Shown here piece after piece: positions 1-43,865 of a DNA stretch of 43,865 bases. This stretch comes from an uncultured Verrucomicrobia subdivision 3 bacterium. Lineage in GTDB: Bacteria > Verrucomicrobiota > Verrucomicrobiia > Limisphaerales > UBA11358. The notes under the pieces were generated by a model that did not search any database, was not told the origin of the DNA, and saw nothing but the letters and a program-made list of their open reading frames with translations. The translations under genes were made by a program, and so were the position numbers. Position 1 is the first letter of the stretch. Each line of letters starts with the position of its first letter. Where the stretch lies: positions 1 to 43,865 of the forward strand of contig CAILMI010000042.1 of NCBI GenBank assembly GCA_903835255.1, written 5' to 3'.

Positions 1-413
<413 letters not shown>

Positions 414-559
414 TTTTTTATTAAACCGTCTCCAACCTCGGTTGTGGATGGCAGCGTAAAAAGCGTTTTAAACTCGCGAATTGTAGTCGCCTTACTTTGT
501 CCTTATGTGTAGTTTTCAGAGATCCGCCGATTTAGTCGGAACTGTTCTTTATCAATTTA

Positions 560-576
560 GCACGGCGAAACCGTGC
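560..576 (+). other. Spacer hairpin between 23S and 5S
   Basis: GCACGG and CCGTGC form a perfect 6-bp stem with a CGAAA loop just before 5S rRNA. It is probably part of rRNA precursor processing; this role is inferred from position only. Confidence 0.4.
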
Positions 577-583
577 AAAACAA

Positions 584-700
584 TTTGGTGGTCATAAAGC
601 TGTGGTCCGACCCGTTCCCATTCCGAACACGGCCGTCAAACACAGTCTTGCCAATGGTAGTGGTTGTATAGCTTCCGCGAGAGTAGGTTACCGCCAGTCT
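584..700 (+). rRNA. rrf: 5S ribosomal RNA
   Basis: The conserved 5S core is clear: GGTCCGACCCGTTCCCATT, then CCGAACACGG, then GAGAGTAGGTTACCGCC near the 3' end. The 5' TTTGGTGGTCA and 3' ACCGCCAGTC ends pair as the terminal stem. The length of about 117 bases is normal. The ends are estimated to a few bases. Confidence 0.95.
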
Positions 701-707
701 TTCAAAT

Positions 708-740
708 AAAAGCCGGAGAATTATGTTCTCCGGCTTTTAT
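708..740 (+). terminator. Rho-independent terminator of the rRNA operon
   Basis: A perfect 13-bp inverted repeat, AAAAGCCGGAGAA at 708-720 and its complement at 726-738, encloses a 5-base loop and is followed by a T-rich stretch. It sits directly behind 5S rRNA, as expected for the end of the rrn transcript. Confidence 0.9.
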
Positions 741-1140
741 CTTTTTATCCCCCCCCCCGTCCCGTCCTCCAGTCGGGTGTTTGACATTCGCGTCCTCGGC
801 GACGCGATCCGTCCCCGCGCCGATCCCTTAATTTTTCAATCAAAGAACTGGTGGGGTTCAAAAGTTCTGTCCCAAGGGATGAGGTCGATCCGCAGGTTCC
901 ATTCACCGCCAGGATTGATTCTCAACATCAAAAATTCCGTTTTTCTAAACTTCTGAATTTTCTCGTCGTCCAAGAAATAGGGCAGTTCAACTGAACCGTG
1001 GCGCATCGGCGGGTAGGGCGGGCAGTCCTCGGTCCGCTGCCGTCGCCAATCCACGCGTGTGGGTTGACCACGACGGCGCGGGCGGAGCAGCGCGCCCTGC
1101 CTGTCGCCAAGTTGCCAAGAACTGCTATAGTCTCCGGGAC
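741..1140. other. Gene-free spacer
   Basis: This 400-base stretch separates the rRNA operon from the SGNH hydrolase gene. It contains a run of about ten C residues near 750 and no reading frame with recognisable content. Open frames on either strand here look like chance frames in GC-rich DNA. Confidence 0.5.
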
Positions 1141-1830
1141 ATGAAGTCCAATGCCCTTCTCCCATTCCTCGTATCCCTATTGGTTTGGCTGTCCGGACCG
1201 GTTTTGGCTGCGGAGACGAACTCCCCTTTTGCCCGCTGGGAAAAAGACATCGCCGCCTTTGAGCGGGCCGATGCCACAAATCCGCCGCCGCGCGGGGGCA
1301 TTGAGTTCATCGGCTCTTCCACCATCAGGGGCTGGAGGACGCTGGCGCAGGATTTTCCCGGGCAGCCCGTTTTCAACCGCGGCTTCGGCGGCTCCCAGAT
1401 TGTCGACTCCACCCATTTTGCAGCCCGGGTGATTATGCCTTACGCCCCCCGGAGGATCGTTCTCCGCGCGGGCGGAAACGATCTGTGGGCGGGCAAAACT
1501 CCGGAGCAGGTGTTCGCGGATTTCAAGCAATTCACCGCCGTCGTCCATGCCCAGCTGCCGCAGACGGAGATTGTTTTCCTCTCATTAAGCCCCAGCCCCG
1601 CCCGTTGGAAACAGCATGAGCAGGAAAAAGAATTGAACCGGCGGGTGCAGGAGTTTGTCCGGGAGTCGCCGCATCTGAAATACCTCGAGGCCTATGACCT
1701 GCCCCTCGATGTCCAGGGCTTGCCGCGCCCGGAACTCTTCGTTTCGGACCAGCTGCATTTCAATGCCCAAGGCTACCAGCTGCTGGCCGATCGGGTGCGC
1801 CCCCTCTTTGCGGAAGACCACCTCAAATGA
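1141..1830 (+). CDS. Secreted SGNH/GDSL-type esterase or lipase
   Basis: This 229-residue protein begins with a signal peptide (MKSNALLPFLVSLLVWLSG, cleavage likely after VLAAE). The SGNH hydrolase blocks appear in order: block I FIGSSTI with the nucleophile serine, block II GFGGSQ, block III RAGGNDLW with the conserved Asn, and block V SDQLHFNAQGY with the Asp-x-x-His pair. The family removes acyl or acetyl groups from lipids or sugars; the substrate cannot be told. I chose the ATG at 1141 because the signal peptide begins there; the frame is open upstream to 1057 but that part has no signal. It stands alone, with an rRNA operon on one side and a tRNA on the other. Confidence 0.88.
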   Translation: MKSNALLPFLVSLLVWLSGPVLAAETNSPFARWEKDIAAFERADATNPPPRGGIEFIGSSTIRGWRTLAQDFPGQPVFNRGFGGSQIVDSTHFAARVIMPYAPRRIVLRAGGNDLWAGKTPEQVFADFKQFTAVVHAQLPQTEIVFLSLSPSPARWKQHEQEKELNRRVQEFVRESPHLKYLEAYDLPLDVQGLPRPELFVSDQLHFNAQGYQLLADRVRPLFAEDHLK

Positions 1831-1956
1831 GGTTCTAGGGGCGTCTCGGCTTGCTCTCCCGTGGGACGCAAGGGCCGGGGAGGGCGGGTAGGGCCGTCTT
1901 CAGCCATCCGCAACCTGTTTGCGCCTCCGGGTCACGCCCGTTAAAGTTCCTGAGTT

Positions 1957-2030
1957 GCGCCTGTCGCTCAGTGGGATAGAGCATCTGCCTTCTCAGCACG
2001 CAATCATGCGTTCAAATCGCGCCAGGCGCA
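1957..2030 (+). tRNA. tRNA-Arg(UCU), irregular, possibly degenerate
   Basis: The acceptor stem GCGCCTG/CAGGCGC is perfect, the D arm (GCTC...GAGC) is standard and the T loop TTCAAAT is normal. The anticodon loop CTTCTCA gives anticodon TCT (arginine, codon AGA). Three features are unusual: C instead of a purine at position 37, a C-C mismatch in the anticodon stem (28-42) and an A-C mismatch at the base of the T stem (49-65). The 3' CCA is not fully encoded (A then CCC). It may be a working tRNA with odd bases or a decaying copy. The long open frames crossing it are not genes. Confidence 0.72.
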
Positions 2031-2059
2031 CCCTGCTTTTCCAGACGGCAAAAGTCCGG

Positions 2060-3634
2060 TCATCTCCAATAATTCCAGTTCACGTCGGGGAACAGGTTGT
2101 CGCGCGCCTCGATTTCACTCAGCCATTTTTCGTCCACCGCCGCGGACATCAGCTGGTCGTGCAGCGCGATGAAGCGGAGCAGGTGGTCTTTGACGCGGCG
2201 GCGCGCATAGTCGGGGCTCGTGCCCGCCCGCAGGATGAACGGCCAGTCGCTGGCCTGGGCCAGAAGCAGTTCGCGCGCAGCCTGGCGCAGCGCCCGCGCC
2301 TTGAGCCCCTTGGCCTTCGGAAATTTCCTCGCGAGCGCGCTCATCCGTTCCTGGGCTACCTGCAGGTGGGGATAGATCCACTCGTTGGTTTCATTCAGCC
2401 AGGCCCGCAGATATCCCTCCTCGCCCCAGGTGGAGGCGCTCGGCGTGGCGATCTGATGGGTCGGATGCCGGTGCAGGTATTCCCCGGGCGTGAGCAGTTC
2501 CAATGTCTTCTGGTCGCGGAACGCCTGGCGCGCGAGTTGATCCAGAAATTCCGGCCCCTCATACCACCAATGGCCAAAAAGTTCCGCGTCGTAGGGCGCC
2601 ACAATCAGCGGCGGCCGGTCCAGAATGCCCGCCAGCCGTCCGACCTGCGTGATGCGTTCGTTGAGGAAATGCCGGGCGTGTTCCTCCGCGGCTTTCAGCG
2701 CCGTTTCGCGGTCGTAAATCTCCTTCGGGCCCGCGCCGCCCGTGATGCGGTAATACTTGAGGCCTGTGAACCCCCGGTTTTCCGGCGAGGGCAGGTGCGG
2801 CCGGACATAATCGAAATCCAAGTCAAAGCCGATGTCCCGGTAGAAATCCCGGTACCGCGCATCCCCGGGATAACCCTCGTGCTTGCTCCAGACCTGCCGC
2901 GAGGAGTCAAAGTCGCGCCCGAATGCGGCGATGCCGTTGGGCGTGAACACCGGCGCGAATGTCCCGTAGCGCGGCCGCGGCCGGGCATGCAGCACGCCGT
3001 GGGTGTCCAGGATGAACCAGCGGATGTTCGCCTCCTGCAAAAACGCTTCCACGCCGGCCGCATAGGCGCACTCCGGCAGCCAGATGCCCCGCGGATCGCG
3101 CCCGAAACAGCTGCGGTAATGATCGCGCGCCGTCAGGATCTGCGCGCGCAGGGACGGCGGATGTCCGGCCAGCATCGGCAGCAGCCCGTGCGTGGCCCCG
3201 GTGGTGATGATTTCCAGCCGGTCTTCGTCCTGGAATTTTTTAAACGCGCCCACCAGATTGCCCTCGTGACGCAGCCAGGTTTCGCGCGCCCCGGAAAACT
3301 TGTGGTGATACATCCACGCCAGCTTGTGGAACTCCCGGTCCCAGTGGGTGCGGTGGATTTCCTTTTCCGCCAGGTCGATGAGGCTGTTCAGGTGCTGCTC
3401 GTACCGCGCGCGCAGCAGCGGGTCCAGCAGCATGGCGCACAGCGTGGGGGAAAGCGACAGGGTGAGATTCGCCCGGATGCCGTCGCGGTCCCATCCCTCG
3501 AGCATCTGCAGGAGCGGCAGATACGTTTCCGTAACGGCCTCGAACAGCCAGCTCTCTTCCAGGAACTTTTCGTGTTCCGGATGGCGCACGAACGGCAGGT
3601 GCGCGTGCAGGACGAGGGAGAGATAGCCTTGCAT
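2060..3634 (-). CDS. GH57 1,4-alpha-glucan branching enzyme
   Basis: This 524-residue cytoplasmic enzyme would transfer alpha-glucan chains to make alpha-1,6 branches in glycogen. GH57 motifs are present: LHAHLPFVRHPE near the N-terminus; IWLPECAY, whose Glu is the family nucleophile; and APYDAELFGHWWYEG, whose Asp is the acid/base (as established for the Thermus GH57 branching enzyme). The length fits the GH57/DUF1957 branching enzymes. The start at 3634 (MQGYLSLVLHAHLPF) is preferred over an upstream one because it places HAHLP close to the N-terminus as in the family and follows the upstream gene's stop at 3654. It lies in a minus-strand cluster with a small membrane protein and a DUF4912 protein. 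Confidence 0.9.
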   Translation of the reverse strand: MQGYLSLVLHAHLPFVRHPEHEKFLEESWLFEAVTETYLPLLQMLEGWDRDGIRANLTLSLSPTLCAMLLDPLLRARYEQHLNSLIDLAEKEIHRTHWDREFHKLAWMYHHKFSGARETWLRHEGNLVGAFKKFQDEDRLEIITTGATHGLLPMLAGHPPSLRAQILTARDHYRSCFGRDPRGIWLPECAYAAGVEAFLQEANIRWFILDTHGVLHARPRPRYGTFAPVFTPNGIAAFGRDFDSSRQVWSKHEGYPGDARYRDFYRDIGFDLDFDYVRPHLPSPENRGFTGLKYYRITGGAGPKEIYDRETALKAAEEHARHFLNERITQVGRLAGILDRPPLIVAPYDAELFGHWWYEGPEFLDQLARQAFRDQKTLELLTPGEYLHRHPTHQIATPSASTWGEEGYLRAWLNETNEWIYPHLQVAQERMSALARKFPKAKGLKARALRQAARELLLAQASDWPFILRAGTSPDYARRRVKDHLLRFIALHDQLMSAAVDEKWLSEIEARDNLFPDVNWNYWR

Positions 3635-3653
3635 GATCAGCGATGTGCCATGC

Positions 3654-3890
3654 TTAGTCTTCCAGTTTTTCGGAGATCCATGCCGCAATCGCCCGGGCCT
3701 TCACCAGGAGGGCAATGCCCAGAGCGGCGGGGACGAATTTTAGCAGCAGGGTCAGGAGTGCCACGGGCTTGTGTTCCCCGGGCATCGCGCTCACGGCCAG
3801 AGACAGTCCAAGATCCACCAGGCTGATGGCAATGAGCGAGAGGGCGATGCACCAGACCAGCTTTAAAGCGCCGCGTTCAATCGAGTCCAT
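3654..3890 (-). CDS. Small membrane protein, two predicted helices
   Basis: This 78-residue protein has two hydrophobic segments, about residues 10-33 (LVWCIALSLIAISLVDLGL) and 43-65 (ALLTLLLKFVPAALGIALLV), with a charged C-terminus. I do not recognise a family. It lies between the DUF4912 gene and the branching enzyme with short gaps (about 20 bases on each side), so it is probably co-transcribed with them. Function is unknown. Confidence 0.6.
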   Translation of the reverse strand: MDSIERGALKLVWCIALSLIAISLVDLGLSLAVSAMPGEHKPVALLTLLLKFVPAALGIALLVKARAIAAWISEKLED

Positions 3891-3909
3891 AAGGATCGGT
3901 TGGGGTCAG

Positions 3910-5493
3910 TTAGAGGTTTTCGGGCAGCGGTGTTTTCAGGCTGGGATCCTGTGGATGTGTGCCGACATGGCCCCGAAACTCGGTTTCGCGGCTGAATTTC
4001 AATTCCGCCGCCCGGGCGTCGCCCCCATCCGCGGAAACCGCCACCGCAGGCATGTCATATTTCCCATCCGGCAGCGCAAACCGGTAGCTGAAAGATCCGT
4101 CCGGTCGCAGCGCGATGGGTCGGCCCCCCAGCGTCACTTGCGCGTTGGGTTCGGTAGACCCGTAAAGGATCAGCTCCGCATTGATGTTGAACCAAAATCC
4201 CTTCGCCTCCTCCAGCCCTCCGAACGGGCTGGACAGGCTGGATAGGCCCGCGCTCGACATCCCGAATTGGGACGCGGAGGCCGAGGAGATTTCATGCGCC
4301 AGCTTGCGCCGGATGAGCTCGGTGATTTCAAGCGATCCCATCCAAACGCGGCGCAGGTCGTCCACGTTGACGATTTTGGCCAGCGCCTGCTGCTGCTGCG
4401 GCGTCCAGTGGGCGGGCGCCGCTCCGGCCGCGGCGGGCAAACTCGTGCGGGGCAGATCCGGATGACCTTGGCGCCGGAGTTCCTCGAGCGCCTTGGCCAA
4501 GGGGAGGTTTTCATGGACAGCGGTCTTGACCAGTTCGAGCAGCTTGGCAAACGGAAGCTCAAAGGGCAGGGTGGCAAACTCGGTATCCGTCTCGGAGGAA
4601 ACCGTGTCCGGCGGTGTCATCGTGGCGCTCGAGGTCGAAATCCGGACCCATTTTCCCAGGGCGGAATAATAACCCAGTTCGGCCAGATAGGAATTCCCCG
4701 CCTGCTCCACGTGCGCGAACCAGTGGCGCGATTCCGGATGGACATGAATTTCATACTGCGGGTGACCCTCAATCTTGTTCGCGTAAATCCGCAGCACAGG
4801 ATGCCCCTCGGAGGATTTTGAATTGAGCTGCAGCTGGTGTTCCCGCGTCAGATCCCAGTGCGCGTATAGCCAGTGCGGGTCGCGCGCGGTCAGGGTCAGC
4901 TTCCGGGTGCCGTAGGCTTCCGGCAGCTCCGTCTCTGCTCCGGGAAAGGTCTGCGCCGGCGGCACCGGTCCCAGGGAATATTTCTCGCCGGGACCACTCA
5001 CCGCCGGCGACGCCGGCGCGTCCCCCTCGAGTAAAATGGTGGGCACTCCCGCCTTCTCCCTTCGCGCACCCGCCATCGGCCTTTCTCCAGCTCCGGGGAC
5101 GGCGTTTTTAGCCCCGCTGGAGGAGGGGGGCGTGGAGGAGTGTGTTGACGGAGGGGTTGTTTTTTTCACGAGGGACGAGGGTTTGGCCTTGGAATAGGAA
5201 TAGACCTGGGTTTGAGTCGCGGTTTTCACCGCCGGGGAAAGCGCGGATCGGAGCGGGCTTTGGGTTTTTTTGGGGCCCGGCCGTGCGGCTTGGGTCGTGC
5301 GGCCGGGCATGACCGTTTTTGGAGTTGGTTTTTTTGGGGTCGCAGTTTGATTTCGGGAGGCAGCCCGTCGGGTTTTGGCGGCAGGGCTTTTTTTTCCACG
5401 AACGACAACAGATTTTCTGGAGACCCTCTTCCGGATGGACAAAGGCGCTGTTTTTTTTACCGACACGGGTGCTGGTTTAACTCTCATAACCAT
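3910..5493 (-). CDS. DUF4912 protein with long Ala/Pro/Lys-rich N-terminus
   Basis: The first ~150 residues are low-complexity and rich in Lys, Pro, Ala, Ser and Thr. The middle part carries a DUF4912-like domain: LTARDPHWLYAHWDLT, a YEIHVHPESRHWFAHV segment, and YLAELGYYSALGKWVRIS. This fold is thought to be carbohydrate-binding-like. A later part has ITELIRRKL and an immunoglobulin-like C-terminal stretch (VTLGGRPIALRPDGSFSYRF). No signal peptide is evident. DUF4912 genes are often beside GH57 enzymes, which is the case here, so a role in glycogen or alpha-glucan handling is inferred. The start at 5493 (MVMRVKPAPV) is uncertain; the frame is open to an ATG at 5520. Confidence 0.78.
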   Translation of the reverse strand: MVMRVKPAPVSVKKTAPLSIRKRVSRKSVVVRGKKSPAAKTRRAASRNQTATPKKPTPKTVMPGRTTQAARPGPKKTQSPLRSALSPAVKTATQTQVYSYSKAKPSSLVKKTTPPSTHSSTPPSSSGAKNAVPGAGERPMAGARREKAGVPTILLEGDAPASPAVSGPGEKYSLGPVPPAQTFPGAETELPEAYGTRKLTLTARDPHWLYAHWDLTREHQLQLNSKSSEGHPVLRIYANKIEGHPQYEIHVHPESRHWFAHVEQAGNSYLAELGYYSALGKWVRISTSSATMTPPDTVSSETDTEFATLPFELPFAKLLELVKTAVHENLPLAKALEELRRQGHPDLPRTSLPAAAGAAPAHWTPQQQQALAKIVNVDDLRRVWMGSLEITELIRRKLAHEISSASASQFGMSSAGLSSLSSPFGGLEEAKGFWFNINAELILYGSTEPNAQVTLGGRPIALRPDGSFSYRFALPDGKYDMPAVAVSADGGDARAAELKFSRETEFRGHVGTHPQDPSLKTPLPENL

Positions 5494-5677
5494 GAAATCC
5501 CTGTTTTGCGGCGATGCCATTTGCCGCGACTTTTGAAACTACAGGGTCAGGCGGATGGGCGCAACGGGTTTTTTCTACTGCCCGAATCCCGGGAAGAGTG
5601 TCCCCCGATTGGGCGCGGCCGCCTGGTAGTCCTTCGGACGGCCCGGAAGCCCATCCCCGAACCCCCCGCCGGATCCC

Positions 5678-6280
5678 TCACCCCTTCCAGTCGCCCGTCT
5701 CCAGATAGGGTTTGAGCTGTTCCTTGAGCGTCTCGCGGCCCCGGTGGATGATCGATTTGGTGGCCGAAACAGAGCAGTCCAAAATCGCCGCGATTTCCTC
5801 ATAGCTCAGCTCCTCCTGCCGGCAGAGCAGGATGGCGGTGCGCTGGTTTTCCGGCAGTGCTGACAGGGCCTCCTCGATTTTCGCGGCCAGCTCGCGGTGC
5901 AGCGCCTGGTCCGTGGCCAGAAAAACTTTCTTATCCTCGTATTGCCGGAGCGGCAGGTCCTCGCGTTCGCCGGGCGTCTCCTCGAGCGGCTCTCCGGGAT
6001 GGCGCGCCCGCCGGCGCAGTTCGTTCAGGCACAGGTTGCGCGCAATGGTAAAAATCCAGGTGGAGAATTTGGCGGTCCGCTTGTAGCGGGCCCGAGATTT
6101 GTAGACCTGAAGAAAGACGTTCTGGGCCAGATCCTCGGCCTCCGTCTGGTCCCGCACCGTGCGATGGATGAAATTGAGCAGCGGCTGCTTGTACTGGTCC
6201 ACCAATTCGGCAAACGCCGCCCGGTCCCCCCGCTTCACGCGAAACATCCGGGCGGCATCAGAATCAGGGTCGGCTGGCAT
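5678..6280 (-). CDS. ECF-type RNA polymerase sigma factor
   Basis: This 200-residue protein shows sigma region 2 at about residues 20-95 (FAELVDQYKQPLLNFIHRTV, then EDLAQNVFLQVYKS, then FSTWIFTIARNLCLNELRRR) and region 4 at about 130-185 (LSALPENQRTAILL, LSYEEIAAILDCSVSATKS, HRGRETLKEQL). It would direct RNA polymerase to a specific promoter set. No anti-sigma gene is next to it; the DUF4912 gene follows after about 185 bases. It is divergent from glnD. Confidence 0.93.
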   Translation of the reverse strand: MPADPDSDAARMFRVKRGDRAAFAELVDQYKQPLLNFIHRTVRDQTEAEDLAQNVFLQVYKSRARYKRTAKFSTWIFTIARNLCLNELRRRARHPGEPLEETPGEREDLPLRQYEDKKVFLATDQALHRELAAKIEEALSALPENQRTAILLCRQEELSYEEIAAILDCSVSATKSIIHRGRETLKEQLKPYLETGDWKG

Positions 6281-6417
6281 CAGTGAATGCTGATAGACGC
6301 CCCCGGCCTGAAAAGGTTTCGCGCGCGCGGTATTGGGCGCGGCCGCCCCTCCGCCAGATCCAGTTTTAAGCGCGGAAAACTTGAAACTTCAAACTCCTAA
6401 CGCGATGATGTCGCTCT

Positions 6418-9207
6418 GTGCAGGATTTAACGGGAAAAATTCAAGCCGACGCCGCCGCACGCCTGTCCGCACCTGACGGGAGTGATCCGGCGGAGAACCT
6501 TGCGCGTTACAAGGCCTATCTCAAGGCGGAATCGCATCGGTTGAAGCTCCTGCATCGCGGGGGCGCCGGCGGGTTGGAAATCTGCCAGGCGCGGGCGGTC
6601 GTTCTAGATCAGTTCCTGCGCCACCTGTGGCAGGTCGCCGTCGCCAGCCTGTCGCCCCAGGCGCAAAAGGAATTCCCCCCCATCGCCCTGGTCGCCATCG
6701 GCGGCTACGGGCGAGGCGAGCTGAACCCGCACAGCGACATTGATTTCATGTTCCTGCACGACGGTCAGGTGGCCGTGAATAAGCCTTTGCCCCATCTGTC
6801 CAAGTTGATCGACGGCGTCTTGTATCCGCTCTGGGATGCCGGCCTCAAAGTCGGGCACTCCGTCAGGAATCTCGAGGATTGCATCAAGATTGCCAATGCG
6901 GACATGCAGTCCAAAACCGCGCTCATCGAGGCCCGCTGGATCGTGGGCGACGAGGCGCTGTTCCAGAAATTCCAAAAGCAGCTGGTCGCCAAATGCGTCG
7001 CCGGACATGTCGATAAATACATTGCGGCCCGCATCGAGGACCAGGCGCTGCGCCGGAGCAAGCACGGCAATTCGGCGTGCATGCAGGAGCCCAACCTCAA
7101 AAGCGGCTGCGGCGGCCTGCGCGACTATCAAAACCTCCTCTGGATGGCGTTCTTCAAGTACCGCGTCCGCACCCTCAAGGACCTCCAGGCGCTCGATTTC
7201 GTGACGGAGGCCGAACGCAAGGAGCTCGAAAAAGCCTACGATTTCCTGCTGCGCGTGCGGACGGAGCTGCATTACGAGGCCGGCCGGCCGTTGGATGTGC
7301 TGGGCAAAAACATCCAGCCCGCCGTGGCCCATGCGCTGGGATATCTGGACCGGTCCCCCAGCCGCCGCATTGAGGTGTTCATGCGCGATCTCTACACCCA
7401 CACCCGCAACATCTACCTGGTCACCCGCACGCTGGAACAGCGCATGGCCCTGCTGTCGCAGGAGCCCGGCCGCCTTTCCCTCCGCGCCCTGTTGCCCCGC
7501 CTCCGCGCCGTCCCGGAGGTGGTGGATGGCTTCAAATTCATCGACGGCGAAATCCACGCCGCGTCCAACCGGATTTTCCGCGACTCGCCCCGCCGGCTCA
7601 TGCGCGTCTTCCTCCACGCCCAGCAGCGCCGGATGACCCTGCACCCCGATCTGGCCCAACTCATCCGCAACCAGCTCGATCTGGTGGACCGCGACTTTCT
7701 CAAGGACGAGCATGTCCGCGAAACCTTCCTGTCCATCCTGGAGCACCGCGGGGAGGTGGCCTCGATTTTGCGGACGATGCACGAGGTGAATCTGCTCGGC
7801 AAATACATCCCTGAATTCGGCAAGCTCACCTGCCTCGTGCAGCACGAGTTTTACCATCAGTACGCTGCCGACGAGCACACCCTGGTCTGTCTCGAGCAGG
7901 TCGACAAGATATGGGAGGCTACCGAGGCGCCCTATGCTAATTACGGTCCGCTGCTCCAGGGCTTGACCCGCCCCGGCCTCCTCTATCTCGCGCTTCTGCT
8001 GCATGACGTCGGCAAGGCCGAGGACCATAAGAAAGGCCGCCACGCTGCGGTGGGAGCGGATCTGGCCCTGCGCGCCGCCAAGCGCCTCCAGCTGGAGGCG
8101 CCTGCCACGAATACCCTGCAGCTCCTCATCGAAAATCATCTCCTCATGGCCAGCCTGTCGCAGCGCCGCGATCTGGATGATGCCGCTGTCATTCGGGATT
8201 TCTCTCGCCAGATCCGGACCCCGGAAAATCTCAACCTGCTCACCCTGCTCACCTTCGCTGACTCCCAAGGAACCAGCGACAACCTGTGGAATGGTTTCAA
8301 AGATTCTCTGCTCTGGCAGCTGCACGGGCGCGCGCTGACCCTTCTCACCGGCGGCACCGAGTTCCGGCGCGCCTCGCAGCAGCAGGTCGAGCAGCTCCGG
8401 CAGGAAGTCCGCGCGCTCGCGCCCGCCCGAATCAGCGACGAGGAGCTGACCGCCCATTTCGCCGCGCTGCCGCCCCCATATTTCCGGCTGCACACCGCCC
8501 GGGAAATCCTCGACGACCTCGAGCTCATGCACCGCTTCATGCACCGCCTCATCCGACAGGGCGACTACGCCCTCTCGCCGGTGACCGCGTGGCTGAATGA
8601 GCCCGACCGCGGCTACAACCTGGTCAAAATTTGCACTTGGGACCGCGCCGGACTGTTCGGGAAGATTGCCGGGTCGCTGAGCGCCGCCGGGCTGAACATC
8701 CTGAGCGCGCAGATTTTCACCCGCACCGACGGCATCGCGCTGGACGCTTTTTTTGTCAACGACGCCCGCACCGGGAACCTGGCCGCCCCGGAGCAGCACG
8801 AGACCTTTGCCGGCCTGTTGGAAAAGGTTTTGAATGGCGAATCCGTGGATCTGCCCGCCCTCATCGCCCGTCAGATCACCCATCGTCCCGCGTACCACGC
8901 CTACACCGGCGAACAGATGGCCACGCGAATCCACTTTGACAACGAGGCCTCGGAGACCCGCACGCTCATCGAGATTGAAACCGAGGACCAGGTGGGATTG
9001 CTGTATGCCATATCCCAGACCTTTGCCGAGCTGGCGGTGGACGTCGTGGGGGCGCGCATTGTGACCGAGCGCGGCGCGGCCATCGACAGTTTTTATGTGC
9101 GCGAGCCGGACGGCGGAAAAATCCGGTCGCGGGAGCGCCAGCGGTTGGTTGAGGAAAAGCTGGGGGAAGCCATCCGCCGTTTCGATTCCCAGCCGGTCAA
9201 GGCCTGA
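6418..9207 (+). CDS. glnD: [Protein-PII] uridylyltransferase / uridylyl-removing enzyme
   Basis: GlnD adds and removes UMP from the nitrogen regulator PII according to glutamine level. The nucleotidyltransferase motif GGYGRGELNPHSDIDF is at residues 95-110. A linker follows with the EPNLKSGCGGLRDYQ motif typical of GlnD. The HD phosphohydrolase motif HDVGKAEDHKKGRH is near residue 528. Two ACT domains are at about 736-810 and 849-915, each with the D-(R/Q)-x-GL(F/L) pattern (WDRAGLFGKI, EDQVGLLYAI). The length of 929 residues is normal. The start is GTG at 6418; nearby ATGs at 6405 and 6408 are out of frame. The large antisense open frame over this gene is not a gene. Confidence 0.96.
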   Translation: MQDLTGKIQADAAARLSAPDGSDPAENLARYKAYLKAESHRLKLLHRGGAGGLEICQARAVVLDQFLRHLWQVAVASLSPQAQKEFPPIALVAIGGYGRGELNPHSDIDFMFLHDGQVAVNKPLPHLSKLIDGVLYPLWDAGLKVGHSVRNLEDCIKIANADMQSKTALIEARWIVGDEALFQKFQKQLVAKCVAGHVDKYIAARIEDQALRRSKHGNSACMQEPNLKSGCGGLRDYQNLLWMAFFKYRVRTLKDLQALDFVTEAERKELEKAYDFLLRVRTELHYEAGRPLDVLGKNIQPAVAHALGYLDRSPSRRIEVFMRDLYTHTRNIYLVTRTLEQRMALLSQEPGRLSLRALLPRLRAVPEVVDGFKFIDGEIHAASNRIFRDSPRRLMRVFLHAQQRRMTLHPDLAQLIRNQLDLVDRDFLKDEHVRETFLSILEHRGEVASILRTMHEVNLLGKYIPEFGKLTCLVQHEFYHQYAADEHTLVCLEQVDKIWEATEAPYANYGPLLQGLTRPGLLYLALLLHDVGKAEDHKKGRHAAVGADLALRAAKRLQLEAPATNTLQLLIENHLLMASLSQRRDLDDAAVIRDFSRQIRTPENLNLLTLLTFADSQGTSDNLWNGFKDSLLWQLHGRALTLLTGGTEFRRASQQQVEQLRQEVRALAPARISDEELTAHFAALPPPYFRLHTAREILDDLELMHRFMHRLIRQGDYALSPVTAWLNEPDRGYNLVKICTWDRAGLFGKIAGSLSAAGLNILSAQIFTRTDGIALDAFFVNDARTGNLAAPEQHETFAGLLEKVLNGESVDLPALIARQITHRPAYHAYTGEQMATRIHFDNEASETRTLIEIETEDQVGLLYAISQTFAELAVDVVGARIVTERGAAIDSFYVREPDGGKIRSRERQRLVEEKLGEAIRRFDSQPVKA

Positions 9208-9394
9208 GTCCGGTGCCGGCTTTCGCGCAGGCCCTCCCCTTTGCCCCGCGAAGCAGGAATGGGGAGAGAGCAGGGGAAAGAGTCGCCAAAATTCAAACAC
9301 TAAAATTTCAAACCAGTTGCCAGCGGTGCGATGGTCTGGTAGAAACGGGGGGACGGATGCGGCCGGGGTCAGTGCAGCGCCGTGATTCGCGGAG

Positions 9395-9468
9395 GCGGGT
9401 GTGGTTCAATGGTAGAATGTGGCCTTCCCAAGGCTGAGACGAGGGTTCGATTCCCTTCACCCGCTCCA
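9395..9468 (+). tRNA. tRNA-Gly(CCC), integration site of the island array
   Basis: The cloverleaf is complete: acceptor GCGGGTG/CACCCGC, D arm GTTC...GAAT, anticodon loop TTCCCAA (anticodon CCC), T loop TTCGATT, discriminator T and an encoded CCA. Its last 30 bases (9439-9468) recur at four downstream places in the same orientation, marking this gene as the attachment site used by several integrated elements. The tRNA itself remains intact, as is usual when elements restore the 3' end. Confidence 0.97.
9439..9468 (+). repeat. att core copy A (3' end of tRNA-Gly)
   Basis: This is the 30-base core inside the tRNA gene, from ACGAGGGTTC through CCCGCTCCA. It is the left junction of block 1. The next 28 bases (9469-9496) match the bases after copy D at 27 of 28 positions, so the element ends are related as well as the core. 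Confidence 0.93.
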
Positions 9469-9849
9469 ATTTCGATTCTAGTCAATAGAATCAATGCATT
9501 CCCAATTTGAAAGCATCCAAAAACCACTCGCCTTACTACGTAAACTTACTACATTCTCAAGATGATTTAAGATAGTCAGGATGGGCAAAATGGAGGGTGA
9601 AATCATTGTGCGCGACATTGGTTTGCTTTTTAGCCGCCAGATTATTTTCCACTAATGCAATTTTCGCCAACATCCTATTGCCTCTCTCCCCATTAAAATT
9701 AATAAACCCTCCCCGCTGCCCTGCGCCCCATTTAGAGCGGCAGGGCGATTTGAAGGGGCAATTTCCGGTAACCACGGCAAAGACCTCCCTAGCGGCTAAT
9801 TGAGACGTTTTAAATTACGTTCCTTGGAGACCCCGCGCTGCCAAACGTT
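9469..9849. other. Left end of element 1, no gene
   Basis: This 380-base stretch holds the left-end sequence shared with block 4 (9469-9496) and the paired arm-type sites at 9532-9552. Small open frames on both strands show no recognisable content and overlap each other, so I see no convincing gene. Confidence 0.6.
9532..9552 (+). promoter_or_regulatory. Left arm-type integrase sites of element 1
   Basis: CTTACTAC occurs at 9532-9539 and 9545-9552, 13 bases apart and 64 bases after the core. The same pair with the same spacing lies at 14409-14429 near the right end. This is the arrangement of arm-type sites bound by the N-terminal domain of lambda-like integrases. Confidence 0.75.
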
Positions 9850-10083
9850 TTATCTCTCCTCCGCCTCGGCGATGATCTTTTTCAAGGGCACGCCCAAAGC
9901 TGTTGCAATCGCTTTTGCTGTGTCTAGATTAGGGCTTCTTTCTTCACGTTCCAAAAGCCCAATGTAAGTTTGATGTAAACCAGCTTTTTTGGCTAATGCT
10001 GCACGACTCAAACTCAATTTTTCGCGGTGTTTCTTCACAACTCGCGAAAAAGCATCTGAAAAGTGTGATTGATACTTCTGCAT
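9850..10083 (-). CDS. XRE-family HTH transcriptional regulator
   Basis: The 77-residue protein is a single Cro/CI-type helix-turn-helix domain: LSRAALAKKAGLHQTYIGLL followed by EREERSPNLDTAKAIATALG. It resembles small phage or island repressors and would bind an operator in the element. It is divergent from the LamG gene, with about 100 bases between them (10084-10180), which would hold both promoters. Confidence 0.9.
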   Translation of the reverse strand: MQKYQSHFSDAFSRVVKKHREKLSLSRAALAKKAGLHQTYIGLLEREERSPNLDTAKAIATALGVPLKKIIAEAEER

Positions 10084-10180
10084 TCATAGAATTTTGCCTG
10101 CTAGCGGTTCAGAGCATCATAAGACAATTGTCTTGATTAAAATATGACAATGAAGGATTAATCCCATTGCAGATACCAAT

Positions 10181-11104
10181 ATGAAAACTACACTTAGGAT
10201 TTTAGCTGTTTTATTAACCGCCGGCGGCTTGTTGGGATTTGATGCCAGCGGCCAAAGCTGGATGACGAATGGGCTGGTGGCGTATTATCCGTTTAACGGG
10301 AATGCCAATGATGCGGCGGGGACAAATAATGGTGTTGTTAATGGAGCAACATTAACGACAAATCGATTTGGGATTTCAAATTCGGCGTATTACTTTAATG
10401 GAACAAACAATTATATTGAATTAGCCTCGTCTACTAACGTATTTGGATCGAAAGATTATTCAATTAGTTTGTGGTTCAATTCTCTTGCGCTACCAAATTT
10501 TAGCATTCCATCGCAAGCGGCTTGTTGTTTAATCTCCAAGGGACAAAATAACTTTGAGCTTTTAACGGGATCTTCAACCTCCGCATTGGGGATGCACTTT
10601 TTGCCTAGATCTGCGAGTGGGAATGATTGGAACACACCGGCATCCACTTACCAAACAAATGTTTGGCAAAATGTAATTGCAATTTACAAACCCTCTACAA
10701 CAAACGTTTATGTCTTTTTAAACGGAAGCAATCTTATCTTGTCAGGCCCAAGCTTAACGCCTATTGGATTGGACAAAACGAATTCAGCTAGATTGGGTTT
10801 TAGAACTGATGGGACGCTGCCTTTTAAAGGGTCAATAAGTTCGGTCCGGATCTACAACCGTGCCCTTTCCACAAGTGAAGTTTCCCAGTTATACGCAACT
10901 GAATCGATGCCGCCGAATCTCGGGATCACATACTTTAGCAATGCTCCTGTTGTCATTCACCCCACAATTACTGGTTCTGGGGGGACTCTCATGATGGCCA
11001 CAAATCTGAACTCTCCGAGTTGGGTTCCGGTCACCAATTATGTACCGTTCACCGGCTACCAGATTCTCAGCGCCCCAACCAACGCTTTCTTCAAATTGCA
11101 GTAA
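10181..11104 (+). CDS. Secreted LamG/concanavalin-A-like domain protein
   Basis: This 307-residue protein has a signal peptide (MKTTLRILAVLLTAGGLLG, cleavage near ASGQS). A LamG-like jelly roll follows at about 30-240: GLVAYYPFNGNANDAAGTNN, an AYYFNGTNNYIEL segment, YSISLWFNS, and the closing SSVRIYNRALSTSEVSQLY. The C-terminal ~60 residues form a short beta-rich module ending in AFFKLQ, a type common at the end of secreted verrucomicrobial proteins. It probably binds a glycan outside the cell. It converges with the next gene, overlapping by 14 bases at the 3' ends. It is cargo of element 1. Confidence 0.85.
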   Translation: MKTTLRILAVLLTAGGLLGFDASGQSWMTNGLVAYYPFNGNANDAAGTNNGVVNGATLTTNRFGISNSAYYFNGTNNYIELASSTNVFGSKDYSISLWFNSLALPNFSIPSQAACCLISKGQNNFELLTGSSTSALGMHFLPRSASGNDWNTPASTYQTNVWQNVIAIYKPSTTNVYVFLNGSNLILSGPSLTPIGLDKTNSARLGFRTDGTLPFKGSISSVRIYNRALSTSEVSQLYATESMPPNLGITYFSNAPVVIHPTITGSGGTLMMATNLNSPSWVPVTNYVPFTGYQILSAPTNAFFKLQ

Positions 11105-11771
11105 AATTCTCAGCCTTGCGCAAAATAACGATATTAGAATTTGGATGTTTTAGCTGGAAACCTAGTCGCAAATAAAGTTTTACGAGTTTTGTGGTCCCAT
11201 CCTGTGTTTTTTTGCTCCTCCAGTCTCCAGGATTTTTGAGGTTTGTTCTCAGGGGAAATTGATTTGTCATGGCTCGCCCCTGTATTGCAACAATCTTGAG
11301 CTTTTCTGCGCCAAACAAGGTTTTAACAACTTGGCTAAGGAGAAAATGCTTGAGCTTGTAAAAATTGCCTTGGCAGGCTGGATCGCGCTTTAAAATAAGG
11401 ACGTGACATAAAAATCCCCCCTCGCTAGGGGTCAAACCAAAATCAAATTGGGCGGTGCCATCTTCTGATTCGAGCCTGTAAACTGGGCGCTTTCTGATTG
11501 TGTTATAATCCCCGCGCATTGTCGCAATTGTTTTGTAAATCCTTAGGTTCGTTCCGTTGCAACAAATCGAATCAAAAAGCTCTTTTTCAATTTCTTCTGT
11601 GAAAATTGATAAAGGGGTTGACGGAAAATTATAAAGGCAGTCGGGGATGGGAATTATTGTACCCAATGACTGATTTTCTTGATTGCCCCAATCAATTAAA
11701 GGGTTCGCACATCCTAATGATAAATTCGGCACACAATAACGATGAAAAACATCTCCTATACCAAGTCCCAT
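11091..11771 (-). CDS. Hypothetical protein, 226 residues
   Basis: I do not recognise a family. The protein is rich in Cys, Pro and aromatic residues near the N-terminus. The C-terminus, KLVKLYLRLGFQLK then a final beta strand NIVILRKA, resembles the end of GNAT acetyltransferases, but the acetyl-CoA motif is not visible, so this is only a hint. AT-rich codon use matches the rest of element 1. It lies downstream, on the same strand, of the hairpin-rich tract 11826-12235, whose predicted minus-strand promoter could also serve this gene. Confidence 0.55.
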   Translation of the reverse strand: MGLGIGDVFHRYCVPNLSLGCANPLIDWGNQENQSLGTIIPIPDCLYNFPSTPLSIFTEEIEKELFDSICCNGTNLRIYKTIATMRGDYNTIRKRPVYRLESEDGTAQFDFGLTPSEGGFLCHVLILKRDPACQGNFYKLKHFLLSQVVKTLFGAEKLKIVAIQGRAMTNQFPLRTNLKNPGDWRSKKTQDGTTKLVKLYLRLGFQLKHPNSNIVILRKAENFTAI

Positions 11772-11825
11772 ATCGGTTTAAATCTTCTTTTAATCCTGAA
11801 CCGGCAAAAGTTTGAAAATAAACAT

Positions 11826-12235
11826 CAATTTGCTGCGCAAATTGAAACATGGCTTTGCCATGTTTAATCTTCTGCCGCTTATCAAAACGCTCTTGATAAA
11901 CTTTTCCAACAGCCCATCAAGGCAAGGTTTCTCCCTGCTGAGAGAGTAAGCAGAACCTGTATTGGCTCGGAATACTGGTTGCCCGATTATTCCTTGAGTT
12001 CTGCAACTCGGCGAATTAACGCCAGCAACGGTCTGTGCTCCCCTGTAAGGTTAAACGCACACCTTGTTTCAGGATTTAAAAGGGTTCTAGCCCATACCTG
12101 AATCAGCTTGTTGTTTTAAATGAGTTCGGCGCGTCCTTGTTTCAGGAATTGACTGTTAATTCAATCCGCCATGTGTGCTGCTCGCAGCAATTTCTTTCCG
12201 TCTAACTCATGCTCGTACCTAACCAATTTTCGAGC
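11826..12235 (-). ncRNA. Candidate structured RNA (hairpin-dense tract)
   Basis: At least thirteen short inverted repeats are packed almost end to end. Examples, in plus coordinates: 11826-11833/11837-11844 (8 bp, 3-base loop), 11845-11853/11857-11865 (9 bp, 3-base loop), 11879-11885/11893-11899, 11925-11939/11949-11958 in two steps, 11959-11963/11971-11975, 11996-12000/12005-12009, 12010-12013/12020-12023, 12042-12051/12061-12073, 12074-12081/12114-12121, 12121-12126/12204-12209, 12146-12150/12158-12162, 12176-12180/12185-12189 and 12211-12215/12231-12235. CCTTGTTTCAGGA is repeated at 12062 and 12135. No reading frame explains it. Strand is assigned from a predicted promoter at 12241-12269. 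It does not resemble tmRNA, RNase P RNA or 6S RNA. It could also be a structured origin. Confidence 0.5.
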
Positions 12236-12240
12236 TACTT

Positions 12241-12269
12241 ATTATCTGTATTGCCGATCTTTTATCCAA
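12241..12269 (-). promoter_or_regulatory. Predicted promoter reading into the hairpin tract
   Basis: On the minus strand, TTGGAT (12264-12269) and GATAAT (12241-12246) are separated by 17 bases, giving a good -10 and a weak -35. Transcription would begin near 12234, exactly where the hairpin-rich tract begins. It lies just past the stop of the preceding minus-strand gene. Confidence 0.45.
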
Positions 12270-12274
12270 AATAT

Positions 12275-12553
12275 CTATATTCCTTCTGCTTTCTGCCACA
12301 TGGGCATTACTGCCCCGCCATTTCTTCTGCTGATTTTGTAATCACTTCTTTTTTTGATGTAGCCTGCATGCTGGAATTGCCTAAACATGGCCCCGCTGAA
12401 TTTTTTGATCAAACTGGGGGGCATTGATTCCTTTACTGCCATTGAATAAAACGAGTCACCCGAAAAGGCTTCATTTTTCCTAATCAAAGCAAACATGATA
12501 TTTTCGGCCACAAGCGCCCATTCACTAGCGGAATTTATAATTTCATTCATCAC
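12275..12553 (-). CDS. Small phage/island-type protein, 92 residues
   Basis: The pattern of a long N-terminal helical part followed by GAMFRQFQHAGYIKKRSDY and a short C-terminal stretch ending in VMPMW resembles a class of small phage proteins with a winged-helix-like end (generic form: G-x-hydrophobic-R-x-h-x-x-x-G-h-I). This is a family-level resemblance from memory, not a domain hit. The start may be 12553 or the next Met one codon on. Function is unknown; a role in element replication or regulation is possible. Confidence 0.6.
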   Translation of the reverse strand: MMNEIINSASEWALVAENIMFALIRKNEAFSGDSFYSMAVKESMPPSLIKKFSGAMFRQFQHAGYIKKRSDYKISRRNGGAVMPMWQKAEGI

Positions 12554-12571
12554 TCTTGATTACACATAAAT

Positions 12572-12754
12572 TTACCCAATCTGACCGATTAATTTGTTTT
12601 TGAAATCCCTTTTGTTGGCAGCTTTGCAGATAAATATATAAGTCACCCCCACACCCAATCTTAAGACGGCCAGCCACAAATAATTGATAAATATGGGGAT
12701 GGGGCTGGTTTGAGGGCAATTAGTGCATATCACAAAGAATACCCCCAAGGGCAC
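12572..12754 (-). CDS. Possible small membrane protein, 60 residues
   Basis: This short frame has a hydrophobic N-terminal part and a second hydrophobic segment (YLWLAVLRLGVGVTYIFICK), then a basic tail. It lies upstream of the 92-residue gene on the same strand. I cannot assign a function, and it may be a chance frame in AT-rich DNA. Confidence 0.25.
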   Translation of the reverse strand: MPLGVFFVICTNCPQTSPIPIFINYLWLAVLRLGVGVTYIFICKAANKRDFKNKLIGQIG

Positions 12755-12984
12755 AGATCCAAATATTGCCGCCTATCAATGAGCTGTTTGTTAACTGCAT
12801 ACATTAAAAATTAAATTTAATTAATGGCTCGTAAATTTGCCAAAAAACGTCAATAAAAACCTGTGATAAATAGAAATTAATCGGGGATTAGAAACTCTAT
12901 AACTAACTAATAATAAAGTAATTATGAATGAATTAGTTTGACTTTTTCCTTGATTAAAAGTGAAAAGTCTGGCATGATGGGAGA

Positions 12985-13263
12985 ATGGAAAATATATCTT
13001 TAATCAATAACCAAAAGACATTTGCAGAAATTAGGCCTGCCGATATAAGTGAAATTAGGCCGGAATTTGGTACGACTGCCGACGTTAGGAAATACTACGG
13101 CATCAAAAGGGGTACGCTCTACAATTTGCATAAGTGCGGTAAGGTGCGCGGGAAAGTCTTGCGCGTCACTGGTGAATTCAAAGGCGTAAGAATATGGGAC
13201 ATGTCGAGCATCCGCGATTTTATTTTATCACAGGGTGAAGAATTACTAGCACTTGCTGCTTAG
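12985..13263 (+). CDS. Small DNA-binding protein, possible excisionase
   Basis: The 92-residue protein has a compact HTH-like region in its middle: FGTTADVRKYYGIKRGTLYN, then a wing KVRGKVLRVTGEFKGVRIWD, then DMSSIRDFILSQ. The layout is like AlpA/MerR-type excisionases and small phage regulators. GGGAG lies 4-8 bases before the ATG as ribosome-binding site. Its end overlaps the integrase stop by 4 bases, tail to tail. Position beside the integrase supports a role as recombination directionality factor; this is inferred. Confidence 0.65.
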   Translation: MENISLINNQKTFAEIRPADISEIRPEFGTTADVRKYYGIKRGTLYNLHKCGKVRGKVLRVTGEFKGVRIWDMSSIRDFILSQGEELLALAA

Positions 13264-14405
13264 TTAGCTATTTTTGGCAAATTCAAACTTGGCAGATTTT
13301 TCATTGCGCTGCGCAAATTGTCCAAATCTAAGTGGGTATAATCTGAGTTCACTGCCTTTGTTGTCTGTCCAATCAGAGCCATACGAGTCTCTTGGTTGAC
13401 GCCGTTATTTGCCAGCAATGTATTTGTCGTATGCCGTAAACTGTGAAATGACAACTTGCTAAAATTACGTTTGCCCTGCCCTTTTTCCGTCTGCGGGTCA
13501 ACACCGGCTTCAACCATGATTCTCTTGAAGGATTCACTCAATCCGCTCTTGCCTCTGGTTTCCTTGCTGGCGAGTGACGGCGTAATAAATGGATTCGTGC
13601 TATCGGTTGAGGCGATGCCTTGAAGGTATTCATCAAACTCCGCCACAATCGGCATGATAACCCGCTTCTTGTGTTTGCTCTCAATGTAATCAATGACTCC
13701 CTTGCTGAAATTCACATTGCTCCACTTCATCGAAGCGCAATCAGATAGCCTTGCACCAGTAAAGTAACCAAACAAAATCGTGGATTTCCATTCTCCCTTT
13801 GCCGATGAAAAAATTTTTAAGACTTGCTCAGGCGTGAATTCCATCCGTACCGACGAAACTACATTGATGGGCCGCAGCGCTAGAGCTTTTTCAAAGGGAT
13901 TGTGATCAATAAAGCCAAGCCGTCTTGCCAGATTAAAGACCGAACTCAAAATTTTGGCGTCAGTGCGAATTGTCTTGGTTGCAAGTTTTTGTGCTTCGCG
14001 GCTTTTAATGAAGCTTGCGGCGTCTCTGTGACTAACTTTTGACAGTAGCATCGCCGACTTCTTACCAAGATGCTTCAAAAAAACGTCAACAACGTGAGCG
14101 TAGCGTTCCTGCGTTCCTTCATTTACCTTGCCCTTCAACCATTCCCGCATGAAATGTTCAACCGTATCGCCGTGCATCTGGTCTTCACCGTGACGCTCTA
14201 AAATGTCGTTGAGTGTTCTCCGCGCTGCCGATTCTATGAACCGGCCCGCCTTGGCGTCTTGTTCCGCCTTCTCAAATTCGTTGGCTATGCGTTGCGCCTC
14301 TTTTTTGTCAGCCGTGCCGGTGCTACGATTGGTGCGGGAGCCGCTTGAAAGCGTGAAAACGGCAATCCAGTTTTTGCAGTCCTTTTTGCGAGTTAGTGAA
14401 GCCAT
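13260..14405 (-). CDS. int: Tyrosine recombinase (integrase) of element 1
   Basis: The 381-residue protein has an N-terminal arm-binding-like part (about 1-60), a SAM-like core-binding domain (about 75-165) and the catalytic domain. Catalytic residues visible: Arg in TGARLSDC, Lys near KHKKRVIMP, His and Arg in FHSLRHT, and the nucleophile Tyr in SDYTHLD. The usual second His/Trp position, nine residues before the Tyr, is Gln (IGQTT), a tolerated variation in some integrases. The start at 14405 (MASLTRKKD) is preferred; the frame is open further up but that part overlaps the arm sites at 14409-14429. The gene is about 100 bases from the right junction and reads inward, as in other tRNA-borne islands. 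Confidence 0.93.
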   Translation of the reverse strand: MASLTRKKDCKNWIAVFTLSSGSRTNRSTGTADKKEAQRIANEFEKAEQDAKAGRFIESAARRTLNDILERHGEDQMHGDTVEHFMREWLKGKVNEGTQERYAHVVDVFLKHLGKKSAMLLSKVSHRDAASFIKSREAQKLATKTIRTDAKILSSVFNLARRLGFIDHNPFEKALALRPINVVSSVRMEFTPEQVLKIFSSAKGEWKSTILFGYFTGARLSDCASMKWSNVNFSKGVIDYIESKHKKRVIMPIVAEFDEYLQGIASTDSTNPFITPSLASKETRGKSGLSESFKRIMVEAGVDPQTEKGQGKRNFSKLSFHSLRHTTNTLLANNGVNQETRMALIGQTTKAVNSDYTHLDLDNLRSAMKNLPSLNLPKIAN

Positions 14406-14408
14406 ATA

Positions 14409-14429
14409 CTTACTACCAAAACTTACTAC
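14409..14429 (+). promoter_or_regulatory. Right arm-type sites of element 1
   Basis: CTTACTAC occurs at 14409-14416 and 14422-14429, 13 bases apart, identical in sequence and spacing to the pair at 9532-9552. The sites lie directly upstream of the integrase start, so integrase binding could also repress its own gene. Confidence 0.75.
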
Positions 14430-14502
14430 AGTCAGGACGGTCAGGCAAGGCAAATAAGTCATTAAATAAGTATAAAAACGGCATTTATAACAAGGGGTAG
14501 AA

Positions 14503-14532
14503 ACGAGGGTTCGATTCCCTTCACCCGCTCCA
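14503..14532 (+). repeat. att core copy B
   Basis: This copy is identical over 30 bases to the tRNA-Gly 3' end at 9439-9468 and in the same orientation. The bases before it differ from the tRNA (aa versus ag), so only the 3' part of the tRNA is present. It is the right junction of element 1 and the left junction of block 2. Confidence 0.95.
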
Positions 14533-14593
14533 CTTCTAATTCGCTAGCAAATAAGAGGTTTATTGAGTTTTAACTCCCCCAAAAAGCAAAAAT

Positions 14594-14612
14594 GCATAAC
14601 AAACGCATAACA
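14594..14612 (+). repeat. Paired arm-like repeats after core B
   Basis: GCATAACA occurs at 14594-14601 and 14605-14612, 11 bases apart, 62 bases after the core. Position matches the arm-type pair of element 1, but the sequence differs, suggesting a different integrase. Confidence 0.55.
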
Positions 14613-15069
14613 GACGTTCCTGTAGTTGTGTTGGTTTTGCTGGTCATTGTGGTCGCGCGCGCTGATAGCGAAAGGCCAGCCGTCCGTGAGCACCGTAAAC
14701 CGATGATGGCTGGCCGGGAGCTGGCGTCGCGGTGGCTTTAGCCGCTGCCGCCAGCATGAGCGCCGGCGTCCGCGCGCGGGAAATGATCATCGTAAATGGA
14801 GACCGTGAATTTGCCGCGCGATTCGTCATTGTTGAGCGCAGCGAACAAACTTCCTGTTGAGCACCGCGAACTGATTAACTTTTCGAGATTTGGCAATTCA
14901 CGCTTTGTTGATTATGGCTTCGCGAAAATCTGGCGCTGTCCCTTCCACTCACAATGACAATGTTAAATTCACCGGTTTCACCTGCACGAAAAGTTGTCTG
15001 CTTGTGCCTGGTTTCAATATTCAAAATGAATTTGATCGATGGCGTTCCGGAATGGGGATGAGAGTTTTG

Positions 15070-15096
15070 CCCCCCCATGTTTTACGGGGTAGAGCC
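15070..15096 (+). repeat. Dispersed GC-rich repeat, copy 1
   Basis: A C-run followed by ATGTTTTACGGGGTAGAG. Related sequence lies at 25534-25570 and 36529-36574. All three are between genes. It resembles a REP-like intergenic repeat; function is unknown. Confidence 0.5.
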
Positions 15097-15172
15097 ATTG
15101 GCGGAAAAGGCTATGCTAATCATCAAAACAACCGCAGCCCGTCACAAGCGACGGCTCAACATCATCATAATT

Positions 15173-16003
15173 ATGAAAAATATGAATTCGCTAATGAAAA
15201 CAGGAACTGGACGCTGGATGCCATCCGCCAAACGAAGCCCAGCCAAAGGGTTCACCCTGATCGAACTGCTGGTAGTCATCGCGATCATCGCGATTCTGGC
15301 GGCCATGCTGTTGCCGGCCCTGGCCAGCGCCAAGGAGCGGGCCAAACGAATTTCTTGCGTGAACAATCTCCGGCAGATCGGCCTCGGCATGAATATCTAC
15401 GCCGGTGATAACAATGACAAAGTTTTGGAGGCGCGTTCAGCGGCGGGCACGGCCAGCGCATCGGTTATGGGCAAATACAATCAGCATGCCATCAATCCGC
15501 CACAGGCGAACTTGGCTAAAGATGTCGGTCTGGATGCGACTCAGACGAATACCGCCGGAATTTGGGCTTGTCCGAGTCTAGGGATTGGCAGCGTGCTTTA
15601 CAACGCCGCGGTTCCTCAATGGAATGTTGGTTATCAGTATATGGGTGGCATCTATTGGTGGTATAATGTGGCCAATTCCTCGGGAACGGCTTCAGCCAGT
15701 CCGACCAAGCTGAGCAGGGGCAAACCTTCGTGGGTGCTCGCGGCCGATTTGGTCTGCAAAGATGGCACTGCCACTGGAAATCCTTGGGCGTCGGTTAGTG
15801 GCGTCAATAAAGTCGCACATCAACGGTCAGGGGCGCCCTACCCGGACGGAGCCAATGAAGTGATGGTGGACGGGTCCGCCACCTGGTTTAAGTGGGAAAA
15901 GCTGTTACAACTGAACACCTATGACACCGCCTCCCGTCTCTTTTATTTCTATCAAGAGGATCTGGGGCAGATGAGTCCAGCGGGATTGGCCATCAAGCCG
16001 TGA
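15173..16003 (+). CDS. Prepilin-type (type II secretion-like) pseudopilin
   Basis: The 276-residue protein has a prepilin signal: a basic leader ending in KG, then [20 protein letters not shown], the hydrophobic helix, and a conserved [20 protein letters not shown] segment. The C-terminal domain carries the aspartate/tryptophan-rich features of the large verrucomicrobial and planctomycetal pseudopilin family, including the end motif H-x-G-x-x-N with DGS ([14 protein letters not shown]). It would be cleaved by a prepilin peptidase and sit in the inner membrane or envelope. The ATG at 15173 gives a 25-residue leader; one at 15182 is also possible. It overlaps the esterase gene by 4 bases (GTGA), so the two are translationally coupled. 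Confidence 0.9.
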
Positions 16004-16791
16004 AATCGTTGTTTGCCAGCTTGGCCAGCTTAATGTTGTTGGCCTCAGCGTTCGTGGCGCCGTCCGCGGAAGTTTCAAAGTCCGATTCGCAGCCCGATCC
16101 AGATTTTCAGCTCTACCTCCTGATCGGCCAGTCAAACATGGCCGGCCGCGGAACGGTGGATGACGAGAGTAAGCAAACGTGGCCGCGGGTTGAAATGCTC
16201 GCCAAGGATCTGACGTGGAAACCCGCCACCGATCCGCTGCACTTCGACAAGCCTGCCGCCGCCGGCGTTGGTCCGGGATTGGAGTTTGGCAAGAAGATGG
16301 CGGAGGCGAATCCCAAGGTGCGCATTGGCTTGATTCCTTGCGCGGTCGGCGGGACATCCATCAAGGTCTGGGTGCCGGGTGCGGCAGACCAGGATACGAA
16401 GACCCATCCCTACGACGACATGCTCCAGCGCGTCCGTGCGGCACAAAAAGCTGGCGTTTTGAAGGGTATCATTTGGCACCAAGGTGAAGCGGATCGCAAT
16501 GCCAGCGATGCCTATGGCCGGGAGCTGACCGACTTAATCACCTTGCTGCGCAAAGATCTCAAGGTGCCGAATCTGCTATTCATCGCCGGCGAACTTCCGA
16601 GTTTTAATACCAATAACGCTGCCGCCACGAAACGGTTCAACGCGGTGGTTCAGGGCCTGAAGGAAAAAAACTACGCCTGCGTTTCCGCCGAGGGACTGCA
16701 TCACAAGGGCGACGGTTTGCACTGCGATGCCGAATCCGCGCGAATTTTGGGCCGCCGTTATGCTGAGAAAATGATCGAGTTGCAAAAGTAG
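16000..16791 (+). CDS. Secreted CE6-like acetylesterase (SASA domain)
   Basis: This 263-residue protein starts with GTG inside the stop of the previous gene. A signal peptide ([20 protein letters not shown]) precedes the esterase domain. The motifs of the sialate-O-acetylesterase/CE6 group are clear: [12 protein letters not shown] with the nucleophile Ser, [11 protein letters not shown], the [10 protein letters not shown] block, and the [19 protein letters not shown] end with Asp and His. In this context it probably removes acetyl groups from xylan; this is inferred from the GH39 and xylose isomerase genes next to it. Confidence 0.9.
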
Positions 16792-16870
16792 CGGCTGGAC
16801 GGGATGGCGGTTTTGTCAACTCAGTGAAAACGGCGGGAATCAACCGCAATGAGGCTGTCATTTAATTGTC

Positions 16871-18433
16871 ATGAAAAAACTGCTCATCCATAGTCTGGCA
16901 CTAACGCTATCGCTGGGAACACTCCTTGCCGCCGAGACTGCACCGCGACAGATCACCGTGGATTGTCAAAAGCCCAAGGGTCCAAACAATCATTACGAAG
17001 CCGTCTGCGTCGGCGCTGGACGGGCCGGAGAGCTCTTGCGGAAAGCCGCCGTGGATCAGCTCAAGGATGTGCGTGAAAACTGCGGTTTTCAATATCTCCG
17101 CTTCCACGGCCTGTTTCATGACGATATGGCGGTCTATTCCGAGGAGAAGGGAAAGCCCGTTTACAACTTCCAGTATGTGGATCTGGCGTATGATGCGATC
17201 CTGGATACCGGCATGAAACCGTTTGTGGAACTGAGTTTCATGCCCGCCGCTCTGGCCAGCGGATCCAAGACGGTGTTCTGGTGGAAGGGCAACGTGACGC
17301 CGCCGAATGATTACAACAAGTGGGGTAATCTGGTCCGTGAATTCACCGCCCACATGGAACAACGCCACGGGCGTGACGAGGTGAAGCAGTGGTATTTCGA
17401 GGTCTGGAACGAGCCGAATTTGCCGAATCTTTTTTTTGACGGCACGCTGGCGGATTACCTGCAGCTCTACGATGTCTCCGCAAGAGCGGTCAAAAGCGTG
17501 TGTGCCGACTATCGCGTGGGCGGTCCCTCAACCGCCGCAAACGACTGGGCGCCCGAGCTGATCCGCCACTGCCAAACCAACGCCATCCCGCTGGATTTCA
17601 TATCCACCCACACGTATGGAGTTCGCGGGGCGGTGGACGAGTTTGGCACCAAGGTCCTGACCCTGATTCCCGGCGACGATACCATCGCGGGGCCGGTTCG
17701 CGGCGTGCGTGCGAAGATTGCCAAATCCGCCATGCCCGCGCTCCCGCTGTTCTACACGGAGTGGAGCGCTTCCTATTCGAGCCGAGACGCCGTGCATGAT
17801 TCTTACATTTCAGCGGCCTTCATTCTGAACACGCTCAAGCGCTGTTCCGGCTTTGCGCAAGCGATGTCCTATTGGACTTACACGGATGTTTTTGAAGAAG
17901 CCGGCCCGGGGCCAACGCCTTTTCACGGCGGTTTCGGCCTGATCAACTTACAGGGACTGCACAAGCCCTCGTATTACGCCTATAAATTCCTGCATGAACT
18001 CGGCGACACGGAACTGGAATGCGGTGATGCAAGCGCGACGGTTTGCCGGAGCGAGAGCGGGGTGCAAGCGCTGGTCTGGAACTACACCACGCCCAAGCAG
18101 GACGCCCCGGACAATGTTTACTTCAAGCGCGACCTGCCCGCCCAGCCCATTGCGCCGGCGCAGTTGACGATCAAGAACCTGCCCGCCGGACGCTATGCGC
18201 TGAAAGTCTTCGCGGTGGGCTACCGGCGCAACGATGTCTATGCCGATTTTCTCGACCTAGGCAGCCCGCCCAACCCGACGCGCCAGCAAATTCAAACGCT
18301 GAACCAAAAGAACAGCGGAGCGCCTATGCTCAGTGAAACGGTGGAAATCAAGGCTGGCGAAAATTTTCAACGCACGCTGGAGATGCGTGAATACGATGTG
18401 TATCTGATAACCCTGCAGGCACTAAAGAACTAG
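16871..18433 (+). CDS. GH39 beta-xylosidase-like glycoside hydrolase
   Basis: A 520-residue protein with signal peptide (MKKLLIHSLALTLSLGTLLA). The GH39 barrel shows YLRFHGLFHDDMAVY near residue 75, the acid/base Glu in VWNEPNLPN, the conserved FISTHTYG segment and the nucleophile Glu in FYTEWSASYSSRD. The family releases xylose or related sugars from oligosaccharides. Length fits. It lies 80 bases after the CE6-like gene and 28 bases before xylA, so the three probably work together on xylan fragments. Confidence 0.92.
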   Translation: MKKLLIHSLALTLSLGTLLAAETAPRQITVDCQKPKGPNNHYEAVCVGAGRAGELLRKAAVDQLKDVRENCGFQYLRFHGLFHDDMAVYSEEKGKPVYNFQYVDLAYDAILDTGMKPFVELSFMPAALASGSKTVFWWKGNVTPPNDYNKWGNLVREFTAHMEQRHGRDEVKQWYFEVWNEPNLPNLFFDGTLADYLQLYDVSARAVKSVCADYRVGGPSTAANDWAPELIRHCQTNAIPLDFISTHTYGVRGAVDEFGTKVLTLIPGDDTIAGPVRGVRAKIAKSAMPALPLFYTEWSASYSSRDAVHDSYISAAFILNTLKRCSGFAQAMSYWTYTDVFEEAGPGPTPFHGGFGLINLQGLHKPSYYAYKFLHELGDTELECGDASATVCRSESGVQALVWNYTTPKQDAPDNVYFKRDLPAQPIAPAQLTIKNLPAGRYALKVFAVGYRRNDVYADFLDLGSPPNPTRQQIQTLNQKNSGAPMLSETVEIKAGENFQRTLEMREYDVYLITLQALKN

Positions 18434-18461
18434 ACGCTCAACCCGTTGATTCAGCAGTAAC

Positions 18462-19775
18462 ATGAAAACAACATTCTCGAATATAAATAACATCGCCTAC
18501 GAAGGCCCGAAATCGAAAAACCAGCTAGCCTTCAAACATTACAACGCCGATGAAATTGTCGCCGGCAAGACCATGCGCGAGCACCTGCGCTTCGCGGTGG
18601 TTTACTGGCATACGTTCCGCGGCACCGGCAGCGACCCGTTTGGCGCCGGCACGATGCAACGCCCGTGGGACGATGGCTCCAACTCCATCAGCAACGCCCA
18701 GAATCGCGCCCGCGTGGCGTTTGAATTTATCAGCAAGCTCGGCGCGCCGTATTATTGCTGGCACGACCGCGACGTTGCCCCCGAAGGCAAGAATCTCAAG
18801 GAAACCAACCAGAACTTCGATGCCGTTGCCAAGGTCTTGAAGGAGGAACAGAAGCGCACCGGCGTGAAACTGCTGTGGGGCACGACGAATGCGTTCTCGC
18901 ATCCGCGCTTCGTCCATGGCGCGAGCACGAGCTGCAACGCCGATGTCTTTGCGTTTGCCGCCTGTCAGGTGAAGAAGGCGATGGAAGTGACACACGAACT
19001 CGGCGGCGAAGGCTACACCTTCTGGGGCGGCCGCGAAGGTTACATGACGCTGCTGAACACCGACATGAAGCGCGAGCAGGAACATCTGGCAAAGTTTCTC
19101 CACCTCGCCGTCGCGCACAAGAAGGCCATCGGTTTCAAAGGCCAGTTTTACATCGAGCCGAAGCCGAAAGAACCGACGAAGCATCAATATGATTCCGACG
19201 CCGCCGCGTGCCTGAACTTTCTCCGTGAATTCGATTTGCTGCCGCACTTCAAGCTGAACATCGAGACCAACCACGCCACGCTCGCGGGCCACACGATGCA
19301 GCACGAATTGGAAGTTGCGGGCGCGGCGAATGCGCTGGGCAGCATTGACGCGAACACCGGCGACGAGTTGCTCGGCTGGGACACGGACCAGTTTCCGACG
19401 AGCATTTACCTGACGACCTACACGATGTTGAGCGTGCTGAAATACGGCGGCTTCAAGACCGGCGGCGTGAACTTCGACGCGAAGGTTCGTCGCGAGAGCT
19501 TTGAGCCGATTGATTTGTTCTACGCGCACATCGGCGGCATGGACGCCTTTGCGCGTGGCTTGAAGATTGCGGCGGCGATTCGCAAGGACGGTCGTTTGGC
19601 CGAGTTCGTCAAAAACCGTTACGCGTCATGGGACAGCGGTATCGGAGCGAAGATCGAGGCGGGCAAATCCAGCTTCAACGACCTTGAAACTTATATGCTC
19701 AAGAAGGGCGAAGCCGCCGGAAGCAGCAGCGGCCGCCAGGAATATCTCGAAAACCTCATCAACGAATTCATTTGA
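18462..19775 (+). CDS. xylA: Xylose isomerase
   Basis: XylA converts xylose to xylulose in the cytoplasm with two divalent metals. The 437-residue length is that of class II enzymes. Active-site blocks are all present: [13 protein letters not shown] with the catalytic His, WGGREGY, the metal-ligand [14 protein letters not shown] segment, [34 protein letters not shown], and the [13 protein letters not shown] stretch. It stands directly behind the GH39 gene. A frameshifted copy of its first 35 codons lies at 21901-22020. Confidence 0.97.
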
Positions 19776-19797
19776 TCGATCATCACTTAATAGATTT

Positions 19798-20040
19798 ATG
19801 TATATGACAAACCTCACTCCATACTTCGCCGCCGTCGGCGGAACAACATTGAACGGCCTGGACTGGCTGGCGATCGCTTGTTACTTCGGCGTCCTGTTGT
19901 GTGTAGCTTGGTGGGTCGTCGCCCAGCGTAAGGACACCGCCAGTGATTACTTCTTGGCATCGGCTCGGAAACACATCGGACGCCATAAACTGACCGCTAA
20001 AAACGAGAATGTTTCCAAATATAGCAGTAACAACTACTAA
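19798..20040 (+). pseudogene. N-terminal remnant of a sodium:solute symporter
   Basis: Residues 1-50 match the start of SSS-family transporters: LNGLDWLAIACYFGVLLCVA (first membrane helix), then AQRKDTASDYFLA. Homology stops at YFLA, exactly where the intact symporter that follows has YFLAGRSLRW. The remaining 26 codons are unrelated and run to a stop. The fragment could still be translated as one membrane helix but cannot transport. It is the relic of a second symporter copy. Confidence 0.85.
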
Positions 20041-20047
20041 TGGCATA

Positions 20048-21787
20048 ATGACACACATGCCGCTTGCTCTCGCGATGGCCACCTCAGACAACTCTATCAA
20101 TTTGACCGGCATAGATTGGGCCATCGTCGCCTGCTACGCTTTGGTCATCGTTTCCATGGGCTTGTTCATCACCCGCAAGCCCAAGAACAGCGAAGCCTAC
20201 TTTCTCGCCGGACGTTCCCTACGATGGCCGATGATTGGCGCGTCATTGTTCGCCGCCAATATCTCGGCCGAGCATTTTGTGGCCTTGGCTGGCAGCGGCT
20301 TTGCCGTTGGTATCGCCATTGGCGCCTGGGAATGGTCAGCGGTGTTCTGTCTGGCTCCGCTGATCCTGCTTTTCCTCCCGTTCTATATCCGGAACAAGAT
20401 CTATACCGTGCCGGAGTTTTTGGAGCGTCGGTTTGGGCCTTCGGTGCGCCTGACGTTTTCACTGTTCATGATTGTGCTCTCCGTTCTGGCGAAGGTCTCG
20501 ATCTCGCTCTGGGCGGCGTCCCTGGTGATGACGCCGGTCTTTGGGCTGACGAACGGGGTCAATCTCCTGGGCGTGCATTTGGGCGGACAGACTTTGCTGA
20601 TCTGGGGCATCGGCCTGCTGACCGCAATCTACACCATGAAAGGCGGCCTCAAGGCGGTCGTCGTCACTGATTCGCTCCAGTCCACGGTGCTGCTCATCGC
20701 CGGGTTCATACTCTTGTGGAAGGGCATGGATGCTGTTGGCGGTTGGAGTGGGATGAAGGTCGGTTTGGACATCGCCCATGCCAAGACCGGCCGCGACTAC
20801 CTCAACATGATTCAGCCGGCCACGGACGAATCCGTCCCCTGGTTTGGCATGATGACGGCGACCATACTCGTCGGCTCTTTCTACTGGTCAATGGATCAAG
20901 TGCTCGTGCAGCGTGTGTTTGCCGCGAAGAGTCTCAACGAAGGCCGGTTGGGGGCAACCTTCTGCGGCTTCCTCAAATTGACGACTCCGTTCATTCTGGT
21001 CATGCCTGGCATCATTGCTCTCTCGCTCTATCACCAGGGCAAACTGGCCATGCCATTGGACGGACAGGGCAAGGCGGTCAACGACGCGGCCTACCCGACC
21101 ATGCTGGGTGCGCTGATGCCACACGGGTTGCTCGGCCTCACCGTCGCCGGCATTGCCGCCGCGCTGATGGGACACATCTCGGCCACCTACAACTCGATCT
21201 CCACCCTGGTCACGCGCGATATTTTTCTAAAGTTCCGGCCCGACGCTGATTCGGACACGCAGATCCGGGTCGGTCGTTGGGCCGTGTTAATCGTTTTTAT
21301 CTTGGGGGCGGCTTGGGCTCCGCTCATCGGCAAGGCCAAGTCGATGTTTGACTACCTACAGGCGGTGCAGTCCTACATGATGATCCCCTTCGCCGGGATT
21401 TTCTTCCTGGGTGTTTTCTGGAGACGCATCACGACCGCCGGCGTGCTGACTTGCGTCGTTGCTTCTGTCGTGATCTCCTGCCTGTTCATGTATAACAGCG
21501 CACGAATGAGTGCCGGCGCGGGCACCTTCCTGCCCTACATGGATAATCCCTACCTCAAGCCTTTCACGCACAGCGCGATGGTGGCGGGCGCACTCAGCGT
21601 GATGGTTTTGATTATCGTCAGTCTTTTCACCAAACCATCCAGCGCCGCGCAACTGGCCACGACTACCATTCAAGGAGCCACCTTCGCCGAGGCGGACGAG
21701 AAGGTCGCATGGTATGCCAGTTACCGCCTCTGGCTGGGACTGGCCATCGCTTGTTCGGCTGGTCTCTGGATTTGGTTCAGCAGATGA
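20048..21787 (+). CDS. SSS-family sodium:sugar symporter
   Basis: This is a 579-residue membrane protein with about 13-14 hydrophobic helices. Family signatures include DWAIVACYALVIVSMGLF, SEAYFLAGRSLRWPMIGASL, the helix-2 AANISAEHFVALAGSGFA, YTVPEFLERRFG, and YTMKGGLKAVVVTDSLQ. It would import a sugar with sodium. Context between xylA and a GH79 enzyme suggests xylose or an aldobiuronic acid; the substrate is inferred. The start at 20048 (MTHMPLALAM) is the best ATG; the frame is open from 20009, overlapping the remnant upstream. Confidence 0.93.
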   Translation: MTHMPLALAMATSDNSINLTGIDWAIVACYALVIVSMGLFITRKPKNSEAYFLAGRSLRWPMIGASLFAANISAEHFVALAGSGFAVGIAIGAWEWSAVFCLAPLILLFLPFYIRNKIYTVPEFLERRFGPSVRLTFSLFMIVLSVLAKVSISLWAASLVMTPVFGLTNGVNLLGVHLGGQTLLIWGIGLLTAIYTMKGGLKAVVVTDSLQSTVLLIAGFILLWKGMDAVGGWSGMKVGLDIAHAKTGRDYLNMIQPATDESVPWFGMMTATILVGSFYWSMDQVLVQRVFAAKSLNEGRLGATFCGFLKLTTPFILVMPGIIALSLYHQGKLAMPLDGQGKAVNDAAYPTMLGALMPHGLLGLTVAGIAAALMGHISATYNSISTLVTRDIFLKFRPDADSDTQIRVGRWAVLIVFILGAAWAPLIGKAKSMFDYLQAVQSYMMIPFAGIFFLGVFWRRITTAGVLTCVVASVVISCLFMYNSARMSAGAGTFLPYMDNPYLKPFTHSAMVAGALSVMVLIIVSLFTKPSSAAQLATTTIQGATFAEADEKVAWYASYRLWLGLAIACSAGLWIWFSR

Positions 21788-21900
21788 AAGCGTTTTTATT
21801 TGACGCGGACTCAAATGTGACCACCTGAATTTGCGGCAGCGCCAATACGTGCTTTAACATCGTCCGATAAACTGTTTTAAGATCAATAAAGACAACCGTG

Positions 21901-22020
21901 ATGAACTCCGCATTCCCCAACATCACGAAGATTCGCTACGAAGGCACGAAGTCGAAAAACCCGCTGGCGTTCAAACATTACAACCCCGCCCGCCGAGAAG
22001 GTGGCGGGCAACCCTCTTGA
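21901..22020 (+). pseudogene. xylA': Frameshifted xylA N-terminal remnant
   Basis: The first 28 codons read [20 protein letters not shown], closely matching xylA ([20 protein letters not shown]). Then one extra base shifts the frame: in the other frame the sequence continues AEKVAG, matching ADEIVAG of xylA. The match ends at about 22010, and the frame reaches a stop at 22020. It is a relic of a second xylose isomerase gene. Confidence 0.88.
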
Positions 22021-22066
22021 GCTAACAAGCTATTCCCTCAAAACAAATAAGATCGAAAACAAACTT

Positions 22067-23521
22067 ATGAATAGCTTTTCTGGCTTCAATCCATCGAAAA
22101 AATTGTGGGGCCCGCTCCGTTGGACATTCCTGGCGCTGTTCATCCCCTGCCTCGCCATCGCCCAAACTCAACCGGTGGCCGTGACAGTGGCAGCCCCCGG
22201 CCAGTCGGCTGAACTCTCGCCGCGCTTTCTAGGCTTGAGCTACGAATCTTCGATGCTGCTGCCGAAGGAGGGACGCTACTATTTTGATGCCAACGATCAG
22301 GCGCTCGTGAATATTTTCAAGACGCTCGGCATCCAAAGCCTGCGCATCGGCGCCAATGCGGTGGATGATCCGAGCATTCCGATTCCGCAGGAAAAAGATA
22401 TCGACGCCTTGTTCAGCTTTGCCCGGGCAGCCGGGGTGAAAGTGATCTATTCGTTCCGCCTGAAAAATGGCGATCCCGCCGATGCCGCACGGCTCGCCAG
22501 CTACATCGCCTCGCACTACGCAGATCTGCTCGACAGTTTTTCCATTGGCAATGAGCCGAATTTTTACTTCAAAACCTACGAATCCTTTTTCGCGGAATGG
22601 AAACCCATCTATGACGCCATACTTAAGGCCGTCCCCCAGGCGATGCTGGATGGGCCGAGCACCTCGCCCAATAAATTCACGGTGGAACTGGCGAAAGATC
22701 TGTTCGCCGGTGGCCATCTGGCCATGGCGAGCGATCATCATTATTTCCTGAAATCCGGCCGGGCGGGCGAGACCAATCCGCCCGCGACCCGCGCCCGGTT
22801 TCTGGCCAACAAACTCCATGACGATTATGAAAAGGACTATGCCCAGGTCGGCGCGGTTTTGGCCGCCCGAGGAGTGCCCTATCGGATTGACGAGATGAAC
22901 AGTTGCTACGATGGCGGGGCCAAAGAGGCGAGCGATACCTACGCGTCCGCCTTGTGGGCGCTGGATTGCACGCATTGGTGGGCGGCGCATCATATTCAGG
23001 GTGTGAATTTTCACACGGGAGAATTGGTGGGGCGCGATGGCAAGTTTGGCCCGCCGAATTACGCCGCGTTTCTGCGTCAAGCCGATGGCCAGGGATTTGT
23101 CACCCGGCCGCAAGGTTATGCGTATCTGGCTTTCAGCCAGGGCGCGCTGGGACGCCCCCTCGAAGTCAAGATATCCACGGCCTCCACGTTTAATTTCAAC
23201 GCCTACGCTTATCAAGATGCCGACGGATCCATTCATCTGACCTTGATCAACAAAAGTTACGGCGACAAAGCCCAGCCGGCAAAAGTTTCTCTCCAATTGC
23301 CCCCCGGCACGAATTCGGGCGCATGGCAACAGCTGGATTTAACCCAGAAAGATTCGGACGTGGCTGCCAAATCTGGAGTCTTGCTGGGCGGAGCTGTGGT
23401 TGATGCCCAAGGCATCTGGCCGGGCCAATGGAAAAAGATGAAGGGCGGGAAGGCTGGCAAGCTGACGCTACAGGTTGCACCTGCTTCCGCGACCATCCTG
23501 CAGTATTCTCCGGCGAAGTGA
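22067..23521 (+). CDS. GH79-like beta-glucuronidase
   Basis: The 484-residue protein has a signal peptide ([17 protein letters not shown]). The GH79 pattern is seen: GLSYESSML near the N-terminus, [10 protein letters not shown], the acid/base Glu in [10 protein letters not shown], and the nucleophile Glu in [13 protein letters not shown]. The C-terminal beta domain runs from about 385 ([20 protein letters not shown]). It would remove glucuronic or methylglucuronic acid from xylan side chains or other glycans. The ATG at 22067 is chosen for the signal peptide. It is followed after 4 bases by a truncated sulfatase gene. Confidence 0.85.
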
Positions 23522-23525
23522 TGCC

Positions 23526-23738
23526 ATGAAAAAAACACTCGTTCTGTTGTCGCTGTTGGCGACGAGCGGGGCCGGATGGGCCGCCGAGTCGCGGTCGAAC
23601 ATCCTGTTTCTTTTTGCTGACGACCAGCGGGCGGACACGATTGCCGCGCTGGGGAATCCGGTCATCAAGACGCCCAACCTCGACCGGCTGGCCCACGCGG
23701 GACTGGCCTTCAACCGCGCCTACATGCAGGGCGGATGA
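23526..23738 (+). pseudogene. Sulfatase gene truncated before the active site
   Basis: The first 70 residues are a signal peptide and the start of a family S1 sulfatase ([18 protein letters not shown], the metal-binding Asp pair, then [20 protein letters not shown]). Homology breaks off just before the C/S-x-P-S-R motif that carries the formylglycine; the frame stops at 23738. The missing part (usually about 400 residues) is not found nearby. It cannot be active. Confidence 0.9.
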
Positions 23739-23800
23739 CGCTGTTATTTACCATGAAAAAAAGGCATTGACTACGGGAAATACTTGGTTAAGGTGGCAGG

Positions 23801-24937
23801 GTGATAACTCGCAAAACCGAATCGGAATGGATCCGAACGGCTTTGAAACGCAGCCGGGTGGTGGCCCTGCTCGGCCCGCGCCAATCCGGCAAGACCACCC
23901 TGGCCCGGTCGTTTGTGCCCGCCGGGTCACTCAATTACTTTGATCTCGAAGATCCCGCCAGTCTGGCCCGCCTCACCGAGCCGGAACTGGCCTTGCGCCC
24001 GCTCAAAGGATTGGTGGTCATTGACGAAATCCAACGGCGACCGGAACTTTTTCCGCTATTGCGCGTGCTGGCCGACCGCCAGCCGCTGCCCGCCCGTTTC
24101 CTGATCCTCGGCAGTGCCGCGCCCGATTTGCTAAAGCAATCCTCGGAAACGCTCGCCGGTCGGCTCGAAACCATCCCGCTCGAAGGGTTCCGGCTGGCCG
24201 ATCTCGGGGCGTCCGCGCAAGCCCGGCACTGGTTGCGCGGCGGATTCCCCTTGGCCTACACGGCGCGCACGGAGTCCAACTCGCTGGTGTGGCGGCAGCA
24301 ATTCATCCAGACTTTTTTGGAGCGGGATCTGCCCCAACTGGGCGTGACCATTCCCGCCCTCGCCCTCCGGCGTTTTTGGAACATGCTCGCCCATTACCAC
24401 GGCCAGATTTGGAATGCGGCCGAACTGGCGCGCGCCCTCGCCGTGAACGAATCCACCGTCCGCCGCTACCTCGACCTGCTGACCGGCGTGTTCATGATCC
24501 GGCAACTGCCGCCGTGGTTCGAGAACCTCGGCAAGCGCCAGGTCAAGGCCCCCAAAATTTATGTGCGCGACAGCGGCCTGCTCCATGCCTTGCTGGGTAT
24601 CACCAGTCAACGCGATCTCGAGCATCATCCGAAAGTGGGCGCCTCGTGGGAAGGTTACGCGGTTGAGGAAATCCTCAAGGCGATGCGTCCCGGCGAAGCT
24701 TACTTCTGGGCCACGCACAACGGCGCAGAGATTGATCTGGTGCTCTTCCGGCGCGGACGGCGCATTGGCATAGAATGCAAACGCACGGACGCCCCCACGC
24801 TCACCCCTTCGATGCGCATCGCCCTGGCCGACCTGAAACTCGACGAGCTGCGCGTGGTGTATCCCGGGGAGAAATGCTATTCGCTGGCGAAGAATATTGA
24901 GGCCGTTCCGCTGGCGGAACTGGTCACCGCCAATTGA
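23801..24937 (+). CDS. DUF4143 ATP-binding protein (AAA type), first copy
   Basis: The 378-residue protein starts with GTG. Walker A GPRQSGKTTLA is at about 25-35, Walker B LVVIDEIQRRP at about 72, sensor ILGSAAPDLL near 105. The middle has a winged-helix-like AELARALAVNESTVRRYLDL. The C-terminal part has a restriction-like core, NGAEIDLVLFRRGRRIGIECK. The family is widespread in islands and has no settled function; a defence or toxin-antitoxin-like role is often suggested. It begins 62 bases after the broken sulfatase, so its insertion may have caused that break. Confidence 0.9.
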   Translation: MITRKTESEWIRTALKRSRVVALLGPRQSGKTTLARSFVPAGSLNYFDLEDPASLARLTEPELALRPLKGLVVIDEIQRRPELFPLLRVLADRQPLPARFLILGSAAPDLLKQSSETLAGRLETIPLEGFRLADLGASAQARHWLRGGFPLAYTARTESNSLVWRQQFIQTFLERDLPQLGVTIPALALRRFWNMLAHYHGQIWNAAELARALAVNESTVRRYLDLLTGVFMIRQLPPWFENLGKRQVKAPKIYVRDSGLLHALLGITSQRDLEHHPKVGASWEGYAVEEILKAMRPGEAYFWATHNGAEIDLVLFRRGRRIGIECKRTDAPTLTPSMRIALADLKLDELRVVYPGEKCYSLAKNIEAVPLAELVTAN

Positions 24938-25318
24938 ATCCTGGCTCTGGCGTGTCCGCCACGTTATTGAAAACCCCGCTTTTATCCGGGGCTCTCCGCA
25001 GATAATTCGCGCAATGCGTGTCCCCCAATCCGCCCGCCCGCCTTTGCCCCGGCTTCCGCCGTCAAGATGGCGTCAGCATTTTCGCAACGATTTCGTGGTG
25101 TTCGTGAGGGTGCAGGATGTTTCGTGGTGTCGCCTCGTTGCGCGTAATTGCAACGCCCTGGAACAGGGCCTTTCCTCACCCGCAAACAGGGCTCAGCGGC
25201 CCCCTATGCAGTGCGTGTCGGAAAAATGTCTCTTCCGCGAAAGCATAAACGAAAAGAACCGCCCCTAGGCACGACGAACCGACTGTCCAGATTGCGTTAG
25301 AATGATTTGATCTAAGCC
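24938..25318. other. Gene-free spacer
   Basis: This 380-base stretch follows the DUF4143 gene. It has short frames without recognisable content and ends at the target duplication of the MITE-like element. Confidence 0.5.
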
Positions 25319-25542
25319 CCCTCGCCCTGGGCTTGTATACTTAACAAACGCAGATTATTGAAATCCTCAATTTTTATTGGGTTAAAGCCAGCGTTTTGGT
25401 GTGTTCGACAGGCAGGCGATTCCTTCGTCCTTCGAAAGATCGTTTATGGTGCAGAACCCCAGTATTGACGACAATTCAAGCATGGCTTCCCTGCAAACGA
25501 CGGTCCGATGCGTTTGTTAAGTATACAAGCCCACCCTCGCCC
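25319..25542. mobile_element. MITE-like element with 25-bp terminal inverted repeats
   Basis: Perfect 25-bp inverted repeats lie at 25328-25352 (TGGGCTTGTATACTTAAC at the outer end) and 25509-25533. They are flanked by a perfect 9-base direct repeat, CCCTCGCCC, at 25319-25327 and 25534-25542, as a target-site duplication. The element proper is 206 bases and codes for nothing. It is a non-autonomous transposon moved by an unknown transposase with 9-base duplications. It inserted into a copy of the dispersed GC-rich repeat. Confidence 0.88.
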
Positions 25543-25570
25543 CCCCCCCCCCACGTTTTACGGGGTAGGC
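25534..25570 (+). repeat. Dispersed GC-rich repeat, copy 2
   Basis: CCCTCGCCC with a run of 13 C residues, then ACGTTTTACGGGGTAGG. It is related to 15070-15096 and 36529-36574. Confidence 0.5.
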
Positions 25571-25780
25571 AAATTTTAAAAATACGCGACGATAATAAAC
25601 ATTCAACCCGAATCTATGGCGGTGGATGAAATATTCCGTGGAGCCGGGGCAGTAAAAAATGAACGAAACACAAATATGTAACCAGCCGATTCGATACCCA
25701 CGTCAGCCAATGAACCGCTCCAGCCACTGAAACCCCGTCCTCAAACTATGGCCAGCCCAAACCACAACCAAATACCGCAC

Positions 25781-26070
25781 ATGAAAATAAACATTCGCAC
25801 ACAAGCCCTGCTTTTGGGGGCAACCCTCCTCGGAACGATCCTGTTCACCGGCACGCCGGCGGCAGCGGTCAACATCACCAACACCGTCGATGAGGCGTCC
25901 CTCGCTGCCTCAAATTGGAATTCGTCGGTTTGGGGAACGCCCAAGAGCGTGCCGCTGGCCACCACAAACTATTTCATTGGCCTCGGTTCCATCCGCACAG
26001 AAGGAACCACCGCACCCCAAATTTTCTATGGCGCAACGCTGCAGCCAACGACAATCGGGAATTTTACTGC
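25781..26070 (+). pseudogene. N-terminal fragment of a secreted protein
   Basis: A signal peptide (MKINIRTQALLLGATLLGTI, ending near AAAVN) is followed by about 70 residues with a plausible start of a beta-rich exported protein (SNWNSSVWGTPKSVPLATTN). From about 26070 the frame runs into sequence antisense to the next gene and loses sense. I read it as the 5' remnant of a gene cut by rearrangement. The upstream spacer 25571-25780 shows no other feature. Confidence 0.6.
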
Positions 26071-26190
26071 TCCTGCACGTTCACAAAGGCGTTTGGCGAA
26101 AACGTGCTCTTTGCTGTCAGCCGGAGAACCGCAGAAAACACAGCGACGGCTTGCATCAGCATTCTTAGTAGCAGGGTTTTGCACTTTTGG

Positions 26191-27156
26191 TCAAAGCAGT
26201 TTCTCCTGTCCGGCTTCCTCGTCTAAAATAATCAATTCCTCAAAAATAATTTTCGGGCGTGGGTCGTTGAATCCGCCGTGCTCGTCTTGTCGTGTGATGT
26301 GGCCGACAATTCTACATTTGAGGAACAGGTGTTCTTTGAATCTCACAATGCTGCCGGTGGTAGGATAGCAAGTAAGAATATGCTCTTGGTGTTTGAATCC
26401 GATTGTGTTTGAGGATTCATTGCCTCTTGTTACAAACCCCTCTAGTTGGACTCTCTGGCCGTGAAGGAGTTGGGGAAAAAGGACATCCGTTTCGGCGTCT
26501 TCATCAACGTAAAAAATGCTACGCTCGTCCCGCGTCACGCCTTCCTCGACAACTTGCTCCCCCTCATTCACTCCGATAACCAAATTGCGCTCCAACTCGA
26601 CGATGCTAACGATGTCGGACAAAAGAGCGATTGGGCAGTTGATATACAATTCAAAGTGCCAGCGTTGAACGTAAATAATTTCGCCCTTGGAGTTCGGAAT
26701 GCCCACTTCCTCATTGTTGTTTCGCCATTTTACACCAGTGAGCTTTCTCTGTTCAAAGCTTCCCAAGTGTTTCCCGATTTTAATTAACCACTGCAAGCCA
26801 GACATTGCCGATTTGAAAACGTCTTTGATGCCCTTTTCCTTGAAGTCGTTTTCGGCTAGTTTTTTTGTCGCCGTCGTGAGGTAAGCCAAGGTTACTGTTC
26901 CAGCCCCAGCCAGAATCCATTGCCCAACTGTGGAAGGAATAAGGGCTGTCCATGAACCCTTCTGGATTCTGACAGGGATTTCAAAGTTGGTTCCGGCTAA
27001 TTCGGCGTCTTCTTGGGCGATGCAGTAGCGTAACGCCCGGTCAAATCCGAGTAGCGCTTTTGCGGATGTTCGTGCATCCATGATGCCGTCCTCCACAAGT
27101 TTCCCGTTGTATTTAAGAAATCCGACGTATTCGGTTTGCGTTTCCATATCGCTCAT
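26191..27156 (-). CDS. Hypothetical protein of a helicase/methylase locus
   Basis: The 321-residue protein is not one I can name. The N-terminal third (YVGFLKYNGKLVEDGIMDAR, then LGFDRALRYCIAQ) and a hydrophobic segment GQWILAGAGTVTLAYLTTAT (about 75-97) precede a beta-rich C-terminal half. Its ATG overlaps the stop of the methylase remnant upstream (ATGA), a sign that it was the last gene of an operon with a helicase and DNA methylase. Those two are now broken, so this gene may have lost its promoter and purpose. Confidence 0.65.
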   Translation of the reverse strand: MSDMETQTEYVGFLKYNGKLVEDGIMDARTSAKALLGFDRALRYCIAQEDAELAGTNFEIPVRIQKGSWTALIPSTVGQWILAGAGTVTLAYLTTATKKLAENDFKEKGIKDVFKSAMSGLQWLIKIGKHLGSFEQRKLTGVKWRNNNEEVGIPNSKGEIIYVQRWHFELYINCPIALLSDIVSIVELERNLVIGVNEGEQVVEEGVTRDERSIFYVDEDAETDVLFPQLLHGQRVQLEGFVTRGNESSNTIGFKHQEHILTCYPTTGSIVRFKEHLFLKCRIVGHITRQDEHGGFNDPRPKIIFEELIILDEEAGQEKLL

Positions 27157-27302
27157 TTTGCCCCCTCGACGATTTTGATTTCTTCCGGCGTGAGGCCGTA
27201 GAGCGCATACACCAATTCATCTAGCTCTCGCTCCAATTTGCTTACGTCGGCGTCGGCGACTTTGGCCTTGACCGCGCCTTTTTCGGCAGGCGTTTGATGC
27301 GT
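27153..27302 (-). pseudogene. C-terminal remnant of an N6-adenine DNA methylase
   Basis: In a frame different from the helicase, the minus strand reads HQTPAEKGAVKAKV, then SKLERELDELVYALYGLTPE and EIKIVEGAK before the stop. This is the usual C-terminal helix of Eco57I/type IIG-like methylases (I-D-x-LVY-x-LYGLT-x-EE). Only about 50 residues are left. It shares bases with the helicase tail, so a deletion must have joined the two genes. Confidence 0.75.
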
Positions 27303-29056
27303 TCAAAGAGTTCGGTTTGCTTGTCCCGAATGGTGCGGATTTCCGTGAGGAATTTTAGTTCGGTTTCCTCGTTTTCGTCTTCGCCGGTGATGGTCTTCTT
27401 GGAATTCCACTTGGCGAACAGGTCATGCGAGATGATTTCTTCGCCTTCGGTCAACAAGCGAGCATCCGCGCCAAGCATTTGAATGAAGGCATGGATTTTT
27501 GCCTCGGCAGCCTCGCGCAACTTGATGAGGTCGTTGCCTTCCTCGGTTGGGAAAAAGTTGTAGGTGTGGATTATCTCAAACTTGGTGTCAACGCGGTTGA
27601 CGCGGCCAACGCGCTGAATGAGCCGTGTCGGATTCCACGGAATGTCGTAATTGATGACGACATTGGAGCGATGCAGGTTCACGCCTTCGGCAAGAACTTC
27701 CGTCGCCACCAAGATACGGTAGTCGTCTTTCGGTTTATACGCCTTCGCGTCAAAGTTGGAAGTGACATCTTCGCGGACACTGTGAAGCGACTCGCCGGTA
27801 AAGAGCAGGGTTTTCGGTTCAACTTCTTTACGGAGTTTTTCAGCGAGATAATCGGCGGTTTCCTTGGACTCGGTAAAGATGATGAGCTTACCGGTTTTGA
27901 GTTGCGGCGACTTTTTCAGGATGTCACGGAACGATTCCCATTTCGGGTCGCGTGTCACCTGTTTCCACAAACCGCGAATCTTGGTCAGAGCTTTCAGGTC
28001 GCTTTTCAGGTCGCGGATGAAATCCTCGTTGAAGTCGCTTGCGGAAATCTTTTCGGCCTTGTCTTCTTCCAAAAGTTTTTCAATGCCCGCCTGGTCGTCA
28101 GATTCCAGCAATTCAAAAATCTTACCGCTGTGCTTTTTGCTGATGAAAACCTGCCCCTTGTCGAATTCCGTAATGACACGCTCGTAAGTGTGAATGAAAC
28201 GGCCAAGCGTGGACAGAAACGCGGTGAAGCTGCTTTCGGGGCGCTTTACCGTGAGAATCTTCATAAACTTGGCAAGGTTGCGCTGGCTTTGAACTTCATG
28301 CAGGTCGCGTTTGCCGGTGTAATACGCCAGCGGTGTGTAACGGGCGTATTTGAAATCATGCGTGAGCGAGTGAATCGTTTCGTCAAAGACATCGCTCTCA
28401 ATTTTGTTGAACTTGTAAAACAGCGGTTCGGGGTTTGCCACTTCGGGGAATTTCAAGCCCTGCTGCTTTAAGTCTGTGCCGTAGTATTTTTCAATTTCGC
28501 CCCGCGTCCGGCGAATCATCAAGAACTTCAAGATTTTCTCGCGAGTTTGCCGTGCGTTTTCTTGGACGATGGAAAAGTATTGTTCGCGGTCTTGCTGGCG
28601 GTCTAGCCCCTTCAACCGTTGCTGCATCTTGTTGAAGAACGCTTCAAGGTTTCGGATGTTCGGAATGGTGCTGTTTTTGCCGGCCTGAAAAAGTTTTATC
28701 TGGCTCAAAATATCGTGCGGCGAATTATTCAACGGCGTGGCGGAAACCAAGACGACGCGCTTGCCTCGGCAAATTCCCGCGAGCCATTCATAGCTCTGCG
28801 TGTCCTCGGTGCGAAAGCGGTGCGACTCGTCAATGAAGACGGTGGTGAACTTTTGCAGGTCGCGTTCAAGCAGCGATTCCAGTTTGCCGAGAGATTCAAA
28901 ATCCGCGCCACGAACGCCGAAATCGCGGAATACATTCGGCCAAGAGCCGGAATTATGTTTGTCGAGCAAGTGCGGCGGAGCGATGACAAGGCATGGCTCG
29001 TCAAGGTGACGTGCCAGCAATGGGATCCAGCGACCCGCTGGTTTGCGGTTAAAACT
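27242..29056 (-). pseudogene. SNF2-like DEAH helicase, 5'-truncated
   Basis: About 600 residues of an SF2 helicase are readable: CLVIAPPHLLDKHNSGSWPN, motif II FIDESHRFR, motif III LVSATPLNN, KLIIFTESKETADYLAEKL (motif IV region), VATEVLAEGVNLHRSN and motif VI RLIQRVGRVNRVD. Motif I (Walker A), normally about 20 residues before CLVIAPP, is missing. The sequence becomes unrelated at 29056, inside a dispersed repeat (29059-29096). The frame stays open to 29389 but that part is not helicase. With the methylase tail and the 321-residue gene it is the relic of a defence operon. Confidence 0.85.
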
Positions 29057-29058
29057 TT

Positions 29059-29096
29059 CCCTCCAAAAATTCGCGTTAATTCGTGTAATTCGCGTC
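29059..29096 (+). repeat. Dispersed ATTCG-type repeat, copy 1
   Basis: CCCTCC followed by three near-repeats of AATTCG(C/T)GT. Related copies are at 36591-36658 and 43433-43474. This copy lies exactly where the helicase gene breaks off. Confidence 0.6.
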
Positions 29097-29431
29097 ACAC
29101 CCGGGTCTGAACCCCGTCCCGCTTCATGCGCTCGCCGGCAGTCGGCGCGCTGGCACTTCGCTCCGGACGCAGACAATGAGTGAGGGTTGACGTGTCGGCG
29201 CTGTGGCGCCTCGGAGTGATTCAATATGAGATCGCTTCGCTCACACACTAAAATGTGAGTTCGCTTAAACGGGTCAGGGAATAGTAACGTGTCATTTCCA
29301 TCATTTTCCCGTCTTAGCATGTTTCGGAAGCTCCTAACCAAGATTTCCCTGTCACATTTGGAGAATTCGTAAAACGTGAAAAATAGCACGAAAATGGGTG
29401 ACCCTTTTAGAGGCTGCCATTTTCGCCATCA

Positions 29432-29459
29432 TCGTAAAATGGTCTGGACTATTTTACGA
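29432..29459. promoter_or_regulatory. Inverted repeat upstream of the second DUF4143 gene
   Basis: TCGTAAAAT and ATTTTACGA form a perfect 9-bp inverted repeat with a 10-base spacer, ending 20 bases before the ATG. It is a likely operator or attenuating hairpin. Confidence 0.55.
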
Positions 29460-29478
29460 CGCTCACAATAATGGACAC

Positions 29479-30678
29479 ATGAGTGACCGCCCTCGCTTCT
29501 ACACGGGTGTGCTGCAGGATCATCTGCAAAGGCATCGTCAGATGGCCCTGATCTCCGGCCCGCGTCAGGTGGGCAAGACCACCGTCTGCCGCGCGCTTGG
29601 CGACGCCTATTTCAACTGGGATAACACCGATGACCGGCGATTGCTCTTGCGGGGCCCGGCGGCGCTGGCCGCCGCGCTGCATTTGGATCGGCTGCGCGCC
29701 AAGCCGCCCGTGGCCGTGCTCGACGAGTTGCACAAATATTCGAAATGGAAATCGCTGCTCAAAGGCTTCTTCGACACGCACGGCAACCAGGTGCGCTTGC
29801 TGGTGACGGGCAGTTCCCGGCTGGATGTTTTTCGCCGGGGTGGCGACAGCCTGATGGGGCGCTATCTGCTTTATCGCATCCATCCCTGGAGCGTGGGCGA
29901 ATGTCTGCGCACCCGCCTGCCGGCGCGCGAGATTCACGCCCCGGGCGAGGTGGCGACCGGTGACTGGGACGCGCTCTGGCAACATGGCGGATTTCCCGAA
30001 CCCTTTCTGCGGCGGGACAGCCGCTTCACGCGCCGATGGCGTTCCCTGCGTCACGAACAACTTTCGCGGGAAGATCTGCGTGAGGTGGCGCACATCACCG
30101 ACCTCGGCACCATGGAAATTCTGATGCAAATTCTCGCCGAGCGCAGCGGCCAGCAGCTGGTCTATTCCAATCTGGCCCGGGAAATCCAGGTATCGGTGGA
30201 TACGGCCAAGCGGTGGGTTGATCTGTTAGGCCGCATGCACTACGGATTTCTCGTCCGGCCCTGGTTCAAGAATATCGCCAAGGCCCTGCGCAAGGAACCT
30301 AAATGGTTTCTCCGTGACTGGAGCGGCCTGGCCGACGAAGGCGCCCGGGCGGAAACATTCGTCGCCTGCCACCTGCTCAAGGCGGTGGAGGGCTGGACGG
30401 ACTTGGGTCTGGGTGATTTCGAGTTGCGCTACCTGCGTGACAAACAGAAACGCGAAGTGGATTTTCTCGTCGTGCGCGACCGGCAACCCTGGTTTCTAGT
30501 TGAGGTCAAGCTCGCTGACCCAAACCTCTCGCCAGCGCTCGCCTACTTTCAGGCCCAGACCAAGGCCTCCCACGCTTTTCAGGTGGTGATCAACCTGCCC
30601 TATGAGCCGGCTGATTGTTTTGCCGTCCGGCAACCCGTGGCGGTTCCGGCCAAGACCTTTTTGAGCCAGCTCCTGTGA
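29479..30678 (+). CDS. DUF4143 ATP-binding protein (AAA type), second copy
   Basis: The 399-residue protein has Walker A SGPRQVGKTTVCR near residue 27, Walker B AVLDELHKYSKW, sensor LLVTGSSRLDVFRRGGDSLM, a winged-helix middle (NLAREIQVSVDTAKRWVDLL) and a C-terminal nuclease-like core KREVDFLVVRDRQPWFLVEVK. The start at 29479 (MSDRPRFYTG) is chosen since the frame further up overlaps the inverted repeat. It is the last gene of block 2. Role is unknown beyond the family's association with islands. Confidence 0.9.
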   Translation: MSDRPRFYTGVLQDHLQRHRQMALISGPRQVGKTTVCRALGDAYFNWDNTDDRRLLLRGPAALAAALHLDRLRAKPPVAVLDELHKYSKWKSLLKGFFDTHGNQVRLLVTGSSRLDVFRRGGDSLMGRYLLYRIHPWSVGECLRTRLPAREIHAPGEVATGDWDALWQHGGFPEPFLRRDSRFTRRWRSLRHEQLSREDLREVAHITDLGTMEILMQILAERSGQQLVYSNLAREIQVSVDTAKRWVDLLGRMHYGFLVRPWFKNIAKALRKEPKWFLRDWSGLADEGARAETFVACHLLKAVEGWTDLGLGDFELRYLRDKQKREVDFLVVRDRQPWFLVEVKLADPNLSPALAYFQAQTKASHAFQVVINLPYEPADCFAVRQPVAVPAKTFLSQLL

Positions 30679-30816
30679 CGTTGGATGATTGAGGTCATGT
30701 TGCCAAATTGTCCGTGACTTGAAACTCGTTCGCTCGGGAACAATGATGGCTCGCTGCGCTCAATAGCATGTTTGTTCGCGTTGCATTCCATTCGTGGGCT
30801 CTATCGGTCAACACGA

Positions 30817-30846
30817 ACGAGGGCTCGATTCCCTTCACCCGCTCCA
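30817..30846 (+). repeat. att core copy C
   Basis: This copy matches the tRNA-Gly 3' end at 29 of 30 positions (GGGCTC in place of GGGTTC). The same variant is found in copy D, so the two copies that flank block 3 are a matched pair. Confidence 0.93.
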
Positions 30847-30869
30847 TTGATAATCAAGCACTTATGAAG

Positions 30870-30890
30870 AAGTGCAAGTGAAGTGCAAGT
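30870..30890 (+). repeat. Paired repeats after core C
   Basis: AAGTGCAAGT occurs at 30870-30879 and 30881-30890, 11 bases apart, beginning 24 bases after the core. Possible arm-type sites, although nearer the core than in the other blocks. Confidence 0.45.
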
Positions 30891-30988
30891 AAAACGGCCT
30901 TCTAAAATTCGATCTACAGAGGGTGATAATCTTACGATTCGACCGTTCGCGAGGTGTTCTTACCATTCCTCCTGTAGATTAAAGTCTT

Positions 30989-31021
30989 GCACACATCCTC
31001 AAATATATTGAGGATGTGTGC
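30989..31021. promoter_or_regulatory. abiE operator: 14-bp inverted repeat
   Basis: GCACACATCCTCAA and its exact complement flank a 5-base centre and end one base before the AbiEi start codon. AbiEi antitoxins are known to bind inverted repeats in their own promoter and repress it, so this is probably the autoregulatory operator. Confidence 0.75.
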
Positions 31022-31022
31022 G

Positions 31023-31628
31023 ATGCGGAAACAGCGAAAAATTGACCCGTTTAGCGCGCTGATGGAAATTGCTCAAGCGCAACAGGGCTACTTCACCACG
31101 AGGCAGGCCATAGCCGCCGGTTACGCGGACAACACACACACCTATCACGTCCGCACGGGAAATTGGGAGCGGATTCAACGCGGCATTTATCGGCTGGCAC
31201 ATCTTTCGCCAGCGGAAGATGGATTGACGCCGGCTTATCTTCTGTGGACGCGTGGTCGTGATGACAAGCCGCTTGGGGTGCTTTCGCATGAGACGGCGTT
31301 GAGTTATTTCGATCTGGGTGATTTTAATCCACCGAAAGTCCACCTTACTGTGCCGCCTGATTTTCGCCGGAACAGCCAGCCGCCCAAGGCGGTTGTCCTC
31401 CATCACGCCCTAATCACTCCGGCGGAAACCACGCTCCTGCGTGGGATGCCGATTTGCCGGGCAACCCGCACCTTGTGTGATGTGGTGCTAAAAAATATTT
31501 TGGCTCAGGAAGAATGTCGGCGGTTGGTCAAGGAAGCTCGGCGGCGCGGACTGATTCTTGACAGTGAAATTACGGCGGCGAAAGCGAATCCTAAATTCTC
31601 CGCCATCGCTGGAAAGCTGTTCCCATGA
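31023..31628 (+). CDS. abiEi: AbiEi-family antitoxin (type IV TA)
   Basis: The 201-residue protein has an N-terminal winged HTH (GYFTTRQAIAAGYADNTHTY, then RIQRGIYRLAH) and the C-terminal antitoxin domain (LSHETALSYFDLGDFNPPKV, LTVPPDFRR, GMPICRATRTLCDVV). It represses its own operon and counters AbiEii. The ATG at 31023 is chosen because the operator ends just before it; a TTG at 30987 would place the operator inside the gene. The stop overlaps the next start (ATGA). Confidence 0.9.
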   Translation: MRKQRKIDPFSALMEIAQAQQGYFTTRQAIAAGYADNTHTYHVRTGNWERIQRGIYRLAHLSPAEDGLTPAYLLWTRGRDDKPLGVLSHETALSYFDLGDFNPPKVHLTVPPDFRRNSQPPKAVVLHHALITPAETTLLRGMPICRATRTLCDVVLKNILAQEECRRLVKEARRRGLILDSEITAAKANPKFSAIAGKLFP

Positions 31629-32482
31629 ATCGCTACGAAACTCCCGTCGCGCTGAGGCGTGCTCTTGAAGACCGGATCATTGCTTTGGCGACCAAGACGG
31701 GCGATGACAATCAGCGATTGCGGCGGCAGGCTGCATTTGACCGGTTATTGTGCCGTTTATTCCAGAATGAAAAATCGCCCTGGTTGCTAAAGGGCGGTTA
31801 CGCAATGGAACTTCGCATCCGCGGTGCGCGCACGACTCGGGACATTGACCTCGCGTTACGCAGATCGGCGGCAACTCCCAAAGGGTGGAATGTTGAAGTC
31901 GTGACCGCCATGCTACGTCAGGCTGCCGCAATCAATCTGGCGGATGGTTTTGAGTTTACCATTGGCGAAGCAGTTCTTGACCTTGATGCAGCACCTTCCG
32001 GTGGCGCACGATTTACAGTTTTAGCACAGATGGCCGGCCGGCAGTTCGCCCAATTCCATATGGATGTCAGTTCGGGCGATGTCCTTCGCGAGCCTTACGA
32101 AATACTTGAAGGCCGGGATTGGTTCGGTTTTGCCGGCTTGCCCCGCGCTCGTGTGCCAGCGGTTTCGCCAGAGGAGCAATTTGCTGAAAAAATACACGCT
32201 TACACCTTGCCGCGAGCAAGCCGGGAGAATACCCGCGTGAAGGATTTGGTGGATTTAGTTTTGCTGATCGAACAGGCTAAACTCGACGCCACCCGACTTG
32301 CGAAATCCATTCGTGAAACGTTCCAGCGGCGTAATACGCACAGCTTTCCAACCGCACTTGCCGCACCGCCGGCCTCATGGTCGGTGCGATTTTCAGAAAT
32401 GGCGGAGGAATGCGGACTGGAGCCGGACATTCAGAAACATTTCAGTGTGGTCACGCAATTCATCAACAAGCTGGATCTTTGA
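31625..32482 (+). CDS. abiEii: AbiEii-family nucleotidyltransferase toxin
   Basis: This 285-residue protein belongs to the AbiEii/AbiGii nucleotidyltransferases, whose members modify tRNA or other targets. Visible motifs: WLLKGGYAMELRIRGARTTR followed by DIDLALR (the Gly-Gly and Asp-x-Asp metal site), SPEEQFAEKIHAYT with the conserved Lys, and TRVKDLVDLVLL with the KD-x-x-D motif. Together with AbiEi it forms an abortive-infection toxin-antitoxin unit. It overlaps abiEi by 4 bases. It is the only cargo of cassette 3. Confidence 0.93.
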   Translation: MNRYETPVALRRALEDRIIALATKTGDDNQRLRRQAAFDRLLCRLFQNEKSPWLLKGGYAMELRIRGARTTRDIDLALRRSAATPKGWNVEVVTAMLRQAAAINLADGFEFTIGEAVLDLDAAPSGGARFTVLAQMAGRQFAQFHMDVSSGDVLREPYEILEGRDWFGFAGLPRARVPAVSPEEQFAEKIHAYTLPRASRENTRVKDLVDLVLLIEQAKLDATRLAKSIRETFQRRNTHSFPTALAAPPASWSVRFSEMAEECGLEPDIQKHFSVVTQFINKLDL

Positions 32483-32502
32483 ACTGGCAGATGAACTGCT
32501 TC

Positions 32503-32529
32503 TGACCATCTAACGCCATTTTACACCAC
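32503..32529 (+). repeat. Conserved right-end sequence of cassette 3
   Basis: Starts TGACCAT and ends TTTACACCAC. It matches 34158-34184 at 23 of 27 positions. It lies 7 bases before core copy D, so it is probably a recombination or packaging signal of the cassette family. Confidence 0.7.
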
Positions 32530-32536
32530 AGAGGAA

Positions 32537-32564
32537 GAGGGCTCGATTCCCTTCACCCGCTCCA
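32537..32564 (+). repeat. att core copy D
   Basis: A 28-base copy of the tRNA-Gly 3' end with the same C variant as copy C. The following 28 bases (32565-32592) match those after the tRNA (9469-9496) at 27 positions. Confidence 0.93.
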
Positions 32565-32827
32565 ATTTCGATTCTAGTCAATAAAATCAATGTGATCCTA
32601 ATTTAGCAGCAACTAGAAATGGCTCACCTGCTAACACAAACTGCTAACGTGTTGAATTTTTTCACAGCTGTTTCCAAGGGTTCAGGAGTGTCATGAATTC
32701 AAAGAAAAGGGCAAAATATTGCTTTTGGTTGGTCCTTTGCGTTCAAAACTTTATTCATGCCATAACCAAAATAATCTGCATTTTGACGATGAAGAATTTT
32801 AGTTTGCACAGCAGCCAATTCGCATGC
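32565..32827. other. Left end of cassette 4, no gene
   Basis: Holds the shared left-end sequence and the paired arm-type repeats. Nothing else is recognisable. Confidence 0.5.
32628..32648 (+). promoter_or_regulatory. Left arm-type sites of cassette 4
   Basis: CTGCTAAC occurs at 32628-32635 and 32641-32648, 13 bases apart and 64 bases after the core: exactly the geometry of element 1, but with a changed sequence in both repeats. Confidence 0.7.
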
Positions 32828-34015
32828 TTATTGCAACCAGTGTTCAGCCGGTTTCGACAAAAACTCATCGAGTGGAATTCCTTGTCCGCCAACAAGCAGT
32901 TTGCGTTTCGGCTTGAATTGTTTGGAAAAAGCCTCCATTCCTGGCAGGGCTTCGGGACGGCGTCCGCTTTTCACTTCGATGGCGGTGATGGTCTTGCCCC
33001 GGCGTAAAATGAAATCCACTTCCTGACTGCGTTCCCGCCAATACGTCAATTCTATGTCGCTTCCAAAACTGGTGTTGAGCAAGTGCGCGCCCACACTGGA
33101 TTCGACCAATCGTCCCCAATAATCGCCGTCCCGACGGGCTTCAGTTATTATCCGGCTGTCCTGCGCTGTCATCAAAGCGGTGTTTAGCACTTGTAGTTTG
33201 GGACTCGATCCCCGTTGGCGCATGATCCCGTACGCATATTTGGAAAGTCCCGCCACCATGCCTGCGCCTTGCAGCAAATCGAGATAGTGTGCCAGCGTGA
33301 CGGTATTGCCGGCATCTGTCAGTTGGCCCAGCATCTTCTGATACGAGAGAATCTGACCGGAATAAGCGCAGCCCAGATGAAACAAACGGCGTAGCAACGC
33401 GGGTTTGTCCACGCGCGTCATCAGCAGAATGTCGCGGGAGAGGGTGGTTTCAATCAGCGAATCTGTTACGTAACGCCGCCAGCGTTCAGGGCTGGCAATT
33501 AGTTCTGCCGAACCAGGATACGCACCGTAAAAAATGTATTGCTCCAAATTCCAGCCAAACGCCTCGCGCATTTCACCGAATGACCAGTGGGGCACTGGAA
33601 TCAACTCGAATCGTCCGGCGAGGCTTTCCGTCAAACCGCTTTGAATCAGAAGTGGAGCCGAACCGAGCAGAACAACTTTCAGCGGCATACCCGCATGGGT
33701 GTCGGCATCCCAAAGCAACTTCACCACATTGGACCAATCTGAAACTTTTTGTACCTCGTCCAAAACCAACAGTGCGCCGGTCTTGCCTTCCTTCGCCTTG
33801 AGCCGGGCCAGATCCCATTGCTGCTCAATCCAAGTGCGGTCTCGCAGGCTCGGCTCATCCGCCGAAGCGTAGTGGGCCGGCAGTTTGGTCGCCAGCATGA
33901 CCTGACGTGCCAAAGTGGTTTTACCCACCTGGCGCGGTCCAGCTAGCACCTGCAGGAAACGGCGTTTTTCTTTGAGCCGATTCAACAATTCGTCATGCAA
34001 CAACTGGCGTTTCAT
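32828..34015 (-). CDS. DUF4143 ATP-binding protein (AAA type), third copy
   Basis: The 395-residue protein has Walker A LAGPRQVGKTTLARQ near residue 25, Walker B LLVLDEVQKVSDW near 83, sensor VVLLGSAPLLI, a winged-helix-like middle with a KMLGQLTDAGNTVTLAHYL segment, and a C-terminal core EVDFILRRGKTITAIEVKSG. It differs considerably from the two copies in block 2, so it is not a recent duplicate. It is the sole gene of cassette 4 and reads opposite to the abiE pair. A palindrome and extra half-site precede its start. Confidence 0.91.
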   Translation of the reverse strand: MKRQLLHDELLNRLKEKRRFLQVLAGPRQVGKTTLARQVMLATKLPAHYASADEPSLRDRTWIEQQWDLARLKAKEGKTGALLVLDEVQKVSDWSNVVKLLWDADTHAGMPLKVVLLGSAPLLIQSGLTESLAGRFELIPVPHWSFGEMREAFGWNLEQYIFYGAYPGSAELIASPERWRRYVTDSLIETTLSRDILLMTRVDKPALLRRLFHLGCAYSGQILSYQKMLGQLTDAGNTVTLAHYLDLLQGAGMVAGLSKYAYGIMRQRGSSPKLQVLNTALMTAQDSRIITEARRDGDYWGRLVESSVGAHLLNTSFGSDIELTYWRERSQEVDFILRRGKTITAIEVKSGRRPEALPGMEAFSKQFKPKRKLLVGGQGIPLDEFLSKPAEHWLQ

Positions 34016-34022
34016 ACAATTA

Positions 34023-34050
34023 ACTCAATGCGTTGAGTAAAAATACTCAA
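34023..34050. promoter_or_regulatory. Palindrome upstream of the third DUF4143 gene
   Basis: ACTCAA/TTGAGT (34023-34028 and 34033-34038) with a third ACTCAA at 34045-34050, beginning 8 bases before the minus-strand start codon. Likely operator half-sites. Confidence 0.5.
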
Positions 34051-34157
34051 AATCCGGATGCCGTCAAAATCTTTCTGTAGGGTATTCGACCCGTAAAGCA
34101 CCGGAAGGGCAAACCAGCTCAATTAGTCTGAAAGCTATTTACGAAAAGGCATTGTGT

Positions 34158-34184
34158 TGACCATTGAACACCACTTTACACCAC
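34158..34184 (+). repeat. Conserved right-end sequence of cassette 4
   Basis: Matches 32503-32529 at 23 of 27 positions, including the TTTACACCAC end. It lies 9 bases before the common GAGGG of core copy E. Confidence 0.7.
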
Positions 34185-34191
34185 CATAGAC

Positions 34192-34221
34192 ACGAGGGTT
34201 GGATTCCCTTCACCCGCTCCA
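34192..34221 (+). repeat. att core copy E
   Basis: Matches the tRNA-Gly 3' end at 29 of 30 positions (TTGGATT in place of TTCGATT in the T loop). It is the last copy seen in this window. Confidence 0.92.
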
Positions 34222-34281
34222 ACTTTTTAAAACTTTAATTCACAAGGTGTTATAGCTTTTAAAGCTTTCTTCTAATTGGCT

Positions 34282-34303
34282 AGCGCTAAATCCCAGTGCT
34301 AAA
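34282..34303 (+). repeat. Paired repeats after core E
   Basis: AGCGCTAAA at 34282-34290 and AGTGCTAAA at 34295-34303, 13 bases apart, 61 bases after the core. They share GCTAA with the arm sites of cassette 4. This suggests another element starts here. Confidence 0.5.
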
Positions 34304-34703
34304 ACATCTGCCCATTTCAATCGTGTCCGGGGAAGCTGCTTTCCCAATTCGCCCGGTGATTTGTTGCACATCCAGATGCGGAATCGGGACAGTGCTGACA
34401 GGGCATGGAATTAATCCTTGTCCCGTCTTTGGCGCTGGGGGTTGAAAAAGTCCCTATGATTGGATGCGGGACAATGATCAAACCATTTTCCCACTTCATT
34501 TTCAGTATTCAAAAAGCCTCAATAAAAAAAGCACGAAACTATTGACTGACCCCTTTTCTGTTTTTTACAGGAAATTCATTTCCAGCTATTTGGCTTTTGG
34601 CTGCTGTTCCTATCTCACAATTGCCACGTGATTTATTTGCGGAAAAGCATGAAAACGAGTCTTAGGCTTCGGTGGCCACGGGTTGAAAAGTTATGAACTA
34701 AAT

Positions 34704-34724
34704 CGCATAATATTACATTATGCG
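34704..34724. promoter_or_regulatory. hipBA operator palindrome
   Basis: CGCATAAT and ATTATGCG flank a 5-base centre, about 50 bases before the hipB start. HipB proteins bind palindromes in their promoter, so this is the probable operator. Confidence 0.6.
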
Positions 34725-34772
34725 TTATTTCGAATATTGATTAATTATTGAAATTACCCCATAGTCAGATCT

Positions 34773-35012
34773 ATGAAGACCTTGATTCGAGATGCCCGCC
34801 AGCTTGGCAACTTGATTCGGCGCGCCCGCAAGCAGCAGTCGTTGAGTCAGAAGAGTCTTGGCGACCGTGCCGGACGGCGCCAGGAAACCATTTCGCTTTT
34901 GGAGAACGGTAATCCTGCGGCAAAAATTGCCACCGTACTTTCGGTTCTGGCTGCGCTCAATCTCGAGTTGCAGGCGGCTCCCCGCACCAAAGGGGAATAC
35001 CTTCCTGACTGA
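34773..35012 (+). CDS. hipB: HipB-like XRE antitoxin
   Basis: This 79-residue protein is one Cro/CI-type HTH domain: LGNLIRRARKQQSLSQKSLG then RQETISLLENGNPAAKIATV. It overlaps the hipA start by one base (TGATG), so the two are translationally coupled. It would bind HipA and repress the operon through the palindrome upstream. Confidence 0.9.
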   Translation: MKTLIRDARQLGNLIRRARKQQSLSQKSLGDRAGRRQETISLLENGNPAAKIATVLSVLAALNLELQAAPRTKGEYLPD

Positions 35013-36322
35013 TGCCGCGGTCACGTCAACACAAGCCGTTGCTGGTTCTTCTGAATCATCGTGTCGTGGGACGATTAGAAAAAGAATCCTCCGGAGCCAT
35101 TCATTTTCATTACGACGGGCGTTGGTTAGCAAAGGGCGATGCCATTCCGGTCTCATTGTCGTTACCGTTGCGTGAGGAGGCATATCGGGGCGAGCGGGTG
35201 ACGGCGGTCTTTGAGAACCTATTGCCGGACTCAGAGACGCTGCGACGGCGGATTGCAGAAAAAGTCGGGGCGCGCGGCTCTGACGCCTATAGCCTGCTTT
35301 CTGAAATTGGGCGGGATTGCGTGGGAGCACTGCAATTTATTCCGGCAGGGGAAGAGTCCCCAACGAAGAAACCTGGTATAGCGGGCAAGGAGGTCACTGA
35401 CCTGGAAATTGAGCAACTGCTCGCCAACTTGGCGCGGGCGCCGCTCGGTTTAGATCGAGAGCAGGATTTTCGTATCTCTGTCGCCGGCGCACAGGAAAAA
35501 ACGGCACTGCTCCGCTTCAAAGAGAAATGGCTGAAGCCGCTGGGCACCACGCCGACCACGCATATTCTGAAACCCCAGATTGGAGCACTGCCTAACGGGC
35601 TGGATTTATCCAACAGCGTGGAGAATGAATTTTACTGTCTCCGTCTCCTGGCTGAATTTGGCCTGCCCGTGGCTGCGGCAGAGATTAAAACATTTGAGAG
35701 CACAAAGACGTTGGTGGTCGAACGCTTTGACCGGAGATGGATTGATAAAAAACAATTGCTACGCCTGCCGCAGGAAGATTGCTGTCAGGCATTGGGCTGC
35801 CCCCCAAGCCGAAAATATCAAAGCGAAGGCGGCCCGGGCATCGTGGACATACTAAAACTGTTGAAGGCGGCGGATACGCCCGCCGAAGACCAGCACCTGT
35901 TTCTGAAATCGCAGATTATCTTCTGGTTGATGGGTGCGACGGATGGTCACGCCAAGAATGCCAGTATCTTTCTGGGACCGGAAGGCCGCTTTCAGTTAAC
36001 ACCGTTCTACGATGTGTTGTCGGCGCAACCGAGTTTGGACCGTCGCCAGATCGAGCGTAAACAGATGAAGCTGGCCATGTCAGTGGGAGATAGCCGGCAT
36101 TACCGCGTGGATGAAATTCGTGGCCGACATTTTGTGCAGACGGCGCTGCGAGGAGGCTTGTCGAGACGGGCAGCGGAAGAGACGCTGGATGCAGTGGCCG
36201 CAATGACTGCAGATGCGTTTGATTTGGTGGAGGCGCAACTTCCGGCTGGATTTCCTAGGAAGATTCATACCTCGATCAAAGCCGGAGCCTTGCAGCGGAT
36301 GAAACAGATGGGCGGGAAATGA
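35012..36322 (+). CDS. hipA: HipA-like serine/threonine kinase toxin
   Basis: The 436-residue length is typical. The N-terminal HipA couple domain (VVGRLEKESSGAIHFHYD, then LPLREEAYRG and FENLLPDSETLRRRIA) precedes the kinase part. The Gly-rich loop area FRISVAGAQEKTALL, the LVVERFDRRW strand, the catalytic ATDGHAKNASIFL and the DFG-equivalent TPFYDVLSAQ are all present, so the kinase looks functional. HipA kinases phosphorylate aminoacyl-tRNA synthetases and halt growth. It follows the last tRNA fragment of the array. Confidence 0.93.
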   Translation: MPRSRQHKPLLVLLNHRVVGRLEKESSGAIHFHYDGRWLAKGDAIPVSLSLPLREEAYRGERVTAVFENLLPDSETLRRRIAEKVGARGSDAYSLLSEIGRDCVGALQFIPAGEESPTKKPGIAGKEVTDLEIEQLLANLARAPLGLDREQDFRISVAGAQEKTALLRFKEKWLKPLGTTPTTHILKPQIGALPNGLDLSNSVENEFYCLRLLAEFGLPVAAAEIKTFESTKTLVVERFDRRWIDKKQLLRLPQEDCCQALGCPPSRKYQSEGGPGIVDILKLLKAADTPAEDQHLFLKSQIIFWLMGATDGHAKNASIFLGPEGRFQLTPFYDVLSAQPSLDRRQIERKQMKLAMSVGDSRHYRVDEIRGRHFVQTALRGGLSRRAAEETLDAVAAMTADAFDLVEAQLPAGFPRKIHTSIKAGALQRMKQMGGK

Positions 36323-36528
36323 TTGCAACCGGCCTCCGTCTGCGAGGGGTCTGAAAAATTGGTAGAGTGCCACTAACCCCCAAGATCCTTTGCGCCGCAG
36401 GGCGGTTGTCTGACCAGTTGACTTATTGTTGACTCAGGTCTTTGAATTCTCGCATGGAGTGACACCTTTTCTGCCTGGTGGCACCCCTTTTCGCCCGGTG
36501 GAAAAAAACCGCGCCAATCCAATGCGCT

Positions 36529-36574
36529 ACCCTCCCCCTCGCCGCCATGAAATGGGGTAGAGGGCCGGGGAGAG
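36529..36574 (+). repeat. Dispersed GC-rich repeat, copy 3
   Basis: CCCTCCCCCTCGCC, then GAAATGGGGTAGAGGG and GGGGAGAGG. The two ends are nearly complementary and could form a hairpin. Related to 15070-15096 and 25534-25570. Confidence 0.5.
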
Positions 36575-36617
36575 GTGTCGCTCCAGTAAATTCGCATATT
36601 TCGTGAAATTCGCGTCA

Positions 36618-36658
36618 AAGTCCCCTCCCAATTCGTGTCAATTCGTGCAATTCGTGTC
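36618..36658 (+). repeat. Left direct repeat flanking the McrB operon
   Basis: Begins AAGTCCCCTCCCA and continues with three ATTCGTG units. It aligns to 43433-43474 with four substitutions and one gap. A further ATTCG unit cluster lies just upstream (36591-36617). Confidence 0.65.
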
Positions 36659-36868
36659 TATGGCGGTGCCGTGGAACCCCTGTAATCCACGTCACATTTA
36701 AAAACTTGCCGCCGCCGTGCGACCTGACAACACTGCCCACCCGGAAATGAGACCCGAAACACTACAAATCTCCCCCATTACATCCAAGCGTTTAGCCCTC
36801 GGTTTCACCTTAAACCGAACAGGATACAAGCAGCGACAGTATTACCTAAGGGACAAATCAATAAACCC

Positions 36869-39800
36869 ATGAACAAAGAAACTGAAATCCTCAGCCAACT
36901 TAAGACTCGACTGCAGCAGCGTGTTTCTTGGAGTCAAAAAGTCGAAGAGTTGGTCGCCATCTACGGCCACTTGAATTCAGCCGATATCGCCAGTTTGGAC
37001 AATGAACAGCTTTGGAAGCTATGGACCGCCACCAAGTTTGCCGAGACCGGCACTCCCTCGCTTCCAAACCCAACCCCCGAACAGTGGCCCGGCATCCGCA
37101 AGATGACTCAGTTGCTGTGTGATCGGAAACTGCCCCTAGGCGAACGTTTCATTCAGACTCGACTGGTTTATCGGGATACTTTTTCGGCGGAACAGGTGCA
37201 GCTACCGGTAATTCTCCGAACTCTTCTGATTCTCGAAGCCGGATGCTTTGGGACGGTTGCTACCAAAAGTCATTTGGATCCGCTATTGAAGTGGGCGGGC
37301 AAGCCGGAAATGGATTATCGCAATCCAGGCTCAATCACGAGTGCTTTAGAAAATATCCAGGTAATTATCGAAGCTTGGTCTGCTAAGGTCGAATCCGCAT
37401 CTTCCGGCGACCGCGCCTGCATTCCCTGGCATCTCTGTAAAATAATTCAGGAAAATATGTCCACGCCCGAAGCCTCAACCGTGTTGTCAACCTTACCGCA
37501 AACCTTTGAAGCAATCCTTGATCAATATCTCACCGCCCGTACTTCTACTCCGTTCGCCGGCAATCACCCGGTCTGCCAGCTTTTTGAAGACCTAAAGTCA
37601 GCTTTTACTCAAATCCCCGCGATTCAAAACCGGCCCAACTTGCTCATAAAATGGAGCGCTGGCCAAGGAAACTGGTCGCGCGTGCCCTGGCTCGTCTTCA
37701 TGGATGGTCGCGAAACGACCAGCACGATGCGCGGCGTCTATTGTGTTTATCTTTTCCGCCAAGATATGTCGGGAGTTTACTTGACCTACAATCAGGGCGT
37801 AACTGATGTTTTAAACGACCTCGGACAAAAACAAGGCGAGGCTGCCTTGAGAAATCGCGCACGCACACTGCGACAGTCCATCGAGGCTTTGATTGACCAA
37901 GGATTCTCTTTGAAGGATACCATCGACCTTAAGGCGGACCGAGGTTTAGGTAGTAACTACGAAATATCCACCATCGCCGAAAAATTTTACGCCAAAAATA
38001 GCGTACCCACGGCCGCTGAACTTGTCGCTGATCTCGAGGCCGTCCTTCAAGCCTACGACCAATACCTTAAAAATCCCGTCTCCATCACTACCCAGCCCCT
38101 GGAGTCTAAAAATACCTCTTTTTGGATTTTTCAGGGTAACCCAAAACTCTTTAATATAGATAATTATGTGAAATCTCAGGACAATCTACTCTGGAGTGTG
38201 CGCCAACACGGCAGCGAAGTAAAAACCGGAGATCAAGTTCTGCTCTGGCGGGCGGGTGAACGTGCTGGCGTCATTGCCATTTGCACCGTCACGTCTCCTC
38301 CAGAAAACCAGCCGGATGATTCGGGCAATAATTGGCTCAAACCCAATGGCGGGTCAGATTTACGCTGCTCGCTTAAAGTAGAAGAAAGATTTGTCGACCG
38401 ACCAGTCCCACGTGAGCTCATCAAGTATACTCTGCCAGATCTGCAGATTATTAAAGCGGCTCAAGGCACAAACTTTTCTGTAACCAAAGAAGAATATTCT
38501 ACCATCCTCAAATTGCAGATCCCTACACCTGATGACAAAAGCTTCCCGGCTTTATTGCGGCGCTATTATGATGAGAAAATAATCTTCAATAGTTCCGCCC
38601 AAAAACAGCGCTATACCATCGCGAATTTTGATCTGGATGGCGTTGACGTAGAGCGGCTGGATGCCAGTGAGCCACAACGCATAACTTTTAAACAGAGTGA
38701 AAAACTCATTCAAAATATCATTTCAGCTGGCAGCTTGAATTTTATATCGCTCCATGGCACCGCCGCAGTTCGCAATACAATCCTCCAAGCCGAGCCGCTC
38801 GCGCTGACGGCCGATCAGAAAATTATTTTTTTAGCCGACAATCCGGCGCGGCTGAAAAACTTCCTAGAGGTACTCGACCATCTCCAGATGTCAAACCCCC
38901 TTTACAAACCCGCGATGCTTTTCTGCGTACTCGATGGCATCAATTCCGGCGAATTAAAAGAAAATCGCATCCCCTTTGATTGGATCGCACCCCGCTTTAT
39001 ACAGCTTTTGAAGTTGTTCGGCAAAGATGTAAATGAAACTCAGGCCGCCCACCCATTTTATCACCTGGCCAATGATCTGATCTGGCTCCACGCCATTTCG
39101 GATCCGAATAATATGATGCAAGACGGTGGCGATGGCCCAGCTGCCGCTCGCAAAAAAATAAATTACGCCCTGCTCAAAGAGACCTACTGGAATCTGTTAC
39201 AAGACCCCGCCAGCCGCCTTGTTGTCCATAACAAACTGGAGACCCTGCTTATGCCTACCCCTGAAGAGTTTTTGTTAGCCGCTGAAACTGCCATCAATGA
39301 AACCGGCTTCCAGCATCCGCCCGGCCTAGTCCGGCGCTTTCTCGCCGCCCTCGCCGCCAAGCCCTTTGTCATCTTCACTGGCAACTCCGGCACCGGCAAA
39401 ACCAAACTTGCCCAACTGCTCGCCCATTGGATGGCTGGCGATGCAGATGAGACCAAAAATCGCTATGCCGTGGTGCCTGTCGGTGCTGATTGGACCGATA
39501 ACCGCAACGTGGTCGGCTTCGTTAATCATCTGCGAAAGGACGATCATCAGAATCCTCTGTATCAATCCACCTCCGTCTTGGATTTGTTGCTCCGCGCCAC
39601 CGCCGACCCGGCGCGCCCTTATTTCCTTATCCTAGACGAAATGAATCTCTCCCATGTGGAACGCTATTTCTCCGATTTCCTCAGTGCCATGGAATCCAAA
39701 AAAACTATTCCGTTGCATAATGAAATCCAAACCCTACGTACTCCTTCCGGGGACATCGTTCCTCGTGGCCTTGCCTTTCCAGAAAATCTGTTTGTAATTG

Positions 39801-40453
39801 GCACGGTCAACGTGGATGAAACTACTTACATGTTTTCGCCAAAGGTGCTCGATCGCGCCAACGTCCTCGAGTTCCGTATTGGCGCCGAGCAGGCAAAAGC
39901 GTTCTTGTCCGGCTCCATTCTTCCGGTCAAGCCTGCGCCGCCGGCGCTGGGTATTCCCCTGACGTTTCTGAATCTGTCCCGTCGCGCTCGCGGTTTGGTC
40001 GAACCAACTCTAGCCTTACCCACAGAGGCCGCGTTGATTACCTGTCGCAAGAACCTGCAACATTTATTCGAATTGCTCCATGTTGCCCGCCTCGAGTTTG
40101 CGTTTCGCACCATTGCGGAAATTACCCGCTACCTCCAAGTGGATTTTCAATTGGCACCCGACAAAACTGCCTGGCTCCCAGAACTCTGTCTCGATGCTCA
40201 AATACTCCAGAAAATACTCCCTAAACTTTACGGTAGCCGTCGTCGCCTCGAAGCCATCTTGATTGCCCTCGCCACCTATTGCGAAAAACTCGATCTGAAC
40301 GCATCGCAAAAGCCACTCCAGCACGAAGCCGCCCTCAACAATTATCCCCCGGCCACGCCACCCAACGAGGTCGCATTCCCGCTGAGCCACACCAAGCTGC
40401 TCGAAATGCTCGAAGCCGTGCGACGCGACCAGTTTGTCAGCTTCATCCAGTAA
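36869..40453 (+). CDS. McrB-type AAA+ protein with DUF3578 and EVE domains
   Basis: This 1194-residue protein combines several parts. Residues ~1-200 are helical and unknown. Residues ~220-400 look like DUF3578/MrcB-N (NRPNLLIKWSAGQGNWSRVP, GVYCVYLFRQDMSGVYLTYN). Residues ~418-550 are an EVE domain, a modified-base reader (FWIFQGNPKLFNIDNY, then GDQVLLWRAGERAGVIAICT). Residues ~675-745 resemble the sulfur-binding domain of ScoMcrA-like proteins (YKPAMLFCVL, then HPFYHLANDLIWL); this is tentative. The McrB AAA+ domain has Walker A TGNSGTGKT (838-845), Walker B FLILDEMNLSHV (~919-930) and IGTVNVDETTYMFSPKVLDR. It probably recognises modified DNA and drives the nuclease encoded next, with no gap between the genes. 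Confidence 0.88.
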   Translation: MNKETEILSQLKTRLQQRVSWSQKVEELVAIYGHLNSADIASLDNEQLWKLWTATKFAETGTPSLPNPTPEQWPGIRKMTQLLCDRKLPLGERFIQTRLVYRDTFSAEQVQLPVILRTLLILEAGCFGTVATKSHLDPLLKWAGKPEMDYRNPGSITSALENIQVIIEAWSAKVESASSGDRACIPWHLCKIIQENMSTPEASTVLSTLPQTFEAILDQYLTARTSTPFAGNHPVCQLFEDLKSAFTQIPAIQNRPNLLIKWSAGQGNWSRVPWLVFMDGRETTSTMRGVYCVYLFRQDMSGVYLTYNQGVTDVLNDLGQKQGEAALRNRARTLRQSIEALIDQGFSLKDTIDLKADRGLGSNYEISTIAEKFYAKNSVPTAAELVADLEAVLQAYDQYLKNPVSITTQPLESKNTSFWIFQGNPKLFNIDNYVKSQDNLLWSVRQHGSEVKTGDQVLLWRAGERAGVIAICTVTSPPENQPDDSGNNWLKPNGGSDLRCSLKVEERFVDRPVPRELIKYTLPDLQIIKAAQGTNFSVTKEEYSTILKLQIPTPDDKSFPALLRRYYDEKIIFNSSAQKQRYTIANFDLDGVDVERLDASEPQRITFKQSEKLIQNIISAGSLNFISLHGTAAVRNTILQAEPLALTADQKIIFLADNPARLKNFLEVLDHLQMSNPLYKPAMLFCVLDGINSGELKENRIPFDWIAPRFIQLLKLFGKDVNETQAAHPFYHLANDLIWLHAISDPNNMMQDGGDGPAAARKKINYALLKETYWNLLQDPASRLVVHNKLETLLMPTPEEFLLAAETAINETGFQHPPGLVRRFLAALAAKPFVIFTGNSGTGKTKLAQLLAHWMAGDADETKNRYAVVPVGADWTDNRNVVGFVNHLRKDDHQNPLYQSTSVLDLLLRATADPARPYFLILDEMNLSHVERYFSDFLSAMESKKTIPLHNEIQTLRTPSGDIVPRGLAFPENLFVIGTVNVDETTYMFSPKVLDRANVLEFRIGAEQAKAFLSGSILPVKPAPPALGIPLTFLNLSRRARGLVEPTLALPTEAALITCRKNLQHLFELLHVARLEFAFRTIAEITRYLQVDFQLAPDKTAWLPELCLDAQILQKILPKLYGSRRRLEAILIALATYCEKLDLNASQKPLQHEAALNNYPPATPPNEVAFPLSHTKLLEMLEAVRRDQFVSFIQ

Positions 40454-42946
40454 ATGAATCGGCTCGCTTCCATCAAGATTCCGTTGACCGACGGCGTTCA
40501 ACTATTGCTGGCGCCTGCCGATGAAAAAGCGCCGGAATCGGGAATGCAACCGCTCCCGTTTTTACCGGCTGGTTGGGAAGGTAAATTAGGTAGTGCCGAT
40601 TCACCATTGGGTTATGACCCCGGTGCTGCCATTAATGGCATGCATCCCTTGGCTGTTATTGAAGTCGCTGCTTTCCACTGGGAACTTCTAATCGGTGCCC
40701 CTCTGGCCATCAATGACCTAGCCTTTCGTAGCAGCCTTTCTGGTTCATTGGCTCGAAACCAGTGGAATGAGCGTCGCACTTCGGGGCGAATCCATGGCGA
40801 CTTCCGTTTTACCATTTACCTCGGCGCGGCCTGGTTCGATCTCCTCCACCGAGACCAGCCCCTTGGTCGCCGTCTTTACTTTGAAGTTATCACCGAGAAA
40901 ATTGATTACGCGCAAGAATATCGTGCAATGGTGGAATCGATTGGAAACCGCTGCAGCCAACTCCTGTTGGATTGGGGCGCTCCCACCGCTCTCAATATCT
41001 CCGCTAACCCGGAAAAACGCAGCCAGACGCTGCTGGAGCAGTTTCTTTTTCTGCGCCATGTCTTAGGTCCCGACCGATTGGATCTCTATCTGGAAACGCT
41101 TTCCCGTCGCCCTCATTCCACCTTAAAACGCGAACGCGTTTGGCAACCGTCTGCCTTGGCCTCGCCGGCCGCTTTTGCTCGTGACCCACTTCGTTTCGGC
41201 CGACAATGGGAAGATGCCGGCCATGGCGGTGGAGTAATCGCGGGTTTTACGCCGCAGGAAATCCTGACGGAACGGAAATTCGATAGTTTCGATACGCCTC
41301 CTAATCGGTTCGTAAAATTCGCTCTCCAAAACTTTCGCGGCATTTGCGAGGATGTAATCAATTCACGCATTGCTAATCCCGATGGGCGGGTCCTGGTGCT
41401 CAATCGTGAGCGCGGAGCCGCCTGGCAGGAAGCTGTTCAGATGCGCGATACCCTAGATGCCTGTCTATCCAAACCCTTCTTCACTGAAATCGGCCCGCTC
41501 CGCCGCATCCCTTTTGAAAGTCAAGCTCTCCAGAAGCGCGAAGGCTATCGCGATATTCTTCATGCCTGGCTAATGATAGATGCCGCCGCCCAGATTGATT
41601 GGCCCGGCCGCAAAGACGCCTACGATGGCACCAATCGTGATGTCGCCACTCTGTATGAGTTCTGGCTTTATTTCGTCCTGATCGACATGTTCCATAAGAA
41701 TCTTGGCATGACCTGGCTTCGTGATGATGAAGCTGCGGATGCCAGGGCGCTTCCTTTTTGCTGCAAACCGACCGATGGAGGTATGCGGATTAATCTCAAA
41801 CGTGGATCAAAATCATACTGCCGTTTCCGCTGGGAACAAGCGGGCCAGCAACTCCTGGTTCACTTTTTCTATAACCGCGAATTTCGCCCACAATCCGGTA
41901 TCTTGGAAGACGGTTCCTACAGCAAAAGCTTTCGTCCCGATTATACGGTCGTCATCTTGCCTACCTATGAGGGCTATGATTGGCAGAAGGCGGAACAGCA
42001 GGCAGAAAAAGCCGGAACCATTTCCTATCTCCACTTCGACGCCAAGTATCGCATCGATCGCCTCAAGGATCTTTTTGGCGCTTCTGAAGACACAGACGCC
42101 GACCGCCAGGAAGCCAAGTCCACCGGCACCGTTAAGAATGCCGATCTCTATAAAATGCATACCTACAACGAAGCCATCCGCCGCACGGTGGGCTCGTTTG
42201 TGCTTTATCCTGGTACCGATGTTCGGCCCGACTACAAGGACACCGGCAACGATCGTAATGTTTATCGCCGTTACCACGAAATTATTCCCGGGATTGGCGC
42301 CTTCGCCCTCAAACCCAAGGCGAACAATGGCAATCACGAAGCCCTCGGATTGGAATCTTTGCAACGATTCTTTCAAGACTTCCTAAAACACCAAGCCAGC
42401 AAATTCACCCAAAGCCACCGCATCAATTATTGGACTCACGACACAATCCGTGAGCAACCTCTCGCCGCCGCGGCCAGTTTGCCCGAATTTCCCGTAAGGA
42501 CCCAGCCACCCCAAGACACCCAGGTGTTGCTCGGTTTTGTCCGCGATGATCAGGGCGCTGAAGCGTGCCGTCAGGCTGCCGTATTTTTCTGCCACGCAGT
42601 CGAATGGAAAAATCAGGGTGCGAACGAATCTGGCGAACCCACTAATTTACAGTTCGATCCCTTTCGTTCCGATTTTTTCGCCGCTTATCACGCGGGCAAA
42701 ACTTCCAGCTGGATAGCCAAAGTGGAGGCGGTAAAGTTGGTGTCGGCAAAAGAGCGCGCCGACGAGATCCAAAAGCCGATTGAAATAATGAAGGCCGCTT
42801 ATTACTACCGCTTCCAGCTTGGGGCAATTCAGGAAACCGCCCCCCGCGAAGTATCCGCTCTCATCCACCGTCGCCCCGGCAAACCCATTGCGCGTACGCT
42901 TAGTGATTTTGCCTCCTGCCCGGTCATTCCCACCGCTCGCCCATGA
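40454..42946 (+). CDS. DUF2357 PD-(D/E)XK nuclease, McrC-like partner
   Basis: The 830-residue protein has a DUF2357-type N-terminal half and a restriction-endonuclease core. Nuclease motifs: Glu in LYEFWLYFVL (~402), Asp in SFRPDYTVVI (~496), and the D-A-K of YLHFDAKYRID (~529-531), followed by the helix KMHTYNEAIRR typical of the family. The last 180 residues form an extra region (VLLGFVRDDQGAEACRQAA) of unknown role. It starts right after the McrB stop (TAAATG) and its own stop overlaps the HIT gene (ATGA). It would cut DNA recognised by the ATPase partner, taking the place of McrC. Confidence 0.88.
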   Translation: MNRLASIKIPLTDGVQLLLAPADEKAPESGMQPLPFLPAGWEGKLGSADSPLGYDPGAAINGMHPLAVIEVAAFHWELLIGAPLAINDLAFRSSLSGSLARNQWNERRTSGRIHGDFRFTIYLGAAWFDLLHRDQPLGRRLYFEVITEKIDYAQEYRAMVESIGNRCSQLLLDWGAPTALNISANPEKRSQTLLEQFLFLRHVLGPDRLDLYLETLSRRPHSTLKRERVWQPSALASPAAFARDPLRFGRQWEDAGHGGGVIAGFTPQEILTERKFDSFDTPPNRFVKFALQNFRGICEDVINSRIANPDGRVLVLNRERGAAWQEAVQMRDTLDACLSKPFFTEIGPLRRIPFESQALQKREGYRDILHAWLMIDAAAQIDWPGRKDAYDGTNRDVATLYEFWLYFVLIDMFHKNLGMTWLRDDEAADARALPFCCKPTDGGMRINLKRGSKSYCRFRWEQAGQQLLVHFFYNREFRPQSGILEDGSYSKSFRPDYTVVILPTYEGYDWQKAEQQAEKAGTISYLHFDAKYRIDRLKDLFGASEDTDADRQEAKSTGTVKNADLYKMHTYNEAIRRTVGSFVLYPGTDVRPDYKDTGNDRNVYRRYHEIIPGIGAFALKPKANNGNHEALGLESLQRFFQDFLKHQASKFTQSHRINYWTHDTIREQPLAAAASLPEFPVRTQPPQDTQVLLGFVRDDQGAEACRQAAVFFCHAVEWKNQGANESGEPTNLQFDPFRSDFFAAYHAGKTSSWIAKVEAVKLVSAKERADEIQKPIEIMKAAYYYRFQLGAIQETAPREVSALIHRRPGKPIARTLSDFASCPVIPTARP

Positions 42947-43338
42947 ATGGGAAATTGCAACTCCCAGCCTTTGGTGAAATCGAACCCGCGCGCATTCTCG
43001 CCACCGATGACCTATTCGCTATTGTGCGTGATAAATTTCCGATCACCCCTGGCCACTCGTTGATCATCGCTCGTCGCCCCGTTATTCGTTTCCAAGAGCT
43101 CAATGGTGACGAGAAGTCCCGCTTGCTCCAGTGGATTGATTGGACCCAACAATATCTCGCTACTACGCTCATACCGTCACCGGAAGCGTTTAACTTCGGC
43201 CTCAATGACGGCCCCGCAGCCGGCCAAACTATGCCGCAAATTCATTTCCACATCATCCCACGCTACACCGGCGACGTGATTGATCCCCGTGGCGGCGTCC
43301 GCAATCTCATCCCTTCCAAAGCCTGTTATTGGCAATAG
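42943..43338 (+). CDS. HIT-family hydrolase in a restriction operon
   Basis: The 131-residue protein has the HIT fold: ILATDDLFAIVRDKFPITPG then HSLIIARRPV, FNFGLNDGPAAGQTMPQIHF and the histidine triad QIHFHIIPRYTGD. HIT enzymes cleave nucleotide-phosphate bonds (for example dinucleotide polyphosphates or AMP-linked compounds). The start overlaps the nuclease stop by 4 bases, so it is the third gene of the operon. Its role there is unknown; removal of a nucleotide signal or of adenylated DNA ends is possible. Confidence 0.92.
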   Translation: MNGKLQLPAFGEIEPARILATDDLFAIVRDKFPITPGHSLIIARRPVIRFQELNGDEKSRLLQWIDWTQQYLATTLIPSPEAFNFGLNDGPAAGQTMPQIHFHIIPRYTGDVIDPRGGVRNLIPSKACYWQ

Positions 43339-43388
43339 TGGAAAATAGTAACGTGTCATTGCTACCAATTTCTTTACTTGGCTGCCCC

Positions 43389-43411
43389 AATCGGGTCCAG
43401 CGTCATGCTGG
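43389..43411 (+). repeat. Palindromic repeat unit, copy 1
   Basis: AATCGGGT followed by CCAGCGTCATGCTGG. The second half is a near-perfect palindrome. Copy 2 is at 43491-43513. REP-like. Confidence 0.55.
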
Positions 43412-43432
43412 TCTCTGAGTTCTTTACGGTTT

Positions 43433-43474
43433 AAGTCCCCTCCCAAATTCGCGTTAATTCGTGCAATTTGCGTC
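43433..43474 (+). repeat. Right direct repeat flanking the McrB operon
   Basis: Begins AAGTCCCCTCCCA and continues AATTCGCG then AATTCGTGCAATTTGCGTC. Aligns to 36618-36658 in the same orientation. Confidence 0.65.
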
Positions 43475-43490
43475 AAAGTCCCAGTATTCA

Positions 43491-43513
43491 AATCGGGTCC
43501 AGCGTCACGCTGG
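43491..43513 (+). repeat. Palindromic repeat unit, copy 2
   Basis: Same unit as 43389-43411 with one base changed, making CCAGCGT-C-ACGCTGG a perfect 7-bp inverted repeat. Confidence 0.55.
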
Positions 43514-43599
43514 CTAGGGATGGACATTGGAAAACGAACGCCTATCCTGCCCCCTGTTTTGAAACCCAAATCACAGCGGTGCCCGGTCACTCGTCTGCC

Positions 43600-43865
43600 A
43601 TGAATCTCCTCATCATCGCCGACGACGAATTTGTCGGGAACCGCATCCCGGATGAACCTGCGGACCTGCTGGTTTCCTTGGGCGACCTGCCGGATGCGGT
43701 TATTCTCAAAATAGCCGAACGCTGTGGATGCCGCGGCATCTTGGCCGTAAAGGGCAATCACGATGCCGCCTCCGCCTTTCCTGAACCAATCCGAGATCTT
43801 CACCTCGTCACCCATGAATTTGAGGGGGTCACTTTCGGCGGCTTTGCCGGCTCATGGAAATACAA
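43600..43865 (+). CDS. Metallophosphoesterase, partial
   Basis: The first 88 residues show the calcineurin-like phosphoesterase pattern: LLIIADDEF at the start, LLVSLGDLPDA with the metal-binding Asp, and AVKGNHDA with the GNHD motif. The gene runs off the end of the window. The usual first Asp-x-His motif seems replaced by ADDEF. It lies 260 bases after the HIT gene beyond the flanking repeat, so it may not belong to that operon. Confidence 0.8.
   Translation, partial: MNLLIIADDEFVGNRIPDEPADLLVSLGDLPDAVILKIAERCGCRGILAVKGNHDAASAFPEPIRDLHLVTHEFEGVTFGGFAGSWKY

Follow-up and report, generated by a model that had tools for sequence, protein, structure and literature searches.

A hairpin-rich intergenic gap in a small integrative element of an uncultured Verrucomicrobia subdivision 3 bacterium: a candidate structured RNA

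Setting of the tract and comparison with described RNAs

RCd22, a non-coding RNA of the Clostridioides difficile prophage phi027, is located upstream of abiF and is described in PMC12373285 as occurring mainly in a short form and also as co-transcribed with the gene. Type III toxin-antitoxin systems (ToxIN, CptIN, TenpIN) consist, in the account of PMC5086642, of an RNA stretch followed by a terminator-like hairpin and a protein gene. GOLLD and ROOL are presented in PMC12286853 as large RNAs of mobile elements, often near tRNAs, and for the PLE satellites of Vibrio the most abundant transcript is given as non-coding in PMC7567579. The locus considered here is compared with these systems. It lies in a window of 43,865 nucleotides, which is the whole stretch of DNA analysed, and belongs to a 3.17-Mb draft genome in 70 contigs. 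The tract of interest (11826-12235) is carried by an integrative element of 5,064 bp (~5.06 kb) located between 30-bp exact direct repeats at a tRNA-Gly gene. That the tract lies in an integrated element had been proposed in the first-pass annotation, and the exact repeat (9439-9468 and 14503-14532) together with a tyrosine integrase bears this out; with an integrase and att direct repeats, one of them in the 3' end of a tRNA gene, the element is of the tRNA-targeted tyrosine-integrase type. Its G+C content is ~0.34 to 0.49, lower than that of the DNA immediately before it (0.60 to 0.64). The features are as follows.

9439..9468, plus strand: attL, 30-bp direct repeat forming the 3' end of the tRNA-Gly(ccc) gene
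9850..10083, minus strand: small HTH regulator of the element (HTH-type matches in PHROG, NCBIfam and PADLOC)
10181..11104, plus strand: LamG (concanavalin-like) cargo protein (PF13385, 1.5e-18)
11091..11771, minus strand: 226-aa protein without family match, directly downstream of the tract
11772-12274: gap between the 92-aa and 226-aa genes, two minus-strand genes
11845-11825, tail to 11815, minus strand: terminator-like hairpin, 9-bp stem, 3-base loop and T-rich tail, TGTTTATTTT
11845..11865, minus strand: second tandem hairpin, 9 bp, 3-base loop
11826..12000, minus strand: proximal half of the tract, which carries the structure signal (fold z)
12001..12235, minus strand: distal half of the tract, ordinary by stem count and fold z
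12241..12269, minus strand: promoter-like site, at chance level in a sigma-70-like scan
12275..12553, minus strand: 92-aa protein encoded upstream of the tract, with a very weak indication of a winged helix
12985..13263, plus strand: excisionase-like HTH protein (weak matches, phrog_66 at E 0.0041 and HTH_17 at E 0.018)
13260..14462, minus strand: tyrosine integrase (PF00589, 3.6e-17)
14503..14532, plus strand: attR, second copy of the 30-bp repeat

The 30-bp 3' end of the tRNA-Gly gene is present in five copies with 0-2 mismatches, at 9439, 14503, 30817, 32535 and 34192 (0 expected by chance), which suggests that several cassettes bounded by att sites are stacked at a single tRNA gene. An AbiEi/AbiEii toxin-antitoxin pair is found within the 1.7-kb stretch 30847-32534, between two att copies, and a long perfect hairpin was seen by eye at ~30989-31021, where the first ORF of that stretch begins. 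The next att-bounded stretch (32565-34191) contains an AAA/DUF4143 protein, and a HipA-like protein is encoded at 35012-36319, past the last att copy. LamG-domain cargo recurs in elements or relics, being detected by Pfam in the window (10181-11104) and in L089 (4609-5850), and read from the sequence in L074 (2107-3162) and L117 (2245-3054).

At the gathering threshold of Rfam 15 the whole window yielded only LSU rRNA, 5S rRNA and two tRNAs, none of them in the tract. Seven sub-threshold matches, with E-values up to 10, were located in the tract, the best being Gut-1 RNA (RF01706). Like Gut-1, the tract is a run of short hairpins with A-rich linkers; however, the match attains 31.1 bits at 11774-11873 (+), the gathering score being 50, and the flanking genes are on the other strand. 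With the abiF RNA motif (RF03085) and AbiF the locus shares the arrangement of a structured non-coding RNA, here a candidate one, in an integrated mobile element and directly upstream of a protein gene (PMC12373285). It differs in that RF03085 is not among the tract matches up to E 10, and in that the 226-aa protein has no Pfam match, Abi_2 included. The order of RNA stretch, terminator-like hairpin and protein gene is likewise that of type III toxin-antitoxin systems (PMC5086642), whereas the tandem repeats of their antitoxins are absent here (Tandem Repeats Finder, 0 rows in 11600-12700) and the 226-aa protein, unlike the toxins ToxN, CptN and TenpN, has no match in Pfam, NCBIfam or PADLOC. 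The tract resembles abiF RNA and the type III antitoxins in layout only; the defining tests of both failed. Mobile-element residence and the proximity of a tRNA are in common with GOLLD and ROOL (PMC12286853), but neither of these is among the seven Rfam matches of the tract up to E 10, and in comparison with GOLLD the tract is shorter and the evidence of structure modest. The inter-inverted-repeat RNA of PLE (PMC7567579) is non-coding and belongs to a small chromosomal satellite, two traits that the candidate RNA of the tract would share.

The best reading of these and the following data, to which we assign a tentative probability of roughly 0.38, is that the minus strand of the gap encodes a structured RNA by which the 226-aa gene is controlled.

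Transcription signals, hairpins and folding

According to the first-pass annotation no protein reading accounts for the tract, in agreement with the absence of any ORF of at least 60 aa inside it; ORFs of 40-56 aa exist, and an ORF at 12209-12427 (+) overlaps its last 27 bases. The promoter-like sequence proposed to point into the tract fared worse, as it is the one sigma-70-like site (12268-12241, 9/12) in 1 kb in which 2.2 ± 1.7 are expected. On the other side, the terminator-like hairpin ends at 11815, ~43 bases before the start codon of the 226-aa gene (11771). Two terminator-like sites were found in 1 kb, 0.7 ± 1.0 being expected, and the second one is on the plus strand. These signals bear on the proposal that the tract is an independent large RNA, comparable to GOLLD and ROOL or to the RNAs of phage satellites, that would have its own promoter and act away from its neighbours. 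The length of ~410 bases, the location of the element at a tRNA gene, the terminator-like end and the precedent of the Vibrio PLE, whose most abundant transcript is non-coding (PMC7567579), would all suit such an RNA. It is nevertheless improbable, given a promoter at chance level, the lack of any Rfam match at the gathering score, with GOLLD and ROOL absent among the matches up to E 10, and a gap that accompanies the same two neighbour genes in the sole other complete locus found, that of genome G029.

The density of hairpins was evaluated by counting perfect stems that do not overlap, have at least 5 bp and close loops no longer than 15. The tract contains 10 such stems against 3.8 ± 1.4 in 60 dinucleotide shuffles, of which 0/60 reached 10, and the stems of at least 7 bp are 3 against 0.5 ± 0.7. 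The 'about thirteen' inverted repeats originally announced are obtained only if shorter stems are counted, and the excess over the 410 bases, although real, is confined to 11826-12000: the remainder, 12001-12235, is ordinary, with 4 stems against 2.4 ± 1.2 expected. The adjacent pair of hairpins with stems of 8 and 9 bp and 3-base loops had been described exactly, at 11826-11844 and 11845-11865; these two are the strongest hairpins and are perfect palindromes. A further stem, described as closing ~90 bases, does have arms at 12120-12131 and 12199-12210 (12 nt, 83% complementary), but the latter arm is unpaired in the minimum-energy fold of the minus-strand RNA. The region also contains a two-copy 16-nt repeat, the copies being 73 bases apart.

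Folding of the minus strand, the check suggested in the first-pass annotation, gave an energy beyond the shuffled controls (z -3.84 for 11826-12235, 0/100 shuffles as good), the plus strand yielding z -1.37 (9/100). Over the whole gap, 11772-12274, the values are -4.87 for the minus strand (0/100 shuffles as good) and -2.62 for the plus strand (1/100); in three other gaps, within the element or next to it, there was no fold excess (z -1.10 to +0.30). The signal concentrates in 11826-12000 (minus z -3.76, 0/100 shuffles; plus z -1.85, 4/100) and in 11826-11964 (minus z -3.75), and fades in 12001-12235 (-0.63 for the plus and -0.88 for the minus strand) and in 12047-12190 (minus z -1.03). The strand bias is uneven in windows of 200 bases: 11801-12000 scores -3.18 on the plus and -4.95 on the minus strand, and in 11701-11900 the plus strand equals or exceeds the minus strand (-3.51 vs -3.03, and -4.3 vs -3.0 in a scan of the whole window). 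In that scan, of 584 folds of 200 bases with mean -0.16 and s.d. 1.13, the fold beginning at 11701 is among the lowest and is not unique, as four folds elsewhere are at or below -3.85; the one over most of the 5S rRNA has z -3.7. The minus strand of 22951-23150 and 23551-23750 (z -4.4 and -4.2) folds as well as the tract.

Being symmetric, the two tandem hairpins contribute to the scores of both strands. When they were left out, the gap retained z -2.20 on the minus strand (0/100 shuffles) and -0.34 on the plus strand (35/100). This minus-strand-only excess is a modest sign of RNA, resting on the minus strand outside the tandem hairpins. The hairpins alone are no argument for RNA, since with DNA parameters, as single-stranded DNA, both strands fold about equally well (z -3.49 and -3.72). 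That equality, the palindromic perfection of the two strongest hairpins within a mobile element and the scores of both strands in 11701-11900 would agree with a DNA element, either paired palindromes to which the integrase, the excisionase-like protein or the HTH repressor would bind, or an origin for replication or transfer that is active as single-stranded DNA. Neither a replication gene nor a relaxase gene was recognised in the element, as judged by Pfam on five proteins and PHROG for the HTH protein, although two proteins are without family; the minus-strand excess outside the hairpins would be left unexplained, and the tract is not constant in the integrase/excisionase core, as the sister elements described below indicate. 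A DNA element is unlikely.

A more serious rival is that the gap is ordinary intergenic DNA, in which the tandem hairpins terminate transcription of the 92-aa gene and what remains is chance structure or decayed sequence. Much of the signal does come from the two hairpins, without which the plus strand falls to chance and the minus strand to the lower value given above; the distal half of the tract is ordinary, and comparable z values occur in the four other windows of the scan. However, the minus strand deprived of the hairpins still folds better than 100/100 shuffles. The relatives of the locus add one point on each side, and overall we consider terminators plus chance somewhat doubtful.

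Relatives of the gap and of its neighbour genes

The order of the two genes recurs in G029, a genome of the same genus, in which a 92-aa gene, a long non-coding gap (567 bases) and a 248-aa gene follow one another on one strand. This recurrence of the order with its long gap speaks against ordinary intergenic DNA. The proteins are ~60-62% identical for the 92-aa pair and 36% for the homolog of the 226-aa protein. The setting is different, as a serine recombinase gene precedes the pair and McrBC-like genes follow it. In the G029 gap the fold has z -2.43 on the minus strand, that of the flanking genes, and -1.60 on the plus strand; the excess of perfect stems is not significant there (9 vs 5.8 ± 1.8, with 8% of shuffles having as many).

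A relic in G015, another genome of the genus, preserves, on reading by eye, both ends of the 248-aa gene beside a stretch that is 92% identical to 358 bases of the G029 gap, together with a LamG gene and an HTH gene 88% identical to that of the sister element in G047. The two stretches differ at 28 sites plus gaps. Coding was not apparent in any of the three minus-strand frames covered, as substitutions are distributed 10/10/8 by codon position and each frame contains a stop in both sequences. Of the pairs predicted for the minus strand of G029, 98/114 can form in G015, against 99.6 ± 2.5 under random placement of the substitutions; for the plus strand 95/107 survive, against 95.7 ± 2.0. On the minus strand 55% of random mutants fold as well as G015 itself, and on the plus strand 6.7% do. 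Selection on the minus-strand fold thus finds no support in this only close pair of relatives, which leans, if anything, to the plus strand, a result without structural constraint that would be expected of ordinary DNA. The test is weak because the G015 copy is decayed, a weakness that does not turn the result. One putative compensatory change actually breaks its pair, and another is a lone C-G to U-A pair within an internal loop; a pair changed on both sides according to RNAalifold sits in a tiny hairpin, and no compensation is claimed.

Convincing homologs of the tract itself were not detected. Alignments among the window tract and the gaps of G029 and G047 gave no score above the largest of 100 shuffles. 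As DNA, the tract had short matches only in phages and in plasmids (best E 0.1 in each) and in 48 other genomes of the genus (best E 2.9e-4). A covariance model of 11826-11964, built from one sequence only, recovered in 293 genomes of the order two matches, its own sequence and one in G449 at E 0.037, the latter not a convincing homolog. In seven local sources it matched its own sequence, the palindromic hairpins read from the other strand and a short stretch at E 2.4. Other identities were considered and rejected. Same-genus matches at ~11792-11816 were suspected of marking a repeated element; 15 stretches were retrieved and the four that were read are unrelated, coding by eye and attributable to chance, two of them resembling genes of NHL-type repeats. 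Imperfect 12-base inverted ends, seen by eye at ~11826 and 12195, suggested a transposon remnant, which is present in a single copy in its own genome at E 0.001. No convincing integron attC site was seen in the tract by eye. Among the open-licence papers listed no description of this element or RNA was recognised.

Four sister elements were covered, one of them, G047:C36 (L075), for ORFs only, with L115, L118, L119 and L120 left out. In G047:C11 (L074) the same att repeat is found on both sides, the integrase is 92% and the excisionase-like protein 77% identical, and HTH and LamG genes are present, the LamG being read from the sequence; neither the 226-aa nor the 92-aa gene is among its ORFs. 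G047:C36 has a 76% identical relative of the excisionase-like protein. The gap between LamG and the excisionase gene of G047:C11 folds with z -3.42 on the minus and -2.03 on the plus strand, with a long-range stem. A crossing 9-bp complementarity, AAGGAGTTT with AAACTCCTT, was seen by eye in L074 3317-3595 (minus strand) as a possible pseudoknot. In G465 (L117, with integrase, excisionase and LamG genes) 36 bases separate LamG from the excisionase gene, and in G437 (L116) a gap of ~250 bases lies beside it. Because these gaps differ, the integrase/excisionase recombination core does not include the tract as a constant component.

Searches of Pfam, PHROG, NCBIfam, PADLOC and PDB gave no match to the 226-aa protein, and among 387 genomes of the phylum it was found in one, its own. 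A 226/248 profile matched 4/384 genomes of the class, its own and three weakly (G128, G725 and G689); the G128 protein is unrelated on reading by eye, and the G725 match is probably spurious because its frame lies opposite a 570-aa ORF. The C-terminus of the protein may resemble GNAT acetyltransferases. The 92-aa protein gave phrog_27658 at E 0.083 and, as a profile against PDB, 10 matches, none below E 0.2; PF25521 was matched by its G029 homolog alone, at E 0.16. That profile was matched in 4/320 genomes of the order: its own, G029, G552 and G441 (E 8e-4, with internal stops). The homolog of G552 is distant (E 3.7e-14) and, in the ORFs read by eye, has no relative of the 226-aa protein beside it. 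In the 49 genomes of the family, own genome included, the 92-aa protein was matched in 5, three of these weakly (E 0.004 to 0.009), and the 226-aa protein in 2. A scan of the genome collection with the 92-aa alignment returned one locus, CAIKKJ010000185.1, a contig of an uncultured Verrucomicrobia subdivision 3 bacterium taken as G029:C185. Viral contigs contained no relative of the 226-aa, 92-aa or excisionase-like proteins.

Proposed control of the 226-aa gene

For the candidate structured RNA of the first-pass annotation there speak a strong fold excess, greater over the whole gap on the predicted minus strand, the lack of excess in three other gaps and the recurrence of the two-gene placement in one other genome. 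The proposal is weakened by the chance-level promoter, the ordinary half of the tract, the want of a homolog for counting compensatory changes, the random-level pair retention in two other genomes, and the performance of the plus strand in 11701-11900 and of both strands as DNA. Under the preferred reading, in which a structured RNA from the minus strand controls the 226-aa gene, transcription of that strand across the gap 11772-12274 would accompany that of the 92-aa gene or follow directly on it, and the transcript would fold into a structured RNA whose 3' end is the pair of tandem hairpins. The last tandem hairpin would act as a leaky intrinsic terminator ~43 bases ahead of the start codon, so that most transcripts would stop there and produce a short RNA of roughly 420 bases, whereas some would read through into the 226-aa gene. 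RCd22, with its short form and its co-transcription with abiF, is a precedent for such an arrangement (PMC12373285). The RNA would thereby set the level of the 226-aa protein and may also bind it, the protein being likely the regulated or bound partner.

A wider proposal, which is a long shot, would make of the locus a new RNA-protein pair of small Verrucomicrobiota integrative elements, in which a large, structured and fast-changing RNA, unrelated to ToxI, CptI, TenpI and abiF RNA, keeps the 226-aa protein in check through termination, and perhaps also by binding it, while the 92-aa protein adds a second level of regulation. Such a pair might serve as an addiction or anti-phage unit. If the RNA is not real, the locus would be a warning that terminators can produce hairpin density in an intergenic gap. 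If it is real, an RNA-controlled protein of unknown family would be added to the mobile elements of this uncultured group, and the locus would suggest that a structured gap can be held in place while its sequence changes beyond recognition.
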